A DNA stretch of 53,114 nucleotides, taken from contig NZ_VOSS01000091.1 of assembly GCF_007997035.1 (NCBI RefSeq), positions 1 to 53,114 of the forward strand. Direction: 5' to 3'. Each line of letters opens with the position of its first letter. Position 1 is the stretch's first letter. Positions 1-53,114 of the stretch are shown here, piece by piece. The DNA comes from Ralstonia sp. TCR112 (GTDB taxonomy: Bacteria > Pseudomonadota > Gammaproteobacteria > Burkholderiales > Burkholderiaceae). The translations under genes and the position numbers were made by a program. The notes under the pieces are model-generated. The model saw nothing but the letters and a program-made list of their open reading frames with translations, had not been told where the DNA came from and did not search any database.

Positions 1-1237
1 GGCGCACGGGCACGTTGTCGCGCACGACGGTGAAATGGTTGCGATAGAACGGCGCGTCGTCGCCTGCGGCATGGTTGCTTCCCGCGGCCAGCACATCGCC
101 GCCGCGCAGTGCACCCAGCGTTTCGGTCAGCACCTGGCCGAAGCGGTCGTTGAAGTTGTTGCGCGCCTGGTGCTTCACGGCCAACACGGCAAAGCGCTGC
201 TCGCCATCGTCATGATCGAAGTGATCGAGCAACTGGAAGCGCGTGCCGGTCGCCAACGTGCGGGCTGTGCCTTCGCCGTCGAACTGCTTGTCGCGCAGCT
301 CCAGCGCTTCCATCATCAGCCGCGCCACACGCTGCGCCTGGTTGTTGTCTTCAAACCAGTACTGACCGGGGTAATCCGTGTCTTGCAACGTCAGCTGCGG
401 GCCATCGTTGCTTTGCTGCTGCGCCCCGAGTTGCGCCGTGCGCTTGGCGTTGGCGCGGTAGTCCCAGCTGGCGATCGACACGGCGTTCGTCTGCCAGCGG
501 CGGGCGCCTTGCCAGCGGTCGATCACGTCTTCGGTGGCGGTGGCATCTGCACGGCCAAAGCGGATGCTCGCTTGCGCGTTGTCGGCAAAGACGTCATTGG
601 AATCTGCAATGACCATGCGATGCACGCCCAGCGCATCGCCGTCCTTGGCTTCGTGCTCGAAGAAATAGAACAGCCCTTCTTCGGCCAGCAGACGCGTGAC
701 GAAATCGAAGTCGCTTTCGTCGTATTGCGTGATGACGCTGCGGCGCGTGTAGACCGAGCTGTCGCGCAACGCCCAGCGCCAGGCGGGGACCAGGCGGCCT
801 TGGCCCTGGTAGTCGCCAAACAGGCTGTCGATCACCTCGATGACCGACATGTCCTGGAACAGGAAGCTGTCTTGCCGATGGCGCAGGAACGCGAGCCAAG
901 GTTCGATCACCAGCCGATAGCGCACCAGGCCGCCGTTCGCCCCCACCTGCTCGAAGCGCGTCACGTGGCCATGGAACGGCCGCAGCGCGCTTCGGCTTTG
1001 CTGCGTCAGCAGATCCAGCCGCACGGGCTGGCCGAGCAGCTTGGCCGAATCGATGTCAGCGTTGTCGGACAGCGCCGTGAGTTCCAGCCGGAAGCCGCCT
1101 GCGTCGATGTGCTCGGCTGCATCCACCTGTTCGGGCAGCAGCACGTTCGGCCCCAGCGGCGTTTCCAGGCGCAGCAGCCGATCCGCCTGGGAGAACGACG
1201 CACGTAGCAGGTTTGCCAACTCGGTCGGAGAGACCAT
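1..1237 (-). CDS. vgrG: Type VI secretion spike protein VgrG (TssI), C-terminus outside window
   Basis: Trimeric spike protein that caps the Hcp tube and carries effectors. About 412 residues are visible from the start MVSPTELANLLRAS; the gene runs off the left edge, so the C-terminal half is missing. The N-terminal phage gp27-like base is recognisable: a hydrophobic barrel segment with GHVTRFEQVG, then RYRLVIEPWLAFLR, and DFDFVTRLLAEEGLFYFFEH, which is diagnostic of VgrG. It starts 21 bases after the clpV stop and is the last visible gene of the leftward T6SS operon. No effector tail can be judged because that part is off-window. The match to the second VgrG at 14058 is partial only, so the two probably deliver different cargo (inference). 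Confidence 0.93.
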   Translation of the reverse strand, partial: MVSPTELANLLRASFSQADRLLRLETPLGPNVLLPEQVDAAEHIDAGGFRLELTALSDNADIDSAKLLGQPVRLDLLTQQSRSALRPFHGHVTRFEQVGANGGLVRYRLVIEPWLAFLRHRQDSFLFQDMSVIEVIDSLFGDYQGQGRLVPAWRWALRDSSVYTRRSVITQYDESDFDFVTRLLAEEGLFYFFEHEAKDGDALGVHRMVIADSNDVFADNAQASIRFGRADATATEDVIDRWQGARRWQTNAVSIASWDYRANAKRTAQLGAQQQSNDGPQLTLQDTDYPGQYWFEDNNQAQRVARLMMEALELRDKQFDGEGTARTLATGTRFQLLDHFDHDDGEQRFAVLAVKHQARNNFNDRFGQVLTETLGALRGGDVLAAGSNHAAGDDAPFYRNHFTVVRDNVPVR

Positions 1238-1258
1238 GATGTGCTCCAGCGAAGCGAC

Positions 1259-3982
1259 TTAGTTGATGCGGTACTTGAACTCGCCGTTCTTGCCGACGCC
1301 GACCTTGATCTTCTCGACGCTGCCGCCTTCGGCCATGCGCGTCAACACCGACTCGGCGATCTGCGGCAGCAACGTGCCGTTGAGGATGTGGTCGACGGCG
1401 CGGGCGCCGGCATCGACTTCCGTGCAGCGAGCGAGCACTGATTCAACCAGCGCGTTGTCCCACTGGAACGTCGCCTTGTGGTTGATGGCCACGCGATCGC
1501 GGATACGGCCCAGCTTGAGCGTGATGATCTCTGCCAGCACATCGTCGGAAATCGGGTAATACGGCACCACCTTCATGCGCCCCAGGAATGCGGGCTTGAA
1601 CGCCTTGTAGAGCGTCGGGCGCAGCAGCTCTGCCAGCGCATCGGTATCGGGCAGTTCTTCAGCAGGCTTGTTCAGGCAGGCCTGCATGATGGCCTGCGAG
1701 CCGACATTCGACGTGAGGATGATGATGGTGTTGCGGAAGTCGATCGGGCGGCCTTCGGCGTCGTCCATTTCGCCCTTGTCAAAGACCTGGAAGAACATCT
1801 CCAGCACGTCGGGGTGGGCCTTTTCGACTTCATCGAGCAGCACGACGCTGTACGGGTTGCGACGCACGGCTTCGGTCAGCACGCCGCCTTCGCCATACCC
1901 GACATAACCCGGCGGCGAGCCCTTGAGGCCCGACACGCTGTGCGCCTCCTGGTACTCGCTCATGTTGATGGTGATGAGCTTGCGTTCGCCACCGTAGAGA
2001 ATGTCGGCCAGTGCCAGTGCCGTTTCCGTTTTACCGACGCCCGACGGACCGGCAAACAGGAACACGCCGCGCGGCTTGTTCGGGTCTTCCAGGTTGGCGG
2101 TGGCGGTGCGCACGCGCTGCGCGATGGCGTCCAGCGCGTGGTCCTGCCCGATCACGCGCGCAGCCAGCAGCGGCTTGAGGTTCAGCACCGTGCGCAGCTC
2201 GTCCTTGACCATGCGGCCCAGCGGAATGCCCGTCCAGGCCGAGACGATCTCCGACACGACATGGCCGTCCACCTGCAGCGGCACCATGGGGGATTCACCT
2301 TGCAGCGCGCGCAGCTCGGCGAGCAGCTTGGCCAGCTCGTCCTGCTCGTCCGTCTTGTCGGCAGCGCGCTTGCGCTTGGGGATCGAGACGACGTCGCTGT
2401 TGGCGGCCACGGGCAATGCGTCTTCCTCGCCAGCTTGCGCGGTATCGCTTTCGCGGGCCTCGCGCAGCGCCTGAATGCGTGCGACCAGCGCGCGCTCCTG
2501 CGCCAGACGTTCGGTGTTCTGCGCGACGCGTCGCTCCAGCTCAGTGCGCTGCTCGTTCAGCGCCTTCAGGCGCGCGTCGTGCTCCGCACCGGCGCTTTGC
2601 TCGCGCTCCAGCGCGTTGATCTCGCCTTGCAGGCGTTCGAGCGTTTTCTGGTCGTCTTCAATGGCGCCGGGCGTGGCGCTCTGGCCCAACGCCACCTTGG
2701 CGCAGGCCGTGTCCAGCACGCTGACGGCCTTGTCCGGCAGTTGGCGGCCGCTGATATAGCGATGCGACAACCGCACGGCCTCGGTAATCGCCTCGTCCAG
2801 CACGCGCACGCCAAAATGGCGCTCCATCAGCCCGGCCATGCCGCGCAGCATGGCGGCCGCCAGCGGCTCGCTGGGCTCTTCCACTTTCACGACCTGGAAG
2901 CGGCGCGCCAGTGCGGCATCTTTTTCGAAGTACTTCTTGTATTCGCTCCACGTGGTGGCCGCAATCGTGCGCAGCTCGCCGCGCGCCAACGCCGGCTTGA
3001 GCAGGTTGGCCGCATCGTTCTGCCCGGCCTGCCCGCCCGCGCCAATGATGGTGTGCGCCTCGTCGATGAACAGGATGATCGGCTTCGGGCTCTTCTTCAC
3101 CTCGTCGATCACGTTCTTCAGGCGGTTCTCGAATTCGCCCTTGACGCTGGCGCCTGCCTGCAGGAGCCCCATGTCGAGCGTGCGCAGCGTCACGCCTTGC
3201 AGCGGCGGCGGCACATCGTTGGCAGCCACGCGCAGGGCCAGGCCTTCCACCACGGCGGTCTTGCCCACGCCGGCTTCACCGGTGAGGATCGGGTTGTTCT
3301 GGCGACGACGCATCAGGATGTCGATCACCTGGCGGATCTCGGCATCGCGGCCGATGACTGGGTCGATGCGGCCATCGCGTGCGGACTGGGTCAGGTCTAC
3401 GGTGAACTGGTCCAGCGCCGGTGTGGACGTCAACGCCGCGGCGGGCTTGCCACCTTCACCGTGCGTAGCGTCTGCGCCGTCGTCGGCAATGTCCACGGCC
3501 TGCTCTTGCTCGTCGGAACCGGCGGTCAGCCGATCGAAGTCGTGCTTCAGGCGGTCGGCTTCAATCTGGCCGAACAGGCGCGAGCCACGTTGCGCGAGCG
3601 CCGACAGGCTGGGCTCCGTCAAAAGCGCCAGCAGCAGATGGCCCGAGCGGATGCGCGTAATTTGCGAATCGAGCGAGGCAATCAGCCAGCCGTGCTCGAA
3701 CAGCTTCGGCAGGTACGGCGAGAACGCCGGCGTGCGCGTGTTGCCGGTCTGGAAGCGGCCGATCTCGGCTTCCAGGTCACGTTGCAGCGCGGCTAGGTCG
3801 ATGCCGCTGGCGCGCGCGGCCACGGCAAAGTCGCTGCGGCGGTTTTCCAGCAACGCCAGGAACAGGTGTTCGAGATCGACCTCGTAGTTGCCGCGCGCCA
3901 TGCACAGCGACGCGGCCCGCTCGGCGGCTTGCCGGCTCGTCGCATTCAGCTTGGCGATCAGGGTTTTGAGTGGGATGGCCAT
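1259..3982 (-). CDS. clpV: T6SS ATPase ClpV (TssH)
   Basis: AAA+ ClpB-family ATPase that disassembles the contracted TssB/TssC sheath in the cytoplasm so subunits can be reused. It has 907 residues, normal for ClpV. An N-terminal Clp-N domain begins at MAIPLKTLIAKLN. The first AAA module carries Walker A GEAGVGKTA and Walker B ILFIDEAH. A coiled-coil middle region is rich in LERLQGEINALEREQ-type heptads. The second AAA module has Walker A GPSGVGKTE and Walker B VVLLDEVEKAHPD. The frame is intact throughout. The gene lies between tssG (39-base gap) and vgrG (21-base gap) in the leftward operon. T6SS placement and the ClpV-type N-domain separate it from housekeeping ClpB. Confidence 0.97.
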   Translation of the reverse strand: MAIPLKTLIAKLNATSRQAAERAASLCMARGNYEVDLEHLFLALLENRRSDFAVAARASGIDLAALQRDLEAEIGRFQTGNTRTPAFSPYLPKLFEHGWLIASLDSQITRIRSGHLLLALLTEPSLSALAQRGSRLFGQIEADRLKHDFDRLTAGSDEQEQAVDIADDGADATHGEGGKPAAALTSTPALDQFTVDLTQSARDGRIDPVIGRDAEIRQVIDILMRRRQNNPILTGEAGVGKTAVVEGLALRVAANDVPPPLQGVTLRTLDMGLLQAGASVKGEFENRLKNVIDEVKKSPKPIILFIDEAHTIIGAGGQAGQNDAANLLKPALARGELRTIAATTWSEYKKYFEKDAALARRFQVVKVEEPSEPLAAAMLRGMAGLMERHFGVRVLDEAITEAVRLSHRYISGRQLPDKAVSVLDTACAKVALGQSATPGAIEDDQKTLERLQGEINALEREQSAGAEHDARLKALNEQRTELERRVAQNTERLAQERALVARIQALREARESDTAQAGEEDALPVAANSDVVSIPKRKRAADKTDEQDELAKLLAELRALQGESPMVPLQVDGHVVSEIVSAWTGIPLGRMVKDELRTVLNLKPLLAARVIGQDHALDAIAQRVRTATANLEDPNKPRGVFLFAGPSGVGKTETALALADILYGGERKLITINMSEYQEAHSVSGLKGSPPGYVGYGEGGVLTEAVRRNPYSVVLLDEVEKAHPDVLEMFFQVFDKGEMDDAEGRPIDFRNTIIILTSNVGSQAIMQACLNKPAEELPDTDALAELLRPTLYKAFKPAFLGRMKVVPYYPISDDVLAEIITLKLGRIRDRVAINHKATFQWDNALVESVLARCTEVDAGARAVDHILNGTLLPQIAESVLTRMAEGGSVEKIKVGVGKNGEFKYRIN

Positions 3983-4021
3983 GGCGGCAGCGCTCCGAAA
4001 GAATCGATGAATGTGTCGGTA

Positions 4022-5113
4022 TCAATGCAGCGGCGCGAGGGTGTATTGCGCATCGCTGCGGTCCTGCTGCGCGGGGCGGGAACACAGGAAGGTGTCCCAG
4101 CCCAGGCGCCCGTCGTTGCTGTTGTCCAGCGTGCTGCCGGTCACGTCCTGCTGGCGCAGGATCAGCTTGATTTCGAACTCGAGCGTGGTGCCACACAGGA
4201 TGGTCAGCATCTTGCGCAGCGCCAGCGCGCCGGAGGCACCCGGCAGGAAATTGCGGTATTGCGCACGCTTGAGCGGCCCGACCCACAGGCGCACGCGCAG
4301 GTCGCGCTGCCAGACCCGCGCGCCGGCCAACGCCGTGGCGCCCAGCAGGTTGTTCGTGCTGCCCAGCCGCGTGTACTGCGACGCCGGCACGCGATACCAC
4401 CCGCCGACGAACTGCTCCACCCGCATCGGCGCCTGGAAGTAATCCGACAGCACGCGCTGCAGGTACGCCGCAGACACCGGCCGATGCCGGATCGCCGTGG
4501 CATAACCGGCCAGCGCTTCGTCGAGGATCGGCCCCGGCGTGGTGGAGAGATCGCGGCGCAGCGTCTTGTCTGCCGCACCCGCCAGCGATAGCAGCAGCGG
4601 CAGGTAATGCTTGTTGCTGTCGACTTCGTACTGGAACGGCAGGCGGTATTTCTTCCACGCCAGGTAGAACAGCGCCGTTGCCCGGTTCGAGAAGATGTCG
4701 AAGAACGCACGCGCAGCGCGGTCGCGCCAGAGGCTTTCGCGCTCGGCCACGATTTCGGTGTAGCGCAAGGGCAAGGCGCCCTGCCCGCCCAGCATGCCGA
4801 AGAACGTGGGCGTGATCGCCAGCGAATCGAGCGCGCCCTCTTCCAGCGCGGCAATGAACGCGGCGTCGGTTTCAAGCATCTCTGCGGTGATGCCCTCGGC
4901 CTCGATGTGCTGCAGTTCGCTGGGCGGAAACGACAGCGACAGCGTGTTGCGAAAGCTCAGGCGCGTGGCTAGCGCCTGCTCGGGCGCCGTGCCGCCTTCG
5001 CGCGCGAACAGCTGCTCCAGCAGGCGCACGGCCTGGAAGAACTGGTACCGGTGCGGCTGCTGGAGCAGCCGCCGGATCACACCAGGATCGATTCGCCGCT
5101 GCGGGGTGCGCAT
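4022..5113 (-). CDS. tssG: T6SS baseplate subunit TssG
   Basis: Wedge component of the T6SS baseplate; it pairs with two TssF and one TssE and contacts TssK. The protein has 363 residues, close to family length. The N-terminus MRTPQRRIDPGVIRRLL followed by PHRYQFFQAVRLLEQLF is the typical TssG (VasB, DUF1305) opening, and it ends in a domain with LRKMLTILCGTTLEFEIKL. The start codon lies 37 bases inside the end of tssF, so the two are probably translationally coupled. The reading frame is intact. Confidence 0.96.
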   Translation of the reverse strand: MRTPQRRIDPGVIRRLLQQPHRYQFFQAVRLLEQLFAREGGTAPEQALATRLSFRNTLSLSFPPSELQHIEAEGITAEMLETDAAFIAALEEGALDSLAITPTFFGMLGGQGALPLRYTEIVAERESLWRDRAARAFFDIFSNRATALFYLAWKKYRLPFQYEVDSNKHYLPLLLSLAGAADKTLRRDLSTTPGPILDEALAGYATAIRHRPVSAAYLQRVLSDYFQAPMRVEQFVGGWYRVPASQYTRLGSTNNLLGATALAGARVWQRDLRVRLWVGPLKRAQYRNFLPGASGALALRKMLTILCGTTLEFEIKLILRQQDVTGSTLDNSNDGRLGWDTFLCSRPAQQDRSDAQYTLAPLH

Positions 5114-6927
5114 TTGACCAATTCCTTGCCGGTGCGGCGCGAGACCGCAATCAACTGCACAAAGCTGTTCATGTGGACGTACAGGCCGAAGAAGTGGTCC
5201 AGCACACGGATGAACCGGTGCATGCCGGTGCCCACAAAGGCGTCTTCATCCAGCGTGAGGCGAACCTCCAGGCCGCGCACGAAGGTGGCGAACGGCTTGC
5301 CGGCCAGCCACTGCGTCGCCGGTTGGTAATCGAGCGCGACGATGCCTTCGATCTGCCGAGCAGAGATCGCGTTGCGCGGCAGGTCGTGCAGGCGCAGCAT
5401 CTCTTTCAACGTCGGCAGACCGTTCTGCACGAGCGACAGATGGTTGAGCGCCAGCAGCGAGATCAATCGCCATTGCGCCGCGCGCCCGCCTCCAAACCGC
5501 ATCGACGGCGTCGGCTTGCGCAGAAAGGTGATGTTGCGAGCGATGGAACTGCCTTCCATCGACAGATCGCCATCGGGCTGGCCAAACGCCAGCGTCGAAG
5601 GCAAGTCCCGGTTCGTGCAAGTGACGGTCAGGCTGAGCGTGTCGGTCTGCGGGCTGGCGGGGTCGAACTGCGTATCGACAATGGAGATTTCCGTTTCGAA
5701 TCCCGGGCTGCGCTGCGCGATCAGCTCATTGCGGCGTGCCAGCCAGTAATGCCCCGCACGGCCGGGCTCTTCGCCGTGATGCAGCGAGTAGAACGGCCGG
5801 AACTCCGTGACCTTCTCGTGCGCCGTCGTTTCACGCACCAGCTGCACGTTGTCGATGGAGTAGATGTCAAAGCCGTGCGCGCGCCGGCTGTCGGCCACGA
5901 CCGGATAAGCGCTCGCCGTATGTTCGATGCGGATCGGATCGGCCTTCTGCTGGAACAGATTGACCACGGGCGTGCAATGCAGGCGCAAGTGCTCAGGCTG
6001 CAGGTTCTCGAGCAGGCGCGCGGCGTGCGAATCGCTGCGCACGTCTTTCAGCACCAGATGCAGCGTCAGACGGCGCACCGGCACGCCCGGCGTCAGGCCG
6101 CGTCGCAATGCCGCCAGGTCGATGTCGAAGAAGTTGAATTTCTCGGCAAAGCTGAAGTGCTCGGTCAACAGCCGATAGGCCGGATGCGAGCGTGCCGGGC
6201 AATCGATCAGGGATTCGTCTTCGCTAAAACCGACTTCATGCAACGGCACGGAAATTAGGCGCTTCCAGACGCCGGCGCGCTCGGCTTCCACGTATCCGGC
6301 TGCGGTGTGCAGGAACAGCGCATCGCCCAGCGCGGCCACGAAGGACGGCTCGCCGTCCATGTAGACGCGCAGCTTGTCCATCGACAGCGATTCGAAACCG
6401 CCGCGCTCGCCGACGTATTCCAGCGTGATCGCAATGGCGCCCGTTGCACCTTTGGGTAATTGCACGGCGGCCGGCGCCGACACTGCGCGCTCGAACGTCG
6501 CGCCGGCCACGCGCACCGGCGCAAACGTGACGTCGTATGCGGTGCGGAAGCGGCATTCGACCTTGCGCACCATGCGTGTGGTGAGGAACGTGCCGCGCGC
6601 AATCGTGACCGGCGCGCTCAGTTGCGCAGCCACGCCGCGCACATCGAAATGCGCCACCGAGCACGACGGAAAGGGCCGCAGGTAGTGCGGATACAGCACC
6701 TCCAGCAGCGCCTCGGTAAATTCGGGGTAGTCGTCGTCGAGCTTCTTGCTGACACGTGCGGTCAGGAAGGCAAACGATTCGATCATCCGCTCGACATGCG
6801 GATCGTCGCAGCCGTCGCCCGACATGGCCAAGCGGCCGGCGATCTTCGGATACCGCTCGGCGAAGTCGCGCGAGTACCGGCGCAGGAAGGCCAGTTCTCG
6901 TTCGTAATAAGGCAGCAGCTCTTCCAT
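5077..6927 (-). CDS. tssF: T6SS baseplate subunit TssF
   Basis: Major wedge protein of the T6SS baseplate (VasA, DUF879). It has 616 residues, within the normal 590-630 range. The opening MEELLPYYERELAFLRRYSRDF and the following FAERYPKIAGRL and DPHVERMIESFAFL are hallmark TssF motifs, and SLLALNHLSL appears towards the C-terminus. The last 37 bases overlap the start of tssG. A 78-base gap separates the gene from tssE upstream. No frame disruption is seen. Confidence 0.97.
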   Translation of the reverse strand: MEELLPYYERELAFLRRYSRDFAERYPKIAGRLAMSGDGCDDPHVERMIESFAFLTARVSKKLDDDYPEFTEALLEVLYPHYLRPFPSCSVAHFDVRGVAAQLSAPVTIARGTFLTTRMVRKVECRFRTAYDVTFAPVRVAGATFERAVSAPAAVQLPKGATGAIAITLEYVGERGGFESLSMDKLRVYMDGEPSFVAALGDALFLHTAAGYVEAERAGVWKRLISVPLHEVGFSEDESLIDCPARSHPAYRLLTEHFSFAEKFNFFDIDLAALRRGLTPGVPVRRLTLHLVLKDVRSDSHAARLLENLQPEHLRLHCTPVVNLFQQKADPIRIEHTASAYPVVADSRRAHGFDIYSIDNVQLVRETTAHEKVTEFRPFYSLHHGEEPGRAGHYWLARRNELIAQRSPGFETEISIVDTQFDPASPQTDTLSLTVTCTNRDLPSTLAFGQPDGDLSMEGSSIARNITFLRKPTPSMRFGGGRAAQWRLISLLALNHLSLVQNGLPTLKEMLRLHDLPRNAISARQIEGIVALDYQPATQWLAGKPFATFVRGLEVRLTLDEDAFVGTGMHRFIRVLDHFFGLYVHMNSFVQLIAVSRRTGKELVKCAPRSGESILV

Positions 6928-7005
6928 TCTTCGTGGCGGTCCGGTGGCGGTCCTGCGGGTGCTTCAGCGTGTTGCGGGTGGTGCGTTGTGCAGGTCCGTG
7001 CAGTC

Positions 7006-7479
7006 TCAGCCGCGTCCGCGCGAAACGGAATACCGCAGCGTCGACGGTTGCAGCATGGCGTCAAAACTCACGGGCTCGCGTGCGGGCCCCACCAGCAGCA
7101 CCGCGCTGATCCCAAAGCACAAGGCATTGGTCGCGCGTTCATTGATCTCCAGCGACACATTCACATGCTGCAGTCGCGGCTCATGCCGCTCGATCGCCTT
7201 GGTGAGCGACTGGCAGATGTAGTTGCGGTCGTAGAAACTGGCCAGGCTCAGGCCGGAAAAATCGTTCAGGCCATACGTGAGCAGCGACCGCTTGCATTCG
7301 GGCAAGCCGTGCAAATCCTCTTCTTCCAACACGATGCGCGTGTTGAGCAAGGATTCAATATCGCGTGCCACGGTGCTCTTGAGTTCTTCCAGCGAGAGCT
7401 GGCGCAATGCCGTGGGCATGGGCGCGTGCGGCTCGTCGTCGAAGAGCTTGTCGAGCAGGCTGGGTTCGAAGCCTTTCAT
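7006..7479 (-). CDS. tssE: T6SS baseplate subunit TssE (gp25-like)
   Basis: Homologue of phage T4 gp25 that links the baseplate wedge to the first ring of the sheath. It has 157 residues, the usual size. The opening MKGFEPSLLDKLFDD and the central LNDFSGLSLASFYDR and ERHEPRLQHVNV match the TssE/gp25 core, including the conserved ER-x-EPR element. It follows hcp after a 68-base spacer holding a strong hairpin (7500-7521), so expression may be lower than that of hcp. Confidence 0.95.
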   Translation of the reverse strand: MKGFEPSLLDKLFDDEPHAPMPTALRQLSLEELKSTVARDIESLLNTRIVLEEEDLHGLPECKRSLLTYGLNDFSGLSLASFYDRNYICQSLTKAIERHEPRLQHVNVSLEINERATNALCFGISAVLLVGPAREPVSFDAMLQPSTLRYSVSRGRG

Positions 7480-7499
7480 ATGCTGCTAGAAAACAAGAT

Positions 7500-7521
7500 G
7501 CCGCAGCACGGCGGCTGCGGC
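7500..7521 (-). promoter_or_regulatory. Intercistronic hairpin between hcp and tssE
   Basis: A perfect 8-bp GC-rich inverted repeat (GCCGCAGC, six-base loop, GCTGCGGC) lies 27 bases after the hcp stop and 21 bases before the tssE start. On the transcribed strand it is followed by ATCTTGTTTTC, a weak U-rich stretch. It could act as a partial terminator or as a 3' stabiliser for the hcp message, allowing Hcp to be made in excess over baseplate proteins. The role is inferred from position and structure only. Confidence 0.5.
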
Positions 7522-7547
7522 TCTTGTCATCAGGAGAACACCAAACG

Positions 7548-8050
7548 TTAAACCGAGTAGGTCTTGTCGTTCTTGGTGAGGCTCCAGGCGCCTTGCGAGT
7601 TGCCGCCTTGGCCGCCGGCGCTCTTCTGCTGCGTGTACTTCCACTGCACAGCGGCGTAGCGCAGGCTGAAGGTGTCGGTCGGGATGCCTTGCGCGACCAC
7701 TTGCGAATCGACTTCGCTCAGGATGGCGTTCTTCAGCTTGACTTCGAGGTACTTCACGCGGTTGCCTTCACCATCTGCGCGGAAGAATTCGATGGTCACT
7801 TCACCGAAGGTCGTGCCGCCCGAAGCGTGCTGGTACAGCAGCGGGCTGACGACGTCCAGATCCTTCGTGAAGACCATGTCGCGGTGCTCGCAACGCTCAG
7901 CCGTGTGGCCGCCGGCGTCGAAGCCGTGGCCGAACGCGGTTGGCTGATGGCCTGCGACCAGCTGTTGATTTCGATCCAGTCCTTGTGATCCTTGTCTTGC
8001 GACTCCCCCTTGATTGCCGGGCTGTCGAACTTGACGTAGATATCCTTCAT
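7548..8050 (-). pseudogene. hcp: T6SS tube protein Hcp (TssD), single-base frameshift
   Basis: Hcp forms the hexameric rings of the inner tube and is the most abundant T6SS product. The N-terminal half (MKDIYVKFDSPAIKGESQDK ... SQAISQPRSATAST) reads in one frame. The rest (AGGHTAERCEHRDMVFTKD ... WSLTKNDKTYSV) reads in the next. Restoring one C at about 7915 (GCCGGCGTCG to GCCGGCCGTCG on the + strand) joins them into a normal protein of 167 residues. Both halves are highly conserved and carry no further damage, which argues for a sequence error. If real, the T6SS could not fire from this locus. An AGAGGG ribosome site precedes the start. Confidence 0.93.
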
Positions 8051-8155
8051 ACAGAGACCCTCTTCAATAGATTGGTTGTTGGTACTGCAACGGGTAACGA
8101 GCGTAACGGGTGGTTATGCCCGAACATTCCCCCCCGGGGAGAGTCCGGTCAGGAA

Positions 8156-9640
8156 TTACGAGTTGGCCGACTTGGGCAGATCCGCCACGAGGCGCAGCGA
8201 GATCGACAGTTCGTCGAGCTGGAAGTGCGGCCGCAGGAACGCCACCGAGCGGTACGTGCCCGGCTTGCCCGGCACTTCCGCCACCTGGATCGACGCCTCG
8301 CGCAGCGGGAATTGCGCCTTCTGTTCTTGCGTGGCGTTGTCGTCCAGCAGCACGTACTGCGAAATCCAGCGGTTCAGGAACGTCTCAACGTTCTTGGCCG
8401 AGGCAAAGCTGCCGATCTTGTCGCGCATCATCGCCTTCAGGTAATGCGCCACGCGCGATACCGAGAAGATGTACTGCAGCTGCGCAGACAACACCGCATT
8501 GGCGTTGGCGCTGTCGGAGTCGTACTTCTTCGCCTTCTGCGCCGACTGTGCAGCGAAGAACGCGGCGTAGTCCGTGTTCTTGCAATGCACGAGCGGGATA
8601 AAGCCGAGGTCGCTCAGTTCCTTCTCGCGGCGGTCGGTAATGGCGATTTCGGTCGGGCACTTGAGTGCGATTTCGCCGTCGTCGGTCTTGAAGGTGTGCG
8701 TCGGCAGGTCTTCGACCAGGCCGCCGCCCTCCACACCGCGAATGGCAGCGCACCAGCCGAAGTCGTCAAACGCAGCGGTCAGGCGTGCGCCGAACGCCCA
8801 GGCGGCGTTGCACCACAGGTACTTGCTGTGATCGGTGCCGTCGACGTCTTCAACAAAGTTGAAGCTCTCGACCACGGTGCCGTCCTTCGGGTTGTACGGC
8901 AGACGGCCCAGGAAGCGCGGCAACGTCAGACCGACGTAGCGCGAATCTTCCGAATCCCGGAACGACTTCCACTTGGCGTATTCGACCGTGTCGAACACCT
9001 TCGCCAGGTCGCGCGGCTTGCCCAGGTCGGCAAACGATTCCAGGCCCAGCAGCTCCGGCGACGACGAGGCGATGAATGGTGCGTGCGAAGCCGCAGCCAC
9101 GTGCGCCATCTGCTCGATGAAGTACATGTCTTCGGGCTGACGCGTGATTTCGTAGTCGCCGATCAGCGCACCGAACGGTGCTCCGCCGAAGGTGCCGAAT
9201 TCTTCTTCGTAGACCTTCTTGAACAGCGCGCTCTGGTCAAACTCGATGGCGGTCTTGAAGTCCTTCGTCAGATCGCGCTTGGTCGCGTTGAGCGCCTTGA
9301 TCTTGATCGTCTGGCCGGTGCTCGTTTCCTTGACGAGGTAGTGCAGCCCGCGCCAGGTGGATTCCAGCTTCTGGAATTCCGGCGCGTGCATGATCGCGCT
9401 CAGCTGCTGCGAGATCAGGCGGTCCAGCTCGGCCACACGTGCGTCGAGCGTGGCCGACAGGTTGTCGGACACCACCACGGTGCCGCTCAGCACCTGGCTT
9501 GCCAGCTCGCCGATGATGTCTTTTGCGCGTTCACGCTCGGAGTCGGACTTGGCGACGCGGCTTTGCTCGACGATGCTGTCGAGCAGGCTCACCTCTTCCG
9601 CAACCGAGGCGCCTTGCGCAGCGGATTGGTTCTCAAGCAT
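8156..9640 (-). CDS. tssC: T6SS sheath large subunit TssC (VipB)
   Basis: Large subunit of the contractile sheath that assembles with TssB around the Hcp tube. It has 494 residues, matching the family. Typical motifs include HAPEFQKLESTWRGLHYLV in the N-terminal half, GDYEITRQPEDMYFIEQM, and the C-terminal LRPHFQLDELSISLRLVADL that ends nearly all TssC proteins. Its start ATG overlaps the end of tssB by 8 bases (ATGCTTGA), so the two are translationally coupled, as expected for 1:1 partners. Confidence 0.97.
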   Translation of the reverse strand: MLENQSAAQGASVAEEVSLLDSIVEQSRVAKSDSERERAKDIIGELASQVLSGTVVVSDNLSATLDARVAELDRLISQQLSAIMHAPEFQKLESTWRGLHYLVKETSTGQTIKIKALNATKRDLTKDFKTAIEFDQSALFKKVYEEEFGTFGGAPFGALIGDYEITRQPEDMYFIEQMAHVAAASHAPFIASSSPELLGLESFADLGKPRDLAKVFDTVEYAKWKSFRDSEDSRYVGLTLPRFLGRLPYNPKDGTVVESFNFVEDVDGTDHSKYLWCNAAWAFGARLTAAFDDFGWCAAIRGVEGGGLVEDLPTHTFKTDDGEIALKCPTEIAITDRREKELSDLGFIPLVHCKNTDYAAFFAAQSAQKAKKYDSDSANANAVLSAQLQYIFSVSRVAHYLKAMMRDKIGSFASAKNVETFLNRWISQYVLLDDNATQEQKAQFPLREASIQVAEVPGKPGTYRSVAFLRPHFQLDELSISLRLVADLPKSANS

Positions 9641-10145
9641 CCTCGCCCCCGTTTTGCTTGGCGCCCAGCTTCTTCGCGTTTTCGGTGTTCTTCAGCACTT
9701 CAGACAGCAGGTCTTCCAGCTTGTCGTTACCGGCCATCTTGTTGCGCAGGTCAGCCAGCTTGGAGCGCGCCTCGAGCAGCTTGCGCAGCGGCTCGACCTG
9801 CTCGACAACGGCTTCGGGGCTGAAATCCTCAAGCGAACGGAACTTCAGGTCGACGCCAAAGCGGCCACCGTCTTCCGTCAGCGTGTTCGGCACCTGGAAC
9901 GCCGCGCGCGGCTCCACGCCCTTCATCACCTCGTCGAAGTTGTCGCGGTCGATGTTGACGAACTTGCGGTCGCGCAGCTTGGGCTGCTGCACTTCGGATT
10001 GGCCCGACAGGTCGGCCACCACGCCCACCACGAATGGCAGTTCCTTCGTCTCGATTGCGTCGCCGATTTCGACGTCATACGTCAGTTGCACGCGCGGCGG
10101 ACGCACCTTCTGCAGACGCTTCTGTACGCTTTCTTTCTTGGCCAT
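9633..10145 (-). CDS. tssB: T6SS sheath small subunit TssB (VipA)
   Basis: Small sheath subunit; partner of TssC and the target recognised by ClpV after contraction. I place the start at MAKKESVQKRL because it is preceded by a strong GGAGGAAGG site; a longer frame upstream has no TssB character. This gives 170 residues, the normal size. Diagnostic segments are RPPRVQLTYDVEIGDA, LPFVVGVVADLSGQ and RDRKFVNIDRDNFDEVM. The last bases overlap tssC. It lies 34 bases downstream of the TPR lipoprotein. Confidence 0.96.
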   Translation of the reverse strand: MAKKESVQKRLQKVRPPRVQLTYDVEIGDAIETKELPFVVGVVADLSGQSEVQQPKLRDRKFVNIDRDNFDEVMKGVEPRAAFQVPNTLTEDGGRFGVDLKFRSLEDFSPEAVVEQVEPLRKLLEARSKLADLRNKMAGNDKLEDLLSEVLKNTENAKKLGAKQNGGEDA

Positions 10146-10179
10146 CACCTTCCTCCAGGAATGCGAACCAGCGCTGTGC

Positions 10180-10827
10180 TTAACGCAGTGCGCCGAACGG
10201 GTCTGCGCTGCCGCTGGCAGCACCGGTGGCAGCTGCCGGCGCAGCCGTGGTGCCGTGCTCCGCAGCCGGAGCTGCACGGCGGACAACGCGTGCGGGGCGG
10301 CGCACCGGCTGCTTGGCGACCGGTTGTTCGCCCGGGAACAGGACCTGTTCGCCCAGCGTGTCACGCAGCATCTTGGCAAGCACCTGCGCGTCGGTCTTCA
10401 CGTCGCCGGCCAGCGCGCTGTCGGCACGCAGTTCCTGCAGCGAGCGGCGCGCGACACGCAGGCCGCTCACTGCCAGGATGCTCTTGGCCTGGCGATCGGC
10501 GTTGTCACGCTGCAGGGCTTCTTCTGCAGCCAGGATGGCCTGGGGGTATTTCTCTGCGCCGAACTGGATCTGCGCGATGCGCACCCACGGCTCGTCACGG
10601 GTCGGGTTCTGCTTGGCGATCTGCTGGTACAGATCAATCGCCTTGTCCTGCTGGCCGCCCTTGGCCGCAGCTTCCGCCTCCGACATGCTCTTGCCGAAGG
10701 CCTCGTCGGTTTGGGGTCCGGGGTTGTTGGTCGCACAACCCGCAAAGAGCGCGGTGGCAGCAGCCAGCACGATGAAGGAACGGAGAACGGAAGTAGACGA
10801 GGATTTGGCCACGGCGAGACTCTTCAA
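10180..10827 (-). CDS. TPR-repeat lipoprotein at head of T6SS operon
   Basis: First gene of the leftward T6SS operon. The N-terminus has a hydrophobic segment ending in a lipobox (TALFAGC), so it should be an outer- or inner-membrane lipoprotein. Residues about 50-130 form TPR-like helices (DKAIDLYQQIAKQNPTRDEP and EKYPQAILAAEEALQRD). The tail is rich in Ala, Pro and Arg and probably disordered. The longest frame starts with TTG at 10827; GTG at 10812 (GTGGCCAAATCC), preceded by GAAGAG, is an equally good start. Related genes occur next to tssB in other Burkholderiaceae T6SS loci (from memory, not checked). A role in assembly or peptidoglycan anchoring is a guess. Confidence 0.8.
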   Translation of the reverse strand: MKSLAVAKSSSTSVLRSFIVLAAATALFAGCATNNPGPQTDEAFGKSMSEAEAAAKGGQQDKAIDLYQQIAKQNPTRDEPWVRIAQIQFGAEKYPQAILAAEEALQRDNADRQAKSILAVSGLRVARRSLQELRADSALAGDVKTDAQVLAKMLRDTLGEQVLFPGEQPVAKQPVRRPARVVRRAAPAAEHGTTAAPAAATGAASGSADPFGALR

Positions 10828-11140
10828 AGTTTCAAAGCGGTGTGTCGATACCCAATCAAATTCGCCGGAATTGGCGAGTTAAATGTTGGTCTCGACTGGC
10901 GCGAAATAGTACACTCCGCTCGTTGCCGTTGACAACCAAAAACGGATTATTAAGGAACCGAAACATCCTTTGTATTCAGTACCTTAGAGCCGCATCCAGC
11001 AACGATCTTCGATTATTAAGAAACCGAAACATTCTTCCGCCTTGCTTTATTAAGAAATCGAAACAAATCACCGGTTTCCTTTAGCTGCACAGGCGCCGCG
11101 CCGGTCAAACAAAGAGAATTAAGTAATTCAGAAATCAGGC
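10828..11140. promoter_or_regulatory. Divergent T6SS promoter region
   Basis: This 313-base gene-free stretch separates the leftward (TPR lipoprotein-tssB) and rightward (tssJ) T6SS operons and must contain both promoters. It is clearly more AT-rich than its surroundings. It contains an imperfect palindrome at about 10859-10880 (TCGCC, six bases, GGCGA, flanked by AA and TT) and three direct repeats, listed separately. I see no sigma-54 -24/-12 element and no confident -35/-10 pair. Confidence 0.6.
10945..11070 (+). repeat. Three direct repeats in the T6SS divergent promoter
   Basis: A 26-base element occurs three times in the same orientation: 10945-10970, 11011-11036 and 11045-11070. The shared core is TTATTAAG, a purine, AA, C or T, CGAAACA. 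Copies one and two differ at only two positions; copy three is more diverged at its edges. Start-to-start distances are 66 and 34 bases. The AT-rich conserved core between divergent operons suggests binding sites for a regulator that controls both, but the protein is unknown. Confidence 0.65.
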
Positions 11141-11845
11141 ATGAAGATGATGAAATTCGATGCTGCTTGGGGGCAAGCGGCGAGGCAGCCGGGCTGCGGC
11201 AGCCGTTTGAAGCAGCCTCTGAAGCACCGTCTCGCAGCGGCGTTCAAGCTGATCCTGGTAAGCGCCAGCGTGGCCGCCCTGGCGGCTTGCTCCACCGGTG
11301 CGAGCGTGCTGGCCGGTGCGGCCAACGGCGCGCTGGAAGCGATGGGGCTCAAATCGTCGAACGTGCCTGATGCGCAGAAGCCGCCGCGCGAAGTGCCGCT
11401 CAAGATGACGGCGGGCAACAACCTGAACGCCGCCAACGACCGCCGTCCTGTTGCGGTGGTGGTGCGTCTGTATGCATTGAAGGACCCGACCAGCTTCCTG
11501 CAGGCGCCGTATGACACCTTCATCGACCCGGCGCGCGAAAAGCAGACGCTGGGCGCCGACCTCGTCAACGTGCGTGAGATGACGCTGATCCCAGGCCAGC
11601 GTTACGACTTCACCGAGAAGGTCTCGCGCGAAGCCACCACGCTCGGCGTCGTGGCGCTGTTCCGCAGCCCCGCTTCGCAGCGCTGGAAGTTTGCCTTCAA
11701 CACCGAGAAGAACGAGAAGTCGGGCATCGTGATCGGGCTGCACGCCTGCGCCATGACGGTGACATCCGGCACGCTGACCACACCGGCTGGCGCCACGCCG
11801 CTGACCGATCTCAACCTGCTCTCCCCCGCGGTTTGCGGTAGCTGA
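11141..11845 (+). CDS. tssJ: T6SS outer-membrane lipoprotein TssJ (VasD)
   Basis: Outer-membrane lipoprotein of the T6SS membrane complex, which binds the periplasmic part of TssM. It has 234 residues with a long, basic N-terminus, then a hydrophobic stretch and lipobox VAALAAC-STG near residue 50. The mature domain contains RRPVAVVVRLYALKDPTSFLQAPYDTF and MTLIPGQRYDF, both typical of TssJ. The tail carries two cysteines (HACAMTV and PAVCGS). It is the first gene of the rightward operon, 15 bases before tssK. Confidence 0.94.
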   Translation: MKMMKFDAAWGQAARQPGCGSRLKQPLKHRLAAAFKLILVSASVAALAACSTGASVLAGAANGALEAMGLKSSNVPDAQKPPREVPLKMTAGNNLNAANDRRPVAVVVRLYALKDPTSFLQAPYDTFIDPAREKQTLGADLVNVREMTLIPGQRYDFTEKVSREATTLGVVALFRSPASQRWKFAFNTEKNEKSGIVIGLHACAMTVTSGTLTTPAGATPLTDLNLLSPAVCGS

Positions 11846-11860
11846 ACAACAAGGGCCAAC

Positions 11861-13206
11861 GTGAGTTACTCCGCAAAGATTCTCTGGGGCGAAGGGCTGT
11901 TCCTGCGCCCGCAGCACTTCCAGCGTCAGGACGCGTATCACGAGTCGCGCCTGCATGCGACTGCGCAAGTCATCCAGCCGTATGCGTGGGGCATCCGCCA
12001 CGCGCGCTTCGATACCGATGCGCTGGCCAGCGGCGTGCTGCGCGTGATCGAGCTGTCGCTGTTCTTTCCTGACGGCGAGCTGTACTTCGCGCCGCAGGCC
12101 GATGCACTGCCGCCGCCGCTGGTGCTCGACGCCATTCCCGCCGGCGTGTCGGAACTGACCTTCCACATCGCGCTGTATCCGCTGCAAGACAACGGCGGCA
12201 ACTACCGCGAGCAGATCGAAGGCGCATCGGTGTCGCGCTTTGTCGGTATGGAAGAGGAAACGGCCGACCTATATACAGAGGCCGAGCCCGCCGCCATCAC
12301 GTATCTGAAGAAGTCGGTCAAGCTCATTGCCGAGACGGAACCGCGCGAGCAGTTCATCTCGCTGCCCGTGGTGCGCGTGCGGCGCACCGGCACCGGCGGT
12401 TTTGAGCTGGACGAAAACTTCGTCGCGCCCAGCATGGCAATCAACGCCTCGGCCGTGCTGTATCAGCGCCTGCGCCGGCTGCTGGACGCCCTGCAGGCCA
12501 AGGTCAACGCGCTGTACGGTTTCCACCGCGAGCCGACCAAGAACATCATCGAATTCCGCTCCGGCGACATTGCGTCGTTCTGGCTGCTGCATACGGCCAA
12601 TGCGGCGTTTGCGGCGCTGTCACATCTGTATCACCACCCAGACCTGCACCCGGAGCGCTGTTCCAGGAAATGCTGCGCCTGGCCGGCGCGCTCATGACGT
12701 TCACCAAGAGCTACACGCTGGCCGACCTGCCCGCCTACGATCACGACAATCCGGGCCCGGTGTTTGCCAAGCTCGACACGATCGTGCGCGAGCTGCTCGA
12801 TACCGTCATCTCCACGCGCTACTTTGCGATTGCGCTGGAAGAGACGCGCCCGTCGTTCCACCTGGGCCGCATCGACTCCGGCAAGATCGACGACCAGACC
12901 AGCTTCTACTTGTCGGTATCGGCAGACATGCCGGCCGCCGAGCTGGTGGAAGCCATTCCGGCGCGCTTCAAGGTCGGCGCCCCCGACGACGTCGAAAAGC
13001 TCGTGCTGTCGTCCATGCCCGGTGTGCCGCTCACGTATACGCCGCAGGTGCCGCCCGCCATTCCGGTGCGCCCGGGCGCGTGCTACTTCGCCGTGGAAGC
13101 GCGCGGCATGCTGTACGAACGCATGCTGCAGGCGCAGACCCTCACCATCTATGCCCCGGCCGGCATCCGGGAACTCAAACTTGAACTGATCGCGGTGACT
13201 TCATGA
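11861..13206 (+). pseudogene. tssK: T6SS baseplate adaptor TssK, single-base frameshift
   Basis: TssK trimers connect the baseplate to the membrane complex (TssL/TssM). The N-terminal 265 residues (MSYSAKILWGEGLFLRPQHF, the invariant TssK opening, to LYHHPDLHPER) read in one frame. The C-terminal part (LFQEMLRLAGALMTFTKSY to IRELKLELIAVTS) reads in another. Adding one C at about 12658 (GAGCGCTGTTCC to GAGCGCCTGTTCC) restores a normal protein of 448 residues. Both parts are well conserved. The stop overlaps the tssL start (ATGA). A sequence error is more likely than a true mutation. Confidence 0.94.
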
Positions 13207-13988
13207 GCGCTACCTCCACCCCTTCGCTGTTTGGCGGTTCAGCACCGGCAACCGCTGCGGCGGATGCACGTGAATCCAACACGCACGCCCGCACGCTGCT
13301 CGACTTGCTGTACGACGGTTTCTTCATGCTGTTCCAGTTGCGCAATGCCCAGCAGCCGACCAGCGCAGAAGATTTCCTCTCGCGCGTGCGCGCCTTTCTC
13401 GACGATTTCGACCGTGGCGCCAAGCGCCTGAACGTATCCGCCGAAGACGTGTTCGACGCCAAGTACGCGTTCTGCGCCGCGGTGGACGAAACCATCCTGT
13501 CGTCCAACTTTGCGATCCGCCCGGCCTGGGAGCGCCGCCCGCTGCAGCTCGTCCTGTTTGGCGAACAGCTCGCCGGCGAGACCTTCTTCGTCAAGCTCGA
13601 AGAACTGCGTGCGCACGGTGCGCCGCGCCTGCAGGCGCTGGAGGTCTTCCACATGTGCCTGCTGCTGGGCTTTCGCGGCAAGTACATCCTCGAAGGGCCC
13701 GAGAAGCTGGCTTACCTGACCGCACGCCTGGGCGACGAGATTTCCGCCATCAAAGGCAAGCGCGCCGCGTTTGCGCCCCACTGGCCGCTGCCCGACAAGG
13801 TCGCGCACATGCTCAAGCGCGAAACGCCGCTGTGGATTTTCGGCGCCGTGTTTGCGCTGATCGGGCTGCTGGGCTTCCTCGGGCTGTCGCACACGCTGAA
13901 CGCCAAGACCAACGAAACGCTGGAAGGCTATTCGCAGGTCATCAAGCTCGGGCCGCGCTTCTCGCACCTGACGATTTCGCTGCCGTGA
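13203..13988 (+). CDS. tssL: T6SS inner-membrane protein TssL (DotU/IcmH)
   Basis: Inner-membrane component that binds TssM and TssK. It has 261 residues and a large cytoplasmic domain with YDGFFMLFQLRN, FCAAVDETILSS and LLLGFRGKY, all core DotU motifs. A single C-terminal membrane segment (PLWIFGAVFALIGLLGFLGL) is followed by a short periplasmic tail ending HLTISLP. There is no OmpA-like peptidoglycan-binding extension, so anchoring must come from elsewhere. It overlaps tssK by four bases. tssM, its usual neighbour, is not next to it here. Confidence 0.95.
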   Translation: MSATSTPSLFGGSAPATAAADARESNTHARTLLDLLYDGFFMLFQLRNAQQPTSAEDFLSRVRAFLDDFDRGAKRLNVSAEDVFDAKYAFCAAVDETILSSNFAIRPAWERRPLQLVLFGEQLAGETFFVKLEELRAHGAPRLQALEVFHMCLLLGFRGKYILEGPEKLAYLTARLGDEISAIKGKRAAFAPHWPLPDKVAHMLKRETPLWIFGAVFALIGLLGFLGLSHTLNAKTNETLEGYSQVIKLGPRFSHLTISLP

Positions 13989-14057
13989 TGACCACGATGG
14001 GCCGCGTGCCATCCTCCTGCTGAACCGCAACACGAACCCCAGCGCGACGCTGTTCCG

Positions 14058-16762
14058 ATGAAGCCTTTGTCCAACCTGCCGGCCGCCGTGCCACAAGCCG
14101 TCCTGGGCGCGCTGCTCGGGCAGCAGACCCGCCAGATCACCCTGGAGACGGCGCTCGCTTCCGACAACCTCGTCGTGGAGCGCTTTACCGCCACCGAGGC
14201 GGTGTCGGCCTCGTTCGTCCTGCATATCGATTGCCTGAGCCCGTCGGCGCATCTGGACACGGCCAAGCTCGCCGCACAGGAAGTCACGCTGCGCCTGGTG
14301 CAAGCCGACGGCAAGCGACGCGCGTGGCATGGTTACGTGGCCGATTGCGCATCGCTTGGCGGCGACGGCGGTCTCGCACGCTACCGCCTGCGCGTCGTGC
14401 CCTGGCTTGACCGACTGCGCACGCGCAGCGACTGCTTCGTCTACCAGGACAAGACCGCGCTCGAGATCATCGAAGACGTCTTCAGCGAATACCCCACCGC
14501 ACATTACAAGATTGCGACAACGCAGCCGTGCGCCAAACGATCGATCTGCTGCCAATACCGCGAAACCGACTATGCGTTCGTGATGCGGCTGCTGGCCGAG
14601 GAAGGCCTGTCGTTCCGCATCGAGCACGAGCAAAGCGACGACAAGCAACAGCAAGGCAGCACGCAGTCGCGTCACACCGTCGTCATCTTCGACAACGATG
14701 CGCAACGGCCAGCCTGCCCACAGCCGCAGATCCGCTTCCACCGCGTTGACGCCACCGAAAGCGATGACGCGATCGAGCGTTTCTCGCACGCGCACAGCGT
14801 CGGCACCAACGCCGTGACGCTCGCCTCGTGGGACTACAAGGCACTGGCCGCGACCAGCGCCCAGGCCAGCGCCAGCGACCCTGGCGGCGAACTGCCCACG
14901 CTGGAACGCTTTGAAGCCTCGGGCTCGTATCAATATTCGAATGCGCAAGAAGCCAGCCGCGCCGCGCAACTTCGCATGCAGGCACACGAAGGCGCCTACC
15001 TGCGCTACGAGGGCCAAGGCAGCGTGCGCCAATTGGGCGCCGGCCAGCGCTTCACGCTCACGCAGCATTTCGACAGCAAGCACAGCGAGTTCGTCACGCT
15101 GCAGGTGGAACACGAAGCCGCCAACAACCTCGGCGCCGACATCGCACGGTTGCTCTCCACCACGGAGATCGAATCGGGCAGCTACCGCAATCGTTTCGTC
15201 GCCGTGCCGGCCGAGGCGCCCATCGTGCCGCCCTATCGACGCCGCCCGACTGCGCCTGAAGGCCAGGCCGCCGTCGTCATTGCCGACGATGGCGCGCCGC
15301 TCACCACCGACCGCGATCATCGCGTGCGCGTGCGTTTCCCGTGGCTGCGCGCGCCGGAGGTCAATGCGTTTTCCGACCCGTCCAGCAACGATCGCACGCA
15401 AGTCACCGCCTGGGTGCGCGTGGCCAGCGCCAGCGCGGGCCCGAACTGGGGCGGCAATCATTTGCCGCGCGGCGGCACGCAGGTGCTGCTGACGTTTATC
15501 GACGCGACATCGACCGGCCGATGATCGCCATGCAGTTGCACAACACGCAAGACGCCCTGCCCTGGGCCCCTGCCGATGCGCCGCATGGGCAAGCCCTGTC
15601 CGGCTGGCACTCGCACGGCCTTGGCGGCGACGGCTACAACCAGTGGGTCGTTGACGATCACCCCGGCCAGTTGCGCACGCGCCTGGCCAGCTCGACCGCC
15701 AACAGCCAGCTCAATCTCGGCTATGTCACCTCGCACGGCGCCACGGGCGGAGACCGCGGCACGTGGCGCGGCACCGGCGCCGAACTGCGCACCGATGCCT
15801 GGGCGGTGGTCCGCGCCGGCGGTGGCCTGCTGCTCTCGACTACCGCGCGTGCTCAAGCCGTCGGCACGCTGCTCGACGCCCATGAAGCGCGCGGGCAACT
15901 CACCGCCGCGCAGAAGACTGCACAGCGCTTGTCGGATGCCGCCGCGAGCCAGCAAGCGCTGCCCTTGGCGGCCAACGAAGCGTTCGAGCCGATCGACAAG
16001 GCGCTCGACCCTGCGCAAGACGGCAAGTACCCCAGCAACGTCAATGGCCAGGATTCACAGCAGCCCGTCGATAAATTCGGCCAGCCGCTGCTGGTGACCG
16101 AATCGCCCTCCAGCATCGCGCTCGCCTCGCAGGCCACCACCACCGTCTACGCCGGGCGGCACTTGCACGGCACCGCGCAGGCCGACTGGCACCTCGCCGC
16201 TGGCAATGTCATCGCCGCTGCCGCTGCAAAGGGCGTGAGCCTGTTTGCCCAACGCAACGGCATCCGCGCGATTGCCGAAGGCGGGCCGGTGTCCATCCAG
16301 GCGCATACCGATGCGTTGGCCGTGCTGGCAGACAAGGCCGTCACTGTTACGTCGTCAGCCGATTCGGTGGAGATCCTCGCGCAGCAGAACATCGTGCTGC
16401 ATGGCGGGGATTCGTTGATCCGGCTGGAAGGAAATGCGGTGACGTTTGAGACGTCGGGGTTGTTGTCGGTGAAGGGGGCTGGGCATCCGTTTGAGGGGCC
16501 AAATCGCAGTTACATCAAAATGGCCGAACTACCAGGAGCAGCAATAACAGGGCCGTTCCAGCGCAAGTTCCAATTGAGAGATGCCGCTAACGGATCACCT
16601 CTTCCAGACCTACCATACTTTATTGAACTGCGAGACGGCTCATTTGTTCACGGCCGCTCAGATAAAGATGGATACACCGACCTGGCTCTTTCCCTTCAAG
16701 ACCAAATGGTCCAATGTCATTGGGGGAAAGAGGCTCGCAAACGAATAGCAAAAATCGCATGA
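14058..16762 (+). pseudogene. vgrG: Second VgrG with transthyretin-like tail, single-base frameshift
   Basis: Spike protein that should carry the toxin encoded just downstream. It runs from MKPLSNLPAAVPQAV through the gp27-like base (ETDYAFVMRLLAEEGLSFRI) and the OB-fold gp5 region (VRVRFPWLR ... GPNWGGNHLPRGGTQVLLTF), then the DUF2345-type beta-helix (AVTVTSSADSVEILAQQNIV). The frame breaks at about 15504: restoring one G (GACGCGAC to GACGGCGAC) gives TFIDGDIDRPMI and joins both parts into about 901 residues. The last roughly 75 residues (FQLRDAANGSPLPDLPY to ARKRIAKIA) resemble a transthyretin-like effector-binding tail. Base composition turns AT-rich from about 16500, inside this gene, so the tail probably arrived with the effector. 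Confidence 0.92.
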
Positions 16763-16768
16763 TCAATT

Positions 16769-17596
16769 ATGGGATCTACTGTCACCAACACCACCAATGA
16801 GACAAAGAACAGTGCGACCATCATTGACATACAAATGGTTGACAGGTCGGGACGATACCATCTCGGGCCAGAGACGCCGCCTCATATTAAGCACGATAAC
16901 GGATTTCTCGATGTCTATCCAAAACGGGACCCCACGGCGTCGGATCGCATAGCACTTGCAAAATGGGTGGCGAAGCTTGAAGGTGCCGAAGCGTTTCGCC
17001 CTGATCTTGCCGATGCGACCGCAGCCTACAGGCATTTTCTATTTGGGAATGGTGCCGATCGAGTCATCAGCTATCAGCGCTACATAGACAATGATCCAAG
17101 CGGACGGCGCACGTTAATTTCTATTGAAGGTGACTTCAAATACCACGCAGAGAAGATCGGTCAGAATAGAGACTCTTTTGAGATTACAGGCGATCCTTAT
17201 GCGGTAGGTTCCAGCGCAGAATTGCCATACCCGAGAACGGAGAACTGGCAGAAGGCCATTGGCGCCCATTTCGTTTGGCTATCTGGAAAAATTCGAATAG
17301 AACATGACACAAAAGCCGGCAAGGATAAATACATAGCCGATATTGTTATCCACATGGAAGACAGATACAATTTCAATCCTGGCGCAAAGGATATCGCCAC
17401 CGGCATACCAGATTCGGACAATGGACGTTTTGAAATAACAGGTCTCGCCCAGCAGTACACAAATCGCGGGAAAATATCCCGAACATTGACATGGTGGGAA
17501 GGCGATGGAAGAAATATCGAAGCCACCACAAACAAGAGTGGAGAAGTCAGTGATAGGCGCCCTCAAGATAACCGTCGAATTCGCAATAAAATATAA
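16769..17596 (+). CDS. Probable T6SS effector of unknown fold
   Basis: A 275-residue protein starting 6 bases after the vgrG stop, in the classic position for VgrG cargo. It has no signal peptide and no PAAR motif, so delivery must be through the VgrG tail. I do not recognise a catalytic family. The C-terminal half has the look of a conserved toxin core: WQKAIGAHFVWLSGKIRIEH, then VIHMEDRYNFNPGAKDIA, TGIPDSDNGRFEITGLA and ISRTLTWWEGD. Its codons are AT-rich, unlike the rest of the locus. The next gene is a lipoprotein immunity candidate, so the target is most likely in the periplasm or envelope of the prey (inference). Confidence 0.72.
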   Translation: MGSTVTNTTNETKNSATIIDIQMVDRSGRYHLGPETPPHIKHDNGFLDVYPKRDPTASDRIALAKWVAKLEGAEAFRPDLADATAAYRHFLFGNGADRVISYQRYIDNDPSGRRTLISIEGDFKYHAEKIGQNRDSFEITGDPYAVGSSAELPYPRTENWQKAIGAHFVWLSGKIRIEHDTKAGKDKYIADIVIHMEDRYNFNPGAKDIATGIPDSDNGRFEITGLAQQYTNRGKISRTLTWWEGDGRNIEATTNKSGEVSDRRPQDNRRIRNKI

Positions 17597-18062
17597 ATTA
17601 AATATCTTTTTTGCGGCTATCTTTGCGGTTATTTTTACCAGCTGCTCCAGAAGCGAAATGCAAGAAAACACCGATAAAGAGTCATTTTCAAAATATATGA
17701 AGTTCAATAGTGAACTTCAAACGGTAAAGTTTGAATTGGTCACGCTTCCGGAAGGCGGGAGAGACTCTATCCCTGGTCCAACTGACTATGTTTCTTTGGT
17801 CGCATCCGCAGTGATAGCAGATTCAGGCGAAACTGCTATCCTTGCGTTGCCGGTTTACTCTGGGAGCACCTCGGTTCTTCAGAACTTTGTCCGGCCTTGG
17901 CTTACCGGCGACGAGAGGTCCTTTCTCTTGGGCCCGTCAGTTGGTAATGGCGTTCCAGTCCGCGACGTGAGTTCACTGGTTACAAGGCACGCCAAGCGTG
18001 CTATGGCGATCCGTACGGGCAAAAATCACTGGTTGTTCTACGTGGAGTATGTTGCTCCATAG
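17550..18062 (+). CDS. Candidate immunity lipoprotein for the upstream effector
   Basis: About 170 residues. I place the start at GTG 17550 because GGAGA lies 5 bases upstream; a longer frame from 17505 has no ribosome site. The start overlaps the effector by 47 bases, so the two are coupled. The N-terminus is a lipoprotein signal: basic residues, a hydrophobic run (NIFFAAIFAVIF) and lipobox TSC-SRS. The mature part is not recognised and includes VSLVASAVIADSGE and HWLFYVEYVAP. It is AT-rich like the effector. A membrane-anchored periplasmic protein behind a VgrG-linked toxin is the usual immunity arrangement, but no family is assigned. Confidence 0.68.
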   Translation: MIGALKITVEFAIKYKLNIFFAAIFAVIFTSCSRSEMQENTDKESFSKYMKFNSELQTVKFELVTLPEGGRDSIPGPTDYVSLVASAVIADSGETAILALPVYSGSTSVLQNFVRPWLTGDERSFLLGPSVGNGVPVRDVSSLVTRHAKRAMAIRTGKNHWLFYVEYVAP

Positions 18063-18302
18063 CTCCGATATCTTTGCGCTTACCATGGCTCGGCGGGCAT
18101 GCATCTGTCTATTGCACCTCAAAGCGTGCCGACTCAAGTCGGCGTAGCGATTGCACGGCTGCTAGCTACCATCGACATCGCGGCGGTTGATACCCGACCG
18201 GGTTTCTGGGAAACCGCCAGTCGGCCAAAGGTCTTCAGGTCCGCCGCAAGACGCAATGAATCGGTCGCGCCGCACCGCTCAGGAGTGGCAGACACCCGCC
18301 TG

Positions 18303-21033
18303 TCACTCCCCGCCTCCCGGCGCCAGCACCTCACGCTGCCCATTCCGCCCCATCGGCGACACCAGCCCGGCCGCTTCCATCTGTTCGATGAGCCGCGCGG
18401 CACGGTTGTAGCCGATGCGCAGTTGCCGCTGCACGGAAGAAATCGACGCGCGGCGCGTGTTGAGCACAAACGCCGCAGCCTCGTCGTAGAGCGGATCAGC
18501 TTCCGCATCTCCGCTTTCGCCACCGAACAAATCGCCGCTCGCGGCAGCTTCCCCCGGATCACCGGCGAGGATGGCGTCGTCGTATTCGGGCTCGCCAAAC
18601 TGCTTCCAGTGTTCGACCACGCGGTGCACTTCTTCATCGGCGACAAACGCGCCGTGCACGCGCTGTGGGTAGCCGGTGCCCGGCGGCAGGAACAGCATGT
18701 CGCCCTGGCCGAGCAGCGATTCGGCGCCCATCTGGTCGAGAATCGTTCGCGAGTCGATCTTGGAAGACACCTGGAACGCCACGCGCGTCGGAATGTTCGC
18801 CTTGATCAGGCCGGTGATGACGTCCACCGACGGCCGCTGCGTCGCCAGAATCAAATGGATGCCGGCGGCACGGGCCTTCTGCGCGAGGCGCGCGATCAGC
18901 TCTTCGATCTTCTTGCCGGCCACCATCATCAGATCGGCCAGTTCGTCGATGACGACCACGATCATCGGCAGCGTCGAGAGGGGCTCGGGCGCATCGGGCG
19001 TCAGCGAGAACGGATTCGGCACCTTGCGGCCGGCCTGTTCTGCCGCGCGGATCTTCTGGTTGTAGCCGGCCAGGTTGCGCACACCCAGCGCCGACATCAG
19101 GCGGTAGCGCTTTTCCATTTCGCCCACGCACCAGTTCAGCGCGTGCGCGGCCTGCTTCATGTCGGTGACGACCGGCGCGAGCAGATGCGGAATGCCCTCG
19201 TACACCGAGAGTTCCAGCATCTTCGGGTCGATCATGATCATGCGCACGTCATCTGGCGTGGCCTTGTACAGCATCGACAGGATCATCGCGTTGACGGCGA
19301 CCGACTTGCCGGAGCCCGTCGTGCCGGCCACCAGCAGGTGCGGGGCGCGTGCGAGATCCGTCACCACCGGGTTGCCGGTGATGTCCTTGCCCATGGCCAG
19401 CACGAGGTGCGACGCATGCGACTGGAAATCCGCTGCGTTCACGACTTCCGACAAGCGGATCATTTCGCGCTTGGCATTGGGCAACTCCAGGCCCATGCAT
19501 GTCTTGCCGGGGATGGTTTCGACGACGCGGATGGACGTCACGCCCAGCGCCCGCGCCAGGTCTTTCATCAGCCCGACGACCTGCGCGCCGCGCACGCCAA
19601 TCGCCGGATCGACCTCGAAACGCGTGATGACCGGCCCGGCCGACGCGCCAACGACCGTGACCGGCACCTTGAACTCGGCCAGACGCTGGGCAATCAGGTT
19701 GCTGGTCTCTTCCAGATGCTCGGCGGAGACGGATTCCGCGCTGGGGGATGCGGCGGTCAGCAATCCGGCGCCCGGCAGGCGGTAGTCGACGATGCGTGGC
19801 GCCGCAGGTGCTGCAGCTGGCGCGGGTGCGGGCGCAGGCGCGAGGCGATGACCGGCGCCGCGCGCGACACCACCTCCCCCACCACGCCGGCAAGACGATG
19901 CGCGGCTTGGGCGTAGGCACGGCAGGCGCGACTTCCGGCTGCGCGGCCGGTTCGATGGACGGTGCTGCGGGCAGCGCTTCGACCTCGGGCAGTGCTTCAA
20001 CAATCGGGGCGGCTTCAGCTTCCACGATCGGCTCGGCGACCTCCTGCGCGGGCGTCGGTGCTACGGCGGGCGCCATCAGGCCGCGCAGTTCGGCCAGGAG
20101 CGCCTCGGCTTCTTGGCGTACGGCATCCAGATCGACGGTGGGCGTTTCTGCGACGTCGGCTTTCGCCTCCACCAACTCCGGCGCCGTCGGCTCGGCGAGC
20201 ACGAGCGGCTCGGCAGCGGGCACGGCCTGCGGCACAGAGGCCGCCGGAGCTGGCGCTGGCGCCTGCGTCTGCAGACCAAGTTGCGGTTGATGGAACGGGC
20301 TGCTGACGATGGTGGCACGCGGTTTTGGGCGTGCCGCGGGCGTCTGCGGCGGAGTGGGTGGAGCTGCGGGCCGCGCCTTGGCGCTTGCTGGCGTCTCTGC
20401 CGGCGCACCCTTCTTTGCATCGATCAGCGGCCAGATCTCGCCGGGCTGCGGCGGCGAGGGGCGCGTGCGCGGGGGCGGCTGCCATGCGGGCTGGCGTCGG
20501 GCAGAAACCGCCTCGATGCCACGGTGACGCACCGCCGGCTGCGCGGGGCCGGCATTAGCGGTCCAACGCGTCTCCCCTGCCCCGCCGAGTCCGAGCGCGG
20601 TCGGCTTCAAGCCATCGTCAACGGGTTCGTCGTGGCGGGTGACCGGCTCGGAAGACGCCTCGGCATCAGCGGCGCGGCGGCGGTTCAGCACCTGGCCCCA
20701 CGATCGTCCGAACACCATGGGGGCGACCCAGACAAGCACGCCGAGCATCAGGAGGAACGCGCCCGTCCAGCCCAGCATGTGAGAGAACAGCGACGACAAT
20801 GCGCGCCCGGCAGCACCGCCGGCCTTGTCCTGCGGGTCGGCGCCAGAAGTCAGGGCTTCAAGCGCGGCGCTGGCGCTCAACGCGACGAGCGTCACCAGCC
20901 AGAGCCGCACGGTGCCCCGGCCTTTGAGGAAATCCCGCTCCCCCGCCAGCGCGCGCGTTACATACCGCCACACCAGCGGCAGCAGCCACACGGTGGAAAT
21001 GCCAAACCAGCCAAGCACCATTTCAAACGCCAT
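18303..21033 (-). pseudogene. ftsK: FtsK/SpoIIIE-type DNA translocase, two single-base frameshifts
   Basis: Septal DNA pump for chromosome segregation. The N-terminus has several membrane segments (MVLGWFGISTVWLLPLVW, LWLVTLVALSAS, AFLLMLGVLVWVAPMVF). A long Ala/Pro/Glu-rich linker follows, then the motor: [17 protein letters not shown] (Walker A), [14 protein letters not shown] (Walker B), and a C-terminal gamma winged helix ([20 protein letters not shown]). The frame changes twice between 19840 and 19886, in the linker, each time by loss of one base (first near 19885 in a GGCGGTGG context). With both restored the protein is about 910 residues. The motor and DNA-binding parts are intact. It may be a second FtsK copy; this cannot be judged here. 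Confidence 0.93.
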
Positions 21034-21128
21034 CTACAAATGCCAGGCCGCGATTGTAGCGGTGCGCGCCACCGCCATGAGAATCGCCCAGCCGAAAAAC
21101 ACCCGGCCGGGCGTTCTGGCAACACGTT

Positions 21129-21914
21129 TCAGCGCAGCGTGCCCGATGCGGTGGCGCGTGCGCTGCTTGCACTGCGCGACGCCTCGATCAGCAGAATGAT
21201 CATCAGGACGGTGCCGGCCAGCGCAAACACCGCGTAGCCGATATTGCTGCCTTCAATGGCGAACAGCGACGGCGAGTAGCTCTGCCCCGTGCAGATCATC
21301 GTGCCGGCCGTCATGCCCGTGTAGTGCATGCCGCAGACGGCCACGCCCATGATCAGCGCCGCACCCAACTGCTGACCGCGTGTCTTGACGGTTGTTGCCA
21401 GCCACAGCGCGACCATCGATACCACGACCGCAATCAAGGCCGAGACGCCCATGATGGAGACGTCCCAGTCGAAGTTGCTGTTCGTATGCACAGCGGCCAT
21501 GCCGGTGTAATGCATCACCGCCACGCCGAGGCCGGTCAGCACGCCGCCCTCGGCAATGTTGCGCAGGCGGTTGCCCGTGGTGCGCGACGCAATGACGAGC
21601 CCGCCAGCGGCAAACACCATCACCACCAGCAGCGACATCATGGTCATGAAGAGATCGAACTCGATCCGGACGGGTGTCCGGTAAGCCGCCATGCCGATGA
21701 AGTGCATCGACCAGACCGCCCCGCCGCCGAGCGCCACGCTGGCGCAGATCAACCGGTCCATGTCGAGGGTGCCGTTCTTGTTGCGCACGCGTCTTGACCA
21801 TCGCAAGCCCACATACGCCCCCGCCACCGAGATCAGATACGACAGCCCCACCAGCAGCCAGTCGTATGCATAAGGCACGATCGCGCCCGGCACCGCAGAA
21901 AAGCCGTTGAACAT
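21129..21914 (-). CDS. MHYT-domain integral membrane protein
   Basis: Putative membrane sensor, possibly for a gas or metal such as O2, CO or NO through copper. The start chosen is MFNGFSAVPGAIV at 21914 because GGGAGGG lies just upstream; a longer frame extends to 22055 without support. The 261 residues include about seven membrane helices and three copies of the family motif: SMHFIGM, VMHYTGM and GMHYTGM. No GGDEF, EAL or kinase domain is attached, so any output must go through a partner. It is transcribed divergently from the next gene. Confidence 0.88.
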   Translation of the reverse strand: MFNGFSAVPGAIVPYAYDWLLVGLSYLISVAGAYVGLRWSRRVRNKNGTLDMDRLICASVALGGGAVWSMHFIGMAAYRTPVRIEFDLFMTMMSLLVVMVFAAGGLVIASRTTGNRLRNIAEGGVLTGLGVAVMHYTGMAAVHTNSNFDWDVSIMGVSALIAVVVSMVALWLATTVKTRGQQLGAALIMGVAVCGMHYTGMTAGTMICTGQSYSPSLFAIEGSNIGYAVFALAGTVLMIILLIEASRSASSARATASGTLR

Positions 21915-22171
21915 GACACACCCTCCCGTTTTGAATACCAAAAGACCGCCGGATTGCCGGGCGGTATCGGCCGGCCGCCCGTTGCTCTGGACGGCCACGT
22001 TTTCGTTATCGTCTGTCTGGATTTGGCATGGCCTCGAGCGGGCCTTGGGGGCCAAGTATGGCCACGAGTGATTGCCCGGCCAATCACCTGATCTAGGTAA
22101 CTTTGGGTCGACTTTTGGCGCGGGCCCCCGACTTGCTTGCGCTATGGGAAATGCGTTTCTCAGGAGTTCCC

Positions 22172-22753
22172 ATGTCGCTCATCGTCGCAGCCCGTTTCGA
22201 TACGTTTGAACGCGCCGAAGAGGCCGCGCGTGCACTGTTCGCCCAACGCTTTTCCGAGGACGACGTGAACGTCTTCTTCGTCAACCCGTCCGGCCAGCAT
22301 GCGGCATTTCCGATTGGCGGCGACCGCAACGCCGACCCGGGTGCGGCACGCGCCCATGCCGGCGCCGGCAAGGGGATGGCGATCGGCGCCGCGATTGGCG
22401 CTGTCGCGGGGGTGGTCGTGCTGATTGCGCTGCACGTGGCCGTGCTGTTCTCGGTGGTGGCGGCCGGGGTGGGCGCCTATATCGGTTCGCTGGCGGGTGC
22501 CATGGTCGCCACACGCGACGAGCCCCACCCCGCACAGCCGGCCGATGCCACGTTGCGCACGCGGCATTCCGGCGTCCTGCTGGCCGTGCGCGTGACACCG
22601 GACCGGGAAGCCGAAGCCGCGCGTATCCTCGCCAGCGTCGGCGGTATGGATGTCGAAGAAGCCGCAGGCCGCTGGCGCAACGGCGAGTGGGTCGACTTCG
22701 ATCCGCTCAGCCCGGCCAAGCTCAACCCAAAGGTCGCTCAGCGGGCCGCTTGA
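22172..22753 (+). CDS. Small membrane protein with glycine-zipper hairpin
   Basis: I choose ATG 22172 (MSLIVAARFDTFERAEE), preceded by CAGGAG; the longer frame from 22103 lacks a ribosome site. The 193 residues have a soluble N-terminal domain with FAQRFSEDDVNVFFVNPSGQ. Next is a Gly/Ala-rich membrane hairpin (about residues 70-120: GMAIGAAIGAVAGVVV and VGAYIGSLAGAMVA). The C-terminal domain includes HSGVLLAVRVTPDREAEAARI. This resembles conserved proteins of unknown function with a central glycine zipper, often stress related. It ends 18 bases from the convergent transporter gene. Confidence 0.85.
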   Translation: MSLIVAARFDTFERAEEAARALFAQRFSEDDVNVFFVNPSGQHAAFPIGGDRNADPGAARAHAGAGKGMAIGAAIGAVAGVVVLIALHVAVLFSVVAAGVGAYIGSLAGAMVATRDEPHPAQPADATLRTRHSGVLLAVRVTPDREAEAARILASVGGMDVEEAAGRWRNGEWVDFDPLSPAKLNPKVAQRAA

Positions 22754-22771
22754 TCGGGGCGAGCAGCAGAA

Positions 22772-24073
22772 TCAAGCCGCGGTGCTCGGTGCCGTCCCGC
22801 CCGGCTGCATCGGCACGGGGCGCGCCTGCTTATCGTTGAGCATCGTCCACACGAGGATGGCCGCCACGATGTCGAATACTGCCAGCGCCACAAACAGCGG
22901 GTTGTAGCCGATGGTCGTGGCCAGCGTGCCGACCGCCAGCGAGAAGAGCATGCCGCCCATGTAGCCCGACATGCCCGCCAGCCCCACGGCCGTACCGACT
23001 TCGTGCTTGCCGAACATGTCGGACGTGAGCGTGTACAGCGCGCCGGACAGCGTCTGGTGCGCAAAGCCGCCCACGCAGAACAGCGCAATCGCCGTGTAGG
23101 GACTCGTGGCAAGCCCGATGCAGGCCGGGCCGATCATGCACAGGCAGCCCGTCACCATCACCAGCTTGCGCGATGTCACCAGCGACACCGAAAAACGTTT
23201 CTGGAACCACGGTGCCAGATACCCGCCCAGCACACAGCCAACGTCTGCGGCCAGGAACGGCAGCCACGCAAACAGCGCGATCTCCTTCAGGTTCATATGG
23301 CGCTCGGTGGCCATATAAAGCGGAATCCAATAGTTGAACGTCTGCCACGCCGGCTCCGACAGAAAGCGCGGGATGGCGATGCCCCAGAAGCGGCGGCCGC
23401 TGACGATCTTGCCCCACGATGGCTTTGGCACGTTGGCGTTGTCATCGGGTGTTTCCTGGCCTGCGCGGATGTAGTTGCGCTCTTCTTCCGACAAGCGATG
23501 GTGCTTGGCCGGCACGCGATAGAGCAGGAACCACAGCACGCTCCACACCAGCCCGAGCCCGCCGATCACGGCAAAGGCGAAGCGCCAGTTGCCGTGCAGG
23601 ATGCACCAAACCACCAGTGGCGGTGCCACCACCGCGCCCACGGACGAGCCGATGTTGAACCAGCCGGTTGCGATCGACCGCTCCTTGGCCGGGAACCACT
23701 CTGCCGTTGCCCGCAGTGCCGATGGGAAACCGGCCGCCTCCGTCATCCCGAGCATCGCGCGGAACGCCGCCAGCGACAGCCAACCGCCCGCCGTGCTGTG
23801 CAGCAGACAGACCACCGACCACGCCGCCGCAAACAGCGCAAAACCCAGCTTGGTGCCCAGCACGTCAAGCACGTACCCCGCCACGGGCTGCATCACCATG
23901 TATGCCGCCTGGAACGCCGCGACGATGTAGCCGTACTGCTGCGTGCTGATGTTCAGCACCTTGTTCACTTCAGGCGCCGCCACGGCCAGCGCGTTGCGCG
24001 CCAGGTAGTTCATGATCAGGCCGCTCAGCACGAGGCCGATGATCCACCAGCGCAAGCCTTTGATGGGTTTCAT
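22772..24073 (-). CDS. MFS hexuronate transporter (ExuT-like)
   Basis: Major facilitator, anion:cation symporter family; likely brings galacturonate or glucuronate into the cell. It has 433 residues with about 12 membrane helices. The start MKPIKGLRWWIIGLVLSG and segment INYLARNALAVAAPEV are typical of ExuT/GudP-type carriers, as are FRAMLGMTEAAGFPSALRA and AEWFPAKERSIATGWFN. An AGGAGA site precedes the start. It is the last gene of the leftward uronate operon, following a lactonase and uronate dehydrogenase, which supports hexuronate as substrate. Confidence 0.86.
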   Translation of the reverse strand: MKPIKGLRWWIIGLVLSGLIMNYLARNALAVAAPEVNKVLNISTQQYGYIVAAFQAAYMVMQPVAGYVLDVLGTKLGFALFAAAWSVVCLLHSTAGGWLSLAAFRAMLGMTEAAGFPSALRATAEWFPAKERSIATGWFNIGSSVGAVVAPPLVVWCILHGNWRFAFAVIGGLGLVWSVLWFLLYRVPAKHHRLSEEERNYIRAGQETPDDNANVPKPSWGKIVSGRRFWGIAIPRFLSEPAWQTFNYWIPLYMATERHMNLKEIALFAWLPFLAADVGCVLGGYLAPWFQKRFSVSLVTSRKLVMVTGCLCMIGPACIGLATSPYTAIALFCVGGFAHQTLSGALYTLTSDMFGKHEVGTAVGLAGMSGYMGGMLFSLAVGTLATTIGYNPLFVALAVFDIVAAILVWTMLNDKQARPVPMQPGGTAPSTAA

Positions 24074-24125
24074 GTGTTGTCTCCTAAAGCCCCCGTTCTT
24101 CTTGTGTATGGGGCGTACTGCGGTT

Positions 24126-25028
24126 TCAGAGGTGCAAGACGGGTTCCGGTAAACCAGTCACGCCCGGGCGCACTGCAAACGTGGCGCCCGAAAGCGGGTC
24201 GTCGCCGATCAGGATCGACGTCACGAACAGCGTGTCCAGCCCAGGCCCGCCGAATGCGCACATGGCAGGCTTGGACGTGGGAATGGCGATGCTGCGATCG
24301 AGGCGGCCGTCCGGCGCAAAGCGGTGCACGAGCCCCGCATCGTTGCCGCAGATCCAGTAGCAGCCGTCGGCGTCCACCGCGGCGCCATCGGGGCGCCCAC
24401 GGTGCGCGTTCATGTCGATGAAGACGCGGCGGTTGTGCGGCATGCCGCTGTCGATGTCATAGTCGAAGGCCCAGATGATCTGGCGGCTCGCGTGCGAATC
24501 GGACAGATACATCGTCTTGCCGTCCGGGCTGAAGGCCAGGCCGTTCGGCACGATCAGATCGTCGATGACGACGTCGACGCGGCCGGCGCGAGCAGCCTCC
24601 GCATCCAGCCGATACAGCTTGCCGAGCGGCAGACCGAGCGACGTGTCGAAAACCATCGTGCCGGCCCAAAACCGGCCTTGGCGGTCGCAGCGGCCGTCGT
24701 TGAAGCGCATGTCGGGGCGTGCGTGCTCCACCGTGGCGAGGCGCTGCAGCGGGCCAAGCTGCGTGCCGGCGCGGGGCGGTGGCGCGAGAAAGATGCCGGT
24801 CTCCATTGCCATCGCCCAACCGTCGGACGCCATGGCAATACAGCCGGCCATCTCGGGCAGCGCCCAGCTGTCTGCCTGGCCCGAGAAGTAATTCCAGCGC
24901 CACAGCTTGCGGCCCGGAATGTCCGTCCAATACAGCGCCTGCTCGCCAGCGTGCCAGATCGGGCTTTCGCCGACGCCGCATTGCATGTTGCCAATCCGTT
25001 CGACGGTCGGCTCTACGTTCCGCTGCAT
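24126..25028 (-). CDS. SMP-30/gluconolactonase-family lactonase (aldarolactonase)
   Basis: Cytoplasmic beta-propeller hydrolase of 300 residues that probably opens the aldarolactone made by uronate dehydrogenase next door. I take the start at MQRNVEPTVERIG (25028); sequence upstream in the same frame overlaps udh and is not protein-like. Family motifs: CGVGESPIWHAGEQALYWTDIPG with the metal-binding Glu, ARPDMRFNDGRCDRQGRFWAGTM, and VPNGLAFSPDGKTMYLSDS with the metal Asn and Asp. It begins 4 bases after the udh stop. No signal peptide is present, unlike the second lactonase at 33123. Confidence 0.88.
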   Translation of the reverse strand: MQRNVEPTVERIGNMQCGVGESPIWHAGEQALYWTDIPGRKLWRWNYFSGQADSWALPEMAGCIAMASDGWAMAMETGIFLAPPPRAGTQLGPLQRLATVEHARPDMRFNDGRCDRQGRFWAGTMVFDTSLGLPLGKLYRLDAEAARAGRVDVVIDDLIVPNGLAFSPDGKTMYLSDSHASRQIIWAFDYDIDSGMPHNRRVFIDMNAHRGRPDGAAVDADGCYWICGNDAGLVHRFAPDGRLDRSIAIPTSKPAMCAFGGPGLDTLFVTSILIGDDPLSGATFAVRPGVTGLPEPVLHL

Positions 25029-25032
25029 TGCG

Positions 25033-25877
25033 TCAGTCTCCGAACGGGCCGGCTTTGACGAACGCCCCGCCCTGATACTGCGCGGCCGGGTCATCGGCAG
25101 GCAGCGGCGGCTGGGCTTCGACCTGCGCGCGGAAGATCTCGCTCGTCTCCGTGGGCTGATAGCCGAGGTGCGCGGCATGGCGGTTGTCCCACCAGCGGTC
25201 GCGGTTGTTCGACATGCCGTAGACGACCGTAAAGCCCACGCTTGGCACGAACAGCGCGCGACGGATGAGCTGCTCCAGGTCGTCATAGCCGAGCCAGGTG
25301 ACGAGCATGCGGCGGTCCTTCGCTTCGGCAAACGAAGAGCCGATGCGGATGGCCACCGTCTCGATGCCGTAGCGATCGAAATAGAAGCTGGCGAGCTGCT
25401 CGCCGAACACCTTGCTGAGCCCGTAGTAGCCATCGGGCTTGGTGGGCACGGTACTGTCGATCACCTCGCCCTGCTTGTAGAAGCCGATGGTGTGGTTCGA
25501 ACTGGCGAACACGATGCGGCGCACGCCATGACGGCGCGCGGCTTCGTACAGGTTGTAGGTGCCTGCGATGTTGGCCGGCAGGATCTCTTCAAACGGCCGC
25601 TCGACCGATACGCCGCCCAGATGCACGATGCATCGGTGCCAGCGACGAGCGCATCGACGGCTTTCGCGTCAGCCAGGTCACACGGCACGATTTCCTCACC
25701 GGTTCGCGCCTCGCCGAGATTTGATATATCAGACAAGCGCAAAGAATCGGCGTATTTGGGCAGACGCTCGCGCAGCACCTTGCCGAGGTTGCCGCCGGCG
25801 CCGGTCAGCAGCAGGCGGTGGCAGCGCGTGGTCACGCCGTCGAGCGGATCGTTTTGAACGTTCACTTCAGTCGTCAT
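25033..25877 (-). pseudogene. udh: Uronate dehydrogenase Udh, single-base frameshift
   Basis: NAD-dependent oxidation of galacturonate or glucuronate to the aldarolactone (EC 1.1.1.203). It is a short-chain/extended reductase with nucleotide loop LLLTGAGGNLGKVLRERL. The catalytic Tyr-Lys lies in DGYYGLSKVFGEQLASFYF, with the Ser in VFASSNHTIGFY. The first 80 residues end at DALVAGTDA and the rest begin at HLGGVSVERPFEEIL in another frame. One base is missing at about 25629 (expected Asp-Ala-Ile-Val-His-Leu-Gly-Gly). Corrected length is about 281 residues. It sits 1 base after garD and 4 bases before the lactonase gene. Confidence 0.9.
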
Positions 25878-25878
25878 A

Positions 25879-27480
25879 TCAGGTCACCGGGGCGGGGTTG
25901 AACAGGGCCAGCGCATTATGCAGGCCGAGCTTGTCGGCGCAAACCTGCTTGCGGCCGCTCGCCACGTCAAGGATCAGGTGGAACAGCTCCCAGCCGATGT
26001 CGGCAATGCTGGCTTCGCCTGTGGCGATGCGGCCGGCATCAAGGTCGATCAGGTCATGCCAGCGCTCGGACAGCGCCTTGCGCGTCGACACCTTGATGAC
26101 CGGCGCCATGGCCAGGCCGTACGGCGTGCCGCGGCCAGTCGTGAACACCTGCAGGTTCATGCCGGAGGCCAGCTGCAGCGTGCCGCACACGAAATCGCTG
26201 GCGGGCGTCGCCGCAAAGATCAGGCCCTTGCGACGCACCTTCTCACCGGGGCCAAGCACATCGACGATGGGCGTGCCGCCCGATTTGACGATCGAACCCA
26301 GCGCCTTTTCCACCACGTTAGACAGCCCGCCCTTCTTGTTGCCCGGCGACGGGTTGGCGCTGCGGTCGGTCTGGCCGCCGCTGAGATAGTTGTCGTACCA
26401 GGCCATCTCGCGCAGCAGCGCGCGGCCGACGTCTTCATCGACGGCGCGCGGCGTGAGCAGATGGATGGCGTCGCGCACCTCGGTCACCTCCGAGAACATC
26501 ACGGTGCCGCCCGCGCGCACGATCAGGTCCGCCGCAAAGCCGACCGCCGGATTGGCCGTCACGCCCGAGAACGCATCGCTGCCGCCGCACTGCACGCCAA
26601 CCACGAGATCGGATGCCGGGCAGGTCTCACGCTGGCGCTTGTTGAGATGTTCCAGGCGGCGCTCGGCCATCTCCATGATGGCGTCGGTCATGCCGATGAA
26701 GCCGTCGAAGGCTTCGTCCTGCAGACGCAGCACCGGCGAATCTGCGGTGCCGGCCACTTCGATCGGAATGCGCCCGCCCGGTGCGAGCTTTTCCGGCACG
26801 AGACGTTCGGGCACGAGCTTTTCGCAGCCCAGGCCGATCACCATGATCTCGCCGCCGAAGTTCGGATTGAGCGCCAGATTCTGCAGCGTGCGGATGGGCA
26901 CGATGGCGGCCGGTGCGTTGATGGCGACACCGCAGCCGTACACGTGGTTCAGCGCCACCACATCGTCGACGTTGGGGAAGCGCGGCAGCAGCTCGCGCTT
27001 GATGCGGCCCACCACGTAATCCGTCACGCCCGCCACGCATTGCACGCTGGTCATGATGCCGAGCACGTTCTTCGTGCCCACCGTGCCGTCTGCGTTGCGA
27101 TAGCCCTCGAAGGTGTAGCCCTCGAGTTTGGCGAGCTTGGGGTCGGGGCGCGTGGCCAGCGGCAATTCATCCAGCGCGGGGGCAGACGGCAGCTTCACGG
27201 CATGCTCGTTGACCCAGCTACCGCGCGGCAGCGGCTTCACGGCATAGCCAATCACCTCGTTGTACCGGATGATCGCATCGCCTTCGGCCAAGTCCACCAG
27301 CGCGACCTTGTGCCCCTGCGGCACGCCTTCGACCAGCACCGTGCCATCGGCGAGCGCCGTGCCGGCAGGCAAGCCGCGTGCGTTGACGACGATGGCGACG
27401 TTGTCACCGTCGTGCACGCGGATCGTCAGCGCCTTTTCAGTTGCGTTGCCGGCCTCGGGGGCCAGCGTCGGTTCAGACAT
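25879..27480 (-). CDS. garD: Galactarate dehydratase (UxaA family)
   Basis: Converts galactarate to 5-keto-4-deoxyglucarate (EC 4.2.1.42). I use [12 protein letters not shown] at 27480, preceded by ACGGAG; a further in-frame start at 27525 is less likely. It has 533 residues, close to 523 in E. coli. An N-terminal SAF-like domain ([18 protein letters not shown]) is followed by the UxaA/GarD core: [61 protein letters not shown] and the C-terminal [20 protein letters not shown]. Altronate dehydratase is the alternative, but the neighbours favour galactarate. Confidence 0.9.
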
Positions 27481-27521
27481 CACAGACTCCGTGATTGATT
27501 CAAACTCAAACGGGTTTCGTT

Positions 27522-28931
27522 TCAACGTCCCAAGCTCGGACGTTTCGGGTCGTACGTCCAGCCCGGCACGAGGTACTGCATGGCCATGGCGTCATCACGC
27601 GCGCCAGGGCCCAGGGTCTTGTACAGCGCATGGGCGGCCATGACGCGGTCCATGTCGATTTCGATGCCAAGGCCCGGGCGCTCCGGCACGGCCACGTGGC
27701 CGCCCTGGATGCGCAGCGGCTCGTGCGTCAGGCGTTCCTCGGCTTCCTGCCAGATCCAGTGCGTGTCGATGGCCGTGATGTTGCCTGGGGCGGCGGCGGC
27801 CACATGCGTGAACATCGCCAGTGACACATCGAAGTGGTTGTTGGAATGCGAGCCCCACGTCAGGCCCCACTCGTCGCACAGCTGCGCCACGCGCACGGAG
27901 CCTTGCATGGTCCAGAAATGCGGATCGGCCAGCGGAATATCGACCGCGTGCAGCTGCACGGCGTGGCCCATCTGCCGCCAGTCGGTCGCGATCATGTTGG
28001 TGGCCGTCGGGATGCCGGTGGCGCGCTTGAACTCGGCCATCACCTCACGGCCCGAGTAGCCGGCTTCGGGGCCGCACGGGTCTTCGGCATAGGCCAGCAG
28101 ATGCGCCTGGCCTTTGCACAGCGCAATGGCCTCGTTGAGCGACCATGCCCCATTCGGGTCCAACGTGACGCGGGCCTGTGGGAAGCGCGCCTTGATGGCG
28201 GCGATCGCTTCCATCTCATCCGTACCGCGCATCACGCCGCCCTTCAACTTGAAATCGGCAAAGCCGTAGCGGTCGGTGGCGGCTTCGGCGAGTCGTGCGA
28301 TGGCGGCGGGCGTCATGGCAGCTTCGTGGCGCAGGCGCAGCCAGTCGTCGGTGCCGTTCGCGCCATCCAGATACGGTAAATCGGTCTTGCGGCGGTCGCC
28401 CACGTAGAACAGGTAGGCGAGCATCGGGGCGCTATCGCGCTGCTGGCCGGCACCGAGCAACTCTGCCACCGGCACCTCCAGAAACTGGCCAAGCAGATCG
28501 AGCAGCGCCGCTTCCACCGCCGTGATGACGTTGTCCATGCGCAGGTTGATCTCGTGCGGCTGGCGCAGCACGGCGGCTTCCGAAGCGGAGGTCACCTGGT
28601 GCACCGTCGCCTGATGCGCGGCATTGCCGCCACCGGCCAGCGCCCGCCGGATGCTGTTCAGCACGCCGTTGGTACGGCCGATCGATTGACCGACCACCAG
28701 CGGAATCACGCGCTCCAGCGCCTGGCGGATGCCCTCCCCGCCCGGCACCTCACCCACGCCGGTGCGCCCGGCGTTGTCCTTCAGGATGACGAGATTGCGC
28801 GTAAAGAACGGGGCGTGCGCGCCGCACAGGTTCAGCAGCATGCTGTCGCGGCCTGCGACGGGAATCACCTGCATCTCCGTCACCCGCGGTGTGTGGGTGC
28901 GCGCGCCGGACTCGATCGATTGCAACGTCAC
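27522..28931 (-). CDS. gudD: Glucarate dehydratase
   Basis: Enolase-superfamily enzyme dehydrating D-glucarate to 5-keto-4-deoxyglucarate (EC 4.2.1.40). It has 469 residues beginning at a GTG codon (GTGACGTTGCAATCG) with GGGAG upstream. Active-site elements visible: FADFKLKGG with the paired lysines, [12 protein letters not shown] and [10 protein letters not shown] as metal ligands, [13 protein letters not shown], and [18 protein letters not shown] with the catalytic His. It lies 18 bases after gudP and 41 bases before garD. It is complete, with no frame defect. Confidence 0.94.
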
Positions 28932-28949
28932 TTACAAGGCTCCCGTGGC

Positions 28950-30302
28950 TTACAGCGGCTTCAGTTCCACACGCTTGATCTCGCCGACCATGAACAGGTA
29001 GCAGACGATGGCGACCAGCGCATGGATCCCCACGTACACCAGCGCACCGTTGAACGAACCCGTGGTGTTGACGATGTAACCGATGGCAATGGGCGTGGTG
29101 ATGCTCGACAGGTTGCCGAAGGTGTTCATCAGCGCGCCCGACAAGCCCGCAATCTGCTTGGGCGCCGTATCGGAGTTCACCGCCCAGCCCAGCGCGCCGA
29201 GGCCCTTGCCGAAGAACGACAGCGCCATCACCGCCACCACGACAGCCTGCGCATCGACGTAGTTGCAGATCACCATGGTCATGGAGAGCAGCATGCCCAG
29301 CACGATGGGCACCTTGCGCGCCACCGACAGCGAGGCGCCACGGCGGAGCAGCGCGTCAGAGATGATCCCGCCGAGGATGCCGCCCAGGAAGCCGCACACC
29401 GCCGGAATCGACGCAACGAACCCTGCTTTCAGGATCGACATGCCGCGCGCCTGCACCAGGTACACCGGGAACCACGTGATGAAAAAGTACGTGAGCGCAT
29501 TGATGCAGTACTGCGCGATGTACACGCCCATCAGCATGCGGTTCTGCAGGAGCTGCTTCACGTAGCCGAGCTTCGGCCCTTCGGCCTTGGCCACACCCGC
29601 GCGGTCCATGTTGACCAGGCCGCCGCCGGCTTCGATGTACTCGATTTCTGCGCGGTTGACGCCCGGATGGTCCTTCGGTTCGTGCACGAAGGCTCGCCAC
29701 ACGACCGCCATGACGATGCCGACCACGCCCATCACGATAAACACGTGATGCCAGCCGAACGCGTGCACCAACCACGCCATCAGCGGAGCAAACACCACCG
29801 TGGCGGCATATTGCGCAGAGTTGAAGATGGCCGCCGCAGTGCCGCGCTCATTGGCCGGGAACCACGCTGCCACGATGCGGCTGTTCGCCGGGAAGGACGG
29901 CGCCTCGGCCGCACCCACCAGGAAGCGCAGGCAGAACACCATGACGATGGCGGTGGCGCCGGTAAAGAAGCCGATCGCGCCCTGCGCCAACGTGAACAGC
30001 GACCACAGCAGAATGCTGAATGTGTACACGCGCTTGGAACCGAAGCGGTCGAGCAGCCAGCCCCCCGGAATCTGGGCGATCACATAAGCCCAGCCAAACG
30101 CCGAGAAAATGTAGCCAAGCGACACGGCGTCGATGCCGAGTTCCTTCTGCATGGCCGAGCCGGCAATGGAGATGGTCGCCCGATCGGCATAGTTGATGGT
30201 CGTCACGATAAACAGCATCGCGAGGATCACGAAACGCACGCGGCTCATGCGCTCAGCGCGCGGCACGGCCTGTGCTCCCACTGCGGGGGCCTTGATGTCC
30301 AT
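28950..30302 (-). CDS. gudP: MFS glucarate/galactarate transporter
   Basis: Proton symporter for aldarates, anion:cation symporter family, 450 residues with about 12 membrane helices. Typical signatures: TTINYADRATISIAGSAMQ in helix 1, FSAFGWAYVIAQIPGGWLLD, LRFLVGAAEAPSFPANSRIV and AAWFPANERGTAAAIFNSAQ. It is more similar in style to GudP/GarP than the second carrier at 22772. It lies immediately upstream of gudD in the operon. A roughly 100-base gap separates it from the dehydrogenase gene upstream. Confidence 0.9.
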   Translation of the reverse strand: MDIKAPAVGAQAVPRAERMSRVRFVILAMLFIVTTINYADRATISIAGSAMQKELGIDAVSLGYIFSAFGWAYVIAQIPGGWLLDRFGSKRVYTFSILLWSLFTLAQGAIGFFTGATAIVMVFCLRFLVGAAEAPSFPANSRIVAAWFPANERGTAAAIFNSAQYAATVVFAPLMAWLVHAFGWHHVFIVMGVVGIVMAVVWRAFVHEPKDHPGVNRAEIEYIEAGGGLVNMDRAGVAKAEGPKLGYVKQLLQNRMLMGVYIAQYCINALTYFFITWFPVYLVQARGMSILKAGFVASIPAVCGFLGGILGGIISDALLRRGASLSVARKVPIVLGMLLSMTMVICNYVDAQAVVVAVMALSFFGKGLGALGWAVNSDTAPKQIAGLSGALMNTFGNLSSITTPIAIGYIVNTTGSFNGALVYVGIHALVAIVCYLFMVGEIKRVELKPL

Positions 30303-30401
30303 CGTCTCCTCCTTAAGCCGGCACCCGTCGTGCCGGTCGGGTCAAGTTGCCGGGTCCTGTGCGGCCCGGCGTGTTGTTTTTGCTATTCGACTGTTACGGC
30401 T

Positions 30402-31973
30402 TCAGGCCCAGCTTCCGTCCACCAGCCGGCGCAGCTTGAGCGGGTTGGCATCTTGCAGGGCTTCGGGCAGCAGTTCGGCCGGCAGATCCTGGTAGCACAC
30501 CGGGCGCAGGAAGCGCTCGATGGCCGCCGTGCCGACCGAAGTCGTGCGTGCATCCGTCGTCGCCGGCCACGGCCCACCGTGCACCATGGCGTGGCACACC
30601 TCGACGCCGGTCGGCCAGCCGTTGGCCAGAATGCGGCCCGCCTTGCGCTCCAGAATCGGCAGCAGCGAACGTGCGATCGCCGTGTCGCCGGCGTCCAGAT
30701 GCAGCGTGGCGGTCAACTGGCCCTCGAGCGATTCGGCCAGCGTGCGCAACTCTTCTGCATCGCGGCAGCGCACGACCAGGCCGGTGGCGCCGAAGATCTC
30801 GTCGTGCAGCGCCGGTTGCGCCTGGAAGCTCTTGGCATCGGTCACGTAGAAGCCGGCTTGCCCGCGGTTGGGCTGGTCGCTGCCTTGCCCGCGCGCGACG
30901 CAGCGCACGTTTGCCTCGGAAGCCAGCTTGTCGACACCGCGCGTGTAGGCAGTGTGGATCCCCGCGGTGAGCATCGGCTGCGCAGCCACGTCGCCCATGG
31001 CGGCAGCGGCAGCCGCTTCAAAGGCATCCAATTCCGGCCCATCGATGGCGAGCAGCAGACCCGGGTTCGTGCAGAACTGGCCCGCGCCCATCGTGAGCGA
31101 CGCCACGTACTGCTGACCCAGCGCCGCAGCGCGCTTGGCCAGCGCATCGGGCAGCAGGAAGACGGGGTTGATGGCGCTCAGTTCGCCATACACGGGAATC
31201 GGCTGCGGGCGTGCCTGCGCAATGCGCAACAGCGCCAGACCGCCTGCGCGCGAGCCGGTAAAGCCGACGGCCTGGATACGCGGATCCGCCACCAGTGCGC
31301 CCGCCACATCGTTGTCCGCCAGGATGAGCGAGAAGACACCCTCCGGCAGTCCGCACTGCACGACCGCGGCCTGAATGGCGCGGCCCACGAGTTCGGACGT
31401 ACCCGGGTGTGCCGGATGCGCCTTTACGACCACCGGGCAGCCTGCAGCCAGAGCAGACGCGGTATCGCCACCGGCCACCGAGAACGCCAGCGGGAAGTTG
31501 CTTGCGCCAAACACGGCCACCGGGCCCAGCGCAATGCGGCGCATGCGCAGGTCGGAACGCGGCAGCGGCTTGCGCTCCGGCAGGGCCGAATCAAGGCGCG
31601 CGCCCACGGCGTCACCGGCACGCACCACGCTTGCAAACAGGCGCAGTTGGTTGCACGTGCGGCCACGCTCGCCTTCCAGGCGCGGACGCGGCAATGCCGA
31701 TTCCGCCATCGCGCGTTCAATCAGCGCATCGCCCAGCGCTTCGATCTGGCTGGCAATGGCTTCCAGGAACGCTGCGCGGGCTTCCGGCGCGGTCTCGCGG
31801 TAAACGTCGAAAGCCGCGGCGGCCAGTTCGGCGGCACGTGCGGCATCAGTCTTTGAGGCCAGGGTGAATTCCGGTTCGAGCCATTCCCCGGTAGCGGGGT
31901 TCATGGCGCGAACCTTGCCGGCACCACCCGCTACGCGGGCAGCACCCAACAACAGTTCGCCGCTCAATTGCAT
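30402..31973 (-). CDS. 2-Oxoglutarate semialdehyde (2,5-dioxovalerate) dehydrogenase
   Basis: NAD(P)-dependent aldehyde dehydrogenase that completes the pathway by oxidising 2,5-dioxovalerate to 2-oxoglutarate (EC 1.2.1.26). It has 523 residues, the length of this ALDH subfamily. Motifs: [20 protein letters not shown] (nucleotide-binding region), [20 protein letters not shown] with the cofactor Lys, [23 protein letters not shown] with the general-base Glu, and [16 protein letters not shown] with the catalytic Cys. AAGGA precedes the start. It lies 27 bases downstream of kdgD, whose product is its substrate. Confidence 0.93.
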
Positions 31974-32000
31974 ATCGATTCCTTGTGTTTTCGGTTGCGC

Positions 32001-32939
32001 TCAGGCCGCCAGCTTTTCCACTTCGGCAATGCGCGACACCAACGCCGACAGTTCTGCCATTTCGGCGTCGGTCAGGTCGGTCAAGGGAGCACGGACCGGA
32101 CCTGCGTCACGGCCGATGACCTTCATACCGGCCTTGACGATCGACACCGCATAGCCACGCTTGCGATTGCGCAGCTGGATGTACGGCAGCACGAACGCGT
32201 TGAGCATCTTGTAGACCTTGGCATTGTCGAATGCGCGCACGGCGGCGTAGAACTCTAGCGCGAACTTCGGTACGAAGTTGAAGATGGCCGACGAATACGT
32301 CGACACGCCCATCGTCAAGTACGGCAAAGCAAAGGTCTCGGCGGTCGGCAGGCCACCAACGTAGGTAAAGCGGTCGCCCAGGCGGGCGTAGATGCGGGTC
32401 ATCAGTTCCAGATCGCCCACGCCGTCCTTGAAACCGACCAGGTTCGGGCAGCGGTCGGCCAGGCGTTCGAGGTGGTTTTCGTCCAGGATCTGGTTGGCGC
32501 GGTTGTAGACGATCACGCCCAGCTTGGTCGACTTGCAGACCTGCTCCACGTGCGCGGCCACGCCGTCGGCCGACGCTTCGGTCAGGTACGGCGGCAGCAG
32601 CAGGATGCCGTCTGCGCCGGCAGCTTCAGCCGCCTTGCAGTATTCGATCGATTCAGCCGTGCCACGGCCCGCCGGGGCGATCACCGGAATCTTGCCGCCG
32701 GTTTCAGCCACGGCTGCGCGCACCACGCGGTCGGTTTCAGCCGCGGTGAGCGAGAAGAACTCGCCCGTGCCGCCCGCTGCAAACAGGCCGGCGGCATCGT
32801 GGCTGAACAGCCAGTTCAGGTTGGCGCGATACGCTGCCTCGTCGAACGACAGGTCAGAGGCCTTGAAGTGCGTGACCGGGAAGGACAGCAGGCCGGAGCC
32901 GATCTGTTGGGCGAATTCTTTGGGGCTGTATCGGGACAT
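32001..32939 (-). CDS. kdgD: 5-Dehydro-4-deoxyglucarate dehydratase
   Basis: Dihydrodipicolinate-synthase-family lyase that decarboxylates and dehydrates 5-keto-4-deoxyglucarate to 2,5-dioxovalerate (EC 4.2.1.41). It has 312 residues. The family residues are present: Schiff-base Lys171 in [11 protein letters not shown], Tyr145 in GVIVYNRAN, and the GGTGEFFSL loop. It is the first gene of the leftward operon kdgD-aldehyde dehydrogenase-gudP-gudD-garD-udh-lactonase-exuT. The upstream 183 bases hold a 23-bp LysR-type operator and a conserved promoter block. Confidence 0.95.
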
Positions 32940-32976
32940 GTCTCGCTCGCGATGAATGCGTGTTGTTGATGAGCGA

Positions 32977-33045
32977 ATTCTTGCACCCGCATCGATTCAA
33001 GTCCAAGCCAACTAATAACTCGATCAATACAGATCTTGTATTGAT
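32977..33045 (-). promoter_or_regulatory. LysR-type operator and conserved promoter block for the kdgD operon
   Basis: Positions 33023-33045 form a perfect inverted repeat: 9-bp arms ATCAATACA and TGTATTGAT around GATCT. The inner part fits the LysR pattern T-N11-A. Closer to the gene, 32977-32987 reads ATTCTTGCACC on the + strand (GGTGCAAGAAT in the transcript direction). Both elements recur before the Tat lactonase gene with the same 46-base offset (34234 and 34280). The operator is 84-106 bases before the kdgD start, the usual activator distance. The regulator is probably the LysR at 34301. Confidence 0.8.
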
Positions 33046-33122
33046 ACAGGGTCTTCCCTAGGTCGCTGATCCCGATGCTGCGGCCGCACGTGACGGGGCG
33101 GCCGCGTCCGGTCAGTGCCGCC

Positions 33123-34183
33123 TTACACCGCGCCCTCGGCCTCCACGTAAAGGGCATACAGCGAGTGCGAACTCGCCATGTACAGGCGGTTGTTCTTCGG
33201 GCCGCCGAAGGTCAGGTTGGGACAGCGTTCCGGCAAGTGGATGAAGCCGATCGGCTTGCCATGCGCGTTGAAGATTTTCACGCCGTCGTAGTCGGCGGAG
33301 TTGACGCCCGCGCGCCCGTCTGAGCCCCAGCCGCACCAGAGATTGCCATCCTTGTCGACGCGAAAGCCATCCAACGCGCCCGCGCCGTTGGCGTCGATCA
33401 GCTTGGTCTTGTTGGACGCCGTGCCGTCGGGCGCGATGTCGTAGCTCCAGATGCTGCGCGACGGCGTGCCCTTCCACTCGACCACGTAGAGCTTCTTCTC
33501 GTCGGGCGAAAACGCCAGCCCGTTCGGGTTGACGAGGTCGGTGATGATCGCGCGGATGCTGCCGTTCGATCGATCCGGTAGACGTTGGTGGTGGCCTGCT
33601 CCGGCGGCGCCTTGAAGCCCTCCCAGTTGCCGTTGATGCCGAACGTCGGGTCGGTGAACCAGATGCTGTCGTCAGACTTGACGACGATGTCGTTGGGCGC
33701 GTTCAGCCGCTTGCCCTGGTACTGATCGGCCAGCACCGTGATGCTCCCGTTGAATTCGGTGCGCGTGACGCGGCGCGTAACGGAGTGTTCGCACGTGACG
33801 AGGCGCCCTTGTCGGTCACGCGTATTGCCGTTGGCGTAGTTCGACGGCTCGCGGAACACGCTGAACGCGCCGTTCGTCTCGTCGTACTTCATGATGCGGT
33901 TGTTCGGAATGTCGCTCACCAGGAGGTAGCGCCCGGCGGGAAAGTAAACGGGCCCTTCGGCCCAGCGCATGCCGGTGGCAAGCTGTTCTACCGAGCTGCT
34001 GTAGAGCCGGTATTTCAGGAAGCTCGGGTCGAGCACTTCCACCGCCACGTCGGGGTAGCGCGCGTTCGGCTTGAACCCTTCGATCTTCTGCGCGCCGGCC
34101 AAGCCGCTGGCCGCTGCAAGCCCTGCCCCTGCCACGTTCTTGAGAAACCTGCGACGGCCAACTTCCGCGCTTTCCATGGACAT
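33123..34183 (-). pseudogene. Tat-exported SMP-30/gluconolactonase-family lactonase, single-base frameshift
   Basis: Probable periplasmic lactonase feeding the aldarate pathway. The N-terminus MSMESAEVGRRRFLKNVAG carries a twin-arginine motif (GRRRFLK) and an Ala-rich stretch ending near GLAGAQK. Propeller motifs: MRWAEGPVYFPAGRYLLVSD with the metal Glu, RLNAPNDIVVKSDDSIWFTD, and, past the shift, NPNGLAFSPDEKKLYVVEW. A base is missing at about 33566 (GATCGAAC, expected GATCGGAAC, giving IDRNGSIRAIITDL). Corrected length is about 353 residues. AGGAGA precedes the start. It is divergent from lysR, with a promoter copying that of kdgD. Confidence 0.88.
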
Positions 34184-34233
34184 GCTCGTCTCCTGATGGT
34201 TGTCATTGGCCCTTCAAGCCGAAGGGCGAGCCG

Positions 34234-34302
34234 ATTCTTGCACCGGCGATCTTTCCGCTTCAAGATAAGCACTGACTCAATCCATACAGGTTTTGAATCG
34301 AT
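34234..34302. promoter_or_regulatory. Second copy of the LysR operator module, overlapping the lysR start codon
   Basis: A 23-bp site at 34280-34302 matches 18 of 23 positions of the operator at 33023 (ATCCATACAG, then GTTTTG, then AATCGAT). Its last two bases are the first two of the lysR start codon, so occupancy should block lysR expression. On the other strand, ATTCTTGCACC at 34234-34244 lies the same 46 bases away as in the kdgD promoter, placing the lactonase gene under the same control. One site thus likely activates leftward and represses rightward transcription. Confidence 0.75.
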
Positions 34303-35197
34303 GTTTGAACTCAGCCAACTCCGCTGCTTCGTCGCCGTGGCCGAAGAACTGCATTTCGGGCGGGCCGCAGAACGCCTGCACATGACGCAGCCGCCGCTGT
34401 CGCGCCAGGTGCGCCTGCTGGAACACCAGGTCGGTACGGAGCTGCTGGAGCGCAACAGCCGCTCGGTCAAGCTGACGGCGGCTGGGCGCAGTTTTCTGCC
34501 CGACGCATCGCGCATCCTGCGCCTGGCGGATGAGGCGGCGGCCACGGCCCGGCGTGTGGCGACGGGCGCGGCCGGACAGTTGGCGATCGGCTTTACCGCG
34601 TCGGTCGGCTACGGCAAATTGCCTTCGCTCGTGAGCGCCGTGCGGGCGGCTTCACCGGGCGTGCGGCTGACGCTGAAGGAGATGGTGAGCGGCGCGCAGC
34701 TCGCGGCGCTGGATGCGCGCGAAATCGACGTCGGCCTGCTGCGCCCGCCGGTGGAGCACGGCGAGCTGATTGCCGTGCCGTGCTCGCAGGAAGCGCTCGT
34801 GATTGCCCTGCCGGAAGCGGTGGCCGACAGCTGGCCGCAACGCCCCAGCCTGCGCGATTGCGAGGGCCAGCCACTGCTGATGTATTCGCCATACGAAGCG
34901 CGCTATTTCCACCAGATGGTCAGCGGCCTGCTGGAGCGTGCGGAGGTGCTGCCCGACATCGTGGAATACGTCAGCCAGATTCACTCGATGCTGGCGCTGG
35001 TGCGTGCCGGCATCGGCGTGGCGCTCATCCCCGCAGCAGCGGCCATGCTGCACTTCGAGGGCGTGGTCTATCGCCCGGTGCGCACGACGCCGGCCAAGCC
35101 GGTGGAACTCTGGATGGCCTATCGCAAGGACAACGACAACCCCGTCTTCAACGTGCTCAAGACGGTGCTGCACAACGCCCTCGCCGAGCGGCGCTGA
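34301..35197 (+). CDS. LysR-family regulator of the aldarate genes
   Basis: 298 residues starting at ATG 34301 (MFELSQLRCFVAVAEELHFG); longer upstream frames overlap the lactonase gene and are not real. The N-terminal winged helix is textbook LysR: GRAAERLHMTQPPLSRQVRLLEHQVG then LLERNSRSVKLTAAG. A LysR effector domain follows (RPPVEHGELIAVPCSQE, IAVPCS-type strands, VRAGIGVALIPAAAAML). The position next to the lactonase, with matching operators here and before kdgD, suggests it senses an aldarate or pathway intermediate. The inducer is not visible from sequence. Confidence 0.9.
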   Translation: MFELSQLRCFVAVAEELHFGRAAERLHMTQPPLSRQVRLLEHQVGTELLERNSRSVKLTAAGRSFLPDASRILRLADEAAATARRVATGAAGQLAIGFTASVGYGKLPSLVSAVRAASPGVRLTLKEMVSGAQLAALDAREIDVGLLRPPVEHGELIAVPCSQEALVIALPEAVADSWPQRPSLRDCEGQPLLMYSPYEARYFHQMVSGLLERAEVLPDIVEYVSQIHSMLALVRAGIGVALIPAAAAMLHFEGVVYRPVRTTPAKPVELWMAYRKDNDNPVFNVLKTVLHNALAERR

Positions 35198-35252
35198 ACT
35201 CACACGGCACCGCACTTGCTGGAGCCATGGCGACCCCGATACGGAGACCGCC

Positions 35253-35618
35253 ATGCCGCAAACACCCCAGACCATTCCACGCACCGCCATCTGGCTCGCC
35301 GCCGCGGCCATCGGCTTGACCGTGGTTGCCTTGTCGCACCCCGCCCACGGCAAACTGCCGCCGCCCACACCGGCTGAGCAAGCCGCCGCTGCCCAACAGG
35401 CCGAGACGGAGCGCGCCCAGAAAGCGCAGGAGCAGGCGCAGCTGACCGAAGTGCAAGACCGTCTGGCGGCGCGCTTTGGCAAGGGCGGCAACAACGCGCC
35501 AGACGCTGTCACGCCGGCCACCAATCTGCCCAAGAACGTCGCAGAAGCGCCGGGTACGGCGGGCCCGCATGGCGGCTCGCGGCCCAGTGCGGAATCCCAT
35601 TCGGGCAACGCCCGCTAG
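35253..35618 (+). CDS. Small exported protein of unknown function
   Basis: 121 residues with GGAG 6 bases before ATG 35253. The N-terminus has a signal peptide (MPQTPQTIPRTAIWLAAAAI then GLTVVALSHPAHG). The mature part is short and polar: an Ala/Gln/Glu-rich, probably helical stretch (AAAAQQAETERAQKAQEQAQ), then a Gly/Pro/Asn-rich tail. There is no cysteine or known domain. Its TAG stop shares the palindrome CTAG with the stop of the convergent binding-protein gene. Confidence 0.7.
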   Translation: MPQTPQTIPRTAIWLAAAAIGLTVVALSHPAHGKLPPPTPAEQAAAAQQAETERAQKAQEQAQLTEVQDRLAARFGKGGNNAPDAVTPATNLPKNVAEAPGTAGPHGGSRPSAESHSGNAR

Positions 35619-36556
35619 GCGATCAGCGGAAACCCCGTGTCAAACGTGGTGGCCACCTCCAGCCGCTGTTTGAGCAGGCCCACCTTCACGTAGAAATCGG
35701 CCGTGCGCTGCTGCTCCGCAATGAGCTGCGGATCGATGGCGCGCCAGACCGTCTGTCGACGTGCGAACTGCAGCCGCGCAGCCTCCGGCGCGATGCCGAT
35801 GATGCGGGCCAGCGTGGCCGAAAAGCTGTCGACATGCTGGTACGACCACACCTGCGCACGCACCACGCGCTGCAAAAAGTCGCGCAGCGCATCGCGCTTG
35901 GCCGCCAGCGCAGCGTCGGTGGCTGCCAGGTAGCTGAGGCCCGACCACAACCCGCGCCCGCTGACGAGCACGCGCGCATGCTTTGCCGTTTCGGCCATCG
36001 CCGTGTAGGGCTCCCACGTTGACCACGCATCGATCGACCCGTTGACCAGCGCAAGCTTGGCATCGGCCGGCGGCAGGAAACGGAAGTTGGCATCGTCCGG
36101 ACCCAGCCCCGCCGACTCCAACGCCTTGAGCGCCACGAAATGCCCGATCGACCCGCGGTTGGTACCGATGGATTTACCCTTCAGATCCGCCGCGCTCTTC
36201 AACGGAGAATCGGGCCGCACCAGCACCGCCGTGCCGTACGGGTCTGATCGGTTGGCGCCGATCAGCTTGATGCGCGTACCCGCCGCCAAGGCAAAGATGG
36301 CTGGCGCATCGCCAATCGGGCCCAGGTCGACTGCACCCGCGTTGAGCGCTTCGGCCAGCGGAGCAGCCGCCGGAAACTCGGTCCATTGGATGTCGTACTG
36401 CACGCCCTTGAGCGCGTCGGCCGCTTCCAGCAGCGCGCGCAGGCCACCCTTCTGGTCGCCCGCCTTGAGCACGAGGCGGGGTTGCGCGATGGACAAGGCA
36501 GGCGCGGCAGCAAGCGCCAGCGTGGATTGCAGAAAACGTCGTCGATGTTGCGGCAT
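35615..36556 (-). CDS. Sulfonate-type ABC transporter substrate-binding protein
   Basis: 313-residue periplasmic binding protein of the SsuA/TauA-like class. The N-terminus MPQHRRRFLQSTLALAAAPA carries an Arg-rich, Tat-like signal (RRRFLQ). The mature domain shows LVLKAGDQKGGLRALLEAAD, ALNAGAVDLGPIGDAPAIFA and IGTNRGSIGHFVALKALESA, all typical of SsuA. It is the last gene of the leftward operon and a second binding protein alongside the one at 39635. Two receptors may widen the range of sulfonates taken up. The substrate is not readable from sequence. Confidence 0.87.
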   Translation of the reverse strand: MPQHRRRFLQSTLALAAAPALSIAQPRLVLKAGDQKGGLRALLEAADALKGVQYDIQWTEFPAAAPLAEALNAGAVDLGPIGDAPAIFALAAGTRIKLIGANRSDPYGTAVLVRPDSPLKSAADLKGKSIGTNRGSIGHFVALKALESAGLGPDDANFRFLPPADAKLALVNGSIDAWSTWEPYTAMAETAKHARVLVSGRGLWSGLSYLAATDAALAAKRDALRDFLQRVVRAQVWSYQHVDSFSATLARIIGIAPEAARLQFARRQTVWRAIDPQLIAEQQRTADFYVKVGLLKQRLEVATTFDTGFPLIA

Positions 36557-36581
36557 GGTGATGGAGCGATGCGGTCGAGGG

Positions 36582-37748
36582 TCAGTGGATGAAGCCGCCT
36601 TTCACATAGCGCACCGGTTCGGCGTCCATGCGGGCGATCAAGGAATCGAGGCCGCTCGTGCTGCGGGCGGTTTCGCGTGCAGCGGAGGTGCAGAGGAAAT
36701 CGGCATCGGACCACGTCGTGCCCGGTGCGCCGCGTGCACGCAACCAGCCGTTGCGATCGGCCAGCAACTGCGTGCCGGAAAACGCTTGGGGCTCGGCGCC
36801 GGCGATGGTGGCGAAAACGTTCCAGGCGTCAGCGCCTGCAGCCACGCAACGCGCCTCAAAAGCGCGCGTTGGCGGCGGCAACGTGCCATCCGGTGTAATC
36901 AACAACGTCTGGAAACGCGGATCTTCCAGCGGGATGTCGGTGCGCGATGCCGCATCCACGGCCACCACCCGCACGCGCTGGCCGTTGCGCCACGTCGCCA
37001 GGGATTGAGGCAGCGCGTCTGCGCAGCGCACCGACAACGCGGGCAGCGCCACGGGCAGTGGCCAGCCGCCGGCACGCACGCCGCCACGCGCAGCCAGCAC
37101 CTTCATGGCGTCGAGTGCGGCCCAGATATCGGCGTCGCTCAGTCGACCGGCAAATGCAGGCATGGTGGATGCGCCTTGCGTGTCCTGCATGCCGTGGGCG
37201 ATATGCCAGAACAGCTCGCCATCGGCATGACGGCCAAGCAATGGGCCGACCACCGTAGGTGGCCAGCGCGTGAGCGTGGCGGCCAACGGGCCTTCGCCCC
37301 GGCCGTCTGCGCCGTGGCAGCTTGCGCACGCGGCGTTGTAGATGCGCGTGCCCTGCGTGATGGACGCCACCGAAAACGCCGTTGGGCTCACATGGAAACT
37401 CGTCGGCACGGCGGGCGCCACCACCACCGCCGACGGCCACGGCGCCACCACAAGCAGGCCCGCCGCGACGCCGGATGACACCGGCCGCCACCGCCGCACG
37501 AGCACGGCGATCACGACGGCCAGCAATGCCAGCATCAAGGCAATCAGCGTCAGGCCGAGCTGCCGCGCTTGCCCGAGATCGATCAACAGAGTCTCGCCGG
37601 CGATGCGCACGTCCCACGGCCATGCCGGCTGCCCGTGCGCCTCGCCGGTCAGCCCCAGCGTGTGCAGCAGCACCAGCACGCCGTGCTGCGCCCATTGCAG
37701 AAAGCCAAGCAGCGCGTTGAGCCAGACCGTCGCTTGCGGCCCGCTCAT
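36582..37748 (-). CDS. Membrane-anchored c-type cytochrome in the sulfonate operon
   Basis: 388 residues. There are about three hydrophobic segments in the first 120 residues (LGFLQWAQHGVLVLLHTLGL, LGLTLIALMLALLAVVIAVL, SSGVAAGLLVVAP). A mono-haem cytochrome c domain follows with CASCH at 141-145 and a likely axial Met in STMPAFAGRLSDADIWAAL. The remaining roughly 160 residues, with RVRVVAVDAASRTDIPLEDP, look like an uncharacterised extracytoplasmic domain. It is co-transcribed between an ABC ATPase (14-base gap) and a binding protein (25-base gap). A redox role in sulfur-compound oxidation is inference only. Confidence 0.82.
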   Translation of the reverse strand: MSGPQATVWLNALLGFLQWAQHGVLVLLHTLGLTGEAHGQPAWPWDVRIAGETLLIDLGQARQLGLTLIALMLALLAVVIAVLVRRWRPVSSGVAAGLLVVAPWPSAVVVAPAVPTSFHVSPTAFSVASITQGTRIYNAACASCHGADGRGEGPLAATLTRWPPTVVGPLLGRHADGELFWHIAHGMQDTQGASTMPAFAGRLSDADIWAALDAMKVLAARGGVRAGGWPLPVALPALSVRCADALPQSLATWRNGQRVRVVAVDAASRTDIPLEDPRFQTLLITPDGTLPPPTRAFEARCVAAGADAWNVFATIAGAEPQAFSGTQLLADRNGWLRARGAPGTTWSDADFLCTSAARETARSTSGLDSLIARMDAEPVRYVKGGFIH

Positions 37749-37762
37749 GATGGTGCCGCCAT

Positions 37763-38560
37763 CTACCAGGTCTCGCCGAGGCCGAGATGACCGAGCGCCT
37801 CGCGCCGCAACGCGCTCAAGCGCGGGTCGCCGCGATGGCGGGGGTAAGGCAGATCCACCGTCAGTTCCGCCGTGATGCGCGCAGGGCGCGGGCTGAAGAT
37901 GACCACGCGCTGCGCCAGGAACAGCGCCTCCTCCACATCGTGCGTCACCAGCACGGTCGAGAAGCGCGCGCGCTGCCAGAGCGTCACCAGCTCGCTCTGC
38001 ATGGCCAGCCGCGTGAGTGAATCCAGCTTGCCCAGCGGCTCATCCAGCACCAGCAATTGCGGATCGTTGACCAGCGCACGCGCCAGCGCCACACGTTGCG
38101 CCATGCCGCCCGACAGCTCATGGGGAAACGCCCGATGAAAGCCGCCCAGGCCCACGCGTTCCAGCGCATCGTCCACGCGGTCACGCTCTGCGTTGAGCAC
38201 GCCGCGCGCTTGCAAGCCCAGCGCAACGTTGTCCCACACGCGCCGCCAGGGGTACAGCGTCGGATCCTGGAAGACGACCACACGCGAAGGGTCCGGCGCG
38301 TTGATGGGCGCATCGTCCTGCAGGATACGGCCGCGCGTGGGCGGCTCCAGCCCCGCAATCAGGCGCAGCAGCGTGGACTTGCCGCAGCCGCTTGGCCCAA
38401 GCAGCGCAACGAATTCGCCCGGTTGTATGGTCAGGCTCACACCGTCGAGCACCTGCAGCGGATTGGCGCGGCTGCCAAACCAGTGGCTGACGCCCTGCAC
38501 GTCGATGCGCGCCCCGACAGTGGCTGCAACCGGCGCCTCGCGTTCCAGCACGGCTACCAT
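37763..38560 (-). CDS. ssuB: Sulfonate ABC transporter ATP-binding protein (SsuB/TauB type)
   Basis: Cytoplasmic ATPase of an alkanesulfonate-type importer, 265 residues. It has Walker A LLGPSGCGKSTLLRLIAGLE, Q-loop VVFQDPTLYPWRRVWDNVAL, signature LSGGMAQRVALARAL, Walker B LLVLDEPLGKLD and switch His VLVTHDVEEAL. The first 7 bases overlap the end of the permease gene. The frame is intact. Confidence 0.92.
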   Translation of the reverse strand: MVAVLEREAPVAATVGARIDVQGVSHWFGSRANPLQVLDGVSLTIQPGEFVALLGPSGCGKSTLLRLIAGLEPPTRGRILQDDAPINAPDPSRVVVFQDPTLYPWRRVWDNVALGLQARGVLNAERDRVDDALERVGLGGFHRAFPHELSGGMAQRVALARALVNDPQLLVLDEPLGKLDSLTRLAMQSELVTLWQRARFSTVLVTHDVEEALFLAQRVVIFSPRPARITAELTVDLPYPRHRGDPRLSALRREALGHLGLGETW

Positions 38561-39591
38561 TTCAGCGTCCCCTTCTGCCAGACCAGCGCGCGGTCACGCA
38601 CCTTGAAGAGCAGCGTGATGATGCTGGAGAACAGCAGCGCCATGACGATCAGCGCGGCGTACATGTTGACGTACGATGCCCAGCCTTGCGCCCAGGTCAG
38701 GTACCAGCCGAGGCCCGACTTCACGCCCATCATTTCCGCCGTCACCAGCACCGTGAACGAGGCGCCCAGCCCCATGAACAGACCCACGAACACCTGCGGC
38801 AGCGCTGCCGGAATCGCCACACGCAGCACCAGGAACGCATTCGATGCGCCCAGCGTGCGCGCCACGTCGTAGTAGCTTTTGCTCACGCCCGCCACGCCGG
38901 ACCACGTGAGCACCGCCACCGGAAAGCCGGAAGCCAGGGCGATCAGGAAAGCCGCCGCCGAATAGCTCGACGGAAAGAAGTAGAACGTGATCGGCAACAG
39001 CGCCGTCGCCGGCAGCGGCCCCAGAATGCGCAGCACCGGATGCACCCAGTAGCCCACCGCGCGCGACCAGCCGATCGACACGCCCACCAGAAAGCCCGTC
39101 AACGCGCCCAGCAGATAACCGATGCCGAGCAGCTTGAGCGTATTCAACACGCTGTCGCCCAGACGCGGCCAATCTTCCGAATAGACCTCGATCAACGCCT
39201 GCGGCGGCGCAAAGAACGGTGTGGGCAATGCGCCGGACTTGGCCGTCAGCACCTCCCACAACGCCAGCACCGCAGGCACGGCGATCAGCCATGGCCCGGC
39301 CGGTTGCAGCGCTTCCTGCACGGGGCGCAACGGGGCCACATGGCCCGCCGCCAACGCCACCACGAACAGCGCAAGGCCAACAATCAACGCGGCAACGCCC
39401 AGCTCCGCCGTGAACGCCCAGTCGCTGAAGCCGACCACGTGGTTGGGCCAGCGCCACGTCAGCAGCCCGAAGGCGGCCCAGGCCAATGCGGCCACAGCGC
39501 CGGTGCGCCATGCCCCTCCGCGCTCGACGGCATCGGCAAATGGGTTGGAGAGCGCGGCGGGCGCCTCCAGTGTTTGCGGGATGGTGCTCAT
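38554..39591 (-). CDS. ssuC: Sulfonate ABC transporter permease (SsuC/TauC type)
   Basis: 345-residue inner-membrane permease, longer than the usual roughly 260 because of an N-terminal extension with extra hydrophobic helices (TGAVAALAWAAFGLLTW, GVAALIVGLALFVVALAAG). The binding-protein-dependent transport domain follows: LNTLKLLGIGYLLGALTGFL, then the EAA-like loop YYDVARTLGASNAFLVLRVA, IPAALPQVFVGLFMGLGASF. The extension may add two to three helices relative to E. coli SsuC. It overlaps ssuB by 7 bases. Confidence 0.9.
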   Translation of the reverse strand: MSTIPQTLEAPAALSNPFADAVERGGAWRTGAVAALAWAAFGLLTWRWPNHVVGFSDWAFTAELGVAALIVGLALFVVALAAGHVAPLRPVQEALQPAGPWLIAVPAVLALWEVLTAKSGALPTPFFAPPQALIEVYSEDWPRLGDSVLNTLKLLGIGYLLGALTGFLVGVSIGWSRAVGYWVHPVLRILGPLPATALLPITFYFFPSSYSAAAFLIALASGFPVAVLTWSGVAGVSKSYYDVARTLGASNAFLVLRVAIPAALPQVFVGLFMGLGASFTVLVTAEMMGVKSGLGWYLTWAQGWASYVNMYAALIVMALLFSSIITLLFKVRDRALVWQKGTLKW

Positions 39592-39634
39592 GTCGATGTG
39601 TTCCTCATGTACTCACATGCTCACGCGCCGTGCG

Positions 39635-40642
39635 TCATGCCAGCACATTCACGTACACGTGCTGCGCCAGGCGCTGCGGATCGGTGGTCTTCTTGATGAC
39701 GCCGATGCGGCGGAAGTCTTCCGCGTAGAAAGCGATCTCGTCGCGCAGGTCGACGCCGGTCGGGTGATGTGTGTACGTGAGCGTGGCGTAGAGCTTGCGC
39801 AAGTCGTCAAGCGCCACCTTGGGCGAATACTTGGCAAACACCTTGGCGGCCTCATTCGGGTTTTCGTTGACGAAATCCGTGGCTTGCACAATCGAGCGCG
39901 CCAGTGCCGATGCCGTCGGGCGGTCATTGCGGACCAGTTCGCCGCGTGCGCCGATCACGCAGCAGACCTTGCGCGCGTATTCACCGGAGAGGTTGGTGGC
40001 CAGTTCCACGTAGGCGCCGTTCGTGCGCTTCTCCAGCAGGTAGAGATTCGGATCGCCGTCGGCAATCGCCTGGATCTCGCCCTTGTCCACTGCCACGCCC
40101 AGCAGGTCGGCCGGGTACTGGCGCCAGGTGATGTCCTTGTCCGGGTCAATGCCGTTCTTGGCCAGCAAGATGGTGAAGAAGTGCTTGCCCGGCGCGGCAA
40201 GATCGCTCACGCCCACGGTCTTTCCCTTGAGCGCCGCCAGGTTCGTGACGCCCGCCGCCTTGGAGCCCACAAGCCGCACACAACCGCCATGCGAGCTGCC
40301 GATGATCTTCACGTCGAAGCCCGCCTCCAGCGGCTTGAGCCAGCGGTGGATCATGCCGACTGCCGCGTCGGCCTTGCCGGTGGCGATGGATTCGAGCAGT
40401 TGATCGGTCGAGCCGCTGTAGTTGATCAGGTCGACGTGCAGCCCGTTCTTTTCGAAGAAGCCGCGTTCCTGCGCCACCACGATGGGCGTCAGGCAAAACG
40501 AGTTCTGGTTCCAGGCAAACGTCAGCTTGCGCTGTTGCGAGTAGGCCTTGCGGCCCAGGATCAATGCCGGTGCGGCTAGCGCAGTGGCGGCCGCTGCGTG
40601 CAATAGCTTGCGGCGCGAGATGCCCGCGGTCTCTTCGCTCAT
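39635..40642 (-). CDS. ssuA: Sulfonate-type ABC transporter substrate-binding protein, Tat signal
   Basis: 335 residues, starting at MSEETAGISRRKLLHAAAA (40642). The twin-arginine SRRKLLH and Ala-rich stretch indicate export. The mature protein shows KLTFAWNQNSFCLTPIVVAQ, GFFEKNGLHVDLINYSGSTD, LESIATGKADAAVGMIHRWL and AALKGKTVGVSDLAAPGKHF, consistent with the SsuA/NMT1-like family. In this sequence the frame runs open into the upstream aldolase gene, so an automated call would show a 637-residue fusion. That is an artefact of the missing base near 40730. It lies 43 bases before the permease gene. Confidence 0.88.
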   Translation of the reverse strand: MSEETAGISRRKLLHAAAATALAAPALILGRKAYSQQRKLTFAWNQNSFCLTPIVVAQERGFFEKNGLHVDLINYSGSTDQLLESIATGKADAAVGMIHRWLKPLEAGFDVKIIGSSHGGCVRLVGSKAAGVTNLAALKGKTVGVSDLAAPGKHFFTILLAKNGIDPDKDITWRQYPADLLGVAVDKGEIQAIADGDPNLYLLEKRTNGAYVELATNLSGEYARKVCCVIGARGELVRNDRPTASALARSIVQATDFVNENPNEAAKVFAKYSPKVALDDLRKLYATLTYTHHPTGVDLRDEIAFYAEDFRRIGVIKKTTDPQRLAQHVYVNVLA

Positions 40643-40709
40643 TGAATGCTCCCCGTGATGATGTGTTCGATGTGTTGGATGTGTTCGACCTGTTCTGTCA
40701 GGCGGCGGC

Positions 40710-41548
40710 TTAATCGAGCACGTCCGGCTCGCCGCGACCAGGCCGGCGTACAGGCTCTCGAATGCGTGCAGCGCGCCCTCCTGCCCGCCCACCTGGCTGT
40801 GCGTGTGGCGCGCCGTGGCGGCATCGATCGGCTGCGGTGTGCCGGCGGCCTCGGCCAGCAGTTGCGTGTGGGCAGCGTTGTCCAGCGCGATGTACCACCA
40901 TGCCGCGGCTTCCACCGTCGGGCCGGCCGTGAGAATGCCGTGGTTCTTCAGGATCACGCCCTTGTGCGTACCGCCGTCGGGCTTGGTCAGCGCATGCGCG
41001 ATGCGCTCGCCCTCGCTGGAATCGACCACCATGCCGGTGAAGTCGTCGAACAGCGCATGGTCTTCATAGAACGAGCATGCATCCTGCGTGAGCGGATCCA
41101 GCGGCCGACCCAGCGTCGACCACGCCTTGCCGTAGGTCGAATGGGTGTGCGCCGCAGCCACGATGTGCGGATGCGCTTCGTGAATCGCCGCATGAATCGC
41201 AAACGCCGCCTTGTTGAGCGGCCGGTTGCCGATGACGGTCTCGCCACGCGCGTTCACGAGCAGGAGGTCCGACACCTTGATGCGCGAGAAATGCACCCCC
41301 AGCGGGTTGACCCAGAGGTGGTCCGTCAACTCCGGATCGCGTGCGGTGATGTGCCCCGCCAGCCCGAGGTCGAAGCCGTGCCGCGCAAACAGGCGGAACG
41401 CGCCTGCAAGGCGCTCCTGCCGATGGCGCCGCTCGGCCTCGAGCGTCGGCCGCGTGGCGGGTGGATCAAACCAGAACTTCTGCTGCGGCGTGCTGTTCAG
41501 CTTGAGCGTGGACGATGCCGGGCGCTCGATGGAAAGGACTGCGCTCAT
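40710..41548 (-). pseudogene. Class II aldolase/adducin-family protein, frameshift near its stop
   Basis: Probable metal-dependent aldolase or decarboxylase of about 279 residues. Class II motifs: RHGFDLGLAGHITARDPELT, HLWVNPLGVHFSRIKVSDLL, AIHAAIHEAHPHIVAAAHTH with the zinc His pair, and HKGVILKNHGILTAGPTVEA with the third His. A missing base at about 40730 (GCGGCGAGCC, expected GCGGCCGAGCC) loses the natural end AGLVAASEPDVLD-stop at 40710 and fuses the frame to the next gene. All catalytic residues are before the shift. It lies 9 bases after ssuD. A substrate such as a sulfolactaldehyde-type compound is speculation. Confidence 0.85.
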
Positions 41549-41557
41549 GCCCGTGCC

Positions 41558-42649
41558 TCACGCGGCCTTGCGCTGCGCATCACGCTGCGCGACCAGCTCG
41601 CGCACGCGCGGGATGAGCGTGCGGCCGTAATCCACCACGTCTTCCAGCGGATCAAAACCGCGGATCAGGAAGGTGGTGACGCCCAGGTCGTAGTAGTCGA
41701 GCAGCGCATCGGCCACTTGCTCCGGCGTGCCGACCAGCGCGGTGGAATTGGAGCGTCCGCCGGTTTCCTTGGCGATGGCCGTCCACAAACGTTTGTCGAC
41801 GCGCTCGCCTTGTTCGGCTGCCGCGAGCAGGCGGCGTGCGCCCTCGCTCTGTTGCGGGCCGCCTCGGCTGTAGCCCTGCTGCACACGCAGCGCGCGCGTC
41901 CGCTCAAGGATGTTCTCTGCCCGTGCCCAGGCGGCGTCTTCCGTTTCCGCCAGGATTGGGCGGAACGACACAGAAAACCGGATGCTGCGGCCGTGCTTGG
42001 CGGCTTCCGCCCGCACGCGCGTTGTCAGATCGCGCACCTGGTCGAGCGACTCACCCCACAGCGCATACACGTCGGCATGCTTGCCGGCCACCTCGACGGC
42101 CACGTCCGAAGCACCACCGAAGTAGATCGGCACATGGGGCTTCTGCGCGGGCTTCACTTCAGAGAAACCTTGCTCGAAGCGATAGAACGTGCCCTCGTGG
42201 TCGAACGGCTTCGACTCTGTCCAGATGCGCCGCAGGATGCCCAGGTATTCGTCCGTGCGTGCATAGCGCTGGTCGTGGTCGAGGTAGTCGCCATCGCGAC
42301 GCTGCTCGCTGTCGGAGCCGCCCGAGATGAAGTGCACGCCCAGGCGGCCACCGGTGAACTGATCCAGCGTGGCAATCTGGCGCGCGGCCAGCGTCGGATT
42401 GGTAAACCCGGGCCGGTGCGCAAGCATGAAGTGGATGCGCTCCGTCAACGCGGCTGCATACGAAATCGTGAGCGTGGCCGACGGCCCCGTTGAATGGTGC
42501 GGCACAAGGATGCGATCAAAGCCGGCCTGCTCGTGCGCCTGTGCAAAGGCACGTACGTAATCGCGGTCGATCACGGGCCCGTTCGGATCGGGCGGGTGAA
42601 TTTCCGACTGCTTCTGGCTTTGGATCATGCCGATGAAATCGACGCTCAT
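41558..42649 (-). CDS. ssuD: LLM-class FMNH2-dependent alkanesulfonate monooxygenase (SsuD-like)
   Basis: Cleaves the C-S bond of sulfonates with reduced flavin, releasing sulfite and aldehyde. I start at MSVDFIGMIQSQKQSEIH (42649), with GGAG 5 bases upstream; the longer frame from 42691 lacks support. 363 residues, near the usual 360-380. Luciferase-like elements: GFDRILVPHHSTGPSATLTI, HFMLAHRPGFTNPTLAARQI, FTGGRLGVHFISGGSDSEQ, and VGTPEQVADALLDYYDLGVT. It is first in the seven-gene leftward operon. A partner flavin reductase is not in this operon. Confidence 0.88.
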   Translation of the reverse strand: MSVDFIGMIQSQKQSEIHPPDPNGPVIDRDYVRAFAQAHEQAGFDRILVPHHSTGPSATLTISYAAALTERIHFMLAHRPGFTNPTLAARQIATLDQFTGGRLGVHFISGGSDSEQRRDGDYLDHDQRYARTDEYLGILRRIWTESKPFDHEGTFYRFEQGFSEVKPAQKPHVPIYFGGASDVAVEVAGKHADVYALWGESLDQVRDLTTRVRAEAAKHGRSIRFSVSFRPILAETEDAAWARAENILERTRALRVQQGYSRGGPQQSEGARRLLAAAEQGERVDKRLWTAIAKETGGRSNSTALVGTPEQVADALLDYYDLGVTTFLIRGFDPLEDVVDYGRTLIPRVRELVAQRDAQRKAA

Positions 42650-42846
42650 GCTGGCTCCATTCCGCATATCGTTAGAAGACTTGCGAGGCAATGCGCCCCG
42701 CCATGAATGCGAATGAAGTTACGTCACCACCCGCATTGCACTAACGAATAATTTCAACGCTGCATATACGGCATAGGTCGTTCGCGGCGCGTGGCAACCC
42801 GGATACGCTGTGCGCCAATGTCACCTGCTTCGCACATTGCATCGCC

Positions 42847-44055
42847 ATGTCGCCTGCTCCCTTGCATCGCCTGCCAACGCCGCCCGACCGGCTTGCCGAA
42901 GTGCTGGCCACCATTGCTCCGCAGCTGGCCGCGTCAGCCGCAGAGCATGATGTGCAGGGCAGCTTCCCGCATGACAACTTCGCGCTGCTGCACGCCTCGG
43001 GCCTGATTGCACAGGTCATCCCGCAAACGCATGGCGGTGGTGGCGCCGGCCTGCAGACGGCACGCCAGATCATTGCGTCCATCGCCCATGCCGATGCAGC
43101 CACCGCGTTGGTGCTGACCATGACGTACCTGCAGCACCGCGCCATCGCACGTGCCGATACACGCTGGCCCACACACGTGAGGCAACAGGTGTTTGCCACC
43201 GCCCTGAATGAAGGCGCGCTCATCAACGCGCTGCGCGTGGAGCCCGACCTGGGCACGCCCGCACGCGGCGGCTTGCCCGCCACCGTGGCGACGCGCGTGG
43301 GCAACAACTGGCGCATCCGGGGCCGCAAGCTCTACAGCACCGGCAGCCCTGCGCTGCGCTGGCTGGCCGTGTGGGGACGCACCGATGAAGCCGAGCCGCG
43401 CGTGGGGATCTTTCTCGTGCCGCGCCCGTTGCCGGAAACGCCGGGCATCCGCATTGAAGAAACCTGGAACCACCTGGGCCTGCGTGCCTCGGGCAGCCAC
43501 GACGTCGTCCTGGAAGATGTGGAGATTCCGCTCGACCACGCCGTCGACATCCGCCCTGCTGCCGAATGGCCGGTACACGGCGCCGCACAAGCCGACACCA
43601 GCGCGCAGCTCGACCAGCAAGCCTGGATGAACGTGCTGCTCGGCAGCCTGTACGACGCCGTGGCCCAGGCCGCGCGCGACTGGCTTGTCGCGTTCCTGAA
43701 CACGCGTGCGCCGGCCAACCTGGGCGGGCCGCTGGCCACGCTGCCGCGCATGCAGGAAGCCGCGGGCGAGATCGCCGCCGCGCTGCGCACCAACCGCGTC
43801 CTGCTCGATCACGCAGCTGAGGCCGCAGATGCCGGCTCGCCGCTTTCCATGACCGACAGCGGGCTGCTCAAGTACACCGTCACCACCAACGCGATCCGCG
43901 CCGTGGAGCTGGCGTTGCAGCTGTCCGGCAACCATGGGCTGTCGCGCCACAACCCGCTCGAGCGCCACTATCGCGATGTGCTGTGCAGCCGCATCCACAC
44001 GCCGCAGAACGATTCCATCCTGCTGGCAGCCGGCCGCACTGCGCTCGGGGTTTAG
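42847..44055 (+). CDS. Acyl-CoA dehydrogenase-like flavin monooxygenase (SfnB/DszC type)
   Basis: 402-residue protein of the acyl-CoA dehydrogenase fold, divergent from ssuD. It shows IAQVIPQTHGGGGAGLQTAR, LVLTMTYLQHRAIARADTRW, IRGRKLYSTGSPALRWLAVW, WNHLGLRASGSHDVVLEDVE and LSGNHGLSRHNPLERHYRDV. The last resembles DszC/SfnB-type flavin monooxygenases more than true acyl-CoA dehydrogenases. In a sulfur-acquisition cluster it may oxidise an organosulfur substrate. There is no obvious strong ribosome site before ATG 42847, so the start is moderately certain. Confidence 0.8.
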   Translation: MSPAPLHRLPTPPDRLAEVLATIAPQLAASAAEHDVQGSFPHDNFALLHASGLIAQVIPQTHGGGGAGLQTARQIIASIAHADAATALVLTMTYLQHRAIARADTRWPTHVRQQVFATALNEGALINALRVEPDLGTPARGGLPATVATRVGNNWRIRGRKLYSTGSPALRWLAVWGRTDEAEPRVGIFLVPRPLPETPGIRIEETWNHLGLRASGSHDVVLEDVEIPLDHAVDIRPAAEWPVHGAAQADTSAQLDQQAWMNVLLGSLYDAVAQAARDWLVAFLNTRAPANLGGPLATLPRMQEAAGEIAAALRTNRVLLDHAAEAADAGSPLSMTDSGLLKYTVTTNAIRAVELALQLSGNHGLSRHNPLERHYRDVLCSRIHTPQNDSILLAAGRTALGV

Positions 44056-44115
44056 CTGGACGTCGCCCATCAAGTCCAGCAAGATGCACCGAAACCCCAC
44101 ATCAGGAACCCGCCG

Positions 44116-44783
44116 ATGAGCACGCCCGCCCTCGCTGCCGCTTCCGCTGCTGTTTCCGCTGCCGTTTCCTCTGCGGCACCCGCAATCCAGTCCATCGCAC
44201 CGCTGCGTGATTTCGTGACTGCGCTGTCGCGCCTGCTGGATCAGCAGCCGACCGAAGCCGAGATCCTCTCGCGCGCCGGAGCCCTGCTCGGCGCGCTTGT
44301 CGCCCGCGACGACTGGTTGCCCGCTGAATACGCGCAGCCGCACCCCGAGCACTTCCAGCAGTTCCTGCTGCATGCCGATTCCGGCGAGCGCTTTTCCATC
44401 GTCAGCTTTGTCTGGGGCCCGGCCAGCGCACCCCGATCCACGACCACACCACGTGGGGCCTGATCGGCATGCTGCGCGGCGCTGAATACTCGCAACCGTT
44501 CAAGCTCGACGCGCAAGGCAAACCGGAACCCGACGGCCCGGCCATCCGCCTGGAGCCGGGCGCTGTGGAACACGTCTCGCCGCGCGTGGGGGACATCCAC
44601 CGCGTGCACAACGCCTTTGACGATCGCACGTCGATCAGCATCCACGTCTACGGCGGCAACATCGGCGGCATCCACCGCTCCGTCTATACGGAAGACGGCG
44701 AACGCAAGCCTTTCGTCTCCGGCTATTCGAATACCCATCTGCCCAATCTCTGGGACCGTTCCAAGGACACGCCTGCATCATGA
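44116..44783 (+). pseudogene. Cysteine dioxygenase-family thiol dioxygenase, single-base frameshift
   Basis: Cupin non-haem iron enzyme that oxidises a thiol to a sulfinate. The first about 100 residues read MSTPALAAASAAVSAAVSSA to SIVSFVWGP. The rest reads in another frame from GQRTPIHDHTTWGLIGMLRG to NLWDRSKDTPAS. One G is missing at about 44421 (CCCGGCC, expected CCCGGGCC), so the shift falls just before the two iron His of the PIHDH motif. The third His is in DIHRVHNAF. WGPGQRTPIHDH with Gln rather than Arg chemistry suggests a 3-mercaptopropionate-type dioxygenase (inference). Corrected length is about 222 residues. It overlaps the rhodanese gene by ATGA. Confidence 0.86.
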
Positions 44784-46418
44784 GCACCACCATCGACGCC
44801 ATCGAATCGCCGGTCGCTGCACCGCTGGCCGAAACCCACGTGCCGACACTGGCGTATGCCGACGTGCGCGCCGCCCTGCTGGCCCGCAAGGAGATCGCGC
44901 TGGTCGACGTCCGTGAGGAAGACCCGTACGCACAAGCGCACCCGCTGTGGGCAGCCAACCTGCCGCTCTCCCGGCTGGAGCTGGAAGCGTGGTCGCGCAT
45001 TCCGCGCCGCGATACGTTGATCGTGCTGTACGGCGTGCACGATGGCGTGGACCTCGCTCCGCGCGCGGCGGCCAAGCTGGCTGAACTGGGCTATACGCGC
45101 GTGTACCTGCTCGAAGGCGGCCTCGATGGCTGGCGCGCGCCGGCGGCGAAGTGTTCCAGGACGTCAACGTGCCCAGCAAGGCCTTTGGCGAATACGTGGA
45201 AGCGCATCGCCACACGCCGTCGTTCAGCGCGCAGGAAGTCAAGGCGCTGCTTGATGCCAAGCGCGACGTGATGATCGTCGATGCGCGCCGCTATGAAGAA
45301 TTTCAGACCATGAGCATCCCCACGGCGACGAGCGTGCCGGGCGCCGAGTTGGTGTTGCGCATCCGCGAGCTGGCGCCGGACCCGAACACGCAGGTCATCG
45401 TCAATTGCGCGGGGCGCACGCGCAGCATCATCGGCACGCAATCGCTCGTGAATGCCGGTATTCCCAACCCGGTGGCGGCACTGCGCAACGGCACCATCGG
45501 CTGGCTGCTGGCCGACCAAGTGCTGGACCATGGCGCCAGCGCCGTCACCCGCAGGACGTGTCTGCCGAAACGCGCGCGCAGGCCCAGGCCGATGCACGCG
45601 CCGTGGCCGAACGCGCCAACGTGCCGCGCATTGCGCTGGCTGAGGTTGCCAAACTCGAGACACCGGACCGCACGGTCTACAAGCTCGACGTGCGCACGCC
45701 CGAGGAATATGCCGCCGGCCACCTGCCCGGCTTTGCCAGCGCGCCCGGCGGCCAGCTCGTGCAGGAAACCGACCACACGGCTGCCGTGCGCGGCGCCCGC
45801 ATCGTCCTGGCCGATGACGACGGCGTGCGCGCCGACATGTCCGCCTCGTGGCTCGCGCAAATGGGCTGGGAGGTCTATGTCGTCGATCCGATCGACGCCA
45901 GCCAGCGCAACGTCACCGGCACGTGGCAGACGCCCGCTCCACAATCTCCGGCCGTGCGCACGGTCGACGCCCGCGCCTTGGCCGGCTGGCTGGAAGCGGG
46001 CGACACCGCCGTCATCGACGTCACGCGCAGCGCCAACTACGTTGCGCGGCATATTCCGGGGGCGTGGTTTGCCGTGCGCTCCGACTTGCCCGCGGCGCTG
46101 GCGCGCATCCCGGCGGCCCGCCGCTACGTGCTGACGTGCGGCTCCAGCCAGCTCGCCCGCTTTGCCGCCGCCGACCTTGCCAAGCTGACGCAGGCCGAGG
46201 TGTGGGTGCTCGACGGAGGCACCGCAGCATGGGTGGCCGCCGGTCTGCCCGTTGAAGCCGGCGAGACCCGCCTGGCCTCACCCCGCATCGACCGCTACCG
46301 CCGCCCGTATGAAGGCACGAGCGCGCCGCGCACCGCCATGCAGGCCTATCTCGACTGGGAGTTCGGTCTGGTGGAGCAGCTGCGGCGCGACGGAACGCAC
46401 GGGTTCCGGGTCATCTGA
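44780..46418 (+). pseudogene. Four-domain rhodanese-like sulfurtransferase, two single-base frameshifts
   Basis: About 546 residues after correction, with four rhodanese folds. Domain 1 (VDVREEDPYAQAHPLWAANL) has LYGVHDG where the active loop should be, so no Cys. Domain 2 (VIVDARRYEEFQTMSIPTAT) has VNCAGRTRSIIG with an active Cys. Domain 3 (YKLDVRTPEEYAAGHLPGFA) has LADDDGVRADM, no Cys. Domain 4 (AVIDVTRSANYVARHIPGAW) has LTCGSSQLARF with a Cys. Bases are missing at about 45138 (between domains 1 and 2) and 45540 (before domain 3). Domains pair as inactive-active twice. It overlaps the dioxygenase gene, suggesting it handles the sulfite or sulfane product. Confidence 0.87.
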
Positions 46419-46812
46419 GGGGCCGCAAAGGTTCGGAACGTCACGCTTGGCGTTCTGAACTCGACACTTGGGGTTCCAACACGCCACGCTTGAGGTTCCA
46501 GACGCCGCGCTTGAGGTTCCGAACTCCATCGGTGGCGTTCGGAACGTGACCGGTGGCGTTCAGAACCTCGATATCTCGTAGTCCGAACGCCAACATTGAG
46601 GTTCTGAACGCCATGCATGGGGTTCCAAACCCCGCACGCCGGGTTCGTCACCCCGAACGTGAGGTCTGGAACCCCGTGATTGGCGTCTCAAACTCCACAT
46701 ACGCCTCCGCTCACTTGCTTGCTAACGCCGCTCACAACGAGCGATAACAAAACTCGTTTTGCGCATAAGCCGGCGTTGAGTAGCATCGGGACTTCCTCGC
46801 AGAGGTTCCGGC
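46419..46812. other. Gene-free stretch containing a tandem repeat array
   Basis: 394 bases between the rhodanese and EamA genes. Most is the 21-bp repeat array at 46431-46693. The last 100 bases include an inverted repeat, AACGAG at 46736-46741 and CTCGTT at 46753-46758, and probably the EamA promoter. Short open frames across the array in either strand are only the repeat translated into seven-residue periods (for example EVLNAMH, GVPNPAR). I do not call them genes. Confidence 0.7.
46431..46693. repeat. Array of 13 degenerate 21-bp units with palindromic GTTCnGAAC core
   Basis: Unit cores start at 46431, 46452, 46473, 46495, 46516, 46537, 46558, 46581, 46601, 46622, 46643, 46664 and 46685, giving steps of 21, 21, 22, 21, 21, 21, 23, 20, 21, 21, 21 and 21. 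The core is GG, any base, GTTC, any base, GAAC, often followed by a C-rich stretch and CTT. Five cores are perfect GTTCnGAAC, and most others differ by one or two bases. The spacing equals two helical turns, so every core faces the same side of the DNA. There are no unique spacers, so this is not CRISPR. Confidence 0.85.
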
Positions 46813-47700
46813 ATGTCCCCCTTCATCGCCCTGTGCCTGCTCATCACCTACGTGGTGTGGGGCACAACGTATCTCGCCATCCGCTTTGCGCTGACCGATC
46901 TGCCGCCCTTTCTGATGATGGGCTCGCGTTTTCTGGCTGCGGCGGTGCTGCTCGCCCCGCTGGTCATCCTGCGACAGCGCAAGCAGCCCGAAGAGCGGCC
47001 GACCTTGCGCCAGGTCCGCAACTGCGCATTGATCGGCGCGTTCATGCTGGTGGGCGGCATGGGCATGACGGCGGTGGCCGAGCAGACCATCTCGTCGGGT
47101 GCGACCACGGTGATGATCGCGTCGATGCCGCTGTTCTCCACGCTCTGGACGCTGCTGGCCGGCGGCCGCCTGCGTGCCTATGAGATTGGCGCGATTGCGC
47201 TGGGCAGCATCGGGATTGCGGTGCTGTTTCGTGGCGCGGAGTTCCAGGCCAGCACGGTCGGCGTGCTCGCGCTGACCGCGGCCATTGCGTCATGGTCGTT
47301 CGGCTCGCAGCTCTCCAAGCGCATCGACATGCCCAAGGGCATGACGGCGTTCGTATTGGAGATGGCCTTTGGCGGCGTGGCACTCGTCGTGCTCAGCCTG
47401 CTCACCGGCGAAGCGTGGCCCAGCCACATCGGCATGCATGCCGCGCTCGCATGGGGCTACCTGGTGGTGTTCGGCTCGGCCATCGCGTTCACCGCCTACA
47501 TGGCGCTGGTGGAACGCGTGTCCACCGTCATGGCAACAAGCTACGTGTATGTGAACCCGCCCATCGCCCTGCTGATGGGCGCATGGCTGGCGGATGAAGT
47601 GGTCGCGCCGCAGACGCTGGGCGCAACGGGCATCATCCTGGCGGCCGTGGTGGTGCTGACGGCTGGGGCTACGCGGGCGGCGCGGCGGGCGGCTGCTTGA
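46813..47700 (+). CDS. EamA/DMT-family permease
   Basis: 295 residues with about ten membrane helices in two EamA repeats; an inner-membrane metabolite exporter of the drug/metabolite transporter superfamily, like YedA/RhtA. The opening MSPFIALCLLITYVVWGTTYLAIRF is typical. Other segments: FLAAAVLLAPLVILRQRKQ, GGMGMTAVAEQTISSGATTV, SWSFGSQLSKRIDMPKGMTA and SYVYVNPPIALLMGAWLADE. AGAGG precedes the start. A clear terminator follows 20 bases after the stop. The substrate is unknown. Confidence 0.92.
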   Translation: MSPFIALCLLITYVVWGTTYLAIRFALTDLPPFLMMGSRFLAAAVLLAPLVILRQRKQPEERPTLRQVRNCALIGAFMLVGGMGMTAVAEQTISSGATTVMIASMPLFSTLWTLLAGGRLRAYEIGAIALGSIGIAVLFRGAEFQASTVGVLALTAAIASWSFGSQLSKRIDMPKGMTAFVLEMAFGGVALVVLSLLTGEAWPSHIGMHAALAWGYLVVFGSAIAFTAYMALVERVSTVMATSYVYVNPPIALLMGAWLADEVVAPQTLGATGIILAAVVVLTAGATRAARRAAA

Positions 47701-47720
47701 ACGTGCCCGATGGTGGTCGA

Positions 47721-47750
47721 AAAAAAGCCCGCACATTGGCGGGCTTTTTC
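47721..47750 (+). terminator. Rho-independent terminator, probably bidirectional
   Basis: Stem GCCCGC (47727-47732) and GCGGGC (47739-47744) around a six-base loop, extended by A-T pairs, with an A run before and TTTTTC after. It serves the EamA gene on the + strand and, because of the A run, the convergent mqsRA operon on the - strand. Confidence 0.92.
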
Positions 47751-47762
47751 TTTGGAGGGCGA

Positions 47763-48164
47763 TCAAGCTGCCTTGATTTCAGCCAGCAGATCGGGGTGGT
47801 GGTCGAGAAGCTTCAGGAGTTTCACCAGCGCCAGAGACGGTTTCGTCTTCCCGGTCTCATAGCGCGAGAACGCATTGACGCCGCCGCCAAAAATCTCGGC
47901 GGCCTCGCGCTGGTCCAGATTCAGTTTGCGTCGCACCGCCGCAATGTAGGCCGGATCAACATAGGTGGCATTCACCTGGCGCTGAAACGCCGACACCAGT
48001 TCGCCATACCGGTCGCCCTGCCCGCGTTCGAGCACGATCTCGTCGCATGCAGGGCAGAACGATCCAGTGACGGACGGGATGACAGTCGTCTCGCCTTTGT
48101 AGGCGTACGGCACATCGCGTGTGTCATGAATCAGCTCGGCGGCACCGCAGCTCGGGCATTTCAT
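47763..48164 (-). CDS. mqsA: MqsA antitoxin (zinc-binding, HTH)
   Basis: Antitoxin and autorepressor paired with MqsR. It has 133 residues, starting at ATG 48164 two bases after the mqsR stop. The zinc-binding N-terminus has Cys3, Cys6, Cys37 and Cys40 (MKCPSCG and FCPACDE), the same positions as in E. coli MqsA. The C-terminal helix-turn-helix reads RKLNLDQREAAEIFGGGVNA then FSRYETGKTKPSLALVKLL. The operon order is toxin first, as in E. coli. A shared terminator at 47721 ends the transcript. Confidence 0.95.
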   Translation of the reverse strand: MKCPSCGAAELIHDTRDVPYAYKGETTVIPSVTGSFCPACDEIVLERGQGDRYGELVSAFQRQVNATYVDPAYIAAVRRKLNLDQREAAEIFGGGVNAFSRYETGKTKPSLALVKLLKLLDHHPDLLAEIKAA

Positions 48165-48166
48165 GG

Positions 48167-48466
48167 TCAAAGCTCCTTGAAGGAAACGATCAGCACGCCA
48201 TCAACCACGGTCAGCTTCAGGTAGACGTCCTGGCCGTGCGCCCTGGCGTGATAGACGTCTTGCCACACGCGGTGGTCGGCATGGGTTGTCATGCTCTTGT
48301 AGAAGCACTGCGGCGTCACCGTCATGACGACTGCGCACATGCCTGCCAAGTCCGTGATACCGAGTTCCAGCGCCCCCTCGTATGCACTGCGTGTCGCCCG
48401 TACGCTGCCCGATCGGATCAGTTCGCGAATGAGCGACAGTTTGGCGTGCGGCGTACGTTTTTCCAT
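48167..48466 (-). CDS. mqsR: MqsR toxin (GCU-specific mRNA interferase)
   Basis: RelE-fold ribonuclease of 99 residues; the E. coli homologue cleaves mRNA at GCU. I start at MEKRTPHAKLSLI (48466), which matches the E. coli N-terminus; upstream codons are not conserved. Catalytic-type residues Lys57, Gln69 and Tyr82 are present in FYKSMTTHADHRVWQDVY and DVYLKLTV, and the protein ends LIVSFKEL. It is intact, so likely active unless MqsA binds it. The promoter carries two MqsA-type palindromes. Confidence 0.95.
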   Translation of the reverse strand: MEKRTPHAKLSLIRELIRSGSVRATRSAYEGALELGITDLAGMCAVVMTVTPQCFYKSMTTHADHRVWQDVYHARAHGQDVYLKLTVVDGVLIVSFKEL

Positions 48467-48478
48467 GCACGCCAACTT

Positions 48479-48508
48479 AACCTAGTTGGTTAGTATACCA
48501 AATAGGTT
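48479..48508 (-). promoter_or_regulatory. mqsRA promoter with two MqsA-type operators
   Basis: Two imperfect palindromes resembling the E. coli MqsA site (AACCT, three bases, AGGTT): AACCTAGTTGGTT at 48479-48491 and TACCAAATAGGTT at 48496-48508. Between them, on the - strand, is the -10 hexamer TATACT (48492-48497). A repressor bound to either site would cover the promoter. The start point would be roughly 15-20 bases before the mqsR ATG. No convincing -35 is seen. Confidence 0.7.
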
Positions 48509-48539
48509 AATTCCGAAAACGACGTTTCTGCGAGAGAAG

Positions 48540-50552
48540 TTATCCGGCCAACGACGACGGCAACGAGCCGCTGGGCACGGCGTCCTCTTCGGCACCGTCG
48601 ACAGTGCCGCTGTCCGCAGGATTGTCCAGCCGGTTGAGCCACGCCAGCAACGCGTCGGCTTGCTGCGGACGCGAGAACAGGTAGCCCTGCCCCAGATCGC
48701 AGCCGGCGTCGCGCAGCAATGCGAGCTGGTCGGGGTCTTCCACGCCTTCGGCCACCACCTGCATGCGCAGGCTGTGCGCCATGGCGATCACCGCGCCGGC
48801 AATGGCCTCGCCGTCGCCGGGCATGCGCTGCACGAAGCTGCGGTCGATCTTGAGCTTCTGGATCGGGAAGCGCTGCAGATACGCCAGCGACGAATACCCC
48901 GTGCCGAAATCGTCGATCGACAGGCTGATGCCGGCCGCATGCAGGGATTCGAGCAGCGCGATGTTGTCTTCGATGTCTTCCATCAGCACGCTCTCGGTAA
49001 TTTCAAGTTCGAGCTGATGCGGCGGCATGCCGGTTTCGCGCAGCACGTCCATGACGTTTTCAACGAGCGCCGGATCGCGGGTCTGCCGCGCCGACAGGTT
49101 GACGGCCACCTGCAGCGTGATGCCGTCTTCGCGCATCCAGCGCACGGCCTGTTCGCACGCGGTGCGCAGCACCCACAGTCCGAGCGGCACGATGAGGCCG
49201 GTTTCCTCCGCCACGGCGATGAACTCGCCCGGGCCGATCAGCCCGATCTCCGGATGGCGCCAACGCACCAGCGCCTCCACGCCGTAGACGTTGGCCTTGG
49301 AGATGACGGCGTCGTGTGCGTCTTTGGTGCGCAGGCGCACCTGCGGCTGATAGGCCAGCAGCAGTTCGTCGCGGTCGAGCGCGCGCCGCAGGTCGGCTTC
49401 CACGCGCAGGCGGCGGCGCGCCTGCTGATCCATCTCCGACGTGAAGCTTGCGGCCGCATTCTTGCCGTGATTCTTCGCGTGGTACATCGCCGTGTCGGCG
49501 TTGCGCGTGAGCGCCTGCACGTCGCGCGCATCATGCGGATACAGGCTCACGCCCACGCTGGCCGTCACGTAGATCTGATGCAGATCCAGCGCAAACGGCG
49601 CCGCGAGCGCGGCCAGAATGCGTTTGGCCAATCCATCGGCCAGCGTTGCCGCTTCCGTCTCGGCAATCTGCGCGCGGCCCGACAGCTCTGCGATGACCGC
49701 AAACTCATCCCCGCCGATGCGGCACAACACGGCGCGCAGGTTGGCCTGGTCGATCACGTCGTTCAGCCGCCGCGCAACCTGTCGCAGCAAGCGGTCGCCG
49801 TTGTTGTGGCCCAGTGTGTCGTTGACGACCTTGAAGTTGTCCAGATCCAGCAGGAGCAGCCCCACCGCGCCCGCCTGGCCCGCGCGTTTGAGCGAGACCT
49901 GCAGGCGTTCATTGAAGGCGTGCCGGTTCGGCAGTTCCGTGACGGAATCGATATGGGCGAGGTAGTCCAGGTGCGCCTCGGCCTGCAGCACCGCACGGCG
50001 CATGCGGGCGATCACCAGATACGCCAGACCCATCGCGCCGATGCCCACCGATACCGTCAGCACGGCATAGCCGAGCAGTTGCATGTACAGCTCGGTCAGG
50101 CTGGAGCGCACCACCACATAGCCGATCACGCGGCGCTCCGACTCCACCGGTTCGACCACCTCCAGCGTGGTGAGCGTGGAGACATGCGAGTCGCGCAGCA
50201 TGGCGGCATCGGGGGCGAGCACGGGCGCCGCGTCGCCATGCTGATACAGCGCCAAGGGCTTGCGAAGTGCACTGAAAATGCCGGCCGCGCGCAGCGACGG
50301 CGATGCCTCCAGCGCGCCAAGCGTTTCTTCTGCCGCACGACGGTCATTGAAGAGCAGCGCCGCCACGCTGTTGGCCCCGACGATGCGCGCCTGCACATGC
50401 ACGTCGCGCACCAGCGCCGCATGCAGTGCGATGAACTGAAACACGATGAGCAGGAAGCCGGCGATGGTCAGCGCCGCGCCGGCACCGGCCATATTGGCCC
50501 GCACCATGGAGTGCCCCAGGCGCGGCCGCGGGGTCGTGATGGATTCGCTCAT
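48540..50552 (-). CDS. Membrane-bound GGDEF-EAL cyclic-di-GMP protein with YfiN-like sensor
   Basis: 670 residues. Membrane helix (ALTIAGFLLIVFQFIALHAA), periplasmic CHASE8-like domain (residues about 45-150, with ARIVGANSVAALLFNDRRAA), and a second helix (VLTVSVGIGAMGLAYLVIA). The GGDEF domain follows, with an intact motif in RIGGDEFAVIAE, then the EAL domain with EALVRWRHPE, LEITESVLMED, DDFGTGYSSLAYL and VAEGVEDPDQ. Both catalytic motifs look intact, so direction cannot be predicted. The sensor resembles YfiN/TpbB, and the start overlaps yfiR by four bases, so YfiR probably controls it from the periplasm. Confidence 0.92.
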   Translation of the reverse strand: MSESITTPRPRLGHSMVRANMAGAGAALTIAGFLLIVFQFIALHAALVRDVHVQARIVGANSVAALLFNDRRAAEETLGALEASPSLRAAGIFSALRKPLALYQHGDAAPVLAPDAAMLRDSHVSTLTTLEVVEPVESERRVIGYVVVRSSLTELYMQLLGYAVLTVSVGIGAMGLAYLVIARMRRAVLQAEAHLDYLAHIDSVTELPNRHAFNERLQVSLKRAGQAGAVGLLLLDLDNFKVVNDTLGHNNGDRLLRQVARRLNDVIDQANLRAVLCRIGGDEFAVIAELSGRAQIAETEAATLADGLAKRILAALAAPFALDLHQIYVTASVGVSLYPHDARDVQALTRNADTAMYHAKNHGKNAAASFTSEMDQQARRRLRVEADLRRALDRDELLLAYQPQVRLRTKDAHDAVISKANVYGVEALVRWRHPEIGLIGPGEFIAVAEETGLIVPLGLWVLRTACEQAVRWMREDGITLQVAVNLSARQTRDPALVENVMDVLRETGMPPHQLELEITESVLMEDIEDNIALLESLHAAGISLSIDDFGTGYSSLAYLQRFPIQKLKIDRSFVQRMPGDGEAIAGAVIAMAHSLRMQVVAEGVEDPDQLALLRDAGCDLGQGYLFSRPQQADALLAWLNRLDNPADSGTVDGAEEDAVPSGSLPSSLAG

Positions 50553-51121
50553 TGCACCGTCCTTGCCAGGCGCAGCAGTTGCGAGCTGAGCTGCAGATGG
50601 GCTTGCCGGGCAGCCACTGCATCAATGTCGAAGACCACGCGATTCTCATGCAGCGCCAACGCGATCATCGGGTCGGGGTTGCCGGGTGCGCGCTGGCTCT
50701 TTGGGCTGTCGGACACCGTCAGCACGGGCGAGGCCGGATCGACGCGCACACCGTTTGAGGCACGTGCGTCGAACACGAGGACATGGCAGCCGGTAACGGT
50801 GCCGTCATTGATCTTTCGGATTTCCAGGCGATGTCCGCGCACGGGTTTTCCTGTCAGTTTTTCCAAGGCCGCCTGCAACGGGTGCTGTGCTGTCACGCAC
50901 ACCACCATCGGGGCATCGGCCTGCATGACATCGGCCGGCCAGTTGGTAAACAGCGCAAAGTTGTAGATGAACGCCGCCTTGACCTGCACCTCGCTGGCCT
51001 GCATCTGCGCGTGCGCGGCACCCATGCATGCCACGCCTGCCAGCACGGCGCCCAGCGCCACGCACAACCTGCGCGTGCGTGGCCATCGGGCGCGTCGGGC
51101 GGTGCCGTGCGGGCTGTTCAT
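50549..51121 (-). CDS. yfiR: YfiR-family periplasmic regulator (DUF4154)
   Basis: 190 residues with a signal peptide ending near GAAHAQ. The mature protein begins EVQVKAAFIYNFALFTNWPA, the hallmark of YfiR. Further family segments are VVCVTAQHPLQAALEKLTGK and CHVLVFDARASNG, with two cysteines. In Pseudomonas YfiR represses the diguanylate cyclase YfiN from the periplasm. Here it is encoded just before the GGDEF-EAL gene (ATGA overlap) and just after a TonB receptor (ATGA overlap). Confidence 0.92.
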   Translation of the reverse strand: MNSPHGTARRARWPRTRRLCVALGAVLAGVACMGAAHAQMQASEVQVKAAFIYNFALFTNWPADVMQADAPMVVCVTAQHPLQAALEKLTGKPVRGHRLEIRKINDGTVTGCHVLVFDARASNGVRVDPASPVLTVSDSPKSQRAPGNPDPMIALALHENRVVFDIDAVAARQAHLQLSSQLLRLARTVQ

Positions 51122-53114
51122 CGGAAGGTGTAGGTGAATTTCACGCGGAATGCACGGCCATCCTGCTCGATGGACCGCTGCATCAGCTCAGGCCCGGCCG
51201 GATCGGCATAGCGTCGATCGAACAGGTTGTAGACGCTGGCCGACATTTCCAGATTGGGCGCCAACCGTGTCGCCAGCAAGGTCAGGTTGGCGATCCAGTA
51301 GCCGCCCACCTGCCCCGCCGTCGTCAGCCGGTTGCTGATGTACCGCGCCTCGAGCCCGGCGCGCCAATCGTCGCGCCACACGGGCGTGGTGGCGTTGAGC
51401 TTGAGCATGTGGCGCGGCGAGTTGCTCAGCGTCTGGCCGGTATCGACATCTTCGGAACGCTGGAAGGAGTAGCTCGTGCGCAGCCGCGTGCCGCCCGGCC
51501 AGTTCTGCTCGTAGCCGAGTTCTGCGCCGCGCGTGCGCACGCGCGCTACGTTGCTGAAAAAGAGCAGCCCGGTGTTCGGGTCTTCGCTCTGGCTGATGAG
51601 GTTGGAAACGTTGTTCTGAAACACCGACAACGTCGCCTTGCCGCCGGCAGCCACTTGTTGTTCGAGCACCGTTTCATACGTGCGGATGCGCTCGGCCGAC
51701 AGTCCGTTGGTGACCTGCTGGCCGCCGGGCGCACTGGTCTGATAGTTCAGCTCGTAATCGTTCGGCGCGCGATAGGCCATGCCGTAGATCGCCTTGACGG
51801 TGGTCGTTGGGGCGGCGTGCCAGATCAAACCCACGCGCGGGCTGAAGATGCCCGGCGCGAAGCTCGTGTGGTCGTAGCGCAGGCCCGTATCCAGCACCCA
51901 GTCCCGATGGAGCATGAATTGATCCTGCACGTACAGGCCCACGCGGTTGTTGTTCCGATGGTCGTCCAGGTAGCTCGCGTACGGCACCGTATCGAAATTG
52001 CGCATCGCATCACGGTAGTCGCGCTGCAGCTCCGTGCCGATGACCAGCGTGTGGCGTTCGATGCGGCGCGTCACGAGCTTGAGTTCCGTGCCGTACCAGG
52101 CGGTGTCGAACACATCGCGGTTGATGCCGACCGGAGGGGGGCTGTATGCGTAATCCCCCTGCGAGACATAGCGCCCCCAGAACAGCCGCGCCGACACGTC
52201 GGTCGTGTCGTCCAGCGCGTGCTGCCAGGTGCCGTTGAACATCTGCCGCGTATCGACGGTGCGCGAGCGCGGGTCATTGAAGCTCTGGTCGTACGGGGCC
52301 GTCGGCACGCCTTTCGTGCGGTCGACGTAACCGAAGGTCAGCCCGAACTCGCCGAAACTGCCCTTGGCGAACAGGCGTTTGGCGCGGTCGTAATCCATGC
52401 CGCGGGCGACGCCGTCGCTCACGCCGGGCTGATTGAACTCGGCAAAGTAAAGGTCGCGGCCGGGGGCATCGTTCACGCTGGCCGACAGCAGCCACTCGGC
52501 GCCGTTCTCGGCCCGCTTGCCCCACGTCACGCGGGCATCGCGCGCATTGGCGCTACCCGTCGATCCGCTGGCCTGCACGCCGTCAATGTCACGGCCACGC
52601 TTGGTGATGATGTTGATCACGCCGAACAACGCGTTGGATCCGTACACCGCCGAGCCGGCTCCGGGCACGTATTCCACCCGCTCGATGAGATCGACGTTGA
52701 GGATGGCTTCGGAGCCGACGGATGCCTGGTCGAAGATCGGGTCGTTGGTGCGATGGCCGTCGATCAGCAACAAGAAGCGCGTGTCGTAGTCGCCCGCGCG
52801 CAGGAAGCCGCGTGCGCCGAGCGTGGTGTAGTTGCGGTCGTAGTTGGTGTAGAGCCCCGGCAGGCTGCCCAGAATGTCGGCCAGCGTGCGCCAGCCGTAG
52901 GCTTTGATGTCGGCCGCGGTGATGACCGAGACGTTGGCTGGCGCCTCATTTGCGGCTTGCGCGTACTTGGATGCGCTGGTGACGACCTGCACCTGCATGA
53001 GTTGCTCGATGGGCAATGCGGTGAGGTCGGCAACTTCCGTTTGTGCCAGCGCCGCGTGTGAAAGCAACGCACCCGCCACCGCAAACATTTGCGCGCATCG
53101 CTTCGGGTCGAGCG
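51118..53114 (-). CDS. TonB-dependent outer-membrane receptor, start probably outside window
   Basis: At least 656 residues. The frame remains open past ATG 53088 to the window edge, and the residues there (LDPKRCAQMFAVAGALLSHA) look like a signal peptide cut by the edge, so the true start is probably just outside. A plug domain is visible (PANVSVITAADIKAYGWRTL, LADILGSLPGL, ILNVDLIERVEYVPGAGSAV, YGSNALFGVINIITK), followed by a barrel ending VYNLFDRRYADPAGPE and FRVKFTYTF. There is no signalling N-domain. It is first of a three-gene operon with yfiR and the GGDEF-EAL gene. The ligand is unknown. Confidence 0.92.
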   Translation of the reverse strand, partial: LDPKRCAQMFAVAGALLSHAALAQTEVADLTALPIEQLMQVQVVTSASKYAQAANEAPANVSVITAADIKAYGWRTLADILGSLPGLYTNYDRNYTTLGARGFLRAGDYDTRFLLLIDGHRTNDPIFDQASVGSEAILNVDLIERVEYVPGAGSAVYGSNALFGVINIITKRGRDIDGVQASGSTGSANARDARVTWGKRAENGAEWLLSASVNDAPGRDLYFAEFNQPGVSDGVARGMDYDRAKRLFAKGSFGEFGLTFGYVDRTKGVPTAPYDQSFNDPRSRTVDTRQMFNGTWQHALDDTTDVSARLFWGRYVSQGDYAYSPPPVGINRDVFDTAWYGTELKLVTRRIERHTLVIGTELQRDYRDAMRNFDTVPYASYLDDHRNNNRVGLYVQDQFMLHRDWVLDTGLRYDHTSFAPGIFSPRVGLIWHAAPTTTVKAIYGMAYRAPNDYELNYQTSAPGGQQVTNGLSAERIRTYETVLEQQVAAGGKATLSVFQNNVSNLISQSEDPNTGLLFFSNVARVRTRGAELGYEQNWPGGTRLRTSYSFQRSEDVDTGQTLSNSPRHMLKLNATTPVWRDDWRAGLEARYISNRLTTAGQVGGYWIANLTLLATRLAPNLEMSASVYNLFDRRYADPAGPELMQRSIEQDGRAFRVKFTYTFR

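Follow-up and report, generated by a model that had tools for sequence, protein, structure and literature searches.

A 13-unit array of GTTCnGAAC palindromes in Ralstonia as a candidate row of sites for a dimeric DNA-binding protein

Tandem cooperative operators, such as the met boxes of MetJ and the paired ARG boxes of ArgR, are made of two to five degenerate palindromic sites placed in tandem at a fixed helical spacing, and the centres of paired ARG boxes lie about 21 bp apart. Plasmid iterons and centromere arrays (Rep iterons, ParR/parC) consist of repeats of about 20-22 bp that lie on one DNA face and nucleate protein assembly. CRISPR arrays combine regularly spaced repeats with variable spacers. 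REP/BIME and REPIN elements are short palindromic intergenic repeats with many copies per genome (PMC3116915).

Here we analyse an array in a stretch of 53,114 nucleotides from Ralstonia sp. TCR112 (contig NZ_VOSS01000091.1), hereafter the window. We report the array and its period, the constraint on its individual sites, how it is distributed in Ralstonia, and where else the core and spacing recur among other lineages; the core, arms and step of the array are now defined. No description of these arrays was apparent among titles and abstracts from openly accessible journals, and a published account may exist. G and L numbers are our labels for genomes and loci.

The array and its surroundings in the window

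An array of 13 palindromic GTTCnGAAC cores had been predicted from the letters of the window, and it was confirmed by a dynamic-programming chain, by TRF and by comparison with shuffled sequences (Table 1). The chain recovered successive steps of 21, 21, 22, 21, 21, 21, 22, 21, 21, 21, 21 and 21 bp. The spacing is thus mostly of 21 bases, as predicted, but its range is narrower than the 20-23 bases first given, all steps being 21 or 22. TRF called a 21-bp array spanning 46431-46566, and the lag-21 self-identity is 0.55. The exact core GTTCNGAAC has six copies in the whole window, every one of them within the array and inside 179 bp; the count of exact cores in 100 dinucleotide shuffles averaged 0.72, with a maximum of 3. 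Pairs of cores at exactly 21 bp (at most two mismatches) numbered six in the window and none in the shuffles. Exact GTTCnGAAC is found in 6 of the 13 cores, and the others match five to seven of the eight fixed positions. The array is strand-symmetric, and intact Ralstonia units show a wider, weaker palindromic preference, approximately TGRS-GTTCnGAAC-SYCA, followed by a freer 4-bp linker. The HrpB-type box, TTCG-N16-TTCG, was set aside as an identity for the repeat because the array spacing is one base longer.

Table 1. Positions of the array, its units and the two flanking genes in the window
Feature	Position	Strand	Detail
Array	46431..46693	.	13 units, core GTTCnGAAC, 21/22-bp steps; chain, TRF, shuffles
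Unit 1 core	46431..46439	.	GTTCGGAAC, exact
Unit 2 core	46452..46460	.	GTTCTGAAC, exact
Unit 3 core	46473..46481	.	degenerate, 5/8
Unit 4 core	46495..46503	.	GTTCCAGAC, 6/8, preceded by 22-bp step
Unit 5 core	46516..46524	.	GTTCCGAAC, exact
Unit 6 core	46537..46545	.	GTTCGGAAC, exact
Unit 7 core	46558..46566	.	GTTCAGAAC, exact
Unit 8 core	46580..46588	.	AGTCCGAAC, 6/8, preceded by 22-bp step
Unit 9 core	46601..46609	.	GTTCTGAAC, exact
Unit 10 core	46622..46630	.	GTTCCAAAC, 7/8
Unit 11 core	46643..46651	.	GTTCGTCAC, 6/8
Unit 12 core	46664..46672	.	GTCTGGAAC, 6/8
Unit 13 core	46685..46693	.	GTCTCAAAC, degenerate, 5/8
Rhodanese-domain ORF (PF00581)	45405..46418	+	stop 12 bp upstream of array
EamA-family transporter (PF00892)	46813..47700	+	start 119 bp downstream of array

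The best NCBIfam match of the EamA gene is YedA, with 256 bits and below the cut-off of 270. Downstream of the array and up to the start of EamA (46694-46812) the sequence is conserved, with a divergence of 0.079 over eight species against 0.169 at the four-fold sites of EamA, and holds the inverted repeat AACGAG/CTCGTT. On the other side, the rhodanese gene (44780-46418) appears as two ORFs, owing to a frameshift or an assembly error; it is one long ORF in G005, G006, G008, G010 and G011.

Arrays elsewhere in Ralstonia and in other lineages

A two-core pattern was found in 15 of 61 genomes, all of the same genus (15 of its 16, with none in G005), and in none of 45 other genera. A phylum-wide draw of 398 genomes returned the genome of the window and one genome with a single match, while the backward control matched six genomes; one match among the 397 others is at chance level. 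Allowing at most two mismatches, we counted 67 matches in the two-contig relative G010 against 3 in the control, 40 against 2 in G002, 18 against 2 in G009, and 8 against 1 in each of G005 and G006. The few matches in the last two (8 each, against 67 in G010) perhaps represent decayed arrays.

Of the 67 forward matches in G010, the 50 listed form 11 arrays, so that G010 has at least 11; all 11 lie between called genes, as judged with a simple codon-score ORF caller that also served for the arrays of other taxa classified below. Neighbours of Ralstonia arrays include ureE/ureC, glgB/glgX, a gene for an MCP and one for an SDR. Those neighbours of the G010 and window arrays that can be named are metabolic, transport and chemotaxis genes, with no replication or partition locus among them. 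The ureE array sits between ureC and ureE and probably lies inside an operon, which fits poorly with a strict roadblock.

Other repeated elements were seen near some arrays. A multi-copy family of 157-aa proteins, without Pfam or NCBIfam match (L232:3812-4282, L233:3826-4296), has 7 of 30 fetched copies near an array of 12-13 units and several more near a weak, degenerate chain. A neighbouring gene shared among arrays was considered as the cognate gene and rejected, with no Pfam or NCBIfam match above cut-off in the two array-adjacent families scanned; the 157-aa family was also rejected in that role, as copies occur without clear arrays too. An interspersed repeat of about 220 bp (L228:3709-3930) has at least 50 matches in G010 (40 of 56 candidates scored). 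At 4 of the 11 G010 arrays one or two copies are no more than 600 bp away, and the repeat also lies near arrays in L224, L230 and L231. In L225:3417-3698 of G010, GTTCnGAAC alternates with GCTCnGAGC as a 42-bp pair, so that the two arms have changed together and the palindrome is kept.

Outside Ralstonia, a three-core pattern found at least 119 stretches in a collection of 84,980 species. The matches listed include, by record title, Nostoc and relatives, Saccharothrix, Treponema, Bacteroidales, Pedobacter, Planctomycetaceae, an Acidobacteriota MAG and a Thiosymbion symbiont. The symbiont, which belongs to the same phylum as Ralstonia, has 14 two-core matches, so Ralstonia is not the only genus of its phylum with the pattern. 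In 19 genomes of other lineages, picked because arrays had already been found there, 728 core pairs lie at 20-22 bp against 9 for the backward pattern, a single control core. When 23 genomes including these 19 were searched at spacings of 23-40 bp, only 4 core pairs were found against 7 in the control. At the original spacing in 23 genomes, GTTDNHAAC, in which the two letters flanking the middle base are restricted to others than those of the core, gave 60 pairs and its control also 60; other centres are thus not enriched in bulk, although some 21-bp arrays do have such centres. Core and step are common to Ralstonia, Nostoc and relatives, Saccharothrix (22 bp), Treponema, Bacteroidota and others, with differing spacers; in Nostoc, mean spacer identity is 0.88 within arrays and 0.40 between arrays. 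Since spacers are unlike between arrays and between lineages, core and step recur without them.

We classified 55 non-Ralstonia arrays, drawn from loci L026-L105 (L106-L144 were not included) and lying more than 300 bp from the ends of their locus. Of these, 46 are intergenic, one is unclear and eight overlap a called gene. The intergenic ones lie between tandem (26), convergent (14) or divergent (6) genes, and the median distance over the 55 is 109 bp to a gene 3' end and 278 bp to a 5' end. In Saccharothrix and Actinokineospora (L067, L103, L118, L131), some arrays form two inverted halves, and four of the seven classified arrays of this group lie between convergent genes.

The window array had no blastn match in phage and plasmid collections. 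Among viral sequences, 48 stretches carry one core pair each, and in contigs such as L182, L171 and L153, GTTCnGAAC-like repeats spaced by 11 bp (one helical turn) lie near or inside a reading frame; these are perhaps origin iterons. An origin of the arrays in phages or plasmids was rejected, given the absence of blastn matches and the different nature of the 11-bp phage repeats.

Step length, persistence and constraint on the sites

Across 11 Ralstonia loci we counted 125 steps of 21 bp, 16 of 22 and 1 of 20. These loci were hand-picked after their step strings were known, leaving out the recent 42-bp array L225, the paralogue L232 and any orthologue of a locus already counted. With gain and loss of a single base equally likely, 16 steps of 22 bp against 1 of 20 would have a probability of 0.0003. 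An earlier automatic clustering into seven clusters, which had merged loci sharing another repeat, gave seven 22-bp steps and no 20-bp step. The mean step of 21.1 bp corresponds to 10.55 bp for each turn, a value near the helical repeat of B-DNA. Arrays of other taxa keep to 21 bp with few exceptions (22 in Saccharothrix), and single-base departures are 25 of +1 against 13 of -1, with Nocardia showing the opposite.

Several Ralstonia loci have the same layout, in some cases mirrored: 12-13 units in which the 22-bp steps follow one another at intervals of four or five. The gaps between successive 22-bp steps are 5, 5, 4, 5, 3, 2 and 5, with a permutation P of about 0.03 that is marginal and comes from the hand-picked loci. 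This regularity could be inherited from one ancestral array. We found no clear similarity between units of the same index at different loci (28 pairs; lowest P 0.005 and 0.02), on which basis dispersal of arrays as blocks was rejected; saturated spacers could, however, hide common descent of the loci.

The gap between the rhodanese and EamA genes contains an array (at least six cores, at most one mismatch) in 13 of 16 genomes of the genus, that of the window included, and only one or two cores are left in G001, G005 and G007. EamA is kept over its length in G005 and G007, and the G001 contig ends within it; in G002 the array is present, yet only about 80 bp at the EamA start were matched. At the ureE locus, copy number ranges between species from none to 15 units (15 genomes, G000 having no ureE match). 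Chains stand well above the background score of at most 3.8 in 9 of the 15: G001 has 15 units, G003, G010 and G013 have 13 each, G002 has 8, G014 has 7 and G009 has 3, and degenerate chains of 7 and 6 units are found in G005 and G015. G008 is borderline, and five genomes have no array. The chains used for unit counting penalised 20-bp steps more than 22-bp steps, and the 11-locus step count used equal penalties. As arrays were lost or shortened in some lineages and two genomes have few matches, no individual array is essential. Random variation in both copy number and phase among strains, together with an absence of protein binding, had been named as a pattern favouring neutral slippage; copy number does vary between species, but phase hardly does.

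The outer GT/AC letters of the core are those most strictly kept. At the window locus they vary at 3 of 52 positions among eight species, against 56 of 146 in the spacers (Fisher P 2.6e-6). The corresponding counts are 12 of 52 against 68 of 145 among four species at ureE (P 0.003), where the constraint is weaker, and 0 of 52 against 24 of 146 at L233 (P 0.0008), a set of five rows that represents three distinct genomes because two records duplicate G015 and G003. All these counts are from chosen genomes with alignable arrays (8 of 16 at the window locus and 4 of 15 at ureE). Four-fold sites vary at 77 of 183 positions in EamA, 80 of 185 in the rhodanese gene and 39 of 106 in ureE, so spacer variation is similar to that of four-fold sites and the outer GT/AC is far below both. 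The inner TC/GA columns vary at 16 of 52 positions (window), 18 of 52 (ureE) and 6 of 52 (L233), nearly like the spacers, which places the strict constraint on GT/AC and not on the whole core. Of the core, originally proposed to be constrained where the rest is not, the outer letters are constrained and the inner ones only weakly so.

Divergence at the window locus falls off in a roughly symmetric way around the dyad, and a weight matrix of the arm preferences is palindromic. Across the six symmetric spacer pairs there is no consistent excess of complementarity (z 1.13, -2.85, -1.84, 2.13, -2.25 and 3.33) in a set of 183 unique spacers, which are not independent because orthologous arrays are included. 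Some spacer pairs do show raised mutual information, most of them linker pairs (4-7, 5-8, 6-7, 7-8) and one of them the pair 11-12. Spacers at one locus are common to different species, with point changes. Mean spacer identity in Ralstonia is 0.53 within arrays and 0.43 between arrays, and such diversity of units within arrays indicates that the cores were not kept alike by recent copying.

Possible functions and comparison with known systems

We consider it fairly probable that the array is a row of sites for a dimeric DNA protein that binds cooperatively. As in an operator array, site positions are constrained while the linker is free, and the helical phase is fixed. The step, the symmetric constraint and the absence of consistent covariation favour a row of dimer sites on one DNA face, and spacer pairs of mixed sign, with folding that is indifferent to the unit, are the pattern expected from independent half-site recognition. 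Taken together, the sequence comparisons suggest recognition of half-sites by a putative dimeric protein along one DNA face, and not coding, hairpins or neutral slippage. The originally proposed repeated binding of a protein along one face gains support from the kept GT/AC, the free spacers, the two-turn step and the lack of covariation.

A DNA-binding protein probably coats such arrays. Each dimer would sit on one dyad, reading the GTTCnGAAC core, with outer GT/AC most strictly kept and arms near TGRS/SYCA in Ralstonia. Dimers placed every two helical turns would lie on the same DNA face and be able to touch, and touching dimers would cover some 260 bp of intergenic DNA with protein. The indifference of the arrays to their neighbouring genes and their intergenic placement suggest a chromatin-type role, such as a domain boundary or an intergenic patch for silencing or nucleoid anchoring, rather than control of a single adjacent gene. 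We infer the protein dimer, its cooperativity and this chromatin-type job alike, with local chromatin as the most likely role.

The main competing explanation is that an enzyme makes or maintains the array: a sequence-specific enzyme would recognise GTTCnGAAC and duplicate 21/22-bp steps, and the array would be kept as its substrate and not for a host function. Such an enzyme would fit the patchy occurrence, in unrelated lineages, of genome-wide families that differ in their spacers, the high spacer identity in Nostoc makes those arrays look recently expanded, and a layout of about 13 units with 22-bp steps about five apart recurs at several Ralstonia loci. We nevertheless regard this origin as unlikely, because Ralstonia arrays lie at orthologous sites, differ by point changes and keep their outer core letters, because block similarity between loci is not clear, though saturation could mask it, and because a Pfam scan of 10 neighbour genes in G010 revealed no shared enzyme gene. 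Were the array such a substrate, it would reveal how arrays of 21 bp arise. A hairpin formed by RNA or by a single strand at the 3' ends of genes (a terminator, mRNA stabiliser or attenuator) would account for arrays whose start or end is no more than 25 bp from a stop codon (L226, L228, L229 and L231 of G010; L011 of G000), for the shorter distance to 3' than to 5' ends outside Ralstonia and the excess there of convergent over divergent flanks, and for predicted folding that is stronger than in spacer-letter shuffles (z -1.45 to -6.32, 14 tests). Column-shuffled spacers, however, give the same folding energy (z -1.06 to 1.13; 14 tests, 7 loci), so there is no unit-specific pairing. Together with the inconsistent spacer covariation, the strictest constraint on the outer GT/AC, and the absence of a terminator-like site (GC stem plus T tract) within 46350-46850, this makes a hairpin distinctly improbable; Rfam gave no match at gathering score in the window.

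A neutral tandem repeat decaying after ancient slippage would explain the variable copy number at ureE, the remnants at the window locus in 3 of 16 genomes and the inner core columns that vary nearly like spacers. It is contradicted by an outer core that varies far less than spacers and four-fold sites, and both the near-absence of core pairs at 23-40 bp compared with 20-22 bp and the 16 to 1 excess of 22-bp over 20-bp steps in Ralstonia argue further against it; we find it very unlikely. A dimeric regulator of the EamA gene had also been proposed, and the position of the array upstream of EamA, where it persists in most genomes of the genus, agrees with an operator array dedicated to this gene. 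Similar arrays adjoin unrelated genes, however, the array is separated from EamA by a distinct conserved block (divergence 0.079), and the array is nearly lost in G005 and G007 with EamA kept, and kept in G002 with its short EamA match. A dedicated EamA regulator is thus unlikely, and we give this explanation of the array hardly any credence. Finally, 21 bases equal seven codons, and 2 of 48 frames over eight species are free of stops, as a coding heptapeptide repeat would require; each of the six frames of the window array has one to four stops and the 22-bp steps shift the frame, so the seven-residue coding period that had been noted is rejected at this locus, and we assign it next to no probability.

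To return to the row of dimer sites, each dyad is under purifying selection, the period is a physical one and the feature recurs in several lineages, which points to a DNA-binding system. It is conceivable, as a tentative extension, that two-turn GTTCnGAAC arrays form an unnamed class of chromosome element found across phyla, the footprint of a widespread but patchy nucleoprotein system that would assemble short filaments in many intergenic regions. Binding of one kind of protein in unrelated bacteria, if it occurs, would make this a new class of chromosome-organising or silencing element.

Among known systems, CRISPR arrays share regular repeats and variable spacers with the arrays described here, which differ in their degenerate 9-bp core, their 12-bp spacers with palindromic arms, and spacers common to species at the same locus. 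REP/BIME and REPIN elements are likewise short, palindromic, intergenic and multicopy; the arrays differ from them in having about 13 degenerate, helically stepped units and no consistent covariation of the kind expected of stem-loop arms. The Pfam scan of 10 neighbour genes in G010 showed no RAYT gene. The window array lacks the covarying stems of REP elements and the features that we tested of neutral VNTRs, intrinsic terminators and coding repeats. Iterons and centromere arrays resemble it in having repeats of roughly 20-22 bp in phase; unlike Rep iterons and ParR/parC, the arrays have a palindromic core, occupy many intergenic genome sites and, for the window array, have no plasmid blastn match. 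The operators of MetJ and ArgR similarly have degenerate palindromic units in tandem at a fixed helical spacing, whereas the arrays have about 13 units with the core GTTCnGAAC, lie by unrelated genes (at least 11 in G010) and occur in several lineages. By analogy, the array would work like tandem operators and iterons.
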